From: Mitsuaria chitosanitabida ATCC BAA-476 = NBRC 102408
Lineage (GTDB): Bacteria > Pseudomonadota > Gammaproteobacteria > Burkholderiales > Burkholderiaceae_C
Reading direction: 5' to 3'
Assembly: GCF_001598255.1 (NCBI RefSeq)
Contig: NZ_BCYP01000027.1
Span: 62,001-126,000 of the forward strand
Length of the DNA stretch: 64,000 bases
Notes under the pieces: generated by a model
Databases searched by the model: none
Told to the model about the DNA's origin: nothing
What the model saw: only the letters and a program-made list of their open reading frames with translations
Shown: piece by piece, positions 1 through 64,000 of the stretch
Numbering within the stretch: the stretch's first letter is position 1
Layout of the letters: every line of letters begins with the position of its first letter
Made by a program: the position numbers and the translations under genes

Positions 1-612
1 GACGTGATTTCGAACAGCAGTTTCTGCGAGGTAATCGGCGTGGCGAAAAATCGTGGGGAAGCCGTCGCGGCGATTCTCGCGAATCGCGCCGACTTGTATG
101 TCGTCGACCTGGGTTTGCCGGACGTCGACGGGGTCGACCTGATCCGGCTGGTCAAGGAGAAGTGTTCCGAGGCGCGCTGCGTCGTGGTGAGCACCTTCGG
201 GGACAGCAAGCATGTGCTGCGCAGCCTGCGGGCAGGGGCCAGCGGCTACCTGCTGAAGGAGGAGATCCAACCCGGCCTGGCCGAGAAGCTGGTCAGCGCC
301 CACAACGGACAGGCGCCGTTGAGCCCCGCGGTCGCGAAGGTGGTGCTGGATCACCACGCCTCGCTCGAGAACAACGAGCGGCCCCAGTTCGACCGCGAGA
401 AGGTGCTCAAGGCCTTCGGCATGGGCGAGCGCGAATGGGAAGTGCTGCGCCATCTGGCCGAGGGCTATCCCATCGCCGAGATCGCCCGCCGCCTGAGCAT
501 CTCCCATCACACCGTCAACCAGCATCTGCGCAGCCTGTACCGCAAGCTGGGCGTGAAGTCCCGCGCGATGGCGGCCAATGCGGCGCGGGTCTACGGGCTG
601 ATCGATGAATAG
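1..612 (+). CDS. LuxR/NarL-type response regulator (5' end cut by window)
   Basis: Two-component response regulator that would bind DNA when phosphorylated by a partner kinase. The visible part has a receiver domain with the phospho-acceptor Asp in VVDLGLPDVDG, the switch Ser/Thr in VVVSTF and the conserved Lys in GYLLKEE, followed by a C-terminal LuxR helix-turn-helix (GEREWEVLRHLAEG, ISHHTVNQHLRSLYRKL). The first receiver strand with its acidic pair is missing. The frame is open to base 1, so the gene starts upstream of the window and the GTG at 4 is not its real start. The stop overlaps the start of the next gene, a histidine kinase, by 8 bp, so the two are almost certainly a cognate pair made from one transcript. 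Its targets cannot be told from sequence. Confidence 0.9.
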   Translation, partial: DVISNSSFCEVIGVAKNRGEAVAAILANRADLYVVDLGLPDVDGVDLIRLVKEKCSEARCVVVSTFGDSKHVLRSLRAGASGYLLKEEIQPGLAEKLVSAHNGQAPLSPAVAKVVLDHHASLENNERPQFDREKVLKAFGMGEREWEVLRHLAEGYPIAEIARRLSISHHTVNQHLRSLYRKLGVKSRAMAANAARVYGLIDE

Positions 613-2713
613 CGTCCGACGACGGGGCTCGCTGAAGGCGGTGTGCTTCTGGCTCACCGTCTTCGTGCTGCTGTTGCTGGTCGCGGCGACGAGCAGCCTG
701 GCCACGCGGGTCCACCGGATCGAGGGCGGCCAGGACCTGCAGATCGTGCAGGCGCCGGCCGGTGCCCGCGACGTCGGCCCGGAGCTGTCGCGGTTGCCCG
801 GGCGTCCCGTCGTCGAGCAGGCGCGCGTCGCGCTCCCGTATTTCCGGGACCTCGGTCAGGTGGGCGGGCTCAAGCGGATCCGGCTACGGGTCGACCTGGA
901 CCGCTACCTCGCGCGGCCGGCGATCTGCTGCGGCGCGCGCGAGGGCGATCCCGCCGGCGGCGCCTCGCGCAGCCCCGGCGCGAGCCTGCTGATCAGCCAG
1001 GCGCTGGACGGCATGGACGTCTATCTGAACGATGTCTGGATCGCGGGGCTGCCCAAGTCGAACGACCAGGTCCGCTACAAGTGGTACCGGCCACTGCAGG
1101 CGCCGCTGGCGCGGCGGCTGCTCAAGCCCGAGGGCAACGTCCTCACCCTGGAGCTGACGACCTGGGACCCCCAGGTGCAGATCGCCCCGGTCTACGTGGG
1201 CGACATCGACACCATCTCCTACATCTACGAACTGACCTACCTCGTGGGCTCGTCGCTGGCCAGCGCCTCCAACGTGTTCTGTCTGCTGGCGGGCATGTTC
1301 ATGCTGGGTGCCTGGCTGGCCAGTCGCAAGGACGGCGCGGTGTTCCTGCACGCCGGGGCGACGACGGTGCTGTGGTCGCTGCTGTTCTGGCTGATCCTGC
1401 TCCAGCGCGTCCCGTCGTCGCTGATCGAGCTGCGCCTGTGGGCGCAGTACGCCTGCACCGGCGGGGTGGTGGGCGTGCTGACGATGTTCATCTTCGCCTT
1501 CATGGACCAGCCGCTGGGACGCCGGGGGCGCGTCGTGCTGATCGGCGCGGCCTCGTTCGCCGCGCTGACCTACCCCTGGCTGGGCCTGCGGGGGCGCGAA
1601 TGGCTCGACGCCTACTGGCTGCCGGTGCTGCTGCTGTTCCATCTGTACGCCTGCTCGCGCCTGGCCCTGCATGTGGCCCGCACGCGCTCGCGCATGGCGA
1701 TGTCGCTGCTGTTCCAGTCGGTGCTGGCGCAGGTGTTCGCGCTGCGTGATCACAACGCGGCCCTGCAGCTGGTCCGCGTGCAGGTGCCGGACGCGGGCTG
1801 GTCGCTGACGCACCTGCTCGCGACCCCTCTCTTCCTGAGCCACCTGAGCGTGCCACTGCTGCTGTTCGTCGTCGCACAGATCCTGCTGACCAAGTTCCAG
1901 GCCAACGTGAAGCGCATCCGGGACAACAACGTCGTCCTCACCGAGACCCTGCGGCAGCGCGAGCGGGAGCTGCTCGTCAGCTACCACCGGCAGCGTGACA
2001 TGGAGAACGAGGCCGCCGCCCAGGCGGAGCGGGATCGCATCTACCGCGATCTGCACGACGGCATCGGGTCGAAGCTGGTGACGACGCTGTTCAGCGTGCG
2101 CGATCGGGACATCGACCATGCGAGGCTGGAGGACCGTCTGCTGGAGGCGCTGCATGATCTGCGCGAGATCATCTCGGTGACCGATGTCCGCGAGCAACGC
2201 AGCCTCCATGACGTGCTCTTCACCTACTGCAGCCGGCTCGACGAGGCCTTGAGCCGCGCGGAGTTCCAGGTCGAGTACGACATCCCCGAGGGGCCGGAGT
2301 TCGTCCTGCTGGACGACCTGGCGAAGCAGGTGATGCGCATCGTCGAGGAGTCGGTGGCCAACACCATCAAGTACGCCCGCGCGAGCCGGCTGTCGATCCG
2401 CATGGGCGTCGGCGCGGACGAGGTCCTGACGCTGTGCATCGAGGACGACGGACGCCCGCGCGAGGCGGTCGCCACGATCGCGCCCTCGTCGACGACGGCG
2501 GGAGAGGGGGGCTCGCTCGGCGGCGGCAGCGGCCTGGCCGGGTTGCGGCGGCGCGCCGGGCGCATCGGCGGCGACTTCCATTTCGAGCACACGGCGCAAG
2601 GCGCCAGGACCTGTCTGCGCCTGCCGCTGATCCTCGTCGGGCACGCGATCCCGACAAACGAGTCGGTCGCCGACTGCTCTCGGGAGAATGCGCACGCATT
2701 GCCACTGAGCTAG
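605..2713 (+). CDS. Sensor histidine kinase with 7TM-type input region
   Basis: Membrane sensor kinase, 702 residues, translationally coupled to the LuxR-type regulator (8-bp overlap). An N-terminal membrane anchor (about residues 10-32) is followed by an extracytoplasmic domain of about 170 residues that looks like a jelly-roll (DVYLNDVWIAG, GNVLTLELTTW). A block of about seven membrane helices follows (about 205-435), as in 7TMR-DISM sensors. Then come a short coiled coil, a HisKA_3 dimerisation domain with the phospho-acceptor His at about residue 484 (RDLHDGIGSKL), and a HATPase with an N-box (EESVANTIKYA) and a G-box (GLAGLRRRAGRIGG). HisKA_3 kinases typically pair with LuxR-type regulators, which fits the upstream gene. 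The ligand is unknown; a carbohydrate or other small molecule is a guess from the jelly-roll. Confidence 0.9.
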   Translation: MNSVRRRGSLKAVCFWLTVFVLLLLVAATSSLATRVHRIEGGQDLQIVQAPAGARDVGPELSRLPGRPVVEQARVALPYFRDLGQVGGLKRIRLRVDLDRYLARPAICCGAREGDPAGGASRSPGASLLISQALDGMDVYLNDVWIAGLPKSNDQVRYKWYRPLQAPLARRLLKPEGNVLTLELTTWDPQVQIAPVYVGDIDTISYIYELTYLVGSSLASASNVFCLLAGMFMLGAWLASRKDGAVFLHAGATTVLWSLLFWLILLQRVPSSLIELRLWAQYACTGGVVGVLTMFIFAFMDQPLGRRGRVVLIGAASFAALTYPWLGLRGREWLDAYWLPVLLLFHLYACSRLALHVARTRSRMAMSLLFQSVLAQVFALRDHNAALQLVRVQVPDAGWSLTHLLATPLFLSHLSVPLLLFVVAQILLTKFQANVKRIRDNNVVLTETLRQRERELLVSYHRQRDMENEAAAQAERDRIYRDLHDGIGSKLVTTLFSVRDRDIDHARLEDRLLEALHDLREIISVTDVREQRSLHDVLFTYCSRLDEALSRAEFQVEYDIPEGPEFVLLDDLAKQVMRIVEESVANTIKYARASRLSIRMGVGADEVLTLCIEDDGRPREAVATIAPSSTTAGEGGSLGGGSGLAGLRRRAGRIGGDFHFEHTAQGARTCLRLPLILVGHAIPTNESVADCSRENAHALPLS

Positions 2714-2792
2714 GCCATCGAACGCCAGGCCGTTCCTGGAAATACTGGCTGCCCGCCCGATCCCTCGGGCACAGCGGTGCGTTTCCCCGGTC

Positions 2793-3851
2793 ATGCCATT
2801 CTCCCGATCCCCTCGCAGCGGCGTCGCGCAGCCTCGGCCGTTTCTCCACCCGGACCCGGCGCGTGTGCGCTTCGCGCGTCAACCCATCGTCGACGGATCG
2901 ATCGAGCCCCTGGGGCACGAGCTCAGCTTCCGTTGGGGAGACGGCACCCGGCGCAACCCGCCGCCCCCGGGGCCCTATGCGGTCAGCGTGCTGCTGAGCC
3001 AGGCACTGCTCGATGGAGGACTCGCGCAACGGCGGCCCGGCCTGCTGTTCGTCGAGATGGAGGCGGCGACCTTGCTCAGTCCGATCGCCGACGTCCTCTG
3101 CGGGTCCCTGGGCGTCATCCAGTTGCCGGCCTCGCTGCGCGTCGATCCGTCCGTGACGCGACGCATCGCGCAACTGCATGCGCGAGGCTACCGGTTCGCG
3201 CTCGCCGGCTTGACGTCCTCGACGGACGAACGCCTGCAATGGCTGCCGATGCTGGCCTTCCTGAAGCTCGATGCCGCGCTGGCGTCGCCGGGCGGGTGGT
3301 CGGACCTGATGACGTTGTCGCGCCGGCACGGTGTGCCGCTGATCGCCGAGCGCGTGGAGGATCCGACCGACTACCTGCGTCTGCGGGAACGGGGTCTGAG
3401 GTTCTTCGAGGGGGACTTGATCACGCCGCCGCAGGAGGAGTCGCCGCGGGCCCTTCCCAGTTGCGACATGGACGTGGTGGGGCGGGTCTACGCGCTGGCG
3501 CGGCAAGGCGTGCCGCACGACGCGCTGGCGATGCTCGCGGGCTCGGATCCGGCGCTGGTGGTGCGCCTGCTGATGCTGCACCGGATCTACGCGGGCGCGG
3601 ACCCGCGCCCGGCGACGCTGACGGAGGTGCTGGCCGGCTTCCCGATCGACGTGCTGGTGGGCTGGCTGCACATCCTGCGCGCCTGCACTTTCGACCTCAC
3701 GCCCAGCGGGCAGACCTGGTCGGTCGCGGTCCGCGAGCAGATCTACAACTACCGGGCACGGCTGATCGTCGCGCGGGCCTGCGGCAGCCCGGTCGAACTG
3801 GAAGCCAAGGTGTTCGATCTGTACCGACGCCTGTGCTCGCGCGAGCCGTGA
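2793..3851 (+). CDS. Degenerate EAL plus HDOD domain protein (YuxH-like)
   Basis: A 352-residue cytoplasmic protein resembling EAL-HDOD signalling proteins. The N-terminal half starts with FARQPIVDGSIEPLGHELSFR, which matches the opening of YuxH-type proteins (ARQPI, G-x-ELLFR), where the EAL catalytic triad has been lost. The rest of this half keeps the EAL barrel pattern but lacks the usual E-x-L, DDFGTG and K motifs, so c-di-GMP hydrolysis is unlikely. The C-terminal half (about 205-350) is helical, HDOD-like and lacks HD metal ligands. It follows the two-component pair by 79 bp on the same strand and may be part of that signalling output (inference). No strong Shine-Dalgarno precedes the ATG, so the start is only moderately sure. 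Confidence 0.72.
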   Translation: MPFSRSPRSGVAQPRPFLHPDPARVRFARQPIVDGSIEPLGHELSFRWGDGTRRNPPPPGPYAVSVLLSQALLDGGLAQRRPGLLFVEMEAATLLSPIADVLCGSLGVIQLPASLRVDPSVTRRIAQLHARGYRFALAGLTSSTDERLQWLPMLAFLKLDAALASPGGWSDLMTLSRRHGVPLIAERVEDPTDYLRLRERGLRFFEGDLITPPQEESPRALPSCDMDVVGRVYALARQGVPHDALAMLAGSDPALVVRLLMLHRIYAGADPRPATLTEVLAGFPIDVLVGWLHILRACTFDLTPSGQTWSVAVREQIYNYRARLIVARACGSPVELEAKVFDLYRRLCSREP

Positions 3852-3877
3852 AGGCTCGCGCGGGATCGGTCAGCGGC

Positions 3878-4399
3878 TCAGTGAAGCGAGTCGTCCGGGC
3901 CGGGGCCGTTCGCCACGGAGAAGCCGGAGTCGCCCAGCGTGCCGGCCTCGATCTCCTCCTCCGTCGCTTCACGCACGTCGCAGACGGTGACGTGAATGCG
4001 CAGGCCGATGCCGGCCAGCGGATGGTTGCCGTCCAGCACGACGTGCTCGGGATAGACCTCGGTCACGGTGTAGATGCGGTCGGCGGGCATGTCCGGGGTG
4101 GACGCGCCTTCAGGCAGTCCTTCGAACTGCATGCCGACCTCGACGTTCTCGGGGAACACCTCGCGGGGCTCGAAGCAGACCAGGTCGCTGTCGTACTCGC
4201 CGAAGGCATCCTCGGGCTCCAGCGCGACGCTGACTTCGTCGCCGACGACCTTGTCGACCAGCGCTTCCTCGACCTTCGCGAACAGGTCCTCGCCGCCGTA
4301 GAAGAATTCCATCGCCGGGTCCAGTACCTCGACGGATTGGCCTTGGGCGTCCTCGAGTCTCCAGGTCAGGGAGACGACGCAGGGGGCAGTGATTTGCAT
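3878..4399 (-). CDS. FKBP-type peptidyl-prolyl isomerase, SlyD family
   Basis: Peptidyl-prolyl cis-trans isomerase and chaperone, 173 residues. The split FKBP domain is clear: an N-terminal strand (TWRLEDAQGQ), the flap PAMEFFYGGEDLFAKVEEAL, then an IF chaperone insert rich in acidic residues, and the closing FKBP strand VVLDGNHPLAGIGLRIHVTV, typical of SlyD (V-D-G-N-H-P-L-A-G). Unlike E. coli SlyD it lacks the His/Cys-rich metal-binding tail; its C-terminus is instead acidic and Gly/Pro-containing (NGPGPDDSLH). It is divergent from the hydroxylase gene across 58 bp. Cytoplasmic: no signal peptide. Confidence 0.9.
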   Translation of the reverse strand: MQITAPCVVSLTWRLEDAQGQSVEVLDPAMEFFYGGEDLFAKVEEALVDKVVGDEVSVALEPEDAFGEYDSDLVCFEPREVFPENVEVGMQFEGLPEGASTPDMPADRIYTVTEVYPEHVVLDGNHPLAGIGLRIHVTVCDVREATEEEIEAGTLGDSGFSVANGPGPDDSLH

Positions 4400-4457
4400 C
4401 GCGCGATTGTCTCATCATGACCCCCGGGCCTGTCGCGTCGAAGGACAATGCGCCCCC

Positions 4458-5615
4458 ATGACCGCGAAGACCTCTCCCTCCTCCCTCCCGCCGATCGACG
4501 GCAAGACGCCACTGCTGGGCGGGCTCAGCCCGGCCCAGTTCATGAAGCGGCACTGGCAGAAGCAGCCGCTGCTGGTTCGCCAGGCGCTGCCGGGCGTGCA
4601 GCCGCCGATCGACCGCGCCGGCCTGGCACGTCTGGCCGCGAGCGAGGACGTGGAGTCTCGCCTCGTCGCCCAGCAGAGCGGCGATCGCTGGACGATGCGT
4701 CAGGGCCCCATCGCCAAGCTCCCAGCCTGGAGCAAGTCGCAGTGGACTCTGCTGGTCCAGGGCCTGGACCTGCACGTGCCGGCCGCGCATGCGCTGCTGA
4801 GCCGCTTCCGGTTCGTCCCCGAAGCCCGACTGGACGACCTGATGCTGTCCTATGCGAGCGACGGTGGTGGCGTCGGCCCCCATTTCGACTCGTACGACGT
4901 CTTCCTGATCCAGGTCAGCGGCAAGCGGCACTGGCGCATCGGCCGGCTCGGCGTGTCGACGACCGGTGCCCTGCGCGAGGACGTGCCGCTGAAGGTGCTG
5001 TCCGACTTCGAGCCCGAGCAGGAGTTCACCCTCGAGGCGGGCGACATGCTCTATCTGCCGCCGGGCTGGGCCCATGATGGCGTGGCCGTCGGCGGCGACT
5101 GCATGACGGCGTCGGTGGGTTTCCGCTCGCCGTGGCGCAGCGAACTGGCGAACGAGTTGCTGGTCCGCCTGACCGATGACGAGGAGGCGCCGCGCGGCGA
5201 TCGGATGTACATGGATCCGCGCCAGACTGCGACGGCGGAGCCCGGGCGCATCCCCGAGCAGTTGCTGAGCTTTGCGCGCGAGGCCGTGATGAAGGCGGCG
5301 TCCCAGCCGCTGGCGCTGGAGCGCGCGCTGGGCGAGGCGCTGACCGAGCCCAAGCCGCGGGTCTTCTTCGAACCGGGTGAAGCGCTGCCCGTCGGTCAGG
5401 GCGCGCAGCTGAGCGCGCGGACGCGGATGATGTACGACGCCGCGCACATCTTCATCAATGGACAGTCCTTCCGTGCCGGCGGCCGCGACGCGACCCTGAT
5501 GCGGCGCTTCGCGGACCAACGCGCGATGAGCGCGGCCGAGGTTCGCCGGCTCAGCGATGGCGCGCGCGAATTGCTGGACCAGTGGACCGAGGACGGCTGG
5601 GTCCTGCCCGCCTGA
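4458..5615 (+). CDS. roxA: Ribosomal protein 3-hydroxylase, JmjC/cupin (RoxA/YcfD type)
   Basis: Fe(II)/2-oxoglutarate-dependent oxygenase. In E. coli YcfD/RoxA the substrate is an Arg of ribosomal protein L16. The 385-residue length fits. The N-terminal cupin/JmjC domain carries the iron facial triad: H-x-D in VGPHFDSYD followed by VSGKRHWRIG, and the distal His in LPPGWAHDGVA. A C-terminal helical dimerisation/winged-helix region follows. The frame is open about 69 bases upstream of this ATG; I chose MTAKTSP because the upstream extension overlaps the slyD promoter side and is not family-like. Target residue identity is inferred from the family, not seen here. Confidence 0.88.
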   Translation: MTAKTSPSSLPPIDGKTPLLGGLSPAQFMKRHWQKQPLLVRQALPGVQPPIDRAGLARLAASEDVESRLVAQQSGDRWTMRQGPIAKLPAWSKSQWTLLVQGLDLHVPAAHALLSRFRFVPEARLDDLMLSYASDGGGVGPHFDSYDVFLIQVSGKRHWRIGRLGVSTTGALREDVPLKVLSDFEPEQEFTLEAGDMLYLPPGWAHDGVAVGGDCMTASVGFRSPWRSELANELLVRLTDDEEAPRGDRMYMDPRQTATAEPGRIPEQLLSFAREAVMKAASQPLALERALGEALTEPKPRVFFEPGEALPVGQGAQLSARTRMMYDAAHIFINGQSFRAGGRDATLMRRFADQRAMSAAEVRRLSDGARELLDQWTEDGWVLPA

Positions 5616-5656
5616 TCCGACGCTGGCCGACCGACCCATTCCCGCAGGAGAACGCC

Positions 5657-6190
5657 ATGTCTGAGGCATCCGCCCATCCGGCTCCGAATCCGGGTGCGAT
5701 CCGCACCGGGTTGGTCGAATCCGCCGACGAGGTTCGGCAAATGCTGCAGCAAGCGCTGCTGCTGACGGCGGAACAGGGCGGTCGCGAGCTGTGCTGGATG
5801 GATCCGGACTTCAGCGCCTGGCCGCTCTCCGATCCGGCCCTGCTCGATGCGCTGCACCGGTGGGCCTTGCCCCATCGGCGGCTGCGGCTGCTCGCCGCCG
5901 ACTACGAACCGCTGCGCCGCGTCCATCCGCGCTTCGTCCAATGGCGGCAGTTGCACGACCATGTGGTCGCCGCCCGTGCCTACGATCCCGCCGAAGCGCT
6001 GGACCGCAGCCAACCCGCGCCACAGGGACTGGTGCTGGCACCTGGATTGCTCGCGATGAGGGTGTGGTCACCCGTGAGGGCTTCCTTGAGCCTGCGTGAC
6101 GCCCGGGACGAGGCCTCGGCGCGCCAGTGGTTTGACGCTATTGAGCAACGGTCTGCCGATTCGTTCGCCAGCAGCACCCTGGGCTTGTAA
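5657..6190 (+). CDS. Conserved hypothetical protein, 177 residues
   Basis: Not recognised with certainty. It follows the hydroxylase by 41 bp, with a good Shine-Dalgarno (GCAGGAGA) before the ATG, so it is probably co-transcribed. It has no signal peptide or membrane helix. The sequence is rich in Leu/Arg/Trp, with segments such as RRLRLLAADYEPLRRVHPRF and MRVWSPVRASL. The alternating strand/helix pattern recalls non-catalytic phospholipase-D-like domains (DUF7931-type proteins), but there is no HKD motif, so this is only a suggestion. The gene ends just before a promoter with a consensus -10. Confidence 0.7.
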   Translation: MSEASAHPAPNPGAIRTGLVESADEVRQMLQQALLLTAEQGGRELCWMDPDFSAWPLSDPALLDALHRWALPHRRLRLLAADYEPLRRVHPRFVQWRQLHDHVVAARAYDPAEALDRSQPAPQGLVLAPGLLAMRVWSPVRASLSLRDARDEASARQWFDAIEQRSADSFASSTLGL

Positions 6191-6216
6191 GGAGATTACA
6201 AACTGGTGGCTATAAT
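6185..6216 (+). promoter_or_regulatory. Sigma-70-type promoter for the small lipoprotein gene
   Basis: A perfect -10 hexamer TATAAT lies at 6211-6216, a rarity in this GC-rich window. A possible -35, TTGTAA, at 6185-6190 is 20 nt upstream, longer than the usual 16-18, so the -35 is uncertain. TGGC immediately before the -10 gives a near extended -10. The next gene starts at 6348, implying a leader of about 125 nt. Confidence 0.6.
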
Positions 6217-6222
6217 CGTTGG

Positions 6223-6347
6223 CTAGGCGAGGGAAGCGCTCGAGGTTTCTCGCGTCTTGGTCTGCTGAAGTTCGTACTCGTACTCTGGTACGACTTCATT
6301 AATTACCGGTAATTGATTGTTCGTCTAAAAGTTACTTGAGGACAAGT
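6223..6347 (+). promoter_or_regulatory. Structured AT-rich leader of the small lipoprotein mRNA
   Basis: Between the predicted transcription start and the ATG are two inverted repeats. The first is a stem formed by GAAGT-(t)-CGTAC (6267-6277) and GTACGACTTC (6288-6297) with a 10-nt loop. The second is a 14-bp perfect palindrome, AATTACCGGTAATT, at 6301-6314. The Shine-Dalgarno (TTGAGGACA) lies outside both. The AT-rich composition is unlike the flanking DNA. It could be a regulatory leader, a processed small RNA or a protein-binding site; the sequence alone does not decide. Confidence 0.45.
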
Positions 6348-6545
6348 ATGAAAAAGTCGATCCTGATGGCCTCCCTGCTGGCCGCTGTTGCTCTGACCGC
6401 TTGCGGCAAGAAGGAAGAAGCCGCTCCCGTGGCGACGCCCGCTCCGGAAGCTTCGGCTCCCGCCGTTGAAGCTTCGGCCCCCGCCGTTGAAGCTTCGGCT
6501 GCTGCCTCGGACGCTTCGGCTCCCGCTTCGGCCGCCAGCAACTAA
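6348..6545 (+). CDS. Small Ala/Ser/Glu-rich lipoprotein
   Basis: A 65-residue predicted lipoprotein. The signal peptide MKKSILMASLLAAVALTAC ends in the lipobox LTAC, so Cys19 would be lipidated. The mature part is short and low in complexity: charged GKKEEA followed by repeats of EASAPAV and related units (two near-identical 21-bp copies with HindIII-like GAAGCTT junctions). There is no globular domain. Start chosen at this ATG because GAGGA lies 5-8 nt upstream; an in-frame start 12 nt earlier lacks this. The gene has its own promoter and two downstream terminators, so it is a strong monocistronic unit. It is probably a periplasm-facing spacer or envelope peptide; function unknown. Confidence 0.8.
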   Translation: MKKSILMASLLAAVALTACGKKEEAAPVATPAPEASAPAVEASAPAVEASAAASDASAPASAASN

Positions 6546-6567
6546 GACGATCACTCGTCTCGAGAAA

Positions 6568-6600
6568 GCCGCATGGGTTCGCCCATGCGGCTTTTTCTTT
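6568..6600 (+). terminator. Rho-independent terminator of the small lipoprotein gene
   Basis: A perfect 10-bp stem GCCGCATGGG / CCCATGCGGC (6568-6577 / 6582-6591) with a TTCG tetraloop is followed by TTTTTCTTT. It lies 23 bp after the stop codon. Confidence 0.92.
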
Positions 6601-6684
6601 GCTCGAATGTTTCTGAGGGGCGCTCGCCGTCGGGTACTCGCACCGCTGGTATTTGAGTGGATATAGACGTCGCCCCAATGAAAA

Positions 6685-6710
6685 ACGCCACCCGAGGGTG
6701 GCGTTTTGTT
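6685..6710. terminator. Bidirectional terminator between the lipoprotein and bamC
   Basis: The stem ACGCCACCC / GGGTGGCGT (6685-6693 / 6696-6704) is flanked by A5 on the left and TTTTGTTTT on the right, so it can stop transcription from both sides. It would serve as the terminator of leftward dapA-bamC and a backstop for the lipoprotein gene. Confidence 0.85.
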
Positions 6711-6737
6711 TTGCGCAAACTGATGGCGTACGCCTGA

Positions 6738-7916
6738 TCAGCGGACGTCTTCCATCAGCAGCTGCAGGATGCGCTTGGCCAGCTCGTTGGTCTGTTGCTG
6801 ACCCTTGTCGTCCAGGACCAGGACCGTGGATTTGTTGCCCTCGGACTTGACCGCCACACGGTAGCGGACTGCCGACGAGGCGCCGGTCGCGCCGAACAGC
6901 TTCTGGAAGAAGTTCGGTTCTTCCTTGCCGGCCTGGTTCGGGTCGGCGTAGCGCAGGAAGAACAGGCCTTGCTTGCGGTCGCGGTCCTCGATGGTGAAGC
7001 CGTGGCGGTCCAGCGATTGTCCGACCCGGCGCCAGGCGCGGTCGAAGTCCTCGTTGATCTGGAGCTGATCCGGCACGTCGGCCAGCGACTTGGGCACGTT
7101 GCCGCTGGTCGCGACGGCGCCGAAGCCCTGCTGGGGAGGCTGCTTGGCCTCGGCCACGGCCTTGGCGTCGTCTTCCTTGCCGCCGAGCTTCAGCATCAGG
7201 CGCGACATCATCTCGGCCTCGAGCTGCGGGTCCGCGGGGCGGGGCTGCCAGGCGGTGTCGTCCTTCTGGGTGTTGGTGTAGACCTCCACCATGCCGCGGT
7301 GCGTCACGTAGATGTCCGTGCCACCTTGCTCGTTGCGCTCCAGGCGAGTGCGGAAGCGGTCGCGCTCACCCGTCGAGTACAGCGAATCCAGCAGGCTGCC
7401 GACCGTCTTGCGGATGAAGTCCATCGGCAGCTTGGCGCGGTTCTCGGCCCAGCTGGTTTCCATCATGCCGACGTTCTGGTCCTCGGTCTCGATCGAGAAA
7501 CCGCGGTCTTGCCAGAAGCCCTTGATCTGCGGCCAGAGTTGCTCCGGCGGCAGCGAGCTGTGCAGCCAGCGGGCATTCCCCAGGCGCTCGTAGCTGACGC
7601 TGCCGGCCTTGTCCAGGGCGACGCTGCCAGGGCCGCCGGCGGTGGCGGCGACGGTGCGCTGGCCGGCCGGTTGCGCGGCCAGCTGGGCGGCGCTGATCGG
7701 GCCGGTGGGACGGTTCTCGCGGGGCAGTTGGGTCAGATCGGGCGGCACGTCCAGACCGGTGGTCTGGCGGGCCTGGCCACGGTAGTCGACCTTGTCGCCC
7801 GAGGTCATGCTGTCGAACGTGCTGCACGCCGTCAGCGAGGCCAGTGCCATCAAGCAGGCCACGCGCACCGGGGTGGAGGCGCCGGTTTCGGAAAGGGAAC
7901 GAGTCACGCTAGACAT
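6738..7916 (-). CDS. bamC: Outer membrane assembly lipoprotein BamC
   Basis: Accessory lipoprotein of the BAM complex that inserts beta-barrel proteins into the outer membrane. It has 392 residues, close to the family length. The signal peptide VRVACLMALASLTAC ends in a lipobox, with mature CSTFDS. It is followed by an unstructured stretch that binds BamD in E. coli (DYRGQARQTTGLDVPPDLTQLP is strongly BamC-like) and two helix-grip domains, including the C-terminal YRVAVKSEGNKSTVLVLDDKG region. The chosen start is MSSVTRSL; the frame is open further upstream, but that extension has no signal-like features. It lies directly downstream of dapA, the same dapA-bamC order as in E. coli. Confidence 0.92.
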   Translation of the reverse strand: MSSVTRSLSETGASTPVRVACLMALASLTACSTFDSMTSGDKVDYRGQARQTTGLDVPPDLTQLPRENRPTGPISAAQLAAQPAGQRTVAATAGGPGSVALDKAGSVSYERLGNARWLHSSLPPEQLWPQIKGFWQDRGFSIETEDQNVGMMETSWAENRAKLPMDFIRKTVGSLLDSLYSTGERDRFRTRLERNEQGGTDIYVTHRGMVEVYTNTQKDDTAWQPRPADPQLEAEMMSRLMLKLGGKEDDAKAVAEAKQPPQQGFGAVATSGNVPKSLADVPDQLQINEDFDRAWRRVGQSLDRHGFTIEDRDRKQGLFFLRYADPNQAGKEEPNFFQKLFGATGASSAVRYRVAVKSEGNKSTVLVLDDKGQQQTNELAKRILQLLMEDVR

Positions 7917-8018
7917 CTCCAAGGGTTCGCTGCGGCGCGGTGCCGCTTCAGGAAATCGGGTGAAAACTGCGGGTAAAGGCTGAGAGAGGGCCGTGCCGGC
8001 TCGCACCGGCGTCCGCGA

Positions 8019-8900
8019 TTAGAGCAGGCCGGCCTCGCGCATGGCGCCTTCCACCAAGGTGGCGCCCGACGCCGTCAGCGGCGTCAGGGGCAGGCGCAGG
8101 TGGTTGCTGCTGCGGCCCAGCTTGTTCAGGGCCCACTTGGTCGGGGCGGGGCTGGGTTCGCAGAACAGCTGCTTGTGCAGGCCCAGCAGCTTGAAGTGGA
8201 GCACGGTGGCCTCGCGCACGCGGCCTTCGATCGCGGCCATGCACATCTCGTGCATGGCCTTGGGGGCGACGTTGGCGGTGACGCTGACCGAGCCGCGGCC
8301 GCCCATCAGCATCATGGCGATGGCGGTGCCGTCGTCCCCGGAGTAGATGGAGAAGCCCTTGGGGGCGTGCTTGACCAGCCAGGCGGCGCGCTCGATGTTG
8401 CCGGTGGCTTCCTTGATGCCGAACACGCCGGGCAGGGCGGCGCAGCGGATGGCGGTCTCGGGGAGCATGTCCGCAACGGTCCGGCCGGGCACGTTGTACA
8501 GCATCATCGGAATGTCGACCGCCTCGGCGATCGCCTTGAAGTGCTGGTAGATGCCTTCCTGCGAGGGCTTGTTGTAGTAGGGGACGACCGACAGCGTGGC
8601 GTCGGCGCCGACCTGCTTGGCGAAGCGGCTGAGCTCGATGGCCTCGGCCGTGGCGTTGGCGCCGGTACCGGCCAGCACGGGCTTGCGGCCCTTGACGTGT
8701 TCCACCGCGACGCGGATGACCTCGCGGTTCTCTTCCATCGTCACCGTCGGGGACTCGCCCGTCGTGCCGACGACACCGATGACGTCGGTGCCCTGGTCGA
8801 TGTGCCAGTCGATCAGACTGCGGAGCCCATCGAAATCGATGCGGCCGTCTTCGTGCATCGGCGTGACCAGCGCGACGATGCTGCCAACAATTGCGTTCAT
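8019..8900 (-). CDS. dapA: 4-hydroxy-tetrahydrodipicolinate synthase
   Basis: Condenses pyruvate with aspartate semialdehyde in lysine and diaminopimelate synthesis. It has 293 residues, the normal DapA length. Key residues are visible: the Thr pair in GTTGESPT, the catalytic Tyr in YNVPGRT, and the Schiff-base Lys in GIKEATGN. The ATG is preceded by a clear GAGGA on the minus strand. bamC follows about 100 bp downstream, so the two form the familiar dapA-bamC unit linking peptidoglycan precursor supply with outer-membrane assembly. Confidence 0.97.
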
Positions 8901-8962
8901 TGAGGATTCCTCGTGATCGGCGGATTCTACTGAAGCGGCGGGCCGCTCCCGGCGGCTCGCGC

Positions 8963-9613
8963 TCAGCGCAGCCGATACCTGGGGAAGACCCCGCCCGGCG
9001 GGCCGTCCGGCGCGCTCCCGGGCGACGGATTTTCGCGAACGGCAGCAACGCGCTGGACGTAACGCCCGTTGACGCCGCCGTCCGGGGCCGACGGCCCGGG
9101 CGTCTCGATGAATCCGTCCTCGTAGGCGACCACGCGCAGGCCGCGGACGACCTCGAGCAGTTCCCCGGGCCGCAAGAGGAAGTCCGGTCGCGAGGGCCGG
9201 CCGATGGACTGCTGTCCATCGGTAAAGGTTTCGTAAATCAGCCAGCCGCCCGGGGCGACGGCCGAGACCACGCGCGGCAGCAGCGGCCGCCACAGGTAGT
9301 TCGTGACCACGACCGCGTCGAACCCGCGGTCCTGGAGCGGCCAGGGGCCTTGCTCGATGTCGGCCTCCAGAAGCTCCACGCCGGCGGGCAGGGCGGCCGT
9401 CGCCGACCAGGCCGCCAGTCCGGCGAGCGCTTCGCCGTCGCGATCCACCCCGCACAGCCGCAGGCCGGCCTGCGCGAGCGGCCGCAGGTGGCGCCCCGAG
9501 CCGCAGGCCAGGTCCAGCACGGACGCGCCCGCGCGCCAGTCGCGCGCCCAGCGCAGCACCCAGTCGCTGGGCGCGGCGAGGGGCGACGGCGTTGATGGAT
9601 TCACCAGGCTCAT
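8963..9613 (-). CDS. Class I SAM-dependent methyltransferase
   Basis: A 216-residue cytosolic methyltransferase. The SAM-binding motif [17 protein letters not shown] and the acidic strand-2 end ([11 protein letters not shown]) are clear, then [12 protein letters not shown] (motif II) and the [15 protein letters not shown] region. It resembles small TehB/UbiE-like methyltransferases; the substrate is unknown. Its ATG overlaps the stop of the upstream SDR gene (ATGA, 4 bp), so the pair is translationally coupled. The C-terminal 40 residues are Pro/Gly-rich. Confidence 0.85.
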
Positions 9614-10413
9614 GCGGGCCGCTGCTCCTTCTTGAGCGCCTTCATGGCCATGCGGTCGACCATGGCCGGCGCCAGCAGCTTGAGCCAGCGGCCCAGCTTG
9701 CCCTTGGCGGTCATGACGATGTCGCGCTCGCGGGCGAGGGTGCCGTCCAGGATCAGCTTGGCGCATTCCTGGACCGTCATCGCGCCGCGCTCGTCCAGGC
9801 TGCTCAGGCCCGCGGCCTTGCCTTGCGCGTTGAAGCCCCGATAGCGGATCTGGGTGTCGACCACGCCGGGATAGGCGATGGTCACGCTGACGCCGTCTCC
9901 GGCCAGCTCGGTGCGCAGCGCCTCGAAGAAGCCGGTCATGGCGAACTTGCTGGCGCTGTAGGCCGTGCGGCCGGGGATGCCGAGCAGCCCCGCCAGGCTG
10001 GACACCGCGACGATGCGGCCCTTGGAGGACTTGAGCGCCGGCAGCGCCGCCTGGGTGCACCAGGCCGAGCCCCACAGGTTGATCTGCATCAGGCGCTGGT
10101 ACCAGGCCAGGTCCTTGACCTGGTCGAACAGCGCATGGGCGGACATGCCGGCGTTGTTCACCAGCACGTCGATCGCGCCGAAGGCGCCCAGCGTCGCGTG
10201 GATCAGCGCCTGGCAGTCGTCCTGGGACTCGACGTCGCAGCGCTGCACCAGGGTGCGGGCGCCCAGCGCCTCGCAGTCGGCGGCCACCTGCTCGAGCTTG
10301 TCGACGCTGCGCGCCGCCAGGACCAGCGTGAGCTTGGCGCCCTCGCGCCGCGCCCATTGGCGGGCCAGTTCCGCGCCGATGCCGTCGGAGGCGCCGGTGA
10401 TGATCACGACCAT
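9610..10413 (-). CDS. Short-chain dehydrogenase/reductase
   Basis: NAD(P)-dependent oxidoreductase of the classical SDR family, 267 residues. It has the nucleotide-binding TGASDGIG, the structural NNAG, the catalytic Ser region VSSLAG and the Tyr/Lys pair in YSASK. AARSVDK after strand 2 suggests NADP preference, as an Arg is present. The substrate is not predictable; the C-terminus ([22 protein letters not shown]) is amphipathic, as in SDRs acting on lipid-like substrates. Coupled by ATGA overlap to the methyltransferase gene. Confidence 0.9.
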
Positions 10414-10465
10414 GTGCTTGTCTCCATCCCTGTTGTGATTGCTCTCGAAACCGATCCGGCCGGGC

Positions 10466-10600
10466 TCAGAAGCAGGCCCAGAGCCGGTCCGCCAGCTGCT
10501 GCATCAGCGAAGGCTGCGAATAGGCCAGGAAGACCGCCCCCAGCACCGCCAGGACCGCCAGCCAGCCCAGGGTCTTGAGGAGCAACGGACGTGCCTTCAT
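10466..10600 (-). CDS. Small single-pass membrane protein, 44 residues
   Basis: A short open frame beginning MKARPLLLKTLGWLAVL, with one hydrophobic helix (about residues 8-27) and a C-terminal tail ending DRLWACF. The N-terminal positive charges predict an N-in topology. It lies between the MFS and SDR genes on the same strand with short gaps (26 and 52 bp), as expected for a real gene in an operon. Function unknown; I rely on the composition and position, so confidence is moderate. Confidence 0.6.
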   Translation of the reverse strand: MKARPLLLKTLGWLAVLAVLGAVFLAYSQPSLMQQLADRLWACF

Positions 10601-10626
10601 GGGGGGGCGGGTCTTGCGATCGGGGC

Positions 10627-11862
10627 TCAGGCGGCGGCCGGCGCGGGCTGGCGCGCGATCGCCGACTCGCGCACCGGGAGGTTGGCCAGCATCGCCATGA
10701 CGCCCAGGGCGATGGCCAGGTACCAGACCACGTCGTAGGAGCCGGTCGCGTCGTAGAGCTTGCCGCCCAGCCACACGCCCAGGAAGCTCCCGATCTGGTG
10801 GCTGAAGAAGACGAAGCCGCCCAGCATCGACATGTGCTGCACGCCGAAGATCTGCGCCACGATGGCGTTGGTCGGCGGCACGGTCGACAGCCACAGCACG
10901 CCCATCACGGCGGCGAAGACATAGACGCTGACGGGGGTCAGCGGCGCGCTCAGGAAGATCACGATGGCGATCGAGCGCAGGAGGTAGATGCCCGAGAGCA
11001 GGTAGCGCTTGGGCAGGCGCTGGCCCAGCGTGCCGGCGGCGTAGGTGCCGAAGACGTTGAACAGCCCGATCAGCGCCAGCGCATTGGTCGCGACCTGCGG
11101 CGACAGACCGTGGTCCTTCAGGTAGCTGGGCATGTGCACGCCGATGAAGACCACCTGGAAGCCGCAGACGAAGTAGCCCAGCATCAGCAGCTGGAAGCTG
11201 CGGTAGCCGAAGGCCTCGCGCAGGGCCTGGCCGATGCTCTGGTGATGGGCGCCGTGGGCCGCGTCGCGGGCCGGCTCGCGCAGGCCGAAGGCCAGCGGAA
11301 TGATCAGGCAGGCGGCGAGGGACAGCACGAACAGCGCGTTCTGCCAGCCGCCGTAGCCGATCAGCCAGTTCTCCACCGGCACCATCAGGAACTGGCCGAA
11401 GGAGCCCGCCGCCGCGGCCACGCCCATGGCCCAGGAGCGCTTCTCGGGCGGGACGTTGCGACCGATCACCCCGTAGACGACCGCGTAGGTGGTGCCCGAC
11501 TGCGCCAGGCCGATCAGCACCCCGGCGCTGCCGAGGAAGCCGGCCGAGGTCGAGGAGACCGCCATCAGCGCCAGGCCCGCCGCGTACAGCAGCGCCCCGA
11601 CGACCAGCACGCGCAGCGCGCCGAAGCGGTCGGCCAGCATGCCGGCGAAGGGGCCGGCGGCGCCCCAGGCCAGGTTCTGGACCGCCAGTGCCAGCGAGAA
11701 GGCCTCCCGCGTCCAGCCCCGGTCGACGGTGATCGGGGTCAGCCACAGGCCGAAGCCGTGCCGGATGCCCATCGACAGCGTCACGATGGCCGCGCCGCAG
11801 ATCAGCACCTGTCGCAGGCTCAGGGTCCGCGCCGCGGGAAGGGAGGGGGAGGTCGCGCTCAT
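10627..11862 (-). CDS. MFS transporter
   Basis: Major facilitator superfamily permease, 411 residues with about twelve hydrophobic segments. The A-motif-like loop GMLADRFGALR between helices 2 and 3 is present, and the start IRHGFGLWLTPITVDRGW resembles the oxalate/formate and monocarboxylate (MCT-like) branch. The substrate is not known; a small organic anion is the family expectation. It lies 21 bp downstream of the amidohydrolase gene and upstream of the small membrane protein, so a five-gene leftward operon is likely. Confidence 0.88.
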   Translation of the reverse strand: MSATSPSLPAARTLSLRQVLICGAAIVTLSMGIRHGFGLWLTPITVDRGWTREAFSLALAVQNLAWGAAGPFAGMLADRFGALRVLVVGALLYAAGLALMAVSSTSAGFLGSAGVLIGLAQSGTTYAVVYGVIGRNVPPEKRSWAMGVAAAAGSFGQFLMVPVENWLIGYGGWQNALFVLSLAACLIIPLAFGLREPARDAAHGAHHQSIGQALREAFGYRSFQLLMLGYFVCGFQVVFIGVHMPSYLKDHGLSPQVATNALALIGLFNVFGTYAAGTLGQRLPKRYLLSGIYLLRSIAIVIFLSAPLTPVSVYVFAAVMGVLWLSTVPPTNAIVAQIFGVQHMSMLGGFVFFSHQIGSFLGVWLGGKLYDATGSYDVVWYLAIALGVMAMLANLPVRESAIARQPAPAAA

Positions 11863-11883
11863 GTCGCGAATGTAGTGGCTCCG

Positions 11884-13446
11884 TCAGGCGGTGGCTGACG
11901 CCTGTTTGACTGCCGCGCTCGCCGTCGTGGACTTGCGGTTCGAGGCCTTGGCCGTGGTCGAGGGTTTACCCGCGGCGGCGCTCCTGGTCCTGGCCGCGGC
12001 GCTGCTGGTCTTGCCCTTCGTGCCGGCCTTGGGCGTGGCTTTCGCGCCGGACTTCGCGCCGGACTTGGCGCCCGACTTCGCGGTCGACTTCTTGCCTGTC
12101 GCCTTTTTCCCGGACGAGGGCTTGGCGTTGAGCGCGTTGTCTTCCTCGCCGGCCGTCGCGGCCACGTCGTCGAGCTGCGTCAGCACGCGCCCCTGCTTGA
12201 TGCGCAGCAGCGGCTTGTCCAGCGCGTCCAGGTCCTCCAGCGGGTTGCCGATCAGCACCAGGAAGCTGGCTTCGCAGCCGGGCTGGAAGCAGCCCAGCTT
12301 GCGCTTGGGGAAGAGCGCCTGCGGGGTGTCGATGGTCGCCATCCTCAGCAGCGCGGGCTTGTCCAGCACGCCCAACTGGTCGAGGTGGTGCACCTCGTTC
12401 AGCGCATTGCCGGTGAACAGGTCCGAGCCCACCAGCAGCCGGGCGCCGGCGTTGCGCAGCAGCTCGACGTTGCGCTTCTGGACAGCCTCGATGCGGGCCA
12501 GCAGCTCGGGGGGCGGATTGAACAGCCGCGTCGCGACCGTGGCGGTGACGATGCCGACCTTCTTCTCGGCCGCCAGGGCGGCGACCTCGGGCGAGAGCAG
12601 GTGCGACTCGGGTTCCTCGCCGTGCTGCGGGAAGTAGCCGGGCAGCTCGGCGATGAAGTCGGCGCCGGCGCGCACGGCGGCCTCGAAGTCGGCGGCGCTC
12701 TCGATGTGGACCACCACCCGGCGGTTCTCGGCATGGGCGCGGCGCACGACCTCGGCCACCACGGCCGGCGTCACGCCCAGCTTGCCGCGCTCCTCGGCGA
12801 CGCCGCGCAGCTCGGGGCGGTCGTGGTAGCTCATGATGACCTTGACCAGGTCGCTGCGGCGGCCGGCGATCAGCGGCCACTTGCGGCCCACGTCGTCCGG
12901 CGTGTCCATGATCAGCACCGCCTTGTCGACGATCTGGTCCAGCGACATCGGCGGGTTGCCCGACTGCAGCATCGCCAGCGGCTGGCCGTCGGACGAGGTG
13001 ATGCAGGCGGTGGCGAACAGCACATCCGGCGTCTCCGGCTGGGCGATGCGGTCGCGGATGGGGCCGACGGACTCCGGGTCGGCGCAGAGCATGGCGGCGT
13101 AGAACACGCCGTCGCGCAGGTAGTCTTGGCCGAACTTGGCCAGGCCCCAGGCGCTCTGCAGGTTGTGGTTGTGGGCGTCGGCCAGCGGCGGCACCAGCAC
13201 CTGGCCGCGCAGCTCCAGCAGCCGGTTGACCTTGCGCGGACGCTGGGCGACGAAGCGGCCGTCCTCGACGTAGAGCGAGCCGCTCTGCAGCTTCTCGCCG
13301 TCGAACCAGCGGGCGTGGCGCAGCTCCATCGCCATCTGCGGGCTGGCCTTGTAGTCGTCGGCGGCGGCGGGGCCGGACAGCACCGCCAGCAGGGCGGCCA
13401 CGGCCGCGGCCAGCGCCGGCCGCACGGATTGCATCAAACGGGACAT
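11884..13446 (-). CDS. Exported amidohydrolase with Lys/Ala-rich histone-like tail
   Basis: A 520-residue protein with a signal peptide ending SGPAAADD. The amidohydrolase barrel shows the metal motif DAHNH (D-x-H-x-H), a central His in VVVHIES and the Asp in LLVGSDLFTGN. The usual second His (in E-H-G) is replaced in FIAELPG, so the metal site may be atypical. The last about 85 residues are low complexity: repeated KSGAK and KKxTGKK units like histone H1 or AlgP tails, unusual on an exported enzyme. Two starts are possible: the ATG at 13446 has AGGTGAG directly against it, while the in-frame ATG at 13434 is spaced better (11 nt). Confidence 0.75.
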   Translation of the reverse strand: MSRLMQSVRPALAAAVAALLAVLSGPAAADDYKASPQMAMELRHARWFDGEKLQSGSLYVEDGRFVAQRPRKVNRLLELRGQVLVPPLADAHNHNLQSAWGLAKFGQDYLRDGVFYAAMLCADPESVGPIRDRIAQPETPDVLFATACITSSDGQPLAMLQSGNPPMSLDQIVDKAVLIMDTPDDVGRKWPLIAGRRSDLVKVIMSYHDRPELRGVAEERGKLGVTPAVVAEVVRRAHAENRRVVVHIESAADFEAAVRAGADFIAELPGYFPQHGEEPESHLLSPEVAALAAEKKVGIVTATVATRLFNPPPELLARIEAVQKRNVELLRNAGARLLVGSDLFTGNALNEVHHLDQLGVLDKPALLRMATIDTPQALFPKRKLGCFQPGCEASFLVLIGNPLEDLDALDKPLLRIKQGRVLTQLDDVAATAGEEDNALNAKPSSGKKATGKKSTAKSGAKSGAKSGAKATPKAGTKGKTSSAAARTRSAAAGKPSTTAKASNRKSTTASAAVKQASATA

Positions 13447-13691
13447 CTCACCTGGGATTGATTGGGGTCCTCGCGGCGCCTCGACCAGGGCGAGGGGCGG
13501 CGGACAAGCCGCGGATGCTACGTCAGCGACCGGGCCCGGTTTTTCTCCGATCGGTAACCGGACGTGCCGGGCCGGGCGGCGCGTGCGCCCTGCGCGCGTC
13601 CGGGGCCTCACCCCCTCGATTTCCCCCATGGGAATGACACGGGAGGGAGAGCGGTCGGGAGCGCCGCGGACGCTGCATAGAATCCCGCCCC

Positions 13692-15680
13692 ATGGCAACC
13701 AAAGCAGTCACCCCGCCGGGCAGCTACGGCGAAGGCTCGATCCGCGTCCTCAAGGGCCTGGAGCCGGTCAAGCAGCGCCCGGGCATGTACACCCGGACCG
13801 ACAACCCCCTGCACATCATCCAGGAGGTGATCGACAACGCGGCCGACGAGGCGCTGGCCGGACACGGCAAGCGCATCGCGGTCATCCAGCACACCGACGG
13901 CTCGGTCACGATCGAGGACGACGGCCGCGGCATCCCCTTCGGCCTGCACCCCGAGGAAGGCGTCCCCGTCGTGGAGATCGTCTTCACCCGGCTGCACGCC
14001 GGCGGCAAGTTCGACAAGGGCAGCGGCGGCGCGTACAGCTTCTCCGGCGGCCTGCACGGCGTGGGCGTGTCCGTCACGAACGCGCTGGCCAAGCGCCTGC
14101 AGGTGACGGTCTACCGTGAAGGCCAGGTCGCGACGCTGGCCTTCTCCGGCGGCGACGTGGTCGAGCCGGTGGCCGCCCGCAAGGCCGAGCTCAAGGCCGG
14201 CGACCGCAAGCAGGGCACGACGGTGCGTGTCTGGCCGGACGCCAAGTACTTCGAGGCCTCGGACCTGCCCAAGAACGAGCTGATCCATCTGCTGCGCTCC
14301 AAGGCCGTGCTGATGCCCGGCGTCACCGTGACGCTGACGCAGGAGAAGACCGGCGAGACCCAGACCTGGACCTACAAGGGCGGCCTGCGCGACTACCTGA
14401 TGCAGTCGCTCCCCGCCGACCCGCTGATCCCGCTCTTCGAGGGCGAGCAGTTCGCGACGGCGTCCGAGAGCGAGAACTTCGCCGAGGGCGAGGGCGCCAG
14501 CTGGTGCGTGGCCTTCACCGAGGAAGGCCAGATCATGCGCGAGAGCTACGTCAACCTGATCCCGACGGTGGCCGGCGGCACGCATGAATCGGGCCTCAAG
14601 GACGGCCTGTTCGGCGCGGTCAAGGGCTTCATCGAGATGCACGCGCTCGCGCCCAAGGGCGTGAAGCTGATGGCCGAGGACGTGTTCTCGCGCGCCAGCT
14701 TCGTGCTGTCGGCCAAGGTGCTGGACCCGCAGTTCCAGGGCCAGACCAAGGAGCGGCTGAACTCGCGCGACGCGCTGCGCCTGGTGTCGGCTTTCGTGAA
14801 GCCGGCGCTGGAGCTGTGGCTCAACCAGCACGTCGAGCATGGGAAGAAGCTGGCCGAGCTGGTCATCAAGCAGGCGCAGACCCGTCAGCGCGCGGCGCAG
14901 AAGGTCGAGAAGCGCAAGAGCTCCGGCGTGGCCGTGCTCCCGGGCAAGCTGACCGACTGCGAGAGCACCGACCTGCTGCACAACGAGCTCTTCCTGGTCG
15001 AGGGCGACTCGGCCGGCGGCTCCGCCAAGCTGGGGCGCGACAAGGAGACCCAGGCCATCCTGCCCCTGCGCGGCAAGGTGCTGAACTCCTGGGAGATCGA
15101 GCGCGACCGGCTGTTCGCCAACAACGAGATCCACGACATCTCGGTGGCCATCGGCGTGGACCCGCACGGCAAGAACGACTCGCCGGACCTGAGCGGTCTT
15201 CGCTACGGCAAGATCTGCATCCTGTCGGACGCGGACGTGGACGGCGCCCACATCCAGGTGCTGCTGCTGACGCTGTTCTTCCGGCACTTCCCCAAGCTGA
15301 TCGAGACCGGCCACGTCTACGTGGCGCGGCCGCCGCTGTTCCGCGTGGACGCCCCCGCTCGCGGCAAGAAGCCGGCCGCCAAGCTCTACGCGCTGGACGA
15401 GGGCGAGCAGACCGCCATCCTGGACAAGCTGCGCAAGGAAGGCGCCCGCGAGGGCAGCTGGAGCATCAGCCGCTTCAAGGGCCTGGGCGAGATGAATGCC
15501 GAGCAGCTCTGGGACACGACGCTCAATCCCGAGACCCGCCGCCTGCTGCAGGTGCAGTATGGCGAGCTGGAGATCGGCGACACCGAGGGCGCGATGAACA
15601 AGCTGATGGGCAAGGGCGAGGCGGCCGCGCGCCGCGAGCTGATGGAGCTGCACGGCGACGCCATCGAGGTGGACGTCTGA
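13692..15680 (+). CDS. parE: DNA topoisomerase IV subunit B
   Basis: ATPase subunit of topoisomerase IV, which decatenates daughter chromosomes. It has 662 residues, the size of betaproteobacterial ParE rather than GyrB (about 800), and no GyrB insert. GHKL ATPase motifs: EVIDNAADEA, DDGRGIPFG, and the lid GLHGVGVSVTNA. TOPRIM motifs: the FLVEGDSAGGS Glu and the acidic triad LSDADVDGAH. The parE start MATKAVTPPGSYGEGSI is family-like. parC lies 1.4 kb downstream on the same strand. Confidence 0.95.
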   Translation: MATKAVTPPGSYGEGSIRVLKGLEPVKQRPGMYTRTDNPLHIIQEVIDNAADEALAGHGKRIAVIQHTDGSVTIEDDGRGIPFGLHPEEGVPVVEIVFTRLHAGGKFDKGSGGAYSFSGGLHGVGVSVTNALAKRLQVTVYREGQVATLAFSGGDVVEPVAARKAELKAGDRKQGTTVRVWPDAKYFEASDLPKNELIHLLRSKAVLMPGVTVTLTQEKTGETQTWTYKGGLRDYLMQSLPADPLIPLFEGEQFATASESENFAEGEGASWCVAFTEEGQIMRESYVNLIPTVAGGTHESGLKDGLFGAVKGFIEMHALAPKGVKLMAEDVFSRASFVLSAKVLDPQFQGQTKERLNSRDALRLVSAFVKPALELWLNQHVEHGKKLAELVIKQAQTRQRAAQKVEKRKSSGVAVLPGKLTDCESTDLLHNELFLVEGDSAGGSAKLGRDKETQAILPLRGKVLNSWEIERDRLFANNEIHDISVAIGVDPHGKNDSPDLSGLRYGKICILSDADVDGAHIQVLLLTLFFRHFPKLIETGHVYVARPPLFRVDAPARGKKPAAKLYALDEGEQTAILDKLRKEGAREGSWSISRFKGLGEMNAEQLWDTTLNPETRRLLQVQYGELEIGDTEGAMNKLMGKGEAAARRELMELHGDAIEVDV

Positions 15681-15733
15681 GCGGCCCGTCCGCGACGACC
15701 CGCTGACCGCAAGCCCGACCCTGGACGACCGCC

Positions 15734-16294
15734 ATGCTGGAGCACCGCGTCACCCTTCGCCCGACCATGCTGTCCGACCTGGACTTCGTGGTCGGCGTGG
15801 AGCAGGACGCGGCCAACCGGCCCTTCATCACACCCTGGGAGCGCACGCAGCACGAGGGCGCGATCCGCTTCCCGGACGCGCGCCATTTCATCGTGGAGCT
15901 GGACGCCGAGCGCGCCGGCTTCGTGATCCTGCAGGGCTGCCGCAACCCGAATCGCTCGGTGGAGCTCAAGCGCATCGTGCTCGGCCCGAAGGGGCAGGGC
16001 GTGGGGCGCCAGTGCGTGCGGCTGCTCAAGAGGATGGCGTTCGAGCAACTCGGCGCGCACCGCTTCTGGCTCGACGTGAAGGGCCGCAACACCCGGGCGC
16101 AGGCGCTGTACCGCAGCGAGGGCTATGTCGAGGAAGGCCGGCTGCGCGAATGCGTGCGGATCGAGCCGGGCTCGATCACGCCCGACGGCATCGATGGCGC
16201 CGGCGACCGCGAGGCCTACGACGACCTGATCGTCATGTCGCTGCTGCGGCGCGAGTACGAGGCGCGCGTCGCGCGCGCGGAGGAGCCGACATGA
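15734..16294 (+). CDS. GNAT-family N-acetyltransferase
   Basis: A 186-residue acetyltransferase of the RimJ/RimL-like branch. The acetyl-CoA pyrophosphate loop is present as GPKGQGVGRQ, followed by a helix, then NTRAQALYRSEGYVEEGRLRE, the usual C-terminal GNAT signature (N-x-x-A-x-x-L-Y-x-x-x-G-F). The acceptor is unknown. It sits 53 bp after parE, and its stop overlaps the start of the lytic transglycosylase (ATGA), so it is in the parE-parC run. Confidence 0.88.
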   Translation: MLEHRVTLRPTMLSDLDFVVGVEQDAANRPFITPWERTQHEGAIRFPDARHFIVELDAERAGFVILQGCRNPNRSVELKRIVLGPKGQGVGRQCVRLLKRMAFEQLGAHRFWLDVKGRNTRAQALYRSEGYVEEGRLRECVRIEPGSITPDGIDGAGDREAYDDLIVMSLLRREYEARVARAEEPT

Positions 16295-17022
16295 GTCATG
16301 GTCGCCCCATCGGCACACCTCGCCCGCGCGTGCGCAGTCGCCTGGCGATGGCCATCGCCGCCGCGTTCGTCGCCAAGCTCACGCCCGCGCATGCGGAGCT
16401 GTGGGGCTATGTCGACGCGCAGGGCATGGCGCATTTCGCGCCCAGCCAGGTGGACAGCCGCTTCCAGCCGGTGCTGTCCTCGCTCAGCGGCATCCAGCGA
16501 GTGCCGGGCAAGACCGACCACGGCCAGCGCATGCTGACCTGGCTGGACATCGCGCCCGAGGTGAAGGCCGTCCAGCCTTATCTGCGCGAGGCGGCGGCGG
16601 CCACCGGCGTCGATGTCGAGCTGCTGAAGGCCATCATCGCGGTCGAATCCGGCTTCAAGGCGGACGCGGTGTCGCCGCGCGGCGCGACCGGACTGATGCA
16701 GATCACGCCGGTGACCGCGCAGCGCTACGCGACGGCGGAGGAGCTGCGCCGTCCGGCCGTGCTGACGGAGGCCCGCACCAACGTGCTGATCGGCGCGCGC
16801 ATGCTGGCCGACCTGACCCGCCGCTTCGGCCGCATCGACGCGGCCCTGGCGGCCTGGAACGCCGGCGAGGGCGCGGTGCGCCGGGCTGGCGGTCAGATGC
16901 CTGACATCGACGAGACGCAAGCTCACGTGCACCTGGTGCTGGAGCTGTACTGGGCGCTGCTGCAGCGCAGCCTGGGCGCCCAGGCGCGGCAGATGACCAT
17001 GGTGGCGGGTCCGGAGCGCTGA
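16291..17022 (+). CDS. Lytic transglycosylase, Slt-type
   Basis: A periplasmic murein-cleaving enzyme of 243 residues. A signal peptide (RSRLAMAIAAAFVAKLTPAHA) is followed by a short DUF4124-like beta segment (ELWGYVDAQGMAHFAPS). The SLT domain carries the catalytic Glu in AVESGFKADAVSP and the motifs GLMQITPVTAQRY and AAWNAGEGAV. The start overlaps the GNAT stop by 4 bp. Its place between parE and parC suggests co-expression with chromosome segregation; whether this is functional is unknown. Confidence 0.9.
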   Translation: MSHGRPIGTPRPRVRSRLAMAIAAAFVAKLTPAHAELWGYVDAQGMAHFAPSQVDSRFQPVLSSLSGIQRVPGKTDHGQRMLTWLDIAPEVKAVQPYLREAAAATGVDVELLKAIIAVESGFKADAVSPRGATGLMQITPVTAQRYATAEELRRPAVLTEARTNVLIGARMLADLTRRFGRIDAALAAWNAGEGAVRRAGGQMPDIDETQAHVHLVLELYWALLQRSLGAQARQMTMVAGPER

Positions 17023-17095
17023 GCCCCGCATCGCCGCGACCGACACGAGATCCCACGAAAGAATTCCCACCGGCCCCGGGCCGGCATGAACCGAG

Positions 17096-19444
17096 ATGAC
17101 ACAAGAGACCTTTGATTTCGAGACGCCCAACGGACCGGGCGGCCCGGGCGGGCAGGCCCCGTCGGGCGACGCGCTGCAGCTGGCGCAGTACGCGCAACAG
17201 GCCTATCTGGAGTACGCGTTGTCGGTGGTGAAGGGCCGGGCGCTCCCGTCCTACAGCGACGGCCAGAAGCCGGTGCAGCGCCGCATCCTGTTCACGATGG
17301 AACGGCTGGGGCTGGGCTTCACCGGCGCCACCGGCGCGAAGGCGGTCAAGAGCGCGCGCGTGGTCGGCGAAGTGCTGGGCAAATACCACCCGCACGGCGA
17401 CCAGGCCGCCTACGACGCCATGGTCCGCATGGCGCAGGAGTTCAGCCAGCGCTATCCGCTGGTCGACGGCCAGGGCAACTTCGGCAGCCGCGACGGCGAC
17501 AACGCCGCCGCGATGCGATACACGGAAGCGCGGCTCTCGATCTACTCGCGTCTGCTGCTGGACGAGCTCGACATGGGCACGGTCGACTTCCAGCCCAACT
17601 ACGACGGCTCGTACGACGAACCCAAGGAACTGCCGGCGCGGCTCCCGTTCGTGCTGCTGAACGGCGCCTCCGGCATCGCGGTGGGCATGGCGACGGAAGT
17701 CCCCAGCCACAACCTGCGCGAGGTCGCGGAGGCGGCGGTGCTGCTGCTCAAGCGCCCGGACGCCAGCGACGACGAGCTGTTCGGCGCGATCAAGGGCCCG
17801 GACTATCCGGGCGGCGCGCAGCTGATCAGCTCCCCCGAGGACATCCGCGCGGCCTACAACAGCGGCCGCGGCAGCCTGAAGCTGCGCGCGCGCTGGAAGA
17901 TCGAGGACCTGGCCCGCGGCCAGTGGCAACTGGTCGTGACCGAGCTTCCTCAAGGCGTCAGCACCGCCAAGGTGCTGGAGGAGATCGAGGAGATCACCAA
18001 CCCCAAGGTCAAGACCGGCAAGAAGACGGTGACCGCGGAGCAGCTGCAGCTCAAGGCGTCGGTGCTGGCCGTGCTGGACAAGGCGCGCGACGAGTCCAAC
18101 AAGGACGCGCCGGTGCGCCTGGTGCTGGAGCCCAAGAGCCGCTCGGTGGAGCAGCAGGACCTGATCAACACGCTGCTGGCGCACACCAGCCTGGAGACCT
18201 CGGCCTCGCTGAACCTGACCATGGTCGGCGACGACGGCCGGCCGGTGCAGAAGTCGCTGCGCAAGATCCTGACCGAGTGGAACGGCTTCCGTCTGAACAC
18301 GGTCACGCGCCGCACGCAGCATCGTCTGGACAAGGTCCGCGACCGCATCCACATCCTGGAAGGCCGTCACCAGATCCTGCTGCACATCGACGAGGTCATC
18401 GCGCTGATCCGCAACTCGGATGAGCCCAAGCCCGCGCTGATCGAGCGCTTCAAGCTGAGCGACCGTCAGGCCGAGGACATCCTGGAGATCCGGCTGCGCC
18501 AACTGGCGCGGCTGGAGTTCATCAAGATCGAGCAGGAGCTGAAGAACCTGCGCGAGGAGGCGGACAAGCTCGAGGAAATCCTCTCCAACCCGTCGGTGCT
18601 GCGTCGCACCGTGATCAAGGAGATCGAGGCCGACGCCAAGCAGTACGGCGACGAGCGCCGCACGCTGATCCAGGAGGACAAGCGCGCGGTGGCCGAGGTC
18701 CGCATCGTCGACGAGCCGGTGACGGTGGTCGTCAGCCTGAAGGGCTGGGTGCGGGCGCTCAAGGGTCACGAGGTCGATCCGGGCGCGCTGGGCTTCAAGT
18801 CGGGCGACGCGCTGTACGGCGTGTTCCCGTGCCGCAGCGTCGATCCGCTGGTGGTGCTGGGCAGCAATGGCCGGGCCTACTCGGTGCCGGTGTCGGCGCT
18901 GCCGGGCGGCCGCGGCGACGGCCAGCCCATCACCACGCTGATCGAGCTGGAGTCGGGCACGCAGATCGCGCATTACTTCGCCGGCGCGGCGACGCAGAAA
19001 CTGCTGCTCGCGGGTACCGGCGGCTTCGGCCTGGTGGCCGAGGTCGGCGATCTGGTAGGCCGTCAGAAGGCGGGCAAGAGCTTCCTGTCGCTGGAAGGCG
19101 AGGAGCGTCCGCTGCCGCCGTCGGTCGTGCCGGCGGCCGCCGCCGGCGTGCAGGTGGGCTGTCTGTCCATGAACGGCCGGCTGCTCACGTTTGCCATCGA
19201 CGAGCTCAAGCACCAGCCCAAGGGCGGTCGCGGCCTGACGCTGATCGACCTGGAGGCCAAGGATGCGCTGGTCAGCGTCGCGGCCTTCACGACGCAGCTG
19301 CTGGTGGCGGGTCTTGCTCGCGGGCAGAAGCCCAAGGAGGAGCCGCTCAAGGGCGTGGCGCTGGCGTCCTACGCCGGCAAGCGCGCCAAGAAGGGCAAGG
19401 CCTGCGACCTGATGACCAAGCCGATGCGCATCACGGCCGGGTGA
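17096..19444 (+). CDS. parC: DNA topoisomerase IV subunit A
   Basis: DNA-cleaving subunit of topoisomerase IV, 782 residues. Winged-helix/breakage domain with the quinolone-pocket region [18 protein letters not shown] (GyrA Ser83 equivalent here is Asp-Gln context) and the active-site Tyr in [11 protein letters not shown]. The coiled-coil tower and a C-terminal beta-propeller region with a degenerate GyrA-box ([10 protein letters not shown]) follow, matching ParC rather than GyrA. Paired with parE upstream. A good terminator follows. Confidence 0.95.
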
Positions 19445-19478
19445 TCGCGGCGGGTTGAGCACGGCGGTTTGATCGCGG

Positions 19479-19502
19479 CGGGCGGAGCGTCCGCCCGTTC
19501 TT
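19479..19502 (+). terminator. Terminator downstream of parC
   Basis: An 8-bp stem CGGGCGGA / TCCGCCCG (19479-19486 / 19490-19497) with a 3-nt loop is followed by TTCTTA. The U-tract is short, so strength is uncertain. Confidence 0.6.
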
Positions 19503-19569
19503 ACCGCTGTGACCCTCTGCAACAACTCTCGCCGTTTTCCGGCAAGACGTGGTGAAGGGTCGACATGCA

Positions 19570-19608
19570 AACTCCGTCACGCATGAGTTCGTCATGCGGA
19601 ACGGAGTT
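19570..19608 (+). promoter_or_regulatory. Hairpin that occludes the PEP-CTERM gene's ribosome-binding site
   Basis: The outer stem AACTCCGT / ACGGAGTT (19570-19577 / 19601-19608) is separated by small internal bulges (CA / GA) from an inner stem CGCATGA / TCATGCG (19580-19586 / 19592-19598) with a 5-nt loop. The Shine-Dalgarno GGAG (19603-19606) is within the outer stem, and the ATG is at 19613, 4 nt past the hairpin. Such a structure would block ribosome loading when folded. It could also be a protein-binding palindrome in DNA. Confidence 0.65.
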
Positions 19609-19612
19609 CTTT

Positions 19613-20104
19613 ATGCAGTTCAAGACCCTCGCCCTGGGGGCGACCCTGGCGCTGATCGGCGCCGCCGCCTCGGCGGAAACCTTCAGCTTCGAGCCGCAGG
19701 TGCTGACCCCGTCCACGGGCAGCTTCTCCGACGTCGTGCTGGGCAGCTTCACGTTGACGCAGGCCTCGAACGTCACCGGCTCGGTGCTGGCGGCGACCAC
19801 CCTCGGCTTCGAGGGCAGCAGCACGCTGCCGTTGCAGTCGGTGTCCTTCTCGTTCGTCGGCCTGAACGGCCACACCGACCTGGATCCGAGCGCGACCGGT
19901 TTCAGCTTCGCCAATCTGGCGGCCGGCACGTATCAGCTGGTGGCCAGCGGCTCGCTCAGCGGCGCGGGCATTCCCAACTTCGCGGTGCTGCGCACGACGG
20001 CCACGGCGGTCGCCGCCTCCGCGGTCCCGGAGCCGGCGAGCTACGCGCTGATGCTCGCGGGGATCGCGGGCCTGGGCTTCGTGGCCCGGCGACGCAAGGC
20101 CTGA
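19613..20104 (+). CDS. Exported PEP-CTERM sorting-signal protein
   Basis: A 163-residue secreted protein. The signal peptide FKTLALGATLALIGAAASA is followed by a beta-rich body beginning FSFEP and TGSFSDVVLGSFTLTQAS, which resembles the FxDxF class of PEP-CTERM proteins. The C-terminus has the full tripartite sorting signal: VPEPASYAL, a hydrophobic stretch (MLAGIAGLGFVA) and basic RRRKA. In PEP-CTERM bacteria such tails are processed by EpsH-type exosortase and the proteins go to the surface or the extracellular matrix. No exosortase is visible in this window. An in-frame ATG at 19565 would add 16 unlikely residues; the ATG at 19613 has GGAG 6 nt before. Confidence 0.9.
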   Translation: MQFKTLALGATLALIGAAASAETFSFEPQVLTPSTGSFSDVVLGSFTLTQASNVTGSVLAATTLGFEGSSTLPLQSVSFSFVGLNGHTDLDPSATGFSFANLAAGTYQLVASGSLSGAGIPNFAVLRTTATAVAASAVPEPASYALMLAGIAGLGFVARRRKA

Positions 20105-20116
20105 CCCTGTCATCCA

Positions 20117-20143
20117 AAAGAGCGCTCCGATGGAGCGCTCTTT
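20117..20143. terminator. Terminator between PEP-CTERM gene and pyrD
   Basis: A 12-bp perfect stem AAAGAGCGCTCC / GGAGCGCTCTTT (20117-20128 / 20132-20143) with a 3-nt loop and CGTTGCG after it. The A/T ends make it bidirectional between the convergent genes. Confidence 0.85.
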
Positions 20144-20173
20144 CGTTGCGGGTGGGAGAGGCAGCAGGGGCGA

Positions 20174-21214
20174 TCAGAGTCGCGCCATCGCCTTCGCGCA
20201 TTCCGGCACCAGGGCGGGGCCCTTGTAGATCAGGCCGGTGTAGAGCTGGACCAGATCGGCGCCGGCCTGCAGCTTGGCACGCGCGTCCTCGCCGCTGAGC
20301 ACGCCGCCCACGCCGATGATGGGGAAGCCGCTGCCCAGCGCGGCGCGCAGCAGGCGGATCACGCGGTTGCTGGCCTCGAAGACCGGGGCGCCGGACAGGC
20401 CGCCGGTCTCGTTCGCATGGGGCAGGCCCTGCACCGCGTCGCGCGCGATGGTCGTGTTGGTGGCGATCACGCCGTCGATGCCGTGACGCTGCAGGCTGGC
20501 GGCGATCACCGCCACCTGGTCCTCGTCCAGATCGGGCGCGATCTTCACGAACAGCGGCACGGTGCGGCCGCTGTCGTCCTGCAGGGCCAGCCGTCTGGCC
20601 TGCAGCGGACCGAGCAGCGCATCCAGCGCCTCGTCGCTCTGCAGCTGGCGCAGGTTCTTGGTGTTGGGGCTGGAGATGTTGACGGTGATGTAGTCGGCGT
20701 GGGGGAACACGCCTTCCAGGCCGATCAGGTAGTCGTCGACCGCGTTCTCGATCGGGGTCGCGGCGTTCTTGCCGATGTTCAGGCCCAGCAGGCCGCCGTG
20801 GTGACGGAAGCTGTGCGAGCGCTTGACGTTGGCGATGAACGAGGCCAGGCCCTCGTTGTTGAAGCCCAGGCGGTTGATCAGGGCCTGCTTGGCGGGCAGG
20901 CGGAACATGCGGGGCTTGTCGTTGCCCGGCTGCGCCTTGGGGGTGACGGTGCCGACCTCGATGAAGCCGAAGCCCATCGCGCCCAGGCCGTCGATGCAGC
21001 GGCCGTTCTTGTCCAGCCCGGCGGCCAGGCCGATCCGGTTGGGGAAGCGCAGGCCGGCGACGGTGACCGGGTCCTGGACGCGCGTCTGCGCCCAGGCGCA
21101 TTGCAGCGGGGTGTTCTGGAAGCGGGCGATGCTGCCCAGCGTCAGTTCGTGGGCATGTTCGGGGTCCATGCCGAACAGGAAGGGACGGGTGAGGCCGTAG
21201 GGAATCAGGGACAT
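20174..21214 (-). CDS. pyrD: Dihydroorotate dehydrogenase (quinone), class 2
   Basis: Membrane-associated flavoenzyme oxidising dihydroorotate to orotate in pyrimidine synthesis, passing electrons to quinone. It has 346 residues. The N-terminal amphipathic helices ([24 protein letters not shown]) used for membrane association and quinone binding identify class 2. The FMN barrel shows GLAAGLDKN, the catalytic Ser in [11 protein letters not shown] and the phosphate-binding [13 protein letters not shown]. Start chosen at MSLIPYGL because upstream residues are not family-like. Confidence 0.96.
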
Positions 21215-21405
21215 GATGGGGCCGGATTGTCGCATCGCCCCTCGCACGGGCCCGGCGCCGCGTACTCCCGGCGTGCGAACGGTGATGGGGAACTCGCCCT
21301 AGCTCGTTCGGGCCCGGGAGGGCTTGACGCCCGCCGCCGCTGTGAGGCTGGCGCTCGCTCGGGACATTCCCGTCGCCGTGATCGGGGACGGGGGCGGCGT
21401 AGCGC

Positions 21406-22356
21406 TCAGGCCTCGTCCGGCCGGTCCCAGGGGGGCAGCTCGCCGAAGCGCTCCACCAGGAAGTCGATCAGCGCCCGGACCTTCGGGCTCGGGAAGCGGC
21501 TCGGCAGATAGACCGCGTAGAGCACGTTGGCCTCGGCCGGCCCGCCCAAGGGCGTCCAGTCCGGGAGCAGGGCGATCAGGCGGCCCTCGCGCAGGTCGCG
21601 ACCGATGGCGTAGGTCGGCAGCACCGCCAGCCCCATGCCGGCCAGCGCGGCCACGCGCAGCGACTCGCTGCTGTTGGCGGTCAGGCCGCTCTCGAAGCGC
21701 AGGGCGCCGGAGATCTCCGCCTCCCGCTCGCCCTCGGTCTCGTGCCGGAAGCGCCAGCGCTCGGGCGCGTGCAGGTAGCCGAAGCGCAGGCAGCGGTGGC
21801 CGGCCAGGTCGGTCACCGAGGTGGGCGTCCCGTGCGCCGCCAGGTAGGCCGGCGAGGCGCACAGCACGAAGCGCACGTCGGCCAGCTTGCGCGCGACGAG
21901 GCCGGGACTGGGGCGGCCCGTCAGTCGCAGCACGACGTCGAAGCCTTCCTCGGCCAGGTCGACGTAGCGGTCGTTCAGGCCCAGCACCACCTGCAGCTGC
22001 GGATACCGCGCGCAGAAGTCCGCCATCAGCGCGGTGAACTGCAGGTTGCCGAAGGCGGTGGAGGTGCTGAGCCGCAGCACGCCCCGCGGCTGCTCGCGCT
22101 GGCCGGCGAGCTCGGCGTCCAGCGCCTGCGCCTCCTCGAGCAGGCGCTGGGCGCGCTCGTAGACACCGCGGCCCTCGGCGGTGGCGCTGATGCTGCGGGT
22201 CGTCCGATGCAGCAGGCGCGTGCCGAGCTGCTGCTCCAGCCGCGCCACCTGCTTGCTCACCGCGGACTTGGTCGTCCCCAGCAGCTTGGCCGCGCCCGAG
22301 AAACTGCGCGCGTCGACGACGCGGGCGAAGGCTTGCAGATCTTCCAGACGACCCAT
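21406..22356 (-). CDS. LysR-family transcriptional regulator (divergent from EamA)
   Basis: A 316-residue LTTR. N-terminal winged HTH (LQAFARVVDARSFSGAAKLLGTTKSAVSKQVARLE) and a C-terminal LysR substrate domain from about residue 90, with LRLTGRPSPGLVARKL typical of the CrgA/AaeR-like subgroup. Divergently transcribed from the EamA transporter gene, so it probably regulates that gene as well as itself. The effector is unknown. Confidence 0.92.
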   Translation of the reverse strand: MGRLEDLQAFARVVDARSFSGAAKLLGTTKSAVSKQVARLEQQLGTRLLHRTTRSISATAEGRGVYERAQRLLEEAQALDAELAGQREQPRGVLRLSTSTAFGNLQFTALMADFCARYPQLQVVLGLNDRYVDLAEEGFDVVLRLTGRPSPGLVARKLADVRFVLCASPAYLAAHGTPTSVTDLAGHRCLRFGYLHAPERWRFRHETEGEREAEISGALRFESGLTANSSESLRVAALAGMGLAVLPTYAIGRDLREGRLIALLPDWTPLGGPAEANVLYAVYLPSRFPSPKVRALIDFLVERFGELPPWDRPDEA

Positions 22357-22442
22357 GGCGTGCTCCTCGCGGTGCTTGCGGTCCAGGTGGTTGATGCGCC
22401 CGATGCGCCCCAGGTGGTTCCGCGGTTCGCTCGATTGTCATC

Positions 22443-22462
22443 CATTTGGAAACACTGAAATG
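22443..22462. promoter_or_regulatory. Possible LysR operator
   Basis: Interrupted palindrome CATTT-N10-AAATG between the LysR gene and the EamA gene, in an AT-rich patch of the 181-bp divergent region. It fits the loose LTTR pattern (T-N11-A, dyad) but is short, so confidence is low. Confidence 0.4.
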
Positions 22463-22537
22463 AATCGACAGTGGATTGTGTCCGTGAGTGTTGATTTCTA
22501 GAGTCTCGCCATCGACCACACGCCTTGGGAGTCCGCC

Positions 22538-23530
22538 ATGTCGACCTCCGTCTCGCACCTGAACGCGCTGCTTCGCTCCCGGCCACGGCCCGCCGCCGCA
22601 CCCCTGGCGACGCCCGCGGCCATGCCGGCCGCCGCTCGACCGGATCGCCTCTCGGCGCTGGTCGCGCTGAGCATGCCGCTGCTGTTCATCCTGCTGTGGA
22701 GCACCGGCTATGTCGCCGGCAAGCTGGCGCTGCCCCACGCCGGCCCGTTCACGCTGCTGGCGTTGCGCTTCGGGCTGGCGGCGCTGGTGCTGATCGTGGT
22801 GTCGCTGGTGACGCGCGCCCCGTGGCCGCGCACCGCGCGCGAGTGGATCCACCTGGCCGTCGTCGGGCTGCTGATGCAGGTGCTGCATTTCTCCGGCGTC
22901 TACTGGGCGATCCAGCAGGGCCTGCCGGCCGGCATCGCCGCGCTGCTGATCGGGATGATGCCGCTGGCCACCGCGCTGGGCGCCCATCTCTGGCTGGCGG
23001 AACGCCTGTCCACGCGCCAGTGGCTGGGGCTGCTGGGCGGCGCGGCGGGCGTGGGTCTGGTGGTCGCCGGACGTCCCGTGATCGCGGGCGGCGAGGGCGC
23101 CTGGGCCGCCTACGGCGCGGGCCTGCTGGGCCTGGGCGGGCTGGTCGCCGGCACGCTGTACCAGAAGCGCTTCTGCGCCGGCATGGACCTGCGCACCGGC
23201 AGCGGCGTGCAGATGTCGATCTCCGCGTTGGCGGTGCTGGCCCTGGCGCTGTGGCGCGAGCCCGCCGCGCCGGACTGGAGCCTGGAGCTCATCGGCTCGA
23301 CGCTGTGGCTGGCGCTGGTGAACTCGATCGGCGCCTTCAGCCTGATGTTCGTGATGATCCGGCGCGGCCAGGCTGGCGCCGTGGCGCGGCTGTTCTTCCT
23401 GATCCCCGGCGTCTCGGCGCTGATGGGCGCCGCGTTGCTGGGCGAGCGGCTGGGCGCGATGGCGGTGTTGGGTTTCGTCGTCTCGGCGGTGGCCGTGGGA
23501 CTGGCTTCACGGACGCGCGCGGGCGGATAA
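22538..23530 (+). CDS. EamA-family (DMT) transporter
   Basis: A 330-residue permease of the drug/metabolite superfamily with about ten helices in two EamA repeats. FILLWSTGYVAGKLALPHAGPF opens the first and the second ends with FLIPGVSALMGAALLGERL, a typical EamA motif. A Pro/Ala-rich, non-membrane N-terminal 40 residues precedes the first helix. Export of an amino acid or metabolite is the family expectation. Divergent from the LysR gene. It ends 10 bp before aroG, so read-through into aroG is likely. Confidence 0.88.
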   Translation: MSTSVSHLNALLRSRPRPAAAPLATPAAMPAAARPDRLSALVALSMPLLFILLWSTGYVAGKLALPHAGPFTLLALRFGLAALVLIVVSLVTRAPWPRTAREWIHLAVVGLLMQVLHFSGVYWAIQQGLPAGIAALLIGMMPLATALGAHLWLAERLSTRQWLGLLGGAAGVGLVVAGRPVIAGGEGAWAAYGAGLLGLGGLVAGTLYQKRFCAGMDLRTGSGVQMSISALAVLALALWREPAAPDWSLELIGSTLWLALVNSIGAFSLMFVMIRRGQAGAVARLFFLIPGVSALMGAALLGERLGAMAVLGFVVSAVAVGLASRTRAGG

Positions 23531-23540
23531 TCCGCCGGCC

Positions 23541-24674
23541 ATGAAGAACCTCGACCATCCGCAGCAAGACCGGGAAGTCGGCACCGCCGACGGCACCCGC
23601 GACGCCACCCGTACCGACGACACGCGCATCGACGCGGTCCGCCCGCTCATCTCTCCCGCGCTGCTGCTCGACCAGCTGCCGCTCCCGGAGGGCTCGCAGC
23701 AGGTCGTGGAGACCGCCCGACAGGAGATCAGCGCGGTGCTGCACGGCGCGGACGACCGGCTGCTGTGCGTGGTGGGGCCGTGCTCCATCCACGATCACGG
23801 CCAGGCGATGGACTACGCCCGCCTGCTCAAGGACCTGCGCGACGAGCTCAAGGACGACCTGCTGATCGTGATGCGCGTCTACTTCGAGAAGCCGCGCACG
23901 ACGGTGGGCTGGAAGGGCTACATCAACGACCCCTTCCTGGACGGCAGCTTCCACATGAACGAAGGCCTGCGGCTGGCGCGCCAGCTGCTGCTGGACGTGA
24001 CCGCGCTGGGCCTGCCCGCGGGCACCGAGTTCCTGGACCTGCTGTCCCCGCAGTACATCTCCGACCTGATCGCCTGGGGCGCCATCGGCGCCCGCACGAC
24101 CGAGAGCCAGAGCCACCGCCAGCTGGCGTCCGGCCTGTCCTGCCCGGTGGGCTTCAAGAACGGCACCGACGGCTCGGTGAAGGTCGCCTCGGACGCGGTG
24201 CTGGCGGCGCGCGCCAGCCACGCCTTCATGGGCATGACCAAGATGGGCCTGGCCGCGATCTTCGAGACCCGCGGCAACGACGACTGCCACCTGATCCTGC
24301 GCGGCGGCAAGGCCCCCAACTACGACGCGGCCTCGGTGCAGGCGGCGGCGGAGGTGCTGAAGGCGGCCGGCCTGCGCGAGCAGCTGATGATCGACTTCTC
24401 CCACGCCAACTCGTCCAAGAAGTACGAGCGCCAGATCGACGTCGGCCACGACGTCGGCGCGCAGATCGCCGGTGGCGACACGCGCATCACCGGCGTGATG
24501 GTGGAGTCCCACCTGCAGCCGGGCCGCCAGGACCTGGGCGAGGGCCAGACCAAGGCCGACCTGCTGCCGGGCGTGTCCATCACCGACGCCTGCCTGGGCT
24601 GGAGTCAGACCGAGCCGCTGCTGCGCGATCTGGCCGCCGCCGTGCGTCAGCGCCGCGAGCACCGCAAGGCCTGA
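23541..24674 (+). CDS. aroG: 3-deoxy-7-phosphoheptulonate synthase, class I
   Basis: First step of aromatic amino acid synthesis: phosphoenolpyruvate plus erythrose-4-phosphate to DAHP. It has 377 residues, type I-alpha (AroFGH). Recognisable blocks are LLCVVGPCSIHDHGQAMDYA (metal-binding Cys), MRVYFEKPRTTVGWKG, GARTTESQSHRQLASG, FKNGTDGSVKVA, and IDFSHANSSKK (metal-binding His). There is a Thr/Asp-rich N-terminal extension of about 30 residues compared with E. coli AroG. Which aromatic amino acid inhibits it cannot be read from the sequence. Confidence 0.93.
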   Translation: MKNLDHPQQDREVGTADGTRDATRTDDTRIDAVRPLISPALLLDQLPLPEGSQQVVETARQEISAVLHGADDRLLCVVGPCSIHDHGQAMDYARLLKDLRDELKDDLLIVMRVYFEKPRTTVGWKGYINDPFLDGSFHMNEGLRLARQLLLDVTALGLPAGTEFLDLLSPQYISDLIAWGAIGARTTESQSHRQLASGLSCPVGFKNGTDGSVKVASDAVLAARASHAFMGMTKMGLAAIFETRGNDDCHLILRGGKAPNYDAASVQAAAEVLKAAGLREQLMIDFSHANSSKKYERQIDVGHDVGAQIAGGDTRITGVMVESHLQPGRQDLGEGQTKADLLPGVSITDACLGWSQTEPLLRDLAAAVRQRREHRKA

Positions 24675-24734
24675 CCCCCGCGGTCGACCACGATCGCCCG
24701 GGCCCCGCGTTCATGAGCCGCGCCTTCTGACGAC

Positions 24735-25166
24735 ATGCTGAGTGGTCTGTCCGGACTGGTCAGCTGGCATCCCTGGGTCTATCCGGCCCTGGCGGTGCTG
24801 CACCTGATCGGGCTGGGCGCGCTCTTCGGCGGACTGCTGCTGCTGGACCTGCGGATGCTGGGCCGTGCGGCCGTGCTCGATCCCTCGGCGCTGGCGCGGC
24901 TGGCGGTCCCGGCGGCACTGGCCGGTTTCACGCTGTGCCTGCTGACGGGCGTGCTGATGTTCGCGGCCCACGCGGACGAGGTCTGGGCCAGTTGGGCCTT
25001 CCGGGTGAAGCTGGGCCTCATCGTCCTGGCGGGCTTGAATGCCCTGTGGTTCCACCGTCGCGGCGCGCTGCGCCGTCAGGACGGTCTGGCGGGCTGGCAG
25101 AGCGTGTTCTCCCTGATGCTGTGGATCGCCGTCATCGCCTGCGGGCGATGGATCGGGGTGGCCTGA
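24735..25166 (+). CDS. Four-helix membrane protein
   Basis: A 143-residue integral membrane protein with about four helices: VYPALAVLHLIGLGALFGGLLL, LAGFTLCLLTGVLMF, VKLGLIVLAGLNALWF and SLMLWIAVIACGRW. A His in the first helix (LHLIG) and another in ALWFHRR could bind haem, as in small b-type membrane cytochromes (DUF6644-like proteins), but this is a weak inference. It follows aroG by 60 bp and may be in the same transcript. Confidence 0.75.
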   Translation: MLSGLSGLVSWHPWVYPALAVLHLIGLGALFGGLLLLDLRMLGRAAVLDPSALARLAVPAALAGFTLCLLTGVLMFAAHADEVWASWAFRVKLGLIVLAGLNALWFHRRGALRRQDGLAGWQSVFSLMLWIAVIACGRWIGVA

Positions 25167-25307
25167 GCGCCGCCCGCATTTCGCGACCCCGCCCGACGCT
25201 TCACGCCGTCCGCCGACGTTTCGTCCCAAGCCGCTTCGACGTCGCGGGACGGCTTCCTAGAGTGCGCTCCATCGACCCGACACCCGGGTCGGCCTCAGGA
25301 GCCCACC

Positions 25308-25793
25308 ATGACGATCCGTCTCTTCCGCGCCGCCCGCCCGTTCTTCCTGGCCCCCTTGGCCACTGCCGCGATGGCCGGCCTGATCCTGATGGTGGGCGCA
25401 TCCGCCGCGCGGGCCGCCGACATGGAGGTCGAGATCAGCGGCGTCACCACCAGCGGCGCCGGCACGGGCGCGCAGGTGCTGGTCGCCGCCTTCACCGGTG
25501 GCGAGGGCTGGCTGCGTCAGCCGGTCGCCGTGGGCCGCGCCGCGCTGAGCAGCGCCAAGGCGGGCGTCGTCACGGTGCGCCTGACCGGTCTGCCGGACGC
25601 GCCGGTCGGCCTCTCGGTCTTCCAGGACCAGAACGGCAACGGCAAGCTGGATCGCAACGCGATGGGCATGCCGATCGAGCCCTATGCCTTCTCGCGCCAG
25701 GCGCAGGGCAACTTCGGTCCGCCGAGCTTCGAGCAGGCCGCGCTGCCCGCCGGCACCGCCCGCCACGCCATCCAGCTGCCCGCCCAGAACTGA
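25308..25793 (+). CDS. Exported DUF2141 protein
   Basis: A 161-residue exported protein: signal peptide ending GASAARAADM, then one beta-sandwich with the DUF2141 signature VFQDQNGNGKLDRNAMGMPIEP (broken over two strands) and YAFSRQAQGNFGPPSF near the C-terminus. The DxNxNGxxD motif looks Ca-binding. Paired with the carotenoid oxygenase gene 17 bp downstream. DUF2141 genes often occur near carotenoid genes; the function is unknown. Confidence 0.88.
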   Translation: MTIRLFRAARPFFLAPLATAAMAGLILMVGASAARAADMEVEISGVTTSGAGTGAQVLVAAFTGGEGWLRQPVAVGRAALSSAKAGVVTVRLTGLPDAPVGLSVFQDQNGNGKLDRNAMGMPIEPYAFSRQAQGNFGPPSFEQAALPAGTARHAIQLPAQN

Positions 25794-25810
25794 GCCACGA
25801 GGAGCACGAC

Positions 25811-27496
25811 ATGGACCGCGCCCGCATCGACGCCGCCCTCATGGCTTCCGCCGTCATCGACCCCGACAGGCTCGATCCCACCGTGATCGCGCCCGCTGTC
25901 ACGGTCCCCGCCGCCACCGACCTCGCCGCCCAGGATCGCGCGCTCATGGGCCGCCGAGGCGCGCTGCGCGCCGGTGCCGCCGCCGCGCTGACGACCGCCG
26001 CGGCGACCGTGCCCCGCCTGGCGCTGGCTCGCGCCGGCGAGGCGCTGGCCAGCGCCGCCCACCTGGCCAACGGCGCCGCCGCCCTGAGCGCCGAGGACTT
26101 CGAGCGGGCCGTGGCCGAGGCGCCCGAGCTGCTGCCGCTGCGCGGCTGGTCCGGCGAGGACCGCGCCGCCGCCCGGCTGCGCATCGAAGGCCGCTGGCCC
26201 CGCGAGCTCAACGGCACGCTGTACCGCAACGGCCCTGGCCTGATGAGCCGCGGCGGCGAGCGCTACCGCCACTGGTTCGACGGCGACGGCCTGGTGCAGG
26301 CCTGGCGCTTCGAGGGCGGCCAGGCGAGCCATCAGGCGCGCTTCGTCCGCACGTCGAAGTTCGAGGCCGAGCAGAAGGCCGGCCAGTTCCTGATGCCGAC
26401 GCTGGGCACGGCGATCCCGCCGCAGCGGCCGCTGACAGGGCCGGACAGCCTCAACGTCGCCAACACCAGCGTGTTGCGTCTGCAGGACCGGCTGTATGCG
26501 CTGTGGGAAGGCGGCAGCGCCTACGAGCTCGACGCGGGCTCGCTCGCGACCACCGGCGTGAAGACCTGGGCGCCGGAGCTGCGCGGGATGCCGTTCTCGG
26601 CGCATCCCAAGGTCGAGCCGGACGGCACGGTCTGGAACTTCGGCGCCACCGCGCGCCATCTGGCCGTGTACCGCATCGGCCGGGACGGCGCGCTGAATCG
26701 CCATCAGGTGCTGTCGCTGCCGATGTCGGCGATGGTCCATGACTTCGCGGTGTCGGAGCGGCACCTGGTCTTCCTGCTGGCGCCGATCACGCTGGACATG
26801 GCGCGCGTGCAGCAGGGCGCGAGCATGATCGCGTCCATGCAATGGCGGGCGGAGCAGGGCACCCGCGTCCTGGTCCTGGACAAGGAGACGCTGACGCCGC
26901 GCTGGTACCAGCTGCCGGCGAGCATGGTCTTCCACTTCGGCAATGCCTGGGAGACGGCGGACGAGCTGGTGGTCGACTACGTTGAGGCGCCGGCGCTGCC
27001 GGCGTTCAACGCCCGCATCGCGCAACTGATGTCGGGCCACCGCAGCGAGTCGGTGCCTTCGCAGCCGCGGCTGCTGCGTCTGCCGCTCCAGGGCGGCGAG
27101 CCGCGCCTGGCGGCGCGGGATGAGTCGGTCGAGTTCCCGGTCGTCGATCCGCGCGTGGTCGGCCGGCGCCACCGATACGTCTACTACCCGGTGCGGGTGG
27201 AGGATCCGCGCCGCTGGGGCTTCGACGGGGTGATGCGGCTGGACATGGAGACCGGCGCCCGCCAGCGCTTCGGCTTCAGCGAGCCGGTGATGCTGGAGGA
27301 GCAGCTGCTGGTGCCCAAGCCGGGATCGACCCGCGAGGGCGAGGGCTGGCTGCTGGGCACCGGCTACGACGTGAAGCGCCAGCGCAGCTTCGCCACGGTG
27401 TTCAACGCCGAGCGGATCGAGGACGGTCCGGTGGCGCGGGCCTGGCTCCCGTACTGGGCGCCGCTGGGCTTCCACGGACGCTTCTATCCCGCTTGA
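25811..27496 (+). CDS. Carotenoid oxygenase (RPE65 family) with Tat-like signal
   Basis: A Fe(II) dioxygenase cleaving carotenoids or related apocarotenoid/stilbene substrates, 561 residues. All four iron-binding His are present: about H265 (SAHPKV), H310 (MVHDF), H375 (VFHFGNAWE) and H555 (GFHGRFY). A twin-Arg signal [15 protein letters not shown] is at residues 47-61, after an unusually long 45-residue leader. An in-frame ATG at 25946 ([10 protein letters not shown]) would give a classical short Tat signal, but GAGGAG favours the upstream ATG. An exported oxygenase is unusual. Coupled with the DUF2141 gene 17 bp upstream. Confidence 0.88.
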
Positions 27497-27621
27497 TCCC
27501 TTCGGCTTCCGCCGAGGCTGCCTGGGCGGCACCACACCCGCACTGCCGGTCAGGCGAGGCGTGGGCGGAGACGCGGGGCCGCGATAATCGCGGCTTCCGT
27601 TCCTCCTCCTTCGAGCTCCCC

Positions 27622-28281
27622 ATGACCCAAGACGAATTGAAGACCCTGGTCGGCCAGGCCGCATTGCAGTACGTGACGCCGGATACGGTGGTCGGGGTGG
27701 GGACCGGCTCGACGGTCGACAAGTTCATCGACGCGCTGGCCGCCAGCGGCATCCGCATCGCGGGCGCGGTGTCGAGCTCGGTGCGCAGCACGGAGCGGAT
27801 GAAGGCGCTGGGCATCCCGGTCCTGGACGCGGCCGAGGTCGAGTCGCTGCAGGTCTACATCGACGGCGCCGACGAGATCGATCACGGCGGACACATGATC
27901 AAGGGCGGCGGCGCCGCGCTGACGCGCGAGAAGATCGTGGCCGACCTGGCCAAGACCTTCGTCTGCATCGCCGACGAGAGCAAGCTGGTGCAGGCGCTGG
28001 GCGCCTTCCCGCTGCCGGTCGAGGTGATCCCGATGGCGGCGGCGCAGATCGCGCGCCGCTTCCGCGCGATGGGTGGCGAGGCGGTGCTGCGCAAGGACTG
28101 CGTGACCGACAACGGCTGCCACATCCTGGACGTCAAGGGCCTGAAGATCACCGATCCGGCGGCATTCGAGGCCGACGTCAACCAGTGGCCGGGCGTGGTC
28201 ACCGTGGGCGTGTTCGCCCGCAACAAGGCCGGCGTGTGCCTGCTCGGCACGGCGCAGGGTGTGAGGACGATGACGTTCTGA
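27622..28281 (+). CDS. rpiA: Ribose-5-phosphate isomerase A
   Basis: Interconverts ribose-5-phosphate and ribulose-5-phosphate in the non-oxidative pentose phosphate pathway. It has 219 residues, as expected. Motifs: [14 protein letters not shown] (phosphate loop), [43 protein letters not shown] (split over strands) and CIADESKL. The chosen ATG ([10 protein letters not shown]) matches family starts. Confidence 0.96.
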
Positions 28282-28302
28282 GCGTCGACGTTCTCAAAGC
28301 AA

Positions 28303-28324
28303 ATCGGGGCCCGCGGGCCCCGAT
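28303..28324. terminator. Hairpin between convergent rpiA and the chemoreceptor gene
   Basis: A 10-bp perfect stem ATCGGGGCCC / GGGCCCCGAT with a 2-nt inner loop. Read on the minus strand it is followed by TTTGCTTTG, so it works best as the chemoreceptor terminator; rightward there is no U-tract. Confidence 0.65.
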
Positions 28325-28345
28325 CTGCATGGCGCGTCCCCGCGC

Positions 28346-29896
28346 TCAGCGCAGGCGGAACACCGAGATCGCCGTCGCCAGGCGCTGCGACTGCTCCTTG
28401 AGGCTCTCCGCGGCGGCGGCGGATTCCTCGACCAGCGCGGCGTTCTGCTGCGTCATCTGGTCCAGCTGACCCACGGCGGCGTTGACCTGGTTGATGCCGT
28501 CGCTCTGCTCGCGGGCCGCGGCGCTGATCTCGCCGATGATGTCGGCCACGCGCTGCACGCTGGCGACGATCTCCGTCATCGCGCCGCCCGCATCCTCGAC
28601 CAGGCGCGAACCCGACTCCACGCGCTCGACGCTGGCGCCGATCAGGGTCTTGATCTCCTTGGCCGCTTCCGCGCTGCGCTGCGCCAGCGAGCGGACCTCA
28701 CCGGCCACGACCGCGAAGCCGCGACCCTGCTCGCCCGCGCGGGCCGCTTCCACCGCCGCGTTCAGCGCGAGGATGTTGGTCTGGAAGGCGATGCCGTCGA
28801 TGGTGCCGATGATGTCGGCGATGCGGCGCGAGCTGTCGCTGATCTCGCCCATGGTGCTCACCACCTGACCCATCACCGAGCCGCCGCGCTGCGCGGTCTC
28901 GGCCGCGGAGCTCGACAGCTGGTTGGCCGTCATCGCCGAGTCGGCGGTCTGGCGCACGGTGCCCGTCAGCTGCGTCATCGAGGCCGCGACCTCCTGCAGG
29001 TTGGACGCCGTCTGCTCGGTGCGGGCGCTCAGGTCGTGGTTGCCGGTGGCGATCTCGGCGCTGGCGGTCCCGATGCTCTCGGCCGAGCCGCGCACGTCGC
29101 CGATCAGCTTCAGCAGCTGGTCCTGCATGCCGCTGAGCGAGCCCAGCAGCTGGCCGGTCTCGTCGCGACCGCCCTGGGGCACGCGCTGCGTCAGGTCGAA
29201 GTTGGCGATGGCGTCGGCCACGTCGGCGGCGCCCTGCAGCGGACGGGTGATCGAGCGCGTCAGCGTGACGGCGAACCACACGCCCAGGCCCAGCGCGATC
29301 AGCGAGAACACCAGCAGCGCCGTGCGGGCGCTGGCGTTGGTCGATTCGACGTGCTGAGCGGCCTGGTCCAGCTGCGTGCGCTTGTGCTGCACGATGGCCT
29401 GGATCGCGTCCTGGAACTTCGCGGCGGCGGGCTGGAACTCGCGGTCGAAGATCTCGCGCGACTTCTCGGCCTCGCCCGCCTTCTTGGCCGCGGACACGGC
29501 GTCGCGCGTGCTCAGGTAACCCTTGCGGGCCTCGCTGAGCGTCTCGAACATCTTGCGTTCCTCGTCCGTGACCATGTAGGTCTCGAGCTTCTTCTGCAGC
29601 TCGCCGGATTGCTTGGTCGAGTCGGCCGAGATCGTGGCGAAGAACTGGGCCAGGCTGGCGTCCGCGCTGACGGCGATCGCGCTGGTGCGGTTCACGCCGT
29701 TGGTGATGTTGCGGAACCAGTCGGAGGCCACGCGCTCGGCGGCCAGGTCCTGGTTGAACATCGTGTCGGTCTCGGCGGCGACGCGGCCCAGGGCCAGGTA
29801 GCTCAGGCCGGAGCCGACGAAGGAGATCAACAGCACCAGCCCCAGTACCAGGCCCAGACGTTGGCCGATGGTGCGACCCGCCACGAGATGAATCAT
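28346..29896 (-). CDS. Methyl-accepting chemotaxis protein
   Basis: A 516-residue chemoreceptor. One N-terminal helix ([22 protein letters not shown]) is followed by a periplasmic four-helix-bundle-type sensor (about 35-190), a second membrane helix, HAMP ([18 protein letters not shown]), and a methylation/signalling hairpin with the highly conserved tip ([28 protein letters not shown]). There is no C-terminal NWETF-type pentapeptide, so CheR tethering by that motif is absent. A sigma-28-type promoter is 53 bp upstream. Ligand unknown. Confidence 0.95.
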
Positions 29897-29948
29897 GAAA
29901 TGTCCCCGAATGATGAGAATGCGCCCGCTTTCAGGGCGCTTCCGTTGC

Positions 29949-29975
29949 CTATCGACCGGCAGGGGGAAAACTTAA
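29949..29975 (-). promoter_or_regulatory. Sigma-28 (FliA) promoter of the chemoreceptor
   Basis: On the minus strand TTAAGTTT (-35; 29975-29968), 11 nt, and GTCGATAG (-10; 29956-29949) match the E. coli FliA consensus (TAAAGTTT-N11-GCCGATAA) at 13 of 16 positions, with exact spacing, 53 bp from the start codon. This places the receptor in the flagellar class 3 regulon. Confidence 0.8.
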
Positions 29976-30033
29976 ACGGTCGGCGCGAAGGGATGCGGAC
30001 AATGCGCCATCCTTCACATCCGGAGATTGATCG

Positions 30034-30381
30034 ATGTCATCCGAGTGCCCGTCGAGCTACCTGCAGGTCATCGCGCATTACCACGTCAAGCCGGGGCTGG
30101 GCGATCAGGTCGGCGCGCTGCTGGCCGAGCTCACCGCCGCGACGCGGGGCGAGCCCAAGAATCTGGCCTACGACTTCTACCGGTCGCCGCGCGATCCGGA
30201 TCGCTACGTGATCCTGGAGCAGTACACCGACGCGAGCGGCCTCGACGAGCACCGTGCCTCCGCGCATTTCCAGCGTCTGGGCTTCGGCACCATCATCCCG
30301 ATGCTGGTGTCGCGCGAAGTGACGAGCTATGTGGTCCGGGTCGGACAGGACGGCCAGCCCGGCGGGGCGAGCGCGACCTGA
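30034..30381 (+). CDS. Antibiotic biosynthesis monooxygenase (ABM) domain protein
   Basis: A 115-residue ferredoxin-like fold protein of the ABM/YgiN family (LQVIAHYHVKPGLGDQVGALLAEL ... NLAYDFYRSPRDPDRYVILEQYTD ... LDEHRASAHFQRL). These small cofactor-free oxygenases act on quinones or polyphenols, or serve as stress proteins. No genes of a pathway are adjacent. Start at the ATG after GGAG at 30020. Confidence 0.85.
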   Translation: MSSECPSSYLQVIAHYHVKPGLGDQVGALLAELTAATRGEPKNLAYDFYRSPRDPDRYVILEQYTDASGLDEHRASAHFQRLGFGTIIPMLVSREVTSYVVRVGQDGQPGGASAT

Positions 30382-30457
30382 TCGGCACCGAGGATCGGTC
30401 TGGCCGGCTACACGACCGCGCAGGTGTCCGCGATGAAGCGTCTGGCGGCAAGTTCGA

Positions 30458-32386
30458 TCAGCCAGCGCTCCGACGTTGTTTCGCGCCGAACCGAGCGGGA
30501 TCCAGCGCCTCCGCGAGGCTCGCCTCGATCGGCCACGGCGCTCCCGTGAGCTGGGCCGCCAGCAACTCGGCGCACAGCGTGGCCCAGGTCAGCCCGCGCG
30601 AGGCCAAGGCCCCCATCACCATCAGCCCCGGCTGTCGCGGCCAGAAGCGCACCTGCTCGGCGCGTTGATCGGGCGCGGCCATCGGCAGCGCGCCGACGAT
30701 GGGCAGGCGATCCGGCACCAGGCTGCGCCAGCCGACGCGGCCGGCCAGCGGCAACTGATCGGGGATGTCCGAGGACGGGAGCAACTGCCCCAATCGCTGA
30801 AGGTTCTGTGCCTGATCGGTCTCGCGCAGCGCGGGGTCCAGGTCGCCCGGGTCGGCGCTGGCGCCGAAGCACAAGCGACCATCTGGCAGGCTCAGCGCAT
30901 AGCCCAGACCGGCGACCGGCATCGCGAGCCGAGGCGGCGAGGCGGCCGCGGCCATCAGGCTCAGCTGGCCGCGTTGCGAGACCCATGGCCACTCGGGGCC
31001 GGCGGACCATGCCGCGGCCAGCGATCCGCTGCCGATGCCGCCGCACAGCACGACCGCGTCGGCCGAGGCGATGACCTCGCCGCGCATGTCCACCGCCGAC
31101 CAGCGCGAGCTGGCCTCGTCGCGGCGCAAGGCGGCGACCGGTGCGTTCACGCGCAGTTCGATGCGCTCGTCGGCCAGCCAGGCCTGGACGAGGGCCGGCG
31201 GCGATACCGCGCCGCCCCCGGGGAAGAACCAGGCCGGCTGCCCGAGCGTGATGCCTGCCCGGGCATCGGCCGCCTCGGCCTCCAGGGCCTGGACGTAATC
31301 GTCCGGCAGGCCGCAGCGCGCCAGCAGCGCGCGCATCTCGTCGAGCGCCTGGGGTTGCCGCTCGACGCGCAACAGACCCCATTGCAGCCAGGGGAGGCGA
31401 TCCGACATGCGGCGCAGCTCGCGCTGCGTCGCGAGCGCCGCCGCCCGGTTGAAGCGGGCATGCGGGCCGTCCTCCGCGTGCAGCGTGCCGTGGAAGAGGC
31501 CGCCCGGGTTGCCCGAGGCCTGCGCGGCGCACGACGGTCCGGCCTCGAGCACCGTGCAGCGCAGGCCCTCGCGGGTGAGCACGCGAGCGCAGGCGGCGCC
31601 CGCCAGGCCGGCGCCGATGATCAGCACGTGCTGCGCCTCGGGCGCGATCGCGGCGCGTCCGGGTGGCGTCGGCACGCGATGGCGCGGTGTGAAGCGAGCC
31701 GCGCTCATCGACCACTTGCCGGCGAGACCGGGGAGCTTCTCCACCGTGAAGCCCGCCGCGCTCAGACCGTCCCGCACGCCGCGGGCCACGCTCCAGGTCG
31801 CGGCCGTCGCGCCGTCGGCGGCCAGGCGGCCGACCTGCTTGAACACGCCGACCTCCCACAGCGTCGGGTTCTTCGCCGGCGCGAAACCGTCGAGGTAGAA
31901 GGCGTCGACCTGCGCGACCAGCTCCGGCAGCCAATCGCGGGCGTCGCCGAAGGCCAGCAACAGCCGCACGCGGCCCTCCTCGAAGTCCAGCGCGTGCAGG
32001 TTGGGGGTCAGCGAGGGCCAGGCGTCCAGCAGCTGACGAGCGAGCGCGGGCTCCGGCGAGGTCGCGTGGGCGCGGGCGAGATCCTCCCGCGTCAGCGGGT
32101 GCTTCTCGAGGCTGAGGAAGACGAGCCGCTCGCAGCGCTGCGGATCGGCGCGCCAGGCGGCCCAGGTCGCGAGGAAGTTGTTGCCCAGGCCGAAGCCGGT
32201 CTCCAGCACGACGAAGCGCGCGCGGCCGCGCCAGCGCCCGGGCAGTCCGTTGCCGCTCAGGAAGACGTGCCGCGCCTGCGCGAAGGCGCCGGCGGGCGAG
32301 TGGTACGGGTCGTCGAACTCCGGCGCGCGGGGGAGGGCGGCGTCGGTGAAATCGACGCGGGCCGGGAGGATGGGCGCGGTCTTCAT
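30458..32386 (-). CDS. mnmC: Bifunctional tRNA mnm5s2U34 modification enzyme MnmC
   Basis: Completes the mnm5(s2)U modification at the wobble position of tRNAs: a C-terminal FAD-dependent oxidase removes the carboxymethyl, and an N-terminal methyltransferase adds the methyl. It has 642 residues. The MTase half shows VLETGFGLGNNFLATW and the region DAFYLDGFAPAKNPTLW. The FAD half starts with VLIIGAGLAGAACARVL (GxGxxG). The frame is open upstream; I chose MKTAPILPARVDF since the DFTDA-RAPEFDD start is family-like. Confidence 0.95.
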   Translation of the reverse strand: MKTAPILPARVDFTDAALPRAPEFDDPYHSPAGAFAQARHVFLSGNGLPGRWRGRARFVVLETGFGLGNNFLATWAAWRADPQRCERLVFLSLEKHPLTREDLARAHATSPEPALARQLLDAWPSLTPNLHALDFEEGRVRLLLAFGDARDWLPELVAQVDAFYLDGFAPAKNPTLWEVGVFKQVGRLAADGATAATWSVARGVRDGLSAAGFTVEKLPGLAGKWSMSAARFTPRHRVPTPPGRAAIAPEAQHVLIIGAGLAGAACARVLTREGLRCTVLEAGPSCAAQASGNPGGLFHGTLHAEDGPHARFNRAAALATQRELRRMSDRLPWLQWGLLRVERQPQALDEMRALLARCGLPDDYVQALEAEAADARAGITLGQPAWFFPGGGAVSPPALVQAWLADERIELRVNAPVAALRRDEASSRWSAVDMRGEVIASADAVVLCGGIGSGSLAAAWSAGPEWPWVSQRGQLSLMAAAASPPRLAMPVAGLGYALSLPDGRLCFGASADPGDLDPALRETDQAQNLQRLGQLLPSSDIPDQLPLAGRVGWRSLVPDRLPIVGALPMAAPDQRAEQVRFWPRQPGLMVMGALASRGLTWATLCAELLAAQLTGAPWPIEASLAEALDPARFGAKQRRSAG

Positions 32387-32511
32387 GGGGGAGGGTCGTG
32401 GAGGCGGCGAGTATGCCCAAGGCGGGTCGCTGTGTGCGCGCCGTCGGCGCGGCGCGAACTCGATCCGGTCAAGCGCGAGGGGCGGTCGATGCCACCCTCG
32501 GACGCGCCATG

Positions 32512-32536
32512 AAAAACGGCGCCGAGGAGGCGCCGT
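32512..32536 (-). terminator. Terminator of the leftward RhlE-type helicase gene
   Basis: The stem ACGGCGCC / GGCGCCGT (32516-32523 / 32529-32536) with a 5-nt loop is followed on the minus strand by TTTTTC. It is 20 bp downstream of the helicase stop. It also lies upstream of mnmC, so that gene needs its own promoter. Confidence 0.8.
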
Positions 32537-32555
32537 CTTCATGGGTGGTCGTCGA

Positions 32556-34103
32556 TCAGGACGACTTCGGGCGCGTCAGCGCCGAGCCGGACGGGCGGTT
32601 GCCCTGGCTGCCGTGGCCGCCGCCATGACGGCGGTCGCCCTGGCCCTGACCCTGGCGCTGACCGCCTTGGCCTTGCCCCTGGCCTTGGCGTTGTCCGCCT
32701 TGACCTTGGCCCTGGCCCTGGCCCTGGCCTTGACGCTGTCCCTGGGGTTGGCCGCCCGGACGGCCGCCGCCCTGTGCCTGGCGAGGCTGACCCTGGCCGC
32801 CGCCCTGCGGACGACCCTGGCCTTGCGGACGGCCACCGCCGCCGCCACCGCGGCGACCACCGCCACCGCCACCGGCCGGACGCGGGGCGCCGGAAGACTT
32901 GCCCAGGCCGCCGTTCAGCACCATGCGGCCCATCACGATGGGCTCGGCCTTGGCGTTGGGATCGGGTTCGAAGCCGGGGACGACCTCGCGCGGGATCTCG
33001 CGCTTGATCAGCTTCTGGATGTCGCGCAGGAAGCCTTCCTCGTCGACGCACACCAGCGACAGGGCCTCGCCCTGCGCGCCGGCGCGACCCGTGCGGCCGA
33101 TGCGGTGCACGTAGTCCTCGGCCACGTTGGGCAGCTCGTAGTTGATGACGTGCGGGAGCTGGTCGATGTCGATGCCGCGCGCGGCGATGTCGGTCGCCAC
33201 CAGCACCTTCAGGTCGCCGCTCTTGAACTCGGACAGCGCCTTCGTGCGGGCGCCCTGGCTCTTGTTGCCGTGGATCGCCATCGCGGTGATGCCCTGCTTG
33301 TCCAGGAACTCGGCCAGGCGGTTGGCGCCGTGCTTCATCCGCGTGAACACCAGCACCTGATGCCAGTCGTGCTTGGTGATCAGGTGGGCCAGCAGTTCCT
33401 TCTTCTTGTCGCGGTCGACCGGGTGGATCTTCTGCGCGATCGTGTCGGCCGTGGCGTTGCGGCGCGCGACCTCGATCAGGCCGGGGTTGTCCAGCAGGCG
33501 GTCGGCCAGGGCCTTGATCTCGTCGCTGAAGGTCGCGGAGAACAGCAGGCTCTGCTTCTTCGCGGGCAGCAGGGCCAGCACCTTCTTGATGTCGTGGATG
33601 AAGCCCATGTCCAGCATGCGGTCGGCTTCGTCCAGCACGAGGATCTCGACCTTGGACAGGTCCAGCGTGCCTTGCTGCGCGTGGTCCAGCAGACGGCCCG
33701 GCGTCGCCACCAGGATGTCCACGCCCTTGCGCAGCTGGCTGATCTGCGGGTTCATGCCGACGCCGCCGAACATGACCATGCTGGTCAGCGGGAGGTACTT
33801 GCCGTAGGTGCGCACGCTTTCCTCGACCTGCGCGGCGAGTTCGCGGGTGGGCGTCAGGACCAGCGCGCGGATCGCGGGGCGACCCTTGGCGTCACGCACG
33901 GGCTTGCCGGCGGACAGGCGCTCCAGCACGGGGAGGGTGAAGCCGGCGGTCTTGCCGGTGCCGGTCTGGGCGCCGGCCATCAGGTCGCCGCCGGTGAGGA
34001 CGGCGGGGATCGCCTGGCTCTGGATCGGGGTGGGGTTGGTGTAGCCGGCGTCGGCGATCGCGCGGAGCAGGGGCTGGGACAGTCCCAGTGCATCAAAACT
34101 CAT
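32556..34103 (-). CDS. rhlE: DEAD-box RNA helicase, RhlE type, with Gly/Gln/Arg tail
   Basis: ATP-dependent RNA helicase, 515 residues; RhlE-type enzymes act in ribosome and RNA metabolism, often in the cold. Motifs: Q-motif ([14 protein letters not shown]), [44 protein letters not shown], and in domain 2 [13 protein letters not shown] and [10 protein letters not shown]. The last about 145 residues are low-complexity: Gly/Arg-rich RGG-like, then repeats of GQGQ and QRQG. Start chosen at [16 protein letters not shown]; the long upstream open frame is not family-like. A 451-bp non-coding region precedes it. Confidence 0.92.
32640..32748. repeat. Hexamer-type repeats in the helicase tail
   Basis: Near-perfect tandem repeats of CTGGCC / TTGGCC / CTGACC type on the plus strand encode alternating Gly and Gln in the helicase C-terminus. 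The block can vary in copy number by replication slippage without breaking the frame because units are multiples of three. Confidence 0.75.
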
Positions 34104-34554
34104 AGGCCGCTTTGTTCTTGCTCGAGAGAGCTTTGTGTGCAGCGCGCCGGCCCGGGGAGGGCCTGGCGCCAGTCTTCGGCTGCCGTGGGAGAGCGTGAGC
34201 TCAAAAACATGAAAGCCGCGGCAAGACTGAGCCGCGGCGATGGCCGGGATTGTAGCCGACCGGGTCCGACGCCCTCCGTGAGGAAGGTCCGGCTCGGCCC
34301 GTGTGGCACGTGCGTCGCCCGAGCGTTCGTCATCGGGGAATCCGACAGCTTTCCGCAAGCTCCGCGACAGGCCGATCACAGTGTTCATCGGGCGGAAAAC
34401 GCCCTCGCGCGGGGCGCGGCGTGTCGGCGTCCGCAGCCGTGTTTCAGGCCGGTTAACCGTGGGTAAAAAGCGCGGGAAGGCCCGGCCAGATCAGGCTTCC
34501 GAGAGGTTTCGGGCGGCATAGTCTTGCGCCAGTTCCCACTCGAATCACGTAGCC
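34104..34554. other. 451-bp intergenic region between helicase and response regulator
   Basis: No credible gene. It holds the divergent control regions. A palindromic pair GCCGCGGC / GCCGCGGC at 34215-34222 and 34231-34238 forms an 8-bp stem with an 8-nt loop. Read leftward, it is followed by TTTCATGTTTTT, so it could be an attenuator-type terminator in the leader of the helicase gene, about 110 nt upstream of its start. The rest is featureless GC-rich sequence; I see no convincing sigma-70 promoter. Confidence 0.5.
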
Positions 34555-35262
34555 ATGAGCGCCCCGTTCCCCGATCCCGCCGCAGGCACCCACCTGCTGC
34601 TGCTGGACCCCGACAGCCATGCGCGGCTGCGTTTTTCGGCGCTGCTGCGGGCCTGGGGATTCCGCGTCACCGACAGCAGCGAGGCCGCCTTGCTCGACCG
34701 CGTACCGCTGCTGCCGGTGGACCTGGCGCTGCTCGATCCCAGCGATGCCCGCGAGGCGGGCTGGGGCGCGCTGACGCGGCTGCGCCAGCGATCGCGCCTC
34801 CCGGTGGTCGTGCTGCTGCAGCACGACAGCACGCTGGAGCGGGTGCTCGCGCTGGAGCGCGGCGCCGACGCGGTCGTGGCCAAGGACGGCGAGCCACGCG
34901 AGCTGCAGGCCCGCATCAAGGCGCTGTTGCGCCCGCGTGAGGGCGATGCGGCCGAGGTGCTGATGTTCGGCCGCTTCCGGCTGGAGCCCATGACGCGCCG
35001 GCTGACCGGGCCGGGCGGCTTCTGCGTGGTGCTCTCGCAGAGCGAATACAAGCTGCTGCGCGCCTTCCTGGAGCGCCCGCACAGCGTGCTGCAGCGGCAG
35101 GAACTGCTGCACCTGGCGCGCGGCGACGGGGTCACCGCGCTGGAGCGCAGCGTGGACCTGATGGTCTCGCGGCTGCGTCAGAAGCTGAACGACGACCCGA
35201 GCGCGCCGCTGATCCGGACGGTGCGCGGCATCGGGTATCTCTTCGATCCGCCGCTGCGCTGA
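34555..35262 (+). CDS. OmpR-type response regulator with atypical receiver
   Basis: A 235-residue protein with a receiver-like N-terminus and an intact OmpR winged helix (LSQSEYKLLRAFLERPHSVLQRQELLHL ... VDLMVSRLRQKLNDDPS ... IRTVRGIGYLF). The receiver is partly degenerate: the acidic start LLLLDPDS and an Asp in DLALLDPSDA remain, but the switch Thr/Ser strand reads VVVLLQHD and the KPF after the conserved Lys is AKDG. It may be phosphorylation-independent (inference). No kinase is adjacent; an EF-hand protein is 216 bp downstream. Confidence 0.85.
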   Translation: MSAPFPDPAAGTHLLLLDPDSHARLRFSALLRAWGFRVTDSSEAALLDRVPLLPVDLALLDPSDAREAGWGALTRLRQRSRLPVVVLLQHDSTLERVLALERGADAVVAKDGEPRELQARIKALLRPREGDAAEVLMFGRFRLEPMTRRLTGPGGFCVVLSQSEYKLLRAFLERPHSVLQRQELLHLARGDGVTALERSVDLMVSRLRQKLNDDPSAPLIRTVRGIGYLFDPPLR

Positions 35263-35478
35263 TCGCGTCGGACGCGGGCCGTTCGCGGCGGCCGGCGTCC
35301 GGGTCCCGGGCCTGTGGCCGGGGCTTCCCGTCGGGCTTTGTGTCGACGCCGACATGAGGCCGCTACATCTTCGCCATCAACGGGTTTCCCGATCGGCCGA
35401 AACACAGGCCGAGAGGAGGTCGCGTCCGTCGCGGTGCGGGCCGGCGCCCATGACCATTCACCGCGTAGGAGTCCCCTG

Positions 35479-36165
35479 ATGAACGTCAACTCATCCACGG
35501 GCGGCGGCTGGCAGAACGTCGGCCAATGGTTGAACGTCGGCGGCAGCAGCGCCGCGACCTCGACCTCCGCCACCACCTCGAAAACGGGCGGCGCGTCGTC
35601 CGACGGCGATGCCGACGACCAGCAGGGCGGGCCGCCGCCCGGACCGCCCCCGGGGCCGCCGCCGGAATTCCTGATGTTCATGAGCACGCAGCAGTTCGCG
35701 TCCGGTGGCTCGTCCAGCTCCGATTCGTCGAACTCGTCCAGCGCGTCGTCGGATGCGTCGGGCACCTCGGGCACGACGAGCGCCACGGGCTCCAGCAGCA
35801 CCTCCACCGCGACATCCTCCGACTCAATCTCCCTGCAGGAAGCCGCGAAGAAGCTCTTCGACGCCATCGACACCGACGGCGACGGCAGCCTGAGCGACTC
35901 CGAGGTCGATGCCTTCAAGCAGGCGCTCGAGGCGGCCAAGGATGGCGCGGGTCAGTCGGGCCAGGCGGTCCAGGGCCAGCAGGGCCAGCAAGGGCAGGAA
36001 GGCCCCGGCGGCGCGCGGGGTCGCCACGGCCATCACCACCACCATCACGGCGGTTCGTCCTCGTCCTCTTCCTCGTCGAGCACCACGTCGACCGGCAGCA
36101 CGACGACGTCCAGCTCGTCCAGCAGCGACGAGACCTCGACCGCGACCACCGGCGTCACGGGCTGA
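35479..36165 (+). CDS. EF-hand protein with natural His run and Ser/Thr-rich tails
   Basis: A 228-residue protein, mostly low complexity, without a signal peptide. Order: an N-terminal segment with repeated WxNVG (about 11-22), a Pro/Gly block (52-63), Ser/Thr-rich linker, one canonical EF-hand loop (D131, D133, D135, S139, E142 in DTDGDGSLSDSE), a Gln/Gly linker, a run of six His (185-190) preceded by HG, and a Ser/Thr/Gly tail of about 35 residues. AGGAG precedes the ATG at 35479. Single EF-hands usually pair by dimerisation. It could be a secreted or surface Ca/metal-binding protein, but the route is unknown. Confidence 0.75.
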   Translation: MNVNSSTGGGWQNVGQWLNVGGSSAATSTSATTSKTGGASSDGDADDQQGGPPPGPPPGPPPEFLMFMSTQQFASGGSSSSDSSNSSSASSDASGTSGTTSATGSSSTSTATSSDSISLQEAAKKLFDAIDTDGDGSLSDSEVDAFKQALEAAKDGAGQSGQAVQGQQGQQGQEGPGGARGRHGHHHHHHGGSSSSSSSSSTTSTGSTTTSSSSSSDETSTATTGVTG

Positions 36166-36251
36166 GCCCGCGCGGCGAGCCGCACGGGGCGCCGACGGGC
36201 GCCCGGTGCGCGCTCAGGCCCCGCCGGACGCGGCCGGGGCGGTCGCCCGGG

Positions 36252-37901
36252 TCACTTCGCCGCCACGCTGGCCCAGCGCAGCTCGAACCAGTTGTCCGGG
36301 CGGTGTTGCACGGTCACGTTGGCGCGGGTCGCCCACGGGATCATCTGGCGGTGCAGCGGAATGAGATGGGTCTGCGCGCGGAACTCCCGCAGCGCGGCCT
36401 TGACCAGTTCCTCGCGCTTCTTCGGATCGGCCTCGCCGCTGGAGGCGGCGGCCAGCTGGTCGAACTTGTCGTCCTTCCAGTTGCCGAAGTTGTACTGCCC
36501 GACCGACTTCTCGCCCCGGTTGCGCATCAGCGGCGTGATCGCGGTCTCGGCATCGGTGATGGTGCCGCCCCAGCCGTAGAGGTAGAGGCTGGTGTCCAGC
36601 TTCTCCAGCTTGGGGAACATCAGCACGCGCGGCTGCGCGTTCACGTTCACCTTCACCTTGATCTGCGCCCACATCGAGGCCAGCGCCAGGCAGATGCGCT
36701 CGTCGTTGACGTAGCGGTTGTTCGTGCAGTCGAGCGTGACCTCGAAGCCGTTCGCGTAGCCCGCGTCGGCCATCAGCTTGCGCGCGGCCGCGAGATCGAA
36801 CGGAAGCCGGGTCTCCAGCTGCGGGTCGTCGTAGGCGCCCAGCGGGGAGGGCGTCACGCCGCCGGTAGGCAGGCTCAGCCCGTTCATCAGCTTGGTGCGC
36901 AGCGTGTTGATGTCGATGGCCTGGTACAGCGCCTGGCGCACGCGCAGGTCCTTGAACGGGTTCCTGTCGCCCGGCACCTTGGCGTAGAGCAGCTTGTCCC
37001 GAGCCTGGTCCATGCCGACGAACACCAGCCGGTTCTCCACGCCTTCCTGCACCTTGACGCCCGCGGTCTGCTTCAGGCGCGGGATGTCCCGCGGCGACGG
37101 GTCCTGCACGAAGTCGATCTCGCCCGAGACCAGCGCGGCCAGGCGCGTCGCGTCGTTGGCGATGGGCGTGTAGACCGCGTCCTGCACGTTGCCGTCGAAC
37201 TTGCCCCACCAATTCGGGTTGCGCTTGAAGGTGGTGCGGATGCCGGGCTCGCGGCTGGTCATGACGTAGGGGCCGGTGCCGTTCGAATGGGTCGCGGCGT
37301 AGGTTTCCTGCTTGTCCTTGAAGTTCTGCGGCCTGGCCACGCCGTGGGTCTCGCTCCACTTGCGGCTCATGATGAACAGCAGGTCGATGTGCTGCAGGAA
37401 GATCGGGTTGATCTGTGCGAGCTGGAACTCGACCGTGTAGTCGTCGATCTTCCTGGGGGTGCCGACCGCCTCCGCGTAGACGCTGATCTGCGAGGCCGGG
37501 TCCTTGGCCCGGTTGACCGAGAACACCACGTCGTCGGCGGTGAAGGGCGTGCCGTCGTGGAACTTCACGCCCTGGCGCAGCTTGAAGCGCCACAGCCTGG
37601 GACTGACCTGCGTCCACTCGGTGGCAAGACCCGGCACGATGACCAGGTTGCGGTCGCGCGAGACCAGACGCTCGTAGACCTGCCCGTTCATCGCATTGGT
37701 GATGATCTCGTTCTGGGCGTGGGGGTCGGCGGTCTGCATGTCGCCCTGGCTGGACCAGCGCAGGGTCTGCGCCTGCGCGCCGGCGGCGAGCAGCGCCAGC
37801 AGCCCGAAGGCCAGCGGCGCGAGCCCGGCGCGCCGGAGGACGCCCGGTGCGGAGCGGCGCGCGGAGCGCACGGAAAGGGAGGGCTGCGGCATGGTGGTCA
37901 T
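36252..37901 (-). CDS. ABC transporter substrate-binding protein, family 5
   Basis: A periplasmic binding protein of the peptide/nickel family (SBP_bac_5), 549 residues. Signal peptide ending GAQAQ (LAFGLLALLAAGAQA). Family markers are LRWSSQGDMQTADPHAQNE, the conserved region WRFKLRQGVKFHDGTPFTADDVVFS and PFKDLRVRQALYQAIDI. Likely binds di/oligopeptides. No permease or ATPase genes are adjacent, so it is an orphan binding protein. Convergent with the EF-hand gene. Confidence 0.92.
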   Translation of the reverse strand: MTTMPQPSLSVRSARRSAPGVLRRAGLAPLAFGLLALLAAGAQAQTLRWSSQGDMQTADPHAQNEIITNAMNGQVYERLVSRDRNLVIVPGLATEWTQVSPRLWRFKLRQGVKFHDGTPFTADDVVFSVNRAKDPASQISVYAEAVGTPRKIDDYTVEFQLAQINPIFLQHIDLLFIMSRKWSETHGVARPQNFKDKQETYAATHSNGTGPYVMTSREPGIRTTFKRNPNWWGKFDGNVQDAVYTPIANDATRLAALVSGEIDFVQDPSPRDIPRLKQTAGVKVQEGVENRLVFVGMDQARDKLLYAKVPGDRNPFKDLRVRQALYQAIDINTLRTKLMNGLSLPTGGVTPSPLGAYDDPQLETRLPFDLAAARKLMADAGYANGFEVTLDCTNNRYVNDERICLALASMWAQIKVKVNVNAQPRVLMFPKLEKLDTSLYLYGWGGTITDAETAITPLMRNRGEKSVGQYNFGNWKDDKFDQLAAASSGEADPKKREELVKAALREFRAQTHLIPLHRQMIPWATRANVTVQHRPDNWFELRWASVAAK

Positions 37902-38063
37902 CTCGGGAACGTGGGCAGGGCGGTCGAGTTTAGGGGGATGGGCGGAAGCTGCGACAATGCGTGACTATTGCCCGGGCGGCTCTGCGCCCATGCACGCCGC
38001 CAGCCCTCGTCCGCAGGGCCAGGGCGGCCCCGGTCACCCACGAAACGCTGCACAACCAACGCC

Positions 38064-39728
38064 ATGGCTCAATACGTTTTCTCGATGAACCGCGTCAACA
38101 AGACGGTTCCTCCCAAACGCCACATCCTCAAGAACATCTCGCTGTCGTTCTTCCCCGGCGCCAAGATCGGCGTGCTGGGCCTGAACGGTTCGGGCAAGTC
38201 CACGCTGCTGAAGATCATGGCCGGCGTCGACAAGGAGATCGAGGGCGAAGCCATCCCGATGCCCGGCATCAAGATCGGCTACCTCGAGCAGGAGCCCAAG
38301 CTGAACCCGGACCAGACCGTGCGCGAGGCGGTCGAGGAAGGCATCGGCGGCGTGCTGGCCGCGAAGAAGCGCCTGGACGAGGTCTACGCGGCCTACGCGG
38401 AAGAGGGCGCGGACTTCGACGCGCTGGCCGCCGAGCAGGGCGAGCTGGAAGCCATCATCGCCGCCGCGGGTTCCGAGAACACCGACCTGCAGCTGGAACT
38501 GGCCGCCGACGCGCTCAACCTGCCCCCGTGGGACGCCAACATCGGCGTGCTGTCCGGTGGCGAGAAGCGCCGCGTGGCGCTGTGCCGCCTGCTGCTGTCC
38601 AAGCCGGACATGCTGCTGCTCGACGAACCGACCAACCACTTGGACGCCGAATCGGTCGAGTGGCTGGAGCAGTTCCTGCAGCGCTTCCCCGGCACCGTGG
38701 TGGCCATCACCCACGATCGCTACTTCCTGGACAACGCCGCCGAATGGATCCTGGAACTGGACCGCGGCCACGGCATCCCCTGGAAGGGCAACTACTCCGA
38801 CTGGCTGGACCAGAAGGAACGCCGCCTGGAGCAGGAGCAGAAGTCCGAGGACGCCCGCGCCAAGGCGATGAAGGAAGAACTGAAGTGGGTGCGCTCGAAC
38901 GCCAAGGGCCGTCAGGCCAAGAGCAAGGCGCGTCTGGCCCGCTTCGAGGAACTGAGCGACGTCGAGTACCAGAAGCGCAACGAGACCAACGAGATCTTCA
39001 TCCCGGTCGCCGAGCGCCTGGGCAATGAGGTCATCGAGTTCGAGGGCGTGACCAAGTCCTTCGGCGACCGCGTGCTGATCGACAACCTGTCCTTCAAGGT
39101 CCCGGCCGGCGCGATCGTCGGCATCATCGGCCCGAACGGCGCGGGTAAATCGACGCTGTTCCGCATGATCCAGGGCGTCGAGCAGCCGGACAGCGGCACG
39201 GTCAAGATCGGCAAGACGGCCAAGCTGGCCTTCGTCGACCAGAGCCGCCAGAGCCTGGATGCCAGCAAGACCGTGTGGGAAGACGTCTCCGGCGGTCTGG
39301 ACAACATCATCGTGGGCAAGTTCGTGATGCCCTCGCGCGCCTACATCGGCCGCTTCAACTTCAAGGGCAACGACCAGCAGAAGCTGGTGGGCTCGCTGTC
39401 GGGCGGTGAGCGCGGCCGTCTGCACCTGGCCAAGACCCTGGCCCAGGGCGGCAACGTGCTGATGCTGGACGAACCGTCCAACGACCTGGACGTCGAAACC
39501 CTGCGCGCGCTGGAAGAGGCGCTGCTGGAGTTCGCGGGCTCGGCGATGGTCATCTCCCATGACCGCTGGTTCCTGGACCGCATCTGCACCCACATCCTGG
39601 CGTGCGAGGGCGACTCGCAGTGGTTCTTCTTCGACGGCAACTTCCACGAGTACGAAGCCGACAAGAAGAAGCGCCTGGGCGAGGAAGGCGCGCGTCCTAA
39701 GCGCGTGCGCTTCAAGCCGATCACCTGA
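38064..39728 (+). CDS. ettA: Energy-dependent translational throttle protein EttA
   Basis: An ABC-F protein binding the ribosomal E site and gating the first elongation steps according to ATP/ADP. It has 554 residues and two ABC domains: Walker A GLNGSGKST and GPNGAGKST, signatures LSGGEKRRVALCRLLL and LSGGERGRLHLAKTLA, Walker B LLLDEPTNHLD and LMLDEPSNDLD. The arm/linker between them (KLNPDQTVREAVEEG; KRRLEQEQ) is EttA-like. The start is set at MAQYVFSMNRV, the family start; the frame is open 96 nt upstream. Confidence 0.96.
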   Translation: MAQYVFSMNRVNKTVPPKRHILKNISLSFFPGAKIGVLGLNGSGKSTLLKIMAGVDKEIEGEAIPMPGIKIGYLEQEPKLNPDQTVREAVEEGIGGVLAAKKRLDEVYAAYAEEGADFDALAAEQGELEAIIAAAGSENTDLQLELAADALNLPPWDANIGVLSGGEKRRVALCRLLLSKPDMLLLDEPTNHLDAESVEWLEQFLQRFPGTVVAITHDRYFLDNAAEWILELDRGHGIPWKGNYSDWLDQKERRLEQEQKSEDARAKAMKEELKWVRSNAKGRQAKSKARLARFEELSDVEYQKRNETNEIFIPVAERLGNEVIEFEGVTKSFGDRVLIDNLSFKVPAGAIVGIIGPNGAGKSTLFRMIQGVEQPDSGTVKIGKTAKLAFVDQSRQSLDASKTVWEDVSGGLDNIIVGKFVMPSRAYIGRFNFKGNDQQKLVGSLSGGERGRLHLAKTLAQGGNVLMLDEPSNDLDVETLRALEEALLEFAGSAMVISHDRWFLDRICTHILACEGDSQWFFFDGNFHEYEADKKKRLGEEGARPKRVRFKPIT

Positions 39729-39741
39729 TCGACGACGACAC

Positions 39742-40251
39742 GTGGGCGGCAACGCGCGCGACACGGAGCCCCGGGTGGGCGCCGACTCCACGGGGCCCCA
39801 CGCGGGCCCCGCGTCATTGGGGCGCTCGGACGGGCCGGAGCACCTCGGCCCGCCGGGGCGCTTCGGTCGTCTCGGCCGCTTCGGCCGCTTCGTGCTGGTC
39901 GGTGGCGTCGCCACCGCCGTGCACTACCTCACCGCGCTGGTGCTGCTCCATGCGGCGCAGTGGGGCCCGGTGCCGGCCTCGACCGCGGGCGCCTTCGCCG
40001 GCGCGCTCGTCGGCTACGCGCTCAACGCGCGCTTCACCTTCGAGGTGCGGGAGCGGCATGGGCATCACCTCGCCCGCTATCTGCTCGTGGCCGCGCTGGG
40101 CTGGGGCCTGAACGCGATCGGCCTGTGGGGGCTGCTGCGCCTGGGATGGCATCCCTACCTCGCGCAACCCGTCGTCACCGCGCTGGTGCTGCTCTCCAAC
40201 TTCGCCTTCAACGCGCTGTGGGCCATGCGGCCCGCGGGTGGGGCACGCTAA
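39742..40251 (+). CDS. GtrA-family membrane protein
   Basis: A GtrA-like protein with four helices (FVLVGGVATAVHYLTALVLLH; VPASTAGAFAGALVGYALNARFTF; ARYLLVAALGWGLNAIGLWGLL; VVTALVLLSNFAFNALWAM), family-typical YALNARFTF and FNALWAM. GtrA proteins act in polyprenyl-linked glucose transfer across the membrane. The start is uncertain: GTG at 39742 (169 residues) or GTG at 39775 (preceded by a weak GGAG); no ATG is available. The N-terminal 50 residues are Gly/Pro/Arg-rich. Confidence 0.75.
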   Translation: MGGNARDTEPRVGADSTGPHAGPASLGRSDGPEHLGPPGRFGRLGRFGRFVLVGGVATAVHYLTALVLLHAAQWGPVPASTAGAFAGALVGYALNARFTFEVRERHGHHLARYLLVAALGWGLNAIGLWGLLRLGWHPYLAQPVVTALVLLSNFAFNALWAMRPAGGAR

Positions 40252-40381
40252 TGTTCGTGTCCTCGGCAGGGGGCGCCGTCAAGAGACTTCGATTCATTTC
40301 AAGAATCTTTACAGCGCACCCACGGCCTCCTAACGTCCTCCCGCGACCATCTCCTCACCCCCGAACGAATTGGAGATCGAG

Positions 40382-40960
40382 ATGGTCAAGAGCTTCTCCC
40401 GCCCCCTGAAGTTGATGGGCCTGGCCGCGATGGTGAGCCTGGCCGCCCTGTCCGCGCAGGCTCAACCGGCCCCGGGTCCCGGCATGCCGCCGCCGCCGCA
40501 CGAGATGCGTGGCGGCCCGGGTCATCACCCCATGGGCATGCTGGACGGCCGTCTGCTCAAGGACGCCGGCGTGACCGATGCGCAGCGCGCCCAGATCAAG
40601 CAGATCTTCGACGCGGCCCGCAACGACCTGAAGAGCCAGCACGACACCGAGCGCCAGCTGCATGAGCAGATGCAGGCCCTGTTCGTCGCGCCGACCGTCG
40701 ACGCCAACGCGGTCGAGAAGCTGCGCCAGCAGATGTCGGCCCAGCGCGAGGTGGCCTCCAAGCGCCTGAGCCTGGCCATGATCGATGCCTCCCGCGTGCT
40801 GTCGCCGGAGCAGCGCGCCAAGATCGCCGAGCTGATGAAGCAACGCCGCGAGCAGATGAAGGCCCACATGAAGGACCGCATGGAGCACTGGAAGGACCGC
40901 AAGCAGAACCAGCAGGCGAATCCGGACAATCCCGTTCCCAAGCCTTTCACTGATCGCTGA
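40382..40960 (+). CDS. Periplasmic Spy/CpxP-like protein
   Basis: A 192-residue periplasmic helical protein with signal peptide (MVKSFSRPLKLMGLAAMVSLAALSAQA). The mature protein has a Pro/His/Met-rich start (PPPPHEMRGG, HHPMGM) and LTxxQ-type helices: VTDAQRAQIKQIFDAARND and VLSPEQRAKIAELMKQRREQ. CpxP/Spy act as periplasmic chaperones and, for CpxP, as a negative feedback inhibitor of CpxA. The His/Met cluster could bind metal. First gene of an operon with an OmpR-type regulator 17 bp downstream and a kinase, the cpxP-cpxRA-like order. Confidence 0.88.
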   Translation: MVKSFSRPLKLMGLAAMVSLAALSAQAQPAPGPGMPPPPHEMRGGPGHHPMGMLDGRLLKDAGVTDAQRAQIKQIFDAARNDLKSQHDTERQLHEQMQALFVAPTVDANAVEKLRQQMSAQREVASKRLSLAMIDASRVLSPEQRAKIAELMKQRREQMKAHMKDRMEHWKDRKQNQQANPDNPVPKPFTDR

Positions 40961-40977
40961 GCGACGAGAGGACGGCT

Positions 40978-41769
40978 ATGCTTCAGACTTTCGATGAGTC
41001 CGCGGCGCGCGGTCCGGGCGATCTGGCCCGGACGGTGGCCGCCTCGCAACGCCCGATGAATCCACGACTGCTCCTGATCGACGACGATGCCCGCCTCACC
41101 GCGATGCTGGGCGACTACCTCAGCAGCGCCGGTTTCGAGGTGAGCTTCGCCGGTTCGCTGGCGCAGGGCCGCACCGAGCTGGAGAACGGCCAGTTCGAGC
41201 TGCTGGTGCTGGACCTGATGCTGCCCGACGGCGACGGCCTGGAGTTCTGCCGACAACTGCGTGGCGACAAGCGCTGGCGCCGCCTGCCGGTGCTGATGCT
41301 CTCGGCGCGTGGCGAGCCGATGGACCGCATCCTCGGTCTGGAACTGGGCGCGGACGACTACCTGCCCAAGCCTTTCGAGCCCCGTGAGCTGCAGGCCCGC
41401 GTGAAGGCGCTGCTGCGTCGCACCGAGCCGCAGGCCATGGGCGACGAGGTGCTGCGCTTCGGCCGTCTGGAGATCGACCTGGCCGCGCGCCAGGTGCGCC
41501 TGGACGGCAACGCCTGCGACCTGACCAGCCACCAGTTCGACCTGCTGGTCGTGCTGGCGCAGAGCCCGGGCCGGGTGCTGTCGCGCGACCAGATCATGGA
41601 CGCGCTCAAGGGCCATCCGCTGGAAGCCTTCGACCGGTCGATCGACGTGCACATCTCGCGCATCCGCTCGGTCATCGAGGACGACGCGAAGAACCCGCGA
41701 CGCGTGCTGACGGTGCGTGGCGCGGGCTATGTCTTCGCCCGCAAGCAGGACGCCGAAGGGCTCGAGTGA
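40978..41769 (+). CDS. OmpR/CpxR-type response regulator
   Basis: A 263-residue response regulator. Intact receiver: LLLIDDDARL, phospho-Asp in LLVLDLMLPDGDG, switch Ser in VLMLSARGE and Lys in DDYLPKPFEPREL. Winged helix at the C-terminus (HQFDLLVVLAQSPGRVLSRDQIMD ... VHISRIRSVIEDD). An alternative start at MNPRLLLIDDD (41056) would give a conventional length; GAGAGGA before 40978 supports the longer start. Operon with the Spy-like protein and the kinase. Confidence 0.92.
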   Translation: MLQTFDESAARGPGDLARTVAASQRPMNPRLLLIDDDARLTAMLGDYLSSAGFEVSFAGSLAQGRTELENGQFELLVLDLMLPDGDGLEFCRQLRGDKRWRRLPVLMLSARGEPMDRILGLELGADDYLPKPFEPRELQARVKALLRRTEPQAMGDEVLRFGRLEIDLAARQVRLDGNACDLTSHQFDLLVVLAQSPGRVLSRDQIMDALKGHPLEAFDRSIDVHISRIRSVIEDDAKNPRRVLTVRGAGYVFARKQDAEGLE

Positions 41770-41815
41770 GCGCCCATCCCCATCGATCGAAGTCAGCGAA
41801 TCAAGTGAAGAGTCA

Positions 41816-43336
41816 GTGAAGGCGCTGTATCTGCGGATCTACATCACCGTCGTGGTGGTGTTGCTGGCGTTCGCGCTCGGCTCGGCGTGGCTCTTCCAGG
41901 GCCGCATCGAGCAGGAGCGCGGTACCTTCGAGCAGGCCGCCTCCGAGCGGCTGGTGGCGATGGCCGTGCTGGTGCAGCGCGCGCTGCCGCCGCCGACCGC
42001 CTCGGTGGACGAGCAGTCCGACGCGATCGAGGACTGGGGCCAGCGTCTGCGCATGGCCCTGGCGCTCGAGGACGCGCGGGGCAAGCGCATCGGCGCCTCG
42101 CCGATGTTCGAGCGCCGCGAGGATCTGCCCGGTTCGCGCATCCAGCGCATTCCGCTGGATGACGGTCGCCACCTGCTGTTCCTGAGACTCGCGCGCCCGC
42201 CGGGCGCATCCGCGCCCGCGGGGCAGCCCGCCTTCGGTCCCGACGGCCGCGCGAGCGGCGCTCGCCGCTTCGAGGGGCGTGATCCGCTGTTCGGCGGCCC
42301 GGGTGGTCCGCCGCCCGAGGCGGGCGAGCGCCCGCGCGCGGCCAAGCCCGATACCCGTCCTGAAACCGAATCCATCCGCCAGCGCATGCTGGAGCGGCTG
42401 GAGCAGCAGCGCCGCGAGGACGCGACCAACGCGTCGTGGTTCCCGGGCTGGATTCCTCGCCCGAGCGGCGAGGCGCTGGCCGTGCTGCTGGCCGTGCTCT
42501 TCCTGGCCGTGGCCGGCGGGGCTTACCCGGTGGTGCGTCGGCTGACGCGCCGGCTCGAATCGCTCAAGTCCGGCATGGAGCAGTTCGGCTCCGGCGACCT
42601 GGGCTTCCGCGTGCAGGACAACGGCAAGGACGAGGTGGCCGCGCTGGCGGGCAGCTTCAACCGTGCCGCCGAGCAGATCGAGACCTTGCTGCGCTCGCAC
42701 AAGAGCCTGCTGGCCAACGCGAGCCACGAGCTGCGCTCGCCGCTGGCGCGGCTGAAGATGGCGTTCGCGATGCTGGAGGATGCCTCGCCGGCGCAACGCG
42801 CGCGGCTGGGGCTGGAGATCAACACCAACATCGCCGAGCTGGATGCGCTGGTCGAGGAAGTGCTGCTGGCCAGCCGGCTCGAAGGCGGCGCGCAGTCGCT
42901 GCGGCCCGAGCGGGTGGACCTGGTCGCCGTGGCGGCGGAATCAGCCGCGCGGGCGAGCGCCGAGCTCGAGGTCGAGCCTGGGCTGGAGCACGTGATCATC
43001 CAAGGCGACGAGCGCCTGATCCGCCGCGCGCTGCGCAATCTGCTGGAGAACGCGCGCCGCTACGGCGGACCGGACGTCGAGGTGAAGTTGCGGCGCGCGG
43101 GGCAGTCGCAGGTCGAGATCCAGGTCTGCGATCGCGGCCCGGGCGTGCCCGAGCCGATGCGCGAGCGGATCTTCGAGGCGTTCTTCCGGATGCCGGGGCA
43201 TGCGGAGGTGTCGGGGGGGGTGGGGCTGGGTCTGAGCCTGGTCCGGCAGATCGCCTTGGCGCATCAGGGGTCGGTGCGGTGTGATCCCCGTGAGGGCGGG
43301 GGCAGCAGCTTCGTCATCACGCTGCCGTTGGACTGA
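41816..43336 (+). CDS. Sensor histidine kinase, CpxA-like
   Basis: A 506-residue membrane kinase. Helix 1 (VKALYLRIYITVVVVLLAFALG), periplasmic domain with a Pro/Arg-rich stretch, helix 2 (VLLAVLFLAVAGGAYPVV), HAMP, HisKA with the phospho-His in LLANASHELRSPLARLKM, and HATPase (NLLENARRYGG; DRGPGVPEPMRERIFEAFFRM; GVGLGLSLVRQI). I chose GTG at 41816 as the start because upstream ATGs lie inside the regulator gene. Together with the Spy-like gene and the regulator this is a Cpx-like envelope-stress system, with the periplasmic protein as likely modulator. Confidence 0.9.
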   Translation: MKALYLRIYITVVVVLLAFALGSAWLFQGRIEQERGTFEQAASERLVAMAVLVQRALPPPTASVDEQSDAIEDWGQRLRMALALEDARGKRIGASPMFERREDLPGSRIQRIPLDDGRHLLFLRLARPPGASAPAGQPAFGPDGRASGARRFEGRDPLFGGPGGPPPEAGERPRAAKPDTRPETESIRQRMLERLEQQRREDATNASWFPGWIPRPSGEALAVLLAVLFLAVAGGAYPVVRRLTRRLESLKSGMEQFGSGDLGFRVQDNGKDEVAALAGSFNRAAEQIETLLRSHKSLLANASHELRSPLARLKMAFAMLEDASPAQRARLGLEINTNIAELDALVEEVLLASRLEGGAQSLRPERVDLVAVAAESAARASAELEVEPGLEHVIIQGDERLIRRALRNLLENARRYGGPDVEVKLRRAGQSQVEIQVCDRGPGVPEPMRERIFEAFFRMPGHAEVSGGVGLGLSLVRQIALAHQGSVRCDPREGGGSSFVITLPLD

Positions 43337-43349
43337 CGCGAGCCCGAAG

Positions 43350-43580
43350 ACCCTCACCCCAGCCCTCTCCCGCAAGCGGGCGAGGGAGTCTGCCTTCCCC
43401 GTCTCCCGCAAGCGGGCGAGGGAGCCTGTCTTCCCCCTCTCTCGCAAGCGGGCGAGGGAGTCTGCCTTCCCCCTCTCCCGCAAGCCGGCGAGCGAGTCTG
43501 CCTTCCCCCTCTCCCGCAAGCCGGCGAGCGAGGCTGCCTTCCCCCTCTCCCGCGGGGCGGGAGAGGGCAGGGGTGAGGGT
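43350..43580. repeat. REP-like element with five 36-bp tandem units
   Basis: Five 36-bp units with one consensus (CTCTCCCGCAAGCGGGCGAG, then GGAGTCTGCCTTCCCC) tile exactly from 43365 to 43544, with one to four differences from each other (GTCTCC, AGCC, GAGCGAG variants). Each unit contains CCCGCAAGCGGG, a hairpin. The block is bracketed by an inverted repeat: ACCCTCACCCC (43350-43360) and GGGGTGAGGGT (43570-43580), extended by CTCTCCCGC on the left and GCGGGAGAGG on the right. No spacers: not a CRISPR. It lies between two convergent genes. REP-type sequences with the CCCTCACCCC...CTCTCCCGC motif are common in Xanthomonas and Burkholderiales genomes. It may also serve as a terminator. Confidence 0.85.
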
Positions 43581-43597
43581 GGGAGCGTGGCAGTGAC

Positions 43598-44983
43598 TCA
43601 GTCCCGATGGCGAGGCACTTCCCGCCGATGCACCAGCGCCAGCAGGAGGCCCAGCCCGGTCGCCGCGGCCGCGAGTCCGACCGAGGCGGCGCTCCAGAAT
43701 CCCATTGCGCCTTGCATGAGCCTGGGCAGTGCGATGTCGTGCTCGCCGAAGGCCAGCCAGTAGCCCCCGCCCAAGCCCAATCCCCAGATCGCGAAGGCGT
43801 AGATCACCATCGGCATGGTCGCGATGTGATGCGCGCGCAGCACGAAGGCGGACACCGTCTGCCCCGCGTCCGCGACGTGGAACAGCCATACCCAGCCGAG
43901 CAAGGGCAGGGCGGCCGCGATGATGGCGGCGTCGTTCGTGTAGAGCCCCAGCACCTGCCCGCGCAGCGAGAAGATCAGCGCGCCCAGCACGAAGGCGATC
44001 GCCAGCGCGATCTCCAGTCCATGCCAGCCCAGTCGCCGCGCCGCCGCGTAGTCGCGCGCGCCCAGCGCCTGCGCCACCAGCGTGCTGCAGGCGTTGGCCT
44101 GCGCGAGCGGCAGCATGAACATCATCGCCACCAGGTTGGCGCAGAGCTGATGACCCGCCACCGGCGTCGTCCCCAGTCGCGCGATGAAGATCGCCATGAA
44201 GGTGAAGCCGGTGACCTCGATCAGCACGGACGCGCCCATCGGGATGCCCAGCTTCAGCAGCCGCGTCAACGTCTCCTTGCGCGGCCGATGCAGGCCGCCC
44301 GTCCCGAATCCGAAGCCCGCGTAGAACGGATCGCGTCGCAGCACCTGCAGCGCGATGAGCAGCTGGCTCCACATCACGATCGCGGTGGCGATCGCGCAGC
44401 CGACGGCGCCCAGCGGGGGCACGTGCAGCGGGCCCAGGGTGAAGCCGCCGATCAGCAGCGCGCTGGCCGGGAACTTCAGCGCCAGCCCGCCGATCTGCAG
44501 CGCCATCACCGCCTTGGGGCGCGACACCGCCGTGTTGAAGCCGCGATACGCGGTGAACAGCAGGGCCGCCGGCAGCGCGATGCCCAGCATGCGCAGGTAG
44601 TCGCGCACCTTGGCGGCGATCTCGCCCTCGGCGTGCGACAACGCCAGGAAGGGCTGCGGGAACCACAGGATGATCTCGCCGATCACCGTCAGGAAGATCG
44701 CCAGCCAGGCGGCCTGGTGCAGGCTGTCGCCAGCCTCGGTGATGCGCTTGGCCCCGAAGAGCTGGCCCGCCAAGGGCGAGATCGCCAGCACCACGCCCAT
44801 CAGGCCGACGAAGACCGAGGTGTAGACGGCCGAGCCCACCGCCAGCGCCGCCAGGTCGGTCGCCGAGTGGCGCGCCACCAGCAGGGTGTCGATGGTCGAG
44901 TAGGCCAGAACGGCCAGTTGCCCGATGAACACAGGCCACGCGAGCGGCAGGATCTGGCGCAGGCTTTGCAGACGAGGATTCAA
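43598..44983 (-). CDS. MATE-family multidrug/efflux transporter (TTG start)
   Basis: A 461-residue MATE antiporter with twelve helices (LPLAWPVFIGQLAVLAYSTIDTLLVARHS; ALGARDYAAARRLG; GLGLGGGYWL), family signature regions VGLMGVVLAISPLAGQLFGA and HQLCANLVAMMFMLPL. The start is TTG at 44983: the TTG overlaps the stop of the upstream DUF3717 gene (TTGA), with GAAGGA 6 nt before it. No ATG or GTG is available before the first helix. The substrate is unknown, usually cationic drugs or metabolites. Confidence 0.9.
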   Translation of the reverse strand: MNPRLQSLRQILPLAWPVFIGQLAVLAYSTIDTLLVARHSATDLAALAVGSAVYTSVFVGLMGVVLAISPLAGQLFGAKRITEAGDSLHQAAWLAIFLTVIGEIILWFPQPFLALSHAEGEIAAKVRDYLRMLGIALPAALLFTAYRGFNTAVSRPKAVMALQIGGLALKFPASALLIGGFTLGPLHVPPLGAVGCAIATAIVMWSQLLIALQVLRRDPFYAGFGFGTGGLHRPRKETLTRLLKLGIPMGASVLIEVTGFTFMAIFIARLGTTPVAGHQLCANLVAMMFMLPLAQANACSTLVAQALGARDYAAARRLGWHGLEIALAIAFVLGALIFSLRGQVLGLYTNDAAIIAAALPLLGWVWLFHVADAGQTVSAFVLRAHHIATMPMVIYAFAIWGLGLGGGYWLAFGEHDIALPRLMQGAMGFWSAASVGLAAAATGLGLLLALVHRREVPRHRD

Positions 44984-45393
44984 GCGCGGTCCTTCTCGAT
45001 CGCCCGCTCCGCGTAGCGGTTGAAGCGCCAGGCGGTGGCCTCGATCGTGATGCGGCGCCAGGTGGCGCGTTTCTCGCCGGGCGTGAAGACCGGCCAGTTC
45101 TGCACCTCGTCGAAGCTGCGGCCGCAGCCCTTGCACAGCTCGTCGCCCTGGCTGGTCGAGCAGATCGCGATGCAGGGGGCGTCCGGCGTGGTGTCGTACC
45201 AGGCCAGCCAGGCGTCGCGCGCCCGCTCGGGCATGGAGTCCTCGTCGCACTCGGTCTCGTGATGGAAGACCATCAGCGCGTAGACCTCGGCCAGCGCGCG
45301 CAGCTGCGGCACCAGCGTGACGCCGTCGCCGGGCTCGCGCTGCCGCCACCAGTTGATCGCGGACTCGATGTCGGTGATATGGATGCCAGCCAT
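44980..45393 (-). CDS. DUF3717-DUF1289 fusion protein
   Basis: A 137-residue protein. The N-terminal DUF3717 domain (IHITDIESAINWWR) is followed by DUF1289 with a Cys cluster PCIAICSTSQGDELCKGCGRSFDEV, which has a C-x(3)-C ... C-x(2)-C pattern and probably binds zinc or a small metal cofactor. Between trpS (3 bp) and the MATE gene (TTGA overlap), so it is part of one leftward operon. Function unknown. Confidence 0.85.
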   Translation of the reverse strand: MAGIHITDIESAINWWRQREPGDGVTLVPQLRALAEVYALMVFHHETECDEDSMPERARDAWLAWYDTTPDAPCIAICSTSQGDELCKGCGRSFDEVQNWPVFTPGEKRATWRRITIEATAWRFNRYAERAIEKDRA

Positions 45394-45396
45394 CGA

Positions 45397-46413
45397 TCAG
45401 TAGTCCAGTCCCATCGCGCCGCGCACCTCGCGCAGCGTCTTGCGCGCCACCGCACGGGCACGTTCCGTGCCGACCTCGACGATCCAGTGGACCTTCTTCG
45501 GATCGGCCAGCAGCGCCTCGGCGCGCTCGCGCCACGGGGCCTGCTCGTCATGGATCGCGTCGATCAGCGGCTGCTTGCAGTCCAGGCAGCCGATGCCCGC
45601 GCCGCGACAGCCGGCCTCGACCCAGGCGCGCGTGTCGCCGTCGGTGTAGACCTTGTGCAGCGACCACACCGGGCAGCGCTCGGGCTCGCCCGGATCGCCG
45701 CGGCGTACCCGCTGCGGATCGGTGGGCATGCGGCGCACCTTCTCGGCCACGACTTCCGGCGCGTCGCGCATCGCGATCGCGTTGCCGTAGGTCTTGCTCA
45801 TCTTGCGGCCGTCCAGACCGGGCAGGCGCGAGGTCTCGGTCATCAGCGCCTGCGGCTCGGGCAGCAGGGGCGCCTGGTGCGGGCGGTACAGATGGTTGAA
45901 GCGCCGCGCCACCTCGCGGGTGACCTCGACGTGCGGCGCCTGATCCTCGCCCACCGGCACGAAGGCGGCCTTGTAGATCAGGATGTCGGCCGCCTGCAGC
46001 AGCGGGTAGCCGAGGAAGCCGTAGGTCGCCAGCTCGCGGTTCTCCGCGACCATGTCCTTGTAGCTGGGCATGCGCTCCAGCCAGCTCGAAGGGGTGCTCA
46101 TCGCCAGCAGCGTGAACAGCTCGGCGTGCTCGGGCATGCGGCTCTGGATGAAGAGCGTGGCCTGCTCGGGATCGACGCCGGCGGCCAGCCAGTCCACGAC
46201 CATGTCGTAGACGCTCTGCTCCAGGCCTTCGCGATGCTGGTAATGCGTGGTCAGCGCATGCCAGTCGGCGACGAAGAAGAAGCAGTCGTAGGCCGACTGC
46301 AGGCGCACCCAGTTCTTGAGCGCGCCGTGGTAGTGGCCGAGGTGCAGCGCACCGGTGGGGCGCATGCCGGAGAGCACGCGCTGGCGCGAAAGAGTGGGCG
46401 TTTGGTCGGTCAT
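45397..46413 (-). CDS. trpS: Tryptophanyl-tRNA synthetase with Cys4 motif
   Basis: Charges tRNA-Trp. 338 residues, class I synthetase: HIGH-type LHLGHYHG (about 23-30) and KMSKT (204-208). A Cys-rich insert, C247-x21-C269-x6-C276-x2-C279, lies in the C-terminal region. This spacing resembles the iron-sulphur-type Cys motif described in Thermotoga TrpRS. It could bind [4Fe-4S] or zinc near the anticodon. The DUF3717 gene follows by 3 bp. Confidence 0.95.
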   Translation of the reverse strand: MTDQTPTLSRQRVLSGMRPTGALHLGHYHGALKNWVRLQSAYDCFFFVADWHALTTHYQHREGLEQSVYDMVVDWLAAGVDPEQATLFIQSRMPEHAELFTLLAMSTPSSWLERMPSYKDMVAENRELATYGFLGYPLLQAADILIYKAAFVPVGEDQAPHVEVTREVARRFNHLYRPHQAPLLPEPQALMTETSRLPGLDGRKMSKTYGNAIAMRDAPEVVAEKVRRMPTDPQRVRRGDPGEPERCPVWSLHKVYTDGDTRAWVEAGCRGAGIGCLDCKQPLIDAIHDEQAPWRERAEALLADPKKVHWIVEVGTERARAVARKTLREVRGAMGLDY

Positions 46414-46557
46414 GGCGAAGGGCTGCGGCGCGCCCGATGCGCTCGTCGCGCGGGCGGAAGGCGCGCGAGGGCGACGCGAGGCGGGAGGGCGATTGTAGGG
46501 AGCGACGGCCCCGCGCCGGGCGAGCCGCGTCCTTGCCCTTGGCTACACTGCCGGCCC

Positions 46558-47196
46558 ATGAAGAACATCGTGATCCTGATCTCCGGCCGCGGCTCCAACA
46601 TGGAGGCCATCGTGAAGGCCTGCGCCGGCGAGGGATGGCCCGCGCGCATCGCCGCGGTGATCAGCAACCGGCCGGACGCCGGTGGCCTGGCGTTCGCCCA
46701 GGCCCACGGCATCGACACCGCGGTCGTCGATCACAAGGCCTTCGGCAAGGGCGACGCGGCGCGCGCCGCCTTCGACGCCGAGCTGCAGCGCGTCATCGAC
46801 GGCTTCAGCCCCGATCTGGTCGTGCTTGCCGGGTTCATGCGCATCCTGACGCCGGGCTTCACCGGTCACTACGCGGGTCGCATGCTCAATATCCACCCCT
46901 CGCTGCTGCCGGCCTTCCCCGGCCTGCACACGCATCAGCGGGCGATCGAATCGGGCTGCCGCGCCGCGGGCGCGACGGTGCACTTCGTCACCGCGGAACT
47001 GGACCACGGGCCCATCGTCGCGCAGGCGGTGGTGCCGGTGCTGGACGGGGACGACGAATCGGCGCTGGCCGGCCGTGTGCTCAAGCTGGAGCACCGCATG
47101 TATCCGAGCGCGGTGCGCTGGTTCGTGGAGGACCGGCTGGTCATCGAAGGCACCCGCGTCCTGCATCGCGCCGGCGAGACGCAGCTCTTCGTCTGA
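46558..47196 (+). CDS. purN: Phosphoribosylglycinamide formyltransferase
   Basis: Third step of purine synthesis: formyl transfer from 10-formyl-THF to GAR. 212 residues. Motifs: VILISGRGSNMEAIV (phosphate loop), FMRILTPGF, and the catalytic N-x-H-P-S-LLPAFPGLHTHQRAI with the Asp in VTAELDHGPIVAQ. Divergent from trpS across 144 bp. The upstream frame is open but the ATG at 46558 is the family start. Confidence 0.96.
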   Translation: MKNIVILISGRGSNMEAIVKACAGEGWPARIAAVISNRPDAGGLAFAQAHGIDTAVVDHKAFGKGDAARAAFDAELQRVIDGFSPDLVVLAGFMRILTPGFTGHYAGRMLNIHPSLLPAFPGLHTHQRAIESGCRAAGATVHFVTAELDHGPIVAQAVVPVLDGDDESALAGRVLKLEHRMYPSAVRWFVEDRLVIEGTRVLHRAGETQLFV

Positions 47197-47283
47197 ACGC
47201 CGTCCGGGCGCATCGGACGCGTTGAACGCGCCGGGCGGCCGCGCCACCAGCCGGGCGCCTCGCGAGGCGTTCCGGGGCCGGGC

Positions 47284-47937
47284 TCAGCCCAGCATGCCGG
47301 CCAGGAAGTTGATCGTCAGCGCCAGCACCACCGTGTTGAACACGAAGGCCTGGATGGTCTGCACCAGCACCAGGCGGCGGATCGGGCGGGAGCTCACCGC
47401 CACGTCCGAGGTCTGGGAGGTCGCCGCCACCGTGCCGGCGAAGTAGAAGAAGTCCAGGTAGTCGGGCGTGTCGCCGTCGTCGCCGGGAAATTCCAGGCCA
47501 TGCGCGGATTGCTTGCCGCTGTGGAACAGCGCCGCGTAGGCGAGCGCGAATTCCACCGGCAGCAGCAGCCACGATCCGGTCAGCGTCGCCGACGCGATCA
47601 GCAGATGCGGCCAGCCACCGATGATCCCGGCGGTCTTGACCTGCGCCAGCTCCAGCACGATCGCCGCCATGCTCGCGGCGCCGCCGATCATCGCCAGCAC
47701 CAGGACGGTGAACACGCCGTCGGCGAGCGCGCGGGCCTGGTCCTCGACATCCTCGGCATCGGTCCGGAACATCATCCAGCCCAGCAGGAGCAGGTAGGTC
47801 CAGACGCCGGCGCTCCAGCCCATCAGCGCCCGGGTGTGCCAGGCCAGTCCCTCGGGCCAGGCCGCCGCCAACAGTGCGCCGACCGCGGCGCCGATCAGCA
47901 GGCGAGGGCGGCGCTTGATCTGGTGGAACAGCGGCAT
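47284..47937 (-). CDS. DUF1345 membrane protein
   Basis: A 217-residue integral membrane protein with about five helices. The DUF1345 signature TPDYLDFFYFAGTVAATSQTSDV is clear, with the C-terminal VQTIQAFVFNTVVLALTINFLAG. N-terminal KRRPRLLIG suggests an N-in topology. Function unknown. Convergent with purN; a DUF1653 gene lies 27 bp upstream on the same strand. Confidence 0.85.
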   Translation of the reverse strand: MPLFHQIKRRPRLLIGAAVGALLAAAWPEGLAWHTRALMGWSAGVWTYLLLLGWMMFRTDAEDVEDQARALADGVFTVLVLAMIGGAASMAAIVLELAQVKTAGIIGGWPHLLIASATLTGSWLLLPVEFALAYAALFHSGKQSAHGLEFPGDDGDTPDYLDFFYFAGTVAATSQTSDVAVSSRPIRRLVLVQTIQAFVFNTVVLALTINFLAGMLG

Positions 47938-47964
47938 GGGCGGGGGGCTTCCGGGGCGGGGTGG

Positions 47965-48264
47965 TCAGTCGGGCAGGCGGGCGAAGCGGGGCTGGCGCAC
48001 GCCGTCGATGACGACGTCGCCGAAGAACATGTCGTAAGGGCGCACCCACAGGCCGCTGTCGTTGTAGAGCGGGGCGTAGAGCACCAGCGCCTCCAGGGTC
48101 TCGCTGTGCCGCACGACGCCGCGGACCTCGTACTCGCCGCCCTTGTAGTGCCGGTAGCGGCCGGGGCGAGTATCGGGCAGCGGGGCGAGCGGATCGCCGG
48201 CGCCATGGGCGTTCGCGTCGGGCGCGGCAGTGGAAACGGTGGGGCGGGAGGAGGCGTCGCTCAT
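47965..48264 (-). CDS. DUF1653 protein
   Basis: A 99-residue protein with the DUF1653 domain: YRHYKGGEYEVRGVVRHSETLEALVLYAPLYN (broken over strands) and LWVRPYDMFFGDVVIDG at the C-terminal half. The first about 40 residues are disordered and Ala/Pro-rich. A beta-barrel cytoplasmic protein of unknown function; it resembles proteins found in NUDIX neighbourhoods in other bacteria. Start chosen at MSDASSRP; the upstream frame overlaps the divergent RsmB-type gene control region. Confidence 0.8.
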   Translation of the reverse strand: MSDASSRPTVSTAAPDANAHGAGDPLAPLPDTRPGRYRHYKGGEYEVRGVVRHSETLEALVLYAPLYNDSGLWVRPYDMFFGDVVIDGVRQPRFARLPD

Positions 48265-48328
48265 GGGCAGCGGGGCAGTGTGGGGCAAGGGTGGACCGGA
48301 ATGCGGGCAGCCCTGGGATAATCCGGGG

Positions 48329-49597
48329 ATGCATCCTAATGCCCTTCTCGAACTCTGCGCCGAACTCGTGGACAGCCTGCTGCTGTTCGACAAGCCGGCC
48401 GACGCCCTGGTCTCCGACTTCTTCCGCGCCAACAAGGCGCTCGGTCAGCGCGAGCGCCACACGCTCGCCGAAACCGCCTATGCCGTGCTGCGCAAGCGCC
48501 CGCTGTGGCAGCACCTGGCCCAGTCCGGGCACGGTCCGATGGCCCGCCGGCTGGCGATCCTCGCCTGGGCCGGCAACGAGGCCTTCCTGCGTGGCGCCCT
48601 GAGCGACCAGGAGCAGCAATGGCTCAAGCAGGTCGCCAAGATCGACCGCAACAAGCTGCCCGAGAAGCTGCGCCACAACCTGCCGGACTGGCTGGTCGAC
48701 CCGCTGCGCCAGCGCCTGGGCGACGAGGAGTTCTGGAAGCTTGCCGACGCCGTGAACGAGGCGGCTCCTCTGGACCTGCGCGTGAACCTGCTGAAGGCCA
48801 AGCGCGAGGAGGTGCAGGCCGCCCTCGAGGCCAAGGGCTTCAAGTCGACGCCGACGCCGTTTTCCCCCTGGGGTCTGCGCCTGGAAGGCAAGCCGGCGCT
48901 GCAGAAGCTGGACGTCTTCACCAGCGGTCAGGTCGAGGTGCAGGACGAGGGCAGCCAGCTGCTGTCGCTGCTGACCGAGGCCAAGCGCGGCGAGATGGTG
49001 GTGGACTTCTGCGCCGGCGCGGGCGGCAAGACCCTGGCCCTGGGCGCGGCGATGCGCAACACCGGTCGGCTGTACGCCTTCGACGTGTCGGGGCATCGGC
49101 TGGACAAGCTCAAGCCGCGCCTGGCGCGCAGCGGGCTGTCCAACGTCTATCCGGTGCAGATCTCCAGCGAGCGCGATGACCGCGTCAAGCGCCTGGTGGG
49201 CAAGATCGACCGGGTGCTGGTCGACGCGCCGTGCTCGGGCCTGGGCACGCTGCGCCGCAATCCCGACCTGAAGTGGCGCCAGTCGCCGACCTCGGTGCAG
49301 GAACTGCACGACAAGCAGATCGCGATCCTGAACAGCGCCTCGCGCATGCTGAAGCCGGGCGGGCGCCTGGTCTACGCGACCTGCAGCCTGCTGGACGCGG
49401 AGAACGAGGCCGTCGCCCAGGCCTTCGCCGAGGCCCATCCCGACTTCACGCTGCTGCCCGCCCAGGACGTGCTGGCGCATGCGCAGGTCGAGGCCTCGCA
49501 GGCGGCGGCGCTCTCGGACAACGGCTATCTGCGCCTGTGGCCGCACCGTCATCAGAGCGACGGCTTCTTCGCCGCCGTCTGGGAACGGAAGAAGTAA
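48329..49597 (+). CDS. RsmB/NOP-family RNA m5C methyltransferase
   Basis: A 422-residue SAM-dependent cytosine-C5 methyltransferase acting on rRNA or tRNA. N-terminal NusB-like region (about 1-130), then the MTase fold: VVDFCAGAGGKTLALGAAM (motif I), DRVLVDAPCSGLGTLRRNPDLKW with the first Cys (PCSG), and the second Cys in LVYATCSLLDAENE. RsmB (16S C967) is the closest type by domain content; the exact position is not seen. Start at ATG 48329. It ends 204 bp before the desaturase gene. Confidence 0.88.
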   Translation: MHPNALLELCAELVDSLLLFDKPADALVSDFFRANKALGQRERHTLAETAYAVLRKRPLWQHLAQSGHGPMARRLAILAWAGNEAFLRGALSDQEQQWLKQVAKIDRNKLPEKLRHNLPDWLVDPLRQRLGDEEFWKLADAVNEAAPLDLRVNLLKAKREEVQAALEAKGFKSTPTPFSPWGLRLEGKPALQKLDVFTSGQVEVQDEGSQLLSLLTEAKRGEMVVDFCAGAGGKTLALGAAMRNTGRLYAFDVSGHRLDKLKPRLARSGLSNVYPVQISSERDDRVKRLVGKIDRVLVDAPCSGLGTLRRNPDLKWRQSPTSVQELHDKQIAILNSASRMLKPGGRLVYATCSLLDAENEAVAQAFAEAHPDFTLLPAQDVLAHAQVEASQAAALSDNGYLRLWPHRHQSDGFFAAVWERKK

Positions 49598-49801
49598 TTC
49601 CTATGGCGAACACGCGGAAACCCCGATGACATCGGGGGAATACGCGTTGTCCACTCGATCACGCCGAAGGCGCTTCCGGCTCGGAAGCGTCAAAAGACCG
49701 CTGCCTTCCGGGCATTGATCGTGGGCGAAATCTAGAGTGACTCGCCTACAATCGTGGCTTCTTGTCGACAACTGGCTCCTCGCGAGCAGGGTTAGGACCT
49801 A

Positions 49802-51025
49802 ATGAACGTTTTGATGTCCGTGCACGACGCTCTCCTGAATTGGCTGAGCGATGGCCTGACCGGCGCCAGCTGGTGGCAGATCGTGGTGTTCACGCTGGTG
49901 GTGACGCATATCACCATCGCCGCCGTGACGATCTTCCTGCACCGCGCCCAAGCGCACCGGGCGCTGGACCTGGGTCCGATCCCTTCGCACTTCTTCCGCT
50001 TCTGGCTGTGGCTGACCACCGGCATGGTCACGCGCGAGTGGGTCGCCATCCACCGCAAGCACCACGCCAAGTGCGAGACCGAGGATGACCCGCACAGCCC
50101 GGTCACCCGCGGCATCAAGACCGTCATGACCCGCGGCGCCGAGCTGTATCGCGCCGAGGCCAAGAACGAAGAGACCATCAAGAAGTTCAGCCACGGCGTG
50201 CCGGACGACTGGATCGAGCGTCACGTGTACTCGGGCCGCTCGGTCTGGGGGGTGTCGCTGATGCTGATCATCGACGTCGCGCTGTTCGGCGTGGTCGGTC
50301 TGAGCGTCTGGGCCGTGCAGATGGCCTGGATTCCGATCTGGGCCGCTGGCGTGATCAATGGTGCGGGCCACTACTGGGGTTACCGCAACTTCGAGGCGAC
50401 CGACGCGTCGACCAATGTGTCCCCGTGGGGCCTGATCATTGGCGGCGAAGAGCTGCACAACAACCACCACACCTATCCGACGTCGGCCAAGTTCTCGGTC
50501 AAGCCTTTCGAGTTCGACATCGGCTGGGGCTACATCCGCGCGATGGAGATGATCGGCTGGGCCAAGGTTCGCAAGACCGCGCCGCAGATGAAGACGGGCG
50601 AGCTGAAGGCCGTGGCCGACAAGGACACGCTGGAGGCGATCATCGCCAACCGCTACGAGGTGATGGCGCGTTACGCGCGCGAGCTGCGTGGCGCCTGCGC
50701 GGCCGAGCTGGCCAAGCTGAAGGATGCCGGCGAGCAGCACAGCGACAAGTTCAACCAGTTCAAGGCCGCCAAGCGCTGGCTGCACCGTGACGCGGAGAAG
50801 ATCCCGGCGGCCTATCAGGCGCAGCTGGATGGCGCCCGCGCCGCCAGCCCGGTGCTGGACAAGCTGGTCACGATGCGTGAAGAGCTGCGTCAGCTGTGGA
50901 CCCGCACGAACGTGTCGGCTGAGCAGCTGGTCCATGACCTGCAAGCCTGGTGCCGCAAGGCCGAGGAAAGCGGCATCGCCGAGCTGAAGGCTTTCGCGCA
51001 GGGTCTGCGCGCCGTTCGCGCCTGA
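49802..51025 (+). CDS. Membrane fatty acid desaturase
   Basis: A 407-residue acyl desaturase with helices around the three His boxes: HRAQAH (LHRAQAHRAL), HRKHH (IHRKHHAKCE), and HNNHH (GEELHNNHHTYP). These bind the diiron centre and introduce a double bond into acyl chains in membranes. A C-terminal helical extension of about 150 residues (KELRGACAAELAKLKDAGEQ-type coiled coil) follows the catalytic part. The preceding 204 bp has a -10-like TACAAT at 49747. It has a good terminator. Confidence 0.92.
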   Translation: MNVLMSVHDALLNWLSDGLTGASWWQIVVFTLVVTHITIAAVTIFLHRAQAHRALDLGPIPSHFFRFWLWLTTGMVTREWVAIHRKHHAKCETEDDPHSPVTRGIKTVMTRGAELYRAEAKNEETIKKFSHGVPDDWIERHVYSGRSVWGVSLMLIIDVALFGVVGLSVWAVQMAWIPIWAAGVINGAGHYWGYRNFEATDASTNVSPWGLIIGGEELHNNHHTYPTSAKFSVKPFEFDIGWGYIRAMEMIGWAKVRKTAPQMKTGELKAVADKDTLEAIIANRYEVMARYARELRGACAAELAKLKDAGEQHSDKFNQFKAAKRWLHRDAEKIPAAYQAQLDGARAASPVLDKLVTMREELRQLWTRTNVSAEQLVHDLQAWCRKAEESGIAELKAFAQGLRAVRA

Positions 51026-51084
51026 TCGGCGGAGGTCTCATCCTCACAGAGTGATGCTCATCACTCTGATGTTTGAACGAATGC

Positions 51085-51113
51085 AAAGGGCGCCCACTTC
51101 GGGCGCCCTTTTT
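51085..51113 (+). terminator. Terminator of the desaturase gene
   Basis: A perfect 11-bp stem AAAGGGCGCCC / GGGCGCCCTTT (51085-51095 / 51101-51111) with a 5-nt loop and TT after it, 60 bp past the stop. Confidence 0.9.
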
Positions 51114-51161
51114 CATTGGCGCGCCCATAATTTGTCGGGACTGTCACACAAGGAGATTGCC

Positions 51162-51683
51162 ATGACTGCCTCGAAGTGGGTTCGCGGCCTGAGGGCTGGG
51201 CTGATGGTGTTGTCGCTGGGGGCGGTGGCTGCTGCCGCGCACGCGCAGGCCGAAGTCAAGTTCATCAAGCCTGAGAACTTCAGCGACATCGGAGACAACG
51301 CGCGCGATCGCGAGACCGCGATGAATCAGCTTGCCGAGCACATCAAGACGGTGGCGGCTCGCGAGTTGCCGGGCAAGCAGCTGGCCATCGAGGTCACGGA
51401 TGTGGACCTGGCGGGTGAGCTCGAGCCGCGTGGCGTGACGGCGCAGCGTCTGCGTGTGCTGCGCACGGTGACCATTCCGCGCATGGAGTTCAGCTATACC
51501 TTGAGCGAGAACGGCCAGGTGTTGAAGTCTGGCAAGGCCAGCATCAAGGACATGAACTACCAGCTCTCGTCGGCCAACCGCTACTTCGAGAGTGAGCCGC
51601 TGCGCTACGAGAAGAAGATGCTGGACGACTGGTTCGCCAAGGATCTGCTAGGCAAACAGGGCATCGAGCGCGCCTCGCGTTGA
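51162..51683 (+). CDS. Exported DUF3016 protein
   Basis: A 173-residue exported protein: signal peptide ending AAAAHAQAE, then a DUF3016 domain (EVKFIKPENFSDIGDNARDRE ... GKQLAIEVTDVDLAGEL ... RMEFSYTLSENGQVLKSGKASIKDMNY). Function unknown; periplasmic. AAGGAG lies 7 nt before the ATG. Flanked by terminators on both sides, so monocistronic. Confidence 0.88.
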   Translation: MTASKWVRGLRAGLMVLSLGAVAAAAHAQAEVKFIKPENFSDIGDNARDRETAMNQLAEHIKTVAARELPGKQLAIEVTDVDLAGELEPRGVTAQRLRVLRTVTIPRMEFSYTLSENGQVLKSGKASIKDMNYQLSSANRYFESEPLRYEKKMLDDWFAKDLLGKQGIERASR

Positions 51684-51748
51684 GCCCTGGGTGGTCCGTG
51701 CAGGCACCGCTCGGCGGATGTCTGCATGCGAGGCGATCCGCCAAAAGA

Positions 51749-51772
51749 AAAACCCGCCGAGAGGCGGGTTTT
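51749..51772. terminator. Bidirectional terminator between DUF3016 and rpmG
   Basis: A 10-bp stem AAAACCCGCC / GGCGGGTTTT (51749-51758 / 51763-51772) with a GAGA tetraloop; A-rich left and T-rich right, so it stops both the rightward DUF3016 and leftward rpmB-rpmG transcripts. Confidence 0.9.
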
Positions 51773-51814
51773 GTCTTTCAAGGGGGCGGATGCGGGATCC
51801 GCCGACCGGCTGAA

Positions 51815-51985
51815 TTACTTCAGCTTGGTTTCCTTGTACAGCACGTGCTTGCGTGCCTTGGGGTCGAACTTCATGAATTCCAGCTTTTCGGGCGTGGTCT
51901 TCTTGTTCTTGTTGGTGGTGTAGAAATGACCGGTGCCGGCAGTGGATTCCAGCTTGATCTTTTCGCGTCCGCCTTTGGATGCCAT
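51815..51985 (-). CDS. rpmG: 50S ribosomal protein bL33
   Basis: 56 residues, starting [15 protein letters not shown] and ending [11 protein letters not shown]. It matches bL33, with the KNKKT and FDPKARKH segments; the zinc-binding Cys pairs of C+ L33 are absent, so it is a C- (zinc-free) form. ATG follows GGAGCGACACC. It lies 22 bp downstream of rpmB on the same strand, the common rpmB-rpmG pair. Confidence 0.96.
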
Positions 51986-52007
51986 GGTGTCGCTCCTGGT
52001 TCAGTGA

Positions 52008-52241
52008 TTAGGCTTGACCGCGGGCACGCAGGTCGGCCAGCACGGCGTCAATGCCGTTCTTGTCGATCAGTCGCAGCGCGGCATTGCTGATGCGCAGACG
52101 GACCCAGCGGTTTTCGCTCTCGACCCAGAAACGACGATATTGCAGGTTCGGGAGGAACCGGCGCTTGGTTTTGTTGTTGGCGTGGGAAACGTTGTTTCCG
52201 ACCATGGGCTTCTTGCCCGTGACTTCGCAGACGCGTGCCAT
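52008..52241 (-). CDS. rpmB: 50S ribosomal protein bL28
   Basis: 77 residues: [33 protein letters not shown] (split), then the [28 protein letters not shown] tail. ATG is 52241; the frame is open another 54 nt, but [10 protein letters not shown] is the universal start. Its own promoter lies about 160 bp upstream, giving a long leader. Confidence 0.97.
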
Positions 52242-52397
52242 GAGGACACTCCGATACTTGTCATCCGGCGACCAACCCATTCGCCCCGGCCTCAATGCCG
52301 AGCCGCGGGTGGCGGCCTCACCTCGCCATAGGGTGGCGGTATCCCATTTTCCCCGCGTCGAATTCCTTCACAGGATGTCGGCGCAAGAAAGACCGCG

Positions 52398-52427
52398 AGT
52401 GTAGCAGGAAACAAGCGGCCCGCGCAA
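52398..52427 (-). promoter_or_regulatory. Possible rpmB-rpmG promoter
   Basis: On the minus strand TTGCGC (52427-52422), 18 nt and TACACT (52403-52398). The -10 is good and the -35 matches TTG only. The predicted leader is about 150 nt before rpmB, long for a ribosomal protein operon. Confidence 0.5.
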
Positions 52428-52470
52428 AGGCGGGCCGGTCGCGGGGCGCGGCGGTTCCGCGCCGCGCCGA

Positions 52471-53475
<1,005 letters not shown>

Positions 53476-53600
53476 CTACGGCCTAAACCCTATGAACAAC
53501 CGTGAACAAATTGGCACAATGCATCCATTCTAGGTGGCGGGTCCCTCTGCCATCCTCTCGACCTCGATTGACCCTAACCCCCGACAGGAGTGACCGCTTC

Positions 53601-54269
53601 ATGGCCATGTTGTCCAACTTGGATCTGATCCGCAGGGTCCCGTTGTTTTCCCTGCTGACCGCCGACCAGGCCCAGTCCATCGCCGACAGCGTCGTCAAGC
53701 GGCGCTTCAAACGTGGCGAGCTGATCGTCGAGCAGGGCACCAAGTCCAACGCTCTGTTCATCCTGCTGAACGGCCGTGCCCGCGTGCTGACCGCCGACAG
53801 CCGCGGCCGCGAGGTGATCCTCGCGGTGCTGCAGCCCGGCGACTACGTCGGCGAGATGAGCCTCATCGACAACGAGCCGCACTCGGCCACGGTCCGCGCG
53901 GAAGTGCAGACCGACATGCTGGTGCTCGGCCGCGCCGATTTCGCGCGCGGCCTCCCCGAACCCTCGTCGCTCGCCTACGGCATCCTGCGTGGCCTCGTCG
54001 CGCGTCTGCGCAACGCCGACCGCCAGATCGAGTCGCTCGCGCTGCTCGACGTGTACGGCCGCGTGGCGCGCACGCTGCTCGACATGGCCGAGGAAGAGAA
54101 GGGCGTGAAGATCATCCGTGGCAAGGTGTCGCGCCAGGACATGGCCAAGGTCGTCGGCGCGTCGCGCGAGATGGTCAGCCGCGTCATGAAGGACCTCGAG
54201 GACAAGGGCGTCATCGAGACGCTCGAGAACGGCTCCGTGGTCATCAAGGAACGGCTGCAGCACGATTGA
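53601..54269 (+). CDS. Crp/Fnr-family transcriptional regulator
   Basis: A 222-residue protein with an N-terminal cNMP-binding-like beta-roll (RVPLFSLLTADQAQSI ... LQPGDYVGEMSLIDNEPHSATVRAE) and a C-terminal winged helix (VSRQDMAKVVGASREMVSRVMKDLEDKGVIE). Without N-terminal Cys it is not an oxygen-sensing Fnr. In the phosphate-binding cassette the Arg that contacts cAMP phosphate in E. coli Crp is His (PHSAT), so the ligand is uncertain. The recognition helix SREMVSR is Crp-like. GGAG precedes the ATG at 53601. Confidence 0.92.
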   Translation: MAMLSNLDLIRRVPLFSLLTADQAQSIADSVVKRRFKRGELIVEQGTKSNALFILLNGRARVLTADSRGREVILAVLQPGDYVGEMSLIDNEPHSATVRAEVQTDMLVLGRADFARGLPEPSSLAYGILRGLVARLRNADRQIESLALLDVYGRVARTLLDMAEEEKGVKIIRGKVSRQDMAKVVGASREMVSRVMKDLEDKGVIETLENGSVVIKERLQHD

Positions 54270-54336
54270 GCGCGGCCCCGCGGTCGCCCGCCGCTCCCTG
54301 GCGCGGCGACCAACGAATCTTCACCATGCGACCCGA

Positions 54337-54359
54337 CCCCGCGCCTGAAGCGCGGGGCT
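54337..54359 (+). terminator. Weak hairpin terminator after the Crp-type gene
   Basis: Stem CCCCGCGC / GCGCGGGG (54337-54344 / 54350-54357) with a 5-nt loop then CTTG. No real U-tract; may attenuate rather than stop transcription. Confidence 0.45.
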
Positions 54360-54378
54360 TGTGCGTCACAATCGCGGG

Positions 54379-56751
54379 ATGAGTTTTCCCGGTTCCCTGC
54401 TGGGCGGCGACGACGCCGCCACCGAGCGCCCCGCGCCGGCGCGCAAACCCAAGAAGGCGGCCAAGCCGCCGGCGGCCGCGCCGACTCCGGCCAGTCCGCT
54501 GCGCACGCCCCTGTGGCTGCTGGCCAGCGGTCTCGTGTGGTGCCTGGTCTTGCTCGCGCTGGTCAGCCATGACCGCGCGGACGCCGCCTTCAGCACCGCC
54601 GGCAGCCAGGCGCTGACGCACAACCGCGTCGGCGCGCTCGGCGCCTGGATCTCCGACCTGCTGCTGTTCGGCTTCGGCTATTCCTGCTGGTGGCTGATGC
54701 TGGTGTCGCTGCGCTCGTGGCTCAGCGGGCTGGCTCGGCTGCTTCGCGCCGACGACAGCATCGTCCCGTCGGTCAAGGACCGTCTGCCCACGCTGGCCGG
54801 CCTGTTGCTGCTGCTGGCCGCGAGCTGCGCGCTCGAATGGACCCGCCTCTATCGCTGGGAGGCGCATCTGCCCGGTCACGCCGGCGGCGTGCTGGGCTAT
54901 TTGCTGGGCCCGGCCAGCATGAAGCTGCTGGGCTTCGCCGGTTCCGGCGTGGTGTGGATCGCCGTGCTGGTCGCGGGCGTGTCGCTGGCGCTGAAGTTCT
55001 CGTGGCTGCGTCTGGCCGAGCTGATCGGCACCGGCATCGAGGGCCTGCGCGAGAAGCGCGAATCGCGTCGCGAGATCGCCGAGGACAAGCGCGTCGGCAA
55101 GGAGGCCAAGCGCGAGCGCGAGGCCGTCGTCGAGGTCGAGCGCCACATCGAGGAAGAGCACCACATCCCCATCGTCATCGAGCCGCCGGTGGTCGAGGTC
55201 CCCAAGTCCACGCGCGTCATCAAGGAACGCCAGCAGACGCTGTTCACCGACCCGAGCGACGCCAAGTTGCCGCAGGTCGACCTGCTGGACGCGCCTCCTC
55301 CCCGCATCGAGACGGTCACGCCCGAGTCGCTGGAAATGACCAGCCGCATGATCGAGAAGAAGTTGAAGGACTTCGGCGTCGAGGTGCGGGTGGTGGCGGC
55401 CTCGCCCGGCCCGGTGATCACGCGCTACGAGATCGAGCCGGCGACCGGCGTGAAGGGCTCGCAGATCCTGGGTCTGGCCAAGGACCTGGCGCGCTCGCTG
55501 AGCCTCACGTCCATCCGTGTCGTCGAGACCATCCCGGGAAAGAACTACATGGCGCTGGAGCTGCCCAATGCGCGCCGCCAGACCATCCGCCTGTCCGAGA
55601 TCCTGGGCTCGCAGGTCTACGCGGACGCGTCGTCCTCGCTGACCATGGGCCTGGGCAAGGACATCGTCGGTCTGCCGGTGGTGGCCGACCTGGCCAAGAT
55701 GCCGCACTGCCTGGTGGCCGGCACGACCGGTTCGGGCAAGTCGGTGGGCATCAACGCGATGATCCTGTCGCTGCTCTACAAGGCCGAGGCCCGTGACGTC
55801 CGCCTGATCCTGATCGACCCGAAGATGCTGGAAATGAGCGTCTACGAGGGCATCCCGCACCTGCTGGCGCCCGTGGTCACCGACATGAAGCAGGCGGGCA
55901 ACGCGCTGAACTGGTGCGTCAACGAGATGGAGCGGCGCTACAAGCTCATGTCCAAGATGGGCGTGCGCAACCTGGCCGGCTACAACAAGAAGATCAACGA
56001 CGCCGCCGAGCGCGAGGAGAAGATCCCCAACCCGTTCAGCCTCACACCCGAGGAGCCGGAGCCGCTGGATCGGCTGCCCCACATCGTCGTCGTCATCGAC
56101 GAGCTGGCCGACCTGATGATGGTGGTCGGCAAGAAGATCGAGGAGCTGATCGCGCGTCTGGCGCAGAAGGCCCGCGCGGCCGGCATCCACCTGATCCTGG
56201 CGACGCAGCGCCCCTCGGTCGACGTCATCACCGGTCTGATCAAGGCCAACATCCCGACGCGTCTGTCGTTCCAGGTCTCGAGCAAGATCGACTCGCGGAC
56301 CATCCTGGACCAGATGGGCGCCGAGGCGCTGCTGGGCATGGGCGACATGCTCTACATGGCCTCGGGCACCGGGCTGCCGGTGCGCGTGCACGGCGCCTTC
56401 GTCAGCGACGACGAGGTGCACCGCGTGGTCGAGTACCTGAAGGAACAGGGCGGCGAGCCCAACTACATCGAGGGCATCCTCGAGGGCGGCGTGCTCGATG
56501 GCGACGGTGGTGGCGACGGGCTGCCCGGCCTGACCGCCGGCGGCGACGGCGAGTCCGACCCGATGTACGACCAGGCGGTGGCGGTGGTCCTGCAGCACAA
56601 GCGGGCGTCGATCTCGCTGGTGCAGCGCCATCTGCGCATCGGCTACAACCGGGCCGCCCGTTTGCTGGAGCAGATGGAGAAATCCGGCCTGGTGTCCTCC
56701 ATGGCCACCAACGGCAACCGCGACATCATCCCGCCCCGGAGCGAGGAGTGA
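54379..56751 (+). CDS. ftsK: DNA translocase FtsK
   Basis: A septal DNA pump that segregates chromosome termini and coordinates with XerCD. 790 residues. N-terminal membrane helices ([69 protein letters not shown]), a short charged linker, then the motor with Walker [17 protein letters not shown] and Walker [12 protein letters not shown]. The C-terminal gamma winged helix that reads KOPS is present ([37 protein letters not shown]). Start at MSFPGSLL. Confidence 0.96.
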
Positions 56752-56759
56752 ACTTCCCC

Positions 56760-57419
56760 ATGACCCATCCGATCCCATCGACCCGGTCCCGGGCCGTGCG
56801 CGCCCTGGCCGCCCTGGTGCTGGCCGGCACGGCCGCGATGGCCCATGCCGACGGCGTTTCCGCGCTGCAGAGCTTCGTCAGCGAGGTCAAGAGCGGCCGC
56901 GCCAGCTTCACCCAGACGGTCACCTCGCCGGACGGCAAGCGCAAGAAGACGAGCACCGGCAGCTTCGAGTTTCAGCGCCCGAACCAGTTCCGCTTCACCT
57001 ACGGCAAGCCCTCGGACCAGGTCATCGTCGGCGACGGCAAGGAAGTCTGGGTCTACGACCCGGATCTCATGCAGGCCAGTGTCCGCAACATGGACCAGGC
57101 GCTGGGCGCGACCCCGGTCGCGCTGCTCGCCGGTGGCGACCTGTCCAAGGATTTCACCTTGAAGGCGCAGCCGGCGGTCGGCGGTGTCGAGTGGGTGCAG
57201 GCCACGCCCAAGCGCGAGGGCGCCGGGCTGCAGAGCCTGCGCCTGGGCTTCAAGGGCCGCGAGCTGTCGGCGCTGGAGATCATCGACGGCTTCGGCCAAC
57301 ATTCGGTGATGCAGTTCAGCGCGGTCGAGGTCAACGCCAAGGTTCCCGCCGAGCGCTTCCGCTTCACGCCGCCGACCGGTGTCGACGTCGTGCGCCAGCA
57401 GGCGCCCCAGCAGCCCTGA
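56760..57419 (+). CDS. lolA: Outer-membrane lipoprotein carrier protein LolA
   Basis: Periplasmic chaperone ferrying lipoproteins from LolCDE to LolB. 219 residues. Signal peptide ending AAMAHA, half beta-barrel body with GRASFTQTVTSPDGKRKKTSTG, FEFQRPNQFRFTYGKPSDQVIVGDGKEVWVYDPDL (across two strands) and C-terminal FTPPTGVDV. It begins 8 bp after the ftsK stop, with GAGGAG in the ftsK end serving as the Shine-Dalgarno. Confidence 0.95.
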   Translation: MTHPIPSTRSRAVRALAALVLAGTAAMAHADGVSALQSFVSEVKSGRASFTQTVTSPDGKRKKTSTGSFEFQRPNQFRFTYGKPSDQVIVGDGKEVWVYDPDLMQASVRNMDQALGATPVALLAGGDLSKDFTLKAQPAVGGVEWVQATPKREGAGLQSLRLGFKGRELSALEIIDGFGQHSVMQFSAVEVNAKVPAERFRFTPPTGVDVVRQQAPQQP

Positions 57420-57526
57420 ACCCGCGGCGACCCCGCCACCACTTCTCGCGTCGCCCCGCTGATCTTCGTCCCTTCTGATCGTCTCTTCCCGGCTCTGGCA
57501 CGCCTGATCGTCCTGGCCTCACGTCG

Positions 57527-58894
57527 ATGAGCAACGCTTCCCTGTTCCCGGACGAGTTCGCCCCCGTGCCGGTCCCCGGTTCCGCCGCCGCGCCCGGCGC
57601 GCATGCGCCGCTGCCCGAGCGGCTGCGGCCCCGCAAACTCGACGAGGTCGTCGGCCAGCGCCATCTGCTGGGTGACGGCATGCCGCTGCGCGTCGCGCTC
57701 GAGAGCGGCCGGCCGCACTCGATGATCCTGTGGGGGCCGCCGGGTGTCGGCAAGACCACGCTGGCGCGCCTGATGGCGCAGTTCTTCGACGCGCAGTTCA
57801 TCGCGATCTCGGCCGTGCTGGGCGGCGTCAAGGACATCCGCGAGGCGGTCGAGCGCGCCGAGGTCGCGGCCGGGCAGGGGCGCCGCACCATCGTCTTCGT
57901 CGATGAGGTGCATCGCTTCAACAAGGCGCAGCAGGACGCCTTCCTGCCGCACGTCGAATCGGGGCTGTTCAGCTTCATCGGCGCGACGACGGAGAACCCG
58001 TCCTTCGAGGTCAACTCGGCGCTGCTGTCGCGGGCGACGGTGCACGTGCTGAAGTCGCTCGACGAGCAGGACATGCGGGAGCTGCTCGCGCGCGGTCGCG
58101 CGGCGCTCGGCGCGCCTCCCATCACCGAGGCCGCCACGCTGCGCCTGATCGGCTATGCCGACGGCGACGCGCGCCGGGTGCTCAACACGCTGGAGACGGT
58201 CGCGCAGCTGACGCCGGCCGGCACGGCCGAGATCGACGAGGCGCTGCTCGAGCGCACCTTGGGCGAGCAGCTGCGTCGCTACGACAAGGGCGGAGACCAG
58301 TTCTACGACGTGATCTCGGCGCTGCACAAGTCGGTGCGCGGCTCCAATCCGGACGCGGCGCTGTACTGGCTGGTGCGGATGCTCGATGGCGGCGTCGATG
58401 CGCGCTACATCACGCGACGCCTGATCCGCATGGCCAGCGAGGACATCGGCAACGCCGACCCGCGCGCGCTGCGTCTGTGCCTGGACGCGGCCGAGACCTA
58501 CGAGCGACTGGGCTCGCCCGAGGGCGAGCTGACGCTGGCGCAGGCGGTGGTCTATCTGGCGATCGCCCCGAAGTCGAACGCCGTCTACAACGCCTACAAC
58601 AATGTGCGGGCGCTCATCAAGCAGGACGCGTCGCGACCAGTGCCGGTCCATCTGCGCAACGCGCCGACCCGGCTCATGAAGGAGCTCGGCTACGGCAAGG
58701 CCTACCGCTACGCGCATGACTTCCCCGGCGCCTACGTGGCGGGCGAGCAGTACCTGCCGGACGGCCTCGAGGACCAGCGCTTCTACGAGCCGGTGCCGCG
58801 CGGACTGGAGATCAAGATCGGCGCGCGGCTCGACGAGCTGCGGCGCCTGGATGCCGAGGCGCGCGACGGCGGCGAACCCGGCGGCGAGGGCTGA
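57527..58894 (+). CDS. rarA: Replication-associated recombination ATPase RarA
   Basis: Homologue of E. coli RarA/MgsA and yeast Mgs1; acts at stalled forks. 455 residues. Clamp-loader-like AAA+: Walker A GPPGVGKTTLARLMAQ, Walker B TIVFVDEVHRFNKAQQD, sensor 1 FIGATTENPSFEVN, then the RarA-type C-terminal tetramerisation region (YYDVISALHKSVRGSNPDAALYWLVRML-like). N-terminal PLPERLRPRKLDEVVGQRHLL is typical. Fourth in the crp-ftsK-lolA-rarA run. Confidence 0.95.
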   Translation: MSNASLFPDEFAPVPVPGSAAAPGAHAPLPERLRPRKLDEVVGQRHLLGDGMPLRVALESGRPHSMILWGPPGVGKTTLARLMAQFFDAQFIAISAVLGGVKDIREAVERAEVAAGQGRRTIVFVDEVHRFNKAQQDAFLPHVESGLFSFIGATTENPSFEVNSALLSRATVHVLKSLDEQDMRELLARGRAALGAPPITEAATLRLIGYADGDARRVLNTLETVAQLTPAGTAEIDEALLERTLGEQLRRYDKGGDQFYDVISALHKSVRGSNPDAALYWLVRMLDGGVDARYITRRLIRMASEDIGNADPRALRLCLDAAETYERLGSPEGELTLAQAVVYLAIAPKSNAVYNAYNNVRALIKQDASRPVPVHLRNAPTRLMKELGYGKAYRYAHDFPGAYVAGEQYLPDGLEDQRFYEPVPRGLEIKIGARLDELRRLDAEARDGGEPGGEG

Positions 58895-58897
58895 TCG

Positions 58898-59866
58898 ATG
58901 ACCGCGCTGCGCTCACGGATCCTCGCGTCGGCCCTCGTGCTGACGACGTTCCTGGGCGCCGCGCCCGCGCAGGCGGCGCCCGCCTCGGCCTCCGCGCCGC
59001 TGCGCACCGCCCAGCCCGCGGAGGGGCCGACGCTGACGCGCATCCGCGAGACCGGCGTCATCGTCATCGGCTACCGGCCCGCATCGGCCCCGTTCTCCTA
59101 TCTGGACGCGCAGCTGCGGCCCACGGGTTACTCGGTGGAGCTCTGCGAGCGCGTCATCGCCTCGCTGCGCACACGCCTGAAGCTGCCGGACCTGGAGGTG
59201 CGCCGCGTGGCGGTGGGCTCGGCGACCCGCATGCCCATGGTCACCAACGGCACCCTGGACATGGAGTGCGGCATCACCACCAACACCGCCGAGCGGGCCC
59301 GCAACCAGGCCTTCTCGCTGACGATCTTCGTGGCGGAGACCCGGTTGATGACGCGCCAGGGCGAGCGGGCCGAGAGCCTGGCCGACCTGCGCGGCCGTCC
59401 GGTGGTGAGCACCATCGGCACGACCAGCATCCAGTACCTGGCCAAGATCAACGAGCAGCAGGGGCTGGGCATCCGCATCGTCGCGGGGCTGGATGATCCG
59501 GACGCGTTCCAGCTGCTGCGCAGCGGCCGCGCCGACGCCTTCATGATGGACGACGTCATCATCCGCAGCCTGCTGGCGCAGCAGGGCAACGGCGTGTCGC
59601 CCGGCGATTACGTGCTGTCCGAGCGCGCGTTGACGGTCGAGCCTTACGCGATCGGCCTGAACCGCGACGATCCGCTGTTCAAGTCCATGGTGGACGAGGT
59701 GCTGGTGTCGCTGTACCGCAGCGGCGAGATCCACGCGATCTACCGCCGCTGGTTCGAGTCCCCGTTGCCGCCGACCGGCATCAACCTGAAGTTGCCGATG
59801 AGCGCCGCTTTCCGGCGCGTGATCGCGCAGCCGACGGATTCGCCGGATCCGGAGCGCTACCGCTGA
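58898..59866 (+). CDS. Amino-acid ABC transporter substrate-binding protein
   Basis: A 322-residue periplasmic binding protein (SBP_bac_3, glutamate/aspartate-like GltI type). Signal peptide ending APAQAAPAS; ligand-binding lobes with ASAPFSYLDAQLRPTGYSVELCERV and DLRGRPVVSTIGTTSIQYLAK. No permease/ATPase genes adjacent. It starts 3 bp after rarA. Its 3' end overlaps the convergent LysR gene by 86 bp. Confidence 0.92.
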   Translation: MTALRSRILASALVLTTFLGAAPAQAAPASASAPLRTAQPAEGPTLTRIRETGVIVIGYRPASAPFSYLDAQLRPTGYSVELCERVIASLRTRLKLPDLEVRRVAVGSATRMPMVTNGTLDMECGITTNTAERARNQAFSLTIFVAETRLMTRQGERAESLADLRGRPVVSTIGTTSIQYLAKINEQQGLGIRIVAGLDDPDAFQLLRSGRADAFMMDDVIIRSLLAQQGNGVSPGDYVLSERALTVEPYAIGLNRDDPLFKSMVDEVLVSLYRSGEIHAIYRRWFESPLPPTGINLKLPMSAAFRRVIAQPTDSPDPERYR

Positions 59867-60758
59867 GCGTGGCGCTGGCGCCCATCAGCTCGACGAAGCG
59901 CCGCGCCGCCAGGCCCAGCGGGCGGTTCTGTGTCCAGGCCACGTCGACGTAGAGCTGCAAGGCCGTCGTGAAGTTGCCGGCCGGGATCTGCACGAGCTCG
60001 CCCGAGGCCAGCGCCCCGCGCACGAAGCCCGACGGCAGCCAGGCCCAACCCAGTCCCGCCGACACCAGACGCAGCGCCGCCACCGGGCTGTCGGTCCGCC
60101 ACTGCGTGCGCGAGACCGAGATCCGCTTGTCCACGTCGCAGGCGTCGCGGCCGGCGACCAGGATCTGGCGCTCGCCGATGAGGTCCTCGTCGCGCAGCGC
60201 GCTCGTGGTCGCGCGAGCGAGCATCGGGTGGGAGGCGGCGACCACCGCGAGCAGGGTCTCGCGGGCGACCTCCTGGAAGCGTTCGGCGGGATCCAGGCCC
60301 TGGCGCTCGAAGACCAGCGCCAGATGCGCGCGGCCGGATTTCAGCATGGCCAGCGCGTCGGCCTGCGGCGCGGTCAGCACCTCGACCTCCAGCAGCGGGA
60401 ACTCGGCCGACAAGGTCCCGAGCGCGTCGCTCCAGGGGGTGGCGGCCACGAGCTCCGGCACGACGGCGATGACCAGCGTGGGTTCCAGGCCTTGCGTCAT
60501 CGACAGCGCATGGCGGTTGAGCTGGCCGAGCTGCTCGGCGATGCGCCGCGCCTGGGGCACCAGCGCGAGCCCTTGCGGCGTGGCCACCGGCTCGCGGCCG
60601 GTACGGTCGAACAAGCTCAGGTCGAGTTGCGCCTCGAGGTTGGCGATGGTCATGCTGACCGCCGAGGGCACTCGTCCCAGCGCCCGTGCCGCTGCGGAGA
60701 ACGAGCCGTGATCGATGGCGGCCAGGAAGACGCGCAGGTTGTCGAGATCGAAGGCCAT
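59781..60758 (-). CDS. LysR-family transcriptional regulator (divergent from sugE)
   Basis: A 325-residue LTTR: wHTH (NLRVFLAAIDHGSFSAAARALGRVPSAVSMTIANLEAQL) and substrate-binding domain. Its 3' end overlaps the substrate-binding-protein gene tail to tail by 86 bp; the last about 25 residues (PSAARSRAGKRRSSATSG) are non-globular, consistent with C-terminal extension into the overlap. Divergent from the SugE-like gene, so it likely controls that exporter. Confidence 0.9.
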   Translation of the reverse strand: MAFDLDNLRVFLAAIDHGSFSAAARALGRVPSAVSMTIANLEAQLDLSLFDRTGREPVATPQGLALVPQARRIAEQLGQLNRHALSMTQGLEPTLVIAVVPELVAATPWSDALGTLSAEFPLLEVEVLTAPQADALAMLKSGRAHLALVFERQGLDPAERFQEVARETLLAVVAASHPMLARATTSALRDEDLIGERQILVAGRDACDVDKRISVSRTQWRTDSPVAALRLVSAGLGWAWLPSGFVRGALASGELVQIPAGNFTTALQLYVDVAWTQNRPLGLAARRFVELMGASATLSGSAPDPANPSAARSRAGKRRSSATSG

Positions 60759-60785
60759 GGCCGGGGAGGGCGCGGGAAGCGACCT

Positions 60786-60829
60786 GTCAGAAGTCCTGAA
60801 GGGTTCTGACTTTATCCATCAGTTCAGGA
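60786..60829. promoter_or_regulatory. Overlapping inverted repeats in the LysR/sugE divergent region
   Basis: GTCAGAA (60786-60792) pairs with TTCTGAC (60804-60810) and TCCTGAA (60794-60800) pairs with TTCAGGA (60823-60829). Two interlocked dyads in the AT-richer half of a 170-bp divergent region look like an LTTR recognition and activation site, or a leader hairpin. Confidence 0.5.
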
Positions 60830-60928
60830 AACATACAGTCCGGGCCTTCGAGACGTCGCGGCGATGGCGCGACGACCGCATGGGCGGCGCGACGCGTCCG
60901 CGACGACAACCCGATGAAGGAGTGAGCG

Positions 60929-61249
60929 ATGGTGTGGGGAATCCTGTTCCTTGCCGGACTGTTCGAGATCTGCTGGGCCGTGGGCCTGAAGTACACCGAG
61001 GGCTTCACCCGGCTGTGGCCGACGGTGGGCACGGTGACGGCGATGACGGTCAGCGTGGTGCTGCTGGGGCTGGCGCTCAAGCACCTGCCCGTGGGGACCG
61101 CCTACGCGATCTGGACCGGCATCGGCGCGGTCGGCACCGCGATCGCGGGCATGGTGCTGCTGGGCGAGTCCGCCTCCCTGGCGCGACTCGCCTGCATCGG
61201 CCTGATTGCCACCGGCATCATCGGCCTGAAGCTGGTGACGCCGCAGTGA
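60929..61249 (+). CDS. sugE: SMR-family exporter, SugE/Gdx type
   Basis: A 106-residue four-helix dual-topology exporter. The conserved Glu is in [16 protein letters not shown] and the SugE-type signature is [20 protein letters not shown]. In characterised members (Gdx) the substrate is guanidinium. I looked for a guanidine riboswitch in the leader and did not find one. AAGGAGTGAGCG precedes the ATG. Confidence 0.92.
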
Positions 61250-61359
61250 GCGGTCCGGCGTTCCGGGCGCGCCGCCACCGGGCGTCCGGGCGGGCGCTCC
61301 AGGACGGCATGGCGCGCCTCACGGCGCGCGCCTGGAGGCTCGGCGGCGATCGATGACGA

Positions 61360-61998
61360 TCAATGACGCTCGATGTCGTGGATCGCGCCTTGCTGGGCCC
61401 AGACCTGGACGGTCGTGAGCGGAACCGAGACGGTCTTGTCCTCGAAGTAACCGGCGCCATTCAACTTGCTCGCGTCCCCGATGTCGCGCTCCGCGCCGCG
61501 GACCTTGTTGTAGCCGACGTGCGGCATCTCCAGCTCCAGCTTGTCGTCGGCGACCTGCTTCACGCGGATCACGCCGTAGGTCGAGCCCGCCTCGCCGGTC
61601 AGCTTGTTCAGGTCGATGACGTAGAGGTCGCCCACGGCCGGCGCGGCGGTGTAGTCGGTGACGTGATGGCTGCGGCCGTCGGAGGCGATCTTCCCGTACA
61701 CCCCCAGCGCGCCGATCACGAGGACCAGGCCCAGCCAGCCGAAGCGCTGGGTCGCCGGGATGGGGTTCTTGGTCAGCTTGGGCTCGACCTCCTTGGCGGG
61801 CAGCTCGGCGCCGCGCTGGCAGACGTCGCAGACCAGCAGGTACTTCTTGCTGGAGACCCACTGGAACACGTGGTACAGGTGATGGATCTTGTACTGGAGC
61901 GCCAGCTTGAACGGTCGCTCGCGCTCGCAGGTCTGGCAGTGGTGGTGGGCTTGCACGCCCAGGTCGGCGACGGCGCCCTTGGATCCCCAGATCAGCAT
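61360..61998 (-). CDS. Zinc-ribbon membrane protein of unknown function
   Basis: A 212-residue protein. N-terminal C-x(2)-C (CQTCERER), second C-x(2)-C (LVCDVCQRGAEL), together a likely zinc ribbon (about 22-67), then one membrane helix (FGWLGLVLVIGALGVYGKI) and an extracytoplasmic domain of about 110 residues ending AIHDIERH. Not recognised; unknown function. Confidence 0.75.
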   Translation of the reverse strand: MLIWGSKGAVADLGVQAHHHCQTCERERPFKLALQYKIHHLYHVFQWVSSKKYLLVCDVCQRGAELPAKEVEPKLTKNPIPATQRFGWLGLVLVIGALGVYGKIASDGRSHHVTDYTAAPAVGDLYVIDLNKLTGEAGSTYGVIRVKQVADDKLELEMPHVGYNKVRGAERDIGDASKLNGAGYFEDKTVSVPLTTVQVWAQQGAIHDIERH

Positions 61999-62196
61999 GT
62001 CGGTTCTCTCCCTCGTGGTCGGTGTGGCGGACGTGGATCGTCCGCTCGGATCAGGCGCGCACCCTATCAGCCTCTCGGGGGCGGCTCGGGCCGCGCGCGC
62101 GGGAAAGCAGCATAGGACTGACGTATTCCTCGGAAAATCCTGAGTTCCTGGGGGGATCTTGGGGGAGACATGACGCGTCGCGGCGACGCGGCGCGA

Positions 62197-63270
62197 TCAG
62201 CGGAAGGCCTTCAGTGCGTCACGACCCGCCGGCGTCAGGAAGGGCTGTACCGCGCTCAGCGGCAGCGACACGTCCTCGGCGCAGGGCGTCATCGCGTAGG
62301 ACGCCTGGGTGTGGAAGACCAGGTGGCCGACCTCGGGATGGATCGAGTCGCCGCGCCAGCGGACTTCGGTCAGGCATTCGGCGTCGACGGCGCCGTTGCC
62401 CTCGCCCTTGTAGGTCTTCATCAGCAGTCGCCCGAGCCGCGAGTCCGACGGGATCTCGTCACGCAGCGTGGGCAGGATCCATTGCTGGACATCGACCGCG
62501 GCGCCCGTGTCGGCGCGGTAGGTCCTGTAGCCGTCGCCGTGCCAGGGATGGGCACCGCCGCAATAGCCCTCGGCGTGCGTATCGATGACCACGAAGCTGG
62601 CGTTCCACGCGGCGACGCTCAGGCTCTGCGAGGACTCGTAGCCCGCCTCCGGGCCGCGATCGCGGCGCCCCTGCGCGACGCATTCCACGTGCTCGAGGAC
62701 AGCGTCCACCGACTGCGTCCACAACGTGGCGTTGAGCGCCGCGATACCCGGCGTCGAGCCGACCAGTCGCACGCCGAGGTTGCCCGCGCCGCCGGCCTCC
62801 GGGAAGTTCAGCACCTCGTAGCGGAAGGCGCCGATCTTCTCGGTCTTGGCCACGGTCGCCTTCAGTCCAGCCTTGCGTGCGACGTTGTACTGGTCGTCCT
62901 TGATCGCTCGCGCGCTGACCGGCAGCTTCTTCGTGCCGTCCGGCGAGCGCCACTCGCCGCTGAGCGTGGTCGCGTCGCAGCTCAGCTGCAGGCGGCCGGT
63001 GAGCTTCTCCTTGGTGTCGAGCTCGCGCCAGCGGCCGGCCGCGCCGTCCGGGACCAGCGTCAGGTCGGACAGCGAGGCGCGGTAGTAGTAGCGGCCCGCG
63101 GCGGGGCGGTCGTCCTGCGCGGGGTCCAGGTCGATGGACACCGGCGTGCCGCCGAGGGTGCCGGCCCAGGTGCCCTGGCCGCAGCCCGCGGCACGGGCCG
63201 TGACCGGCAGCGCCATCGCGGCGATCAGGCTGAGGAGGGTGACGGGCAGGAGGGAGGTCGGGGCACGCAT
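62197..63270 (-). CDS. Exported DUF3298-like protein
   Basis: A 357-residue exported protein. Signal peptide ending VTARAAGC. The C-terminal half has YCGGAHPWHGDGYRTYRADTG, reminiscent of DUF3298/RsiV-like (G-G-A-H) domains, often with anti-sigma or peptidoglycan-related proteins. The N-terminal half (CGQGTWAGTLGGTPVSIDLD) looks like a small beta-barrel. Function unknown. Confidence 0.8.
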   Translation of the reverse strand: MRAPTSLLPVTLLSLIAAMALPVTARAAGCGQGTWAGTLGGTPVSIDLDPAQDDRPAAGRYYYRASLSDLTLVPDGAAGRWRELDTKEKLTGRLQLSCDATTLSGEWRSPDGTKKLPVSARAIKDDQYNVARKAGLKATVAKTEKIGAFRYEVLNFPEAGGAGNLGVRLVGSTPGIAALNATLWTQSVDAVLEHVECVAQGRRDRGPEAGYESSQSLSVAAWNASFVVIDTHAEGYCGGAHPWHGDGYRTYRADTGAAVDVQQWILPTLRDEIPSDSRLGRLLMKTYKGEGNGAVDAECLTEVRWRGDSIHPEVGHLVFHTQASYAMTPCAEDVSLPLSAVQPFLTPAGRDALKAFR

Positions 63271-63321
63271 GCGGGCGACTGTAGCGTCCGCCCGCCGTGG
63301 GCGCGCCCGTCGATGGTCACG

Positions 63322-64000
63322 CTACTTCTTCTCTTCGAGCGAGCGTCGCACGGCTTCCATCGGATCCTCGGGCGCCGCCGCGGGGGAGGAGGCGGCCTGC
63401 GCGGGCGCGCTGCCGGACGCGGCCGATGCCGCGCCGGGCAAGCCGAACAGGGCGTTGAGGTCCGCGTTCGGGTCCTGGCCGCGGTCCTTCTGGCCGGCGT
63501 CCATCTCCAGCAGTTGCTGGGTCGCCTTGTCGGTGTCGATCGCGCCCTGCTTGTCGAGGAACACGGTCACCGTCTGCGGGAAGAAGATGACGATGGCCAC
63601 CAGCAGCAGCTGCATGAACACCCAGGGGATCGAGCCCATGTAGATGTCGGTCGACGACACCGGGCGGGGGAGCGAGCCCTTCTTGTAGAGCGAGTCCGCG
63701 ATGCCGCGCAGGTAGAACAGCGCGAAGCCGAAGGGCGGATGCATGAAGCTGGTCTGCATGTTCACGCAGAGCATCACGCCGAACCACACCAGGTCGATGC
63801 CCATCTTCTGCGCCACCGGCCCGAGCAGCGGCAGGATGATGAAGGCGATCTCGAAGAAGTCGAGGAAGAAGGCCAGGAAGAAGATGAACAGGTTGACGAC
63901 GATCAGGAAGCCCACCTGACCGCCGGGCAGGCCGGTCAGCATGTGCTCGATCCACCTGCCGCCCTCGACGCCCTGGAAGACCAGCGAGAAGGTCCGCGAC
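63322..64000 (-). CDS. TRAP transporter large permease, C-terminal part
   Basis: C-terminal about 225 residues of a DctM-type permease; the start lies beyond the window. Helices include VGFLIVVNLFIFFLAFFLDFFEIAFIILPLL and IPWVFMQLLLVAIVIFFPQTV; the conserved QTSFMHPPFGFALFYLRG is characteristic. Continues into a disordered Ala/Ser/Pro-rich tail of about 70 residues (PGAASAASGSAPAQAASSPAA) ending EEKK, longer than usual. Substrate (C4-dicarboxylates or other organic acids) unknown. Confidence 0.93.
   Translation of the reverse strand, partial: SRTFSLVFQGVEGGRWIEHMLTGLPGGQVGFLIVVNLFIFFLAFFLDFFEIAFIILPLLGPVAQKMGIDLVWFGVMLCVNMQTSFMHPPFGFALFYLRGIADSLYKKGSLPRPVSSTDIYMGSIPWVFMQLLLVAIVIFFPQTVTVFLDKQGAIDTDKATQQLLEMDAGQKDRGQDPNADLNALFGLPGAASAASGSAPAQAASSPAAAPEDPMEAVRRSLEEKK

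Follow-up and report, generated by a model that had tools for sequence, protein, structure and literature searches.

In the window, i.e. the whole stretch of 64,000 nucleotides from Mitsuaria chitosanitabida analysed here, the gene order parC, PEP-CTERM gene, pyrD is found. The middle gene (19613–20104, forward strand) encodes an FxDxF-family PEP-CTERM protein of 163 amino acids with a start that by eye resembles a signal peptide and with the PEP-CTERM at its C-terminus. It matches both NF038126 (63.6 bits, cut-off 50) and TIGR02595 (26.1 bits, cut-off 16), so the gene downstream of the hairpin described below is a PEP-CTERM gene, as the original prediction had it. After parC a terminator-like hairpin (GGGCGGA GCG TCCGCCC, then GTTCTT) can be read from the sequence at 19480–19502 of the forward strand; it is weak at best, since a consensus scan of 19400–19700 called no terminator.

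Orthologues of this gene (E ≤ 1e-20) are present in nine of the 16 genomes of the genus including this one, i.e. in eight of the 15 others. The nine leaders compared are those of the window and of the loci L003 to L010, among them Mitsuaria sp. PDC51 (L004), Mitsuaria sp. GD03876 (L005), a Rubrivivax MAG (L006), Roseateles noduli (L007), R. chitinivorans (L008) and a Burkholderiaceae MAG (L009). In six of them (window, L004, L007–L010) parC lies at most about 0.4 kb upstream of the orthologue; in L006 it is found about 1.6 kb upstream (through L057), and in the sequenced flanks covered for L003 and L005 it was not seen. On the downstream side pyrD is the next gene in the window and in L005, whereas in L004, L007 and L008 it is reached about 2.6 kb later.

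The hairpin at the ribosome-binding site

The hairpin spans 19570–19608 on the forward strand and is supported by the sequence and by predicted folds. Its outer stem of 8 bp pairs AACTCCGT (19570–19577) with ACGGAGTT (19601–19608) and its inner stem of 7 bp pairs CGCATGA (19580–19586) with TCATGCG (19592–19598); a 2x2 internal loop (CA/GA) separates the two, and GTTCG forms the terminal loop. The Shine-Dalgarno (SD) sequence GGAG at 19603–19606 is located entirely within the 3' arm, and the start codon ATG (19613–19615) follows 4 nt beyond the stem and 6 nt beyond GGAG. Thus, the two stems with a paired GGAG and the distance of the ATG, both claimed originally, were confirmed by sequence and folding. 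Minimum free energies around 19565–19625, the check that had been proposed, are far below those of shuffled sequences: −35.8 kcal/mol for 19560–19640 (z −5.0, equalled by none of 200 shuffles) and −25.4 for positions −50 to +3 (z −5.6, none of 300). In this predicted fold the SD sits within a stable stem, which would be expected of an SD-sequestering leader hairpin.

Folds of equal stability are found in 599 of 31,978 segments of 44 nt in the window (plus strand, step 2); the raw energy of the hairpin is unexceptional because the window is GC-rich and stable folds of this length are common. Opening of the ribosome site costs 16.7 kcal/mol, which ranks first among 50 roughly called starts of the window (mean 6.5, sd 3.4), a set that includes the PEP-CTERM gene itself. 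This means that the hairpin is unusual by its position at a start site and not by its raw energy. A repeat element was rejected, as the exact outer arms, spaced by 15–30 nt, occur a single time in the genome. An intrinsic terminator composed of the hairpin and TTCTTT was likewise rejected; the scan found none and by eye the T-run is missing in the relatives.

An RNA thermometer, another of the suggested identities, is not supported. As in the ROSE and fourU thermometers a stem occludes the SD, but the stem found here is far too stable: the modelled probability of an unpaired GGAG is 0.000 at 10–42 °C and does not exceed 0.015 at 70 °C, so that energy rules out heat sensing by a site that stays paired up to this temperature. 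Searching Rfam with 19300–19900 and with five of the eight orthologous loci revealed no thermometer family, no riboswitch and nothing else at threshold; the matches below gathering scores (mir-718, WT1-AS_4, ncS54) are unrelated.

Orthologous leaders and the conserved upstream block

In the alignment of the nine leaders a block of about 75 bp, TGTGACGCACYGCAACA...TGCAAACTNNNTCACG, precedes a variable stretch and the SD. It is better conserved than the hairpin and its end is the hairpin's 5' arm. The part TGTGACGCACYGCAACA (19508–19524, forward strand; TGTGACCCTCTGCAACA in the window) is an imperfect palindrome of the type TGT..ACA and a possible operator. GTGAC and other columns of it are invariant in all nine orthologous leaders. 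Allowing at most one mismatch, seven of the eight matches of this pattern in the 16 genus genomes lie at orthologues; the copies in the window and in L005 have three mismatches each. Within the conserved region follows a small hairpin, TCTCGCCG TTTTC CGGCAAGA (19527–19547, forward strand), whose arms prefer their own partners (duplex permutation, p 0.014) and whose two-sided changes come chiefly from L009 and L010; with so few sequences there is modest support for a real helix. The last part, TGCAAACTCCGTCACG (19566–19581, forward strand, from the alignment), contains the 5' arm AACTCCGT with a CTCC complementary to the SD, and its TGCA(A/C)ACT is found in nine of nine leaders.

Among the loci searched, a profile of the block matches the nine orthologous sites only, with all others at E ≥ 1.6; matches with E > 1 (L061, L091, L059, L060, L130, L104) were taken as chance, L061 being apparently coding. 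With a covariance model run over 60 sources, including besides the window 23 of the 24 PEP-CTERM loci of this genome, solely the window fell below E 1 and a match at L022 (E > 1) was considered chance. Under strict filters model R1 matched three of 299 family genomes: two matches are this locus and the third (G193, E 0.014) was rejected since it sits in an open coding frame. In these 299 genomes R1 thus did not reveal the element ahead of further genes or in a second lineage, as would be expected of a riboswitch, and the leaders of distant homologues in other genera differ from this block. A genome-wide GTGACGCACCGCAACA regulon was discarded too, with 128 matches at up to two mismatches in the 16 genomes versus 122 for the reversed control; a match with one mismatch in G002 is taken as chance and lies upstream of a gene that, judging by eye from its start, we take to be thymidine kinase-like.

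Pairing between the 5' arm and the SD region was evaluated by comparing ten 5'-arm bases with their own SD region and with 49 start regions of other genes. The expected pairs (in brackets the controls reaching them, of 49) are 8.0 (1) in the window, 8.6 (1) in L003, 4.2 (14) in L004, 10.0 (0) in L005, 8.0 (1) in L006, 8.6 (1) in L007, 7.2 (2) in L008, 1.7 (29) in L009 and 0.3 (34) in L010. Pairing with the own SD region therefore stands out in six of nine leaders (window, L003, L005–L008), which by eye span perhaps four lineages; L004 lies within the range of the controls and in L009 and L010 the hairpin is not formed. Folds of whole leaders give the 5' arm 5.7–10 expected pairs in seven of nine and none in L009 and L010. 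Opening costs are 16.7 in the window, 7.9–14.0 in L003–L008, 5.3 in L009 and 7.1 in L010, and ordinary (1.1–8.2) in 16 distant homologues. The z-scores of the leaders range from −3.3 (L005) and −3.1 (L008) via −1.8 (L003), −1.4 (L007) and −1.0 (both L004 and L006) to +0.7 (L009) and +1.2 (L010).

Duplexes of own arms are more stable than cross-species ones (−8.6 versus −7.2 kcal/mol, permutation p 0.014), and with five representatives six of 120 assignments are equal or better; these permutation tests ignore relatedness, and one and the same 5' arm is shared by four of the nine leaders. Fixed-column covariation in the nine leaders yielded no two-sided change, with 158 of 500 shuffles pairing as well; this null result is due in part to a drifting pairing register, the strong stem of L005 being shifted by 2 nt. 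That stem is at least as strong as the one in the window (−27.5 versus −24.9) and built from different bases. The 5' arm bases are common to the window, L003, L006 and L007, and the 3' arm is specific to this species. A GTGAC/GTCAC outer stem was dismissed, as by eye it shows no covariation and is broken in L009 and L010. On conservation in orthologous leaders, which had been named as decisive for the hairpin, the outcome is divided: a weaker form is present in six of nine, but L004 does not exceed its controls and L009 and L010 lack the hairpin.

Further upstream, helices in the region 19512–19571 are 85.9% paired versus 78.6% in shuffles (0 of 500), slides giving 20–47%, with a structure that was derived from the same alignment used to score it. 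Six of their ten two-sided cells come from the related pair L009 and L010. For the long helix the duplex permutation gives p 0.007; in whole-leader ensembles it forms in two of nine, and folding the block by itself (z −0.6 to −3.0) raises this number. Inverted half-sites for a DNA-binding protein may account for the helix signal equally well.

Other PEP-CTERM genes and sigma-54 sites

This genome has 24 PEP-CTERM loci (the start of L042 being doubtful), and among them this start is the costliest to open, with 16.7 compared to 9.7 for the next and a median of 4.7. Over these loci the hairpin is no general feature of PEP-CTERM genes. The leader of the PEP-CTERM gene at L053 (G000:C33) is also very stable (−27.9 kcal/mol for −45 to +3, cost 9.7).

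Control of PEP-CTERM genes is described as transcriptional, via sigma-54 and PrsR, in PMC1569441. As in the PrsK/PrsR system outlined there, we deal with a proteobacterial PEP-CTERM gene in a genome that encodes PrsR (TIGR02915, 697.3 bits, cut-off 502.6). Unlike eight of the 22 other PEP-CTERM genes scanned, the gene at 19613 showed no sigma-54 site: one of the TGGCAC-N5-TTGC type was not found within 170 nt of it (best score 1.4, with a 99% shuffle level of 8.8). The sites of those eight genes (L033, L038, L039, L044, L046, L048, L051, L054) score 12.1–17.5 and lie 32–76 nt before the starts; the other 14 reach at most 8.6. So the genome seems to hold a PrsR-type PEP-CTERM set and a second one outside it. 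Scores of the orthologues range from 1.3 to 10.2, and L005 (10.2) is the sole one above the 99% shuffle level. Its sigma-54-like site TGGTACACATCTCGCA is found about 92 nt before the start and overlaps the conserved block. L004 scores 7.9, about the 95% shuffle level, at a position that differs from the L005 site.

A palindrome like ACCCCCTNNANNNGGGGGT was observed about 85–115 nt before the start in L113, L115, L120 and L122 by pattern, and by eye in L127 and, more loosely, in L119 and L121; in L122 and L127 it stands about 22 nt ahead of a TATAAC box. Possibly it is a shared operator of distant PEP-CTERM homologues that is absent here, but it may be chance because just four of the 15 pattern matches over all loci searched are at these distant-homologue leaders.

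Possible roles of the hairpin

SD-sequestering leader hairpins are a general class of cis translational attenuators. Like them, the hairpin at 19570–19608 is a stable stem directly ahead of the start codon with the SD in its 3' arm. Unlike them, it concerns a single gene, no ligand, protein or small RNA is known to act on it, and its 5' arm is part of a conserved promoter-like block. This kind of element is known; in the literature searched (titles and abstract openings) the present instance is uncharacterised and leader hairpins of PEP-CTERM genes are not dealt with.

Our main reading, at a probability of about 0.48, is an SD-occluding leader hairpin that would keep translation low or gated. 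The PEP-CTERM gene, a solitary one, would have the hairpin in its mRNA leader, with a transcript that presumably begins upstream of 19570, and the buried SD would lower or gate translation. The 5' arm would be the end of an older conserved leader or promoter block. Its predicted pairing with the SD region is already weak to moderate in most relatives that carry the gene; the species analysed here would have acquired a near-perfect complement on the 3' side, so that its ribosome site is all but closed. Ribosomes would then have to load co-transcriptionally, or a helper would have to open the stem, candidates being a protein, a small RNA or a ribosome that comes in from the ATG at 19565. Of the translational occlusion first proposed, the burial of the SD in the predicted fold holds and a weaker form of it is seen in six of nine leaders, but fixed-column covariation is negative. 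If true, this translational gate on a PEP-CTERM gene lacking a sigma-54 site would represent a second layer of control; otherwise the locus illustrates the growth of a stem at a ribosome site in a single lineage.

Since the conserved promoter-like block includes the 5' arm, we kept the somewhat unlikely alternative of a DNA dyad. Here 19508–19581 would be an activator-dependent promoter with a transcription start inside the dyad, e.g. after CAAACT at 19568–19573, so that the mRNA would lack the 5' arm and its SD would be free; whether the element is an RNA hairpin or a promoter dyad depends on the position of the transcription start. The block is compact, has the size of a promoter and exceeds the hairpin in conservation, inverted half-sites can be read in it, and a local promoter is suggested by the terminator-like hairpin that follows parC. 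Of all alignment columns upstream of the start codon, those of CAAACT/CACACT score best on average as a −10-like element, but the best such scores fall in the range of shuffled window sequence, and the consensus scan (19400–19700) found no sigma-70 promoter. A dyad also leaves the match between 5' arm and SD region in six of nine leaders unexplained. This same pairing above swapped controls, together with the strong stem of L005 made of other bases, argues against an incidental hairpin, which we regard as unlikely. In that case the 5' arm would be kept for another reason and the right side would have become a near-complement via template switching (quasi-palindrome), with little or no regulatory role; the sharing of the 5' arm with L003, L006 and L007 at a 3' arm peculiar to this species would fit, as would the widely varying strength among relatives, the missing hairpin in L009 and L010 and the frequency of stable 44-nt folds in the GC-rich window.

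It is quite improbable that the block 19508–19581 and the following stem form one structured, signal-opened leader RNA specific for Roseateles/Mitsuaria. Its sensing part would consist of the helices together with the conserved stretches AACA and AAACT; the stem closing the SD would evolve fast, open on a signal and release a surface-protein gene without sigma-54 site. Riboswitches likewise have a conserved block upstream and, after it, a stem that occludes the SD and varies more; unlike in them, the long upstream helix is unstable in most whole leaders, and the genomes searched show the element at a single locus in a single genus. Even less probable is translation from the ATG at 19565 with the hairpin as coding sequence opened by ribosomes, which would be compatible with SD occlusion. 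This ATG is in frame with the gene (ORF of 179 amino acids) and follows AAGGG (19555–19559) at a distance of 5 nt, and ATG or GTG is found there in nine of nine leaders, the GTG of L006 being in frame with no stop. Against it, the frame hits a stop in L003, L004, L007, L008 and L009, in L005 and L010 it does not match that of the gene, by eye the SD-like stretch is missing in the relatives, and all nine orthologous proteins align starting from the later ATG (19613 in the window). A conserved leader peptide from this RTG was rejected as well, as the frame is not kept. In L004 and L008 a short frame from the conserved GTG ends in a TGA overlapping the ATG of the gene (ATGA), a possible coupling arrangement not common to the other leaders.
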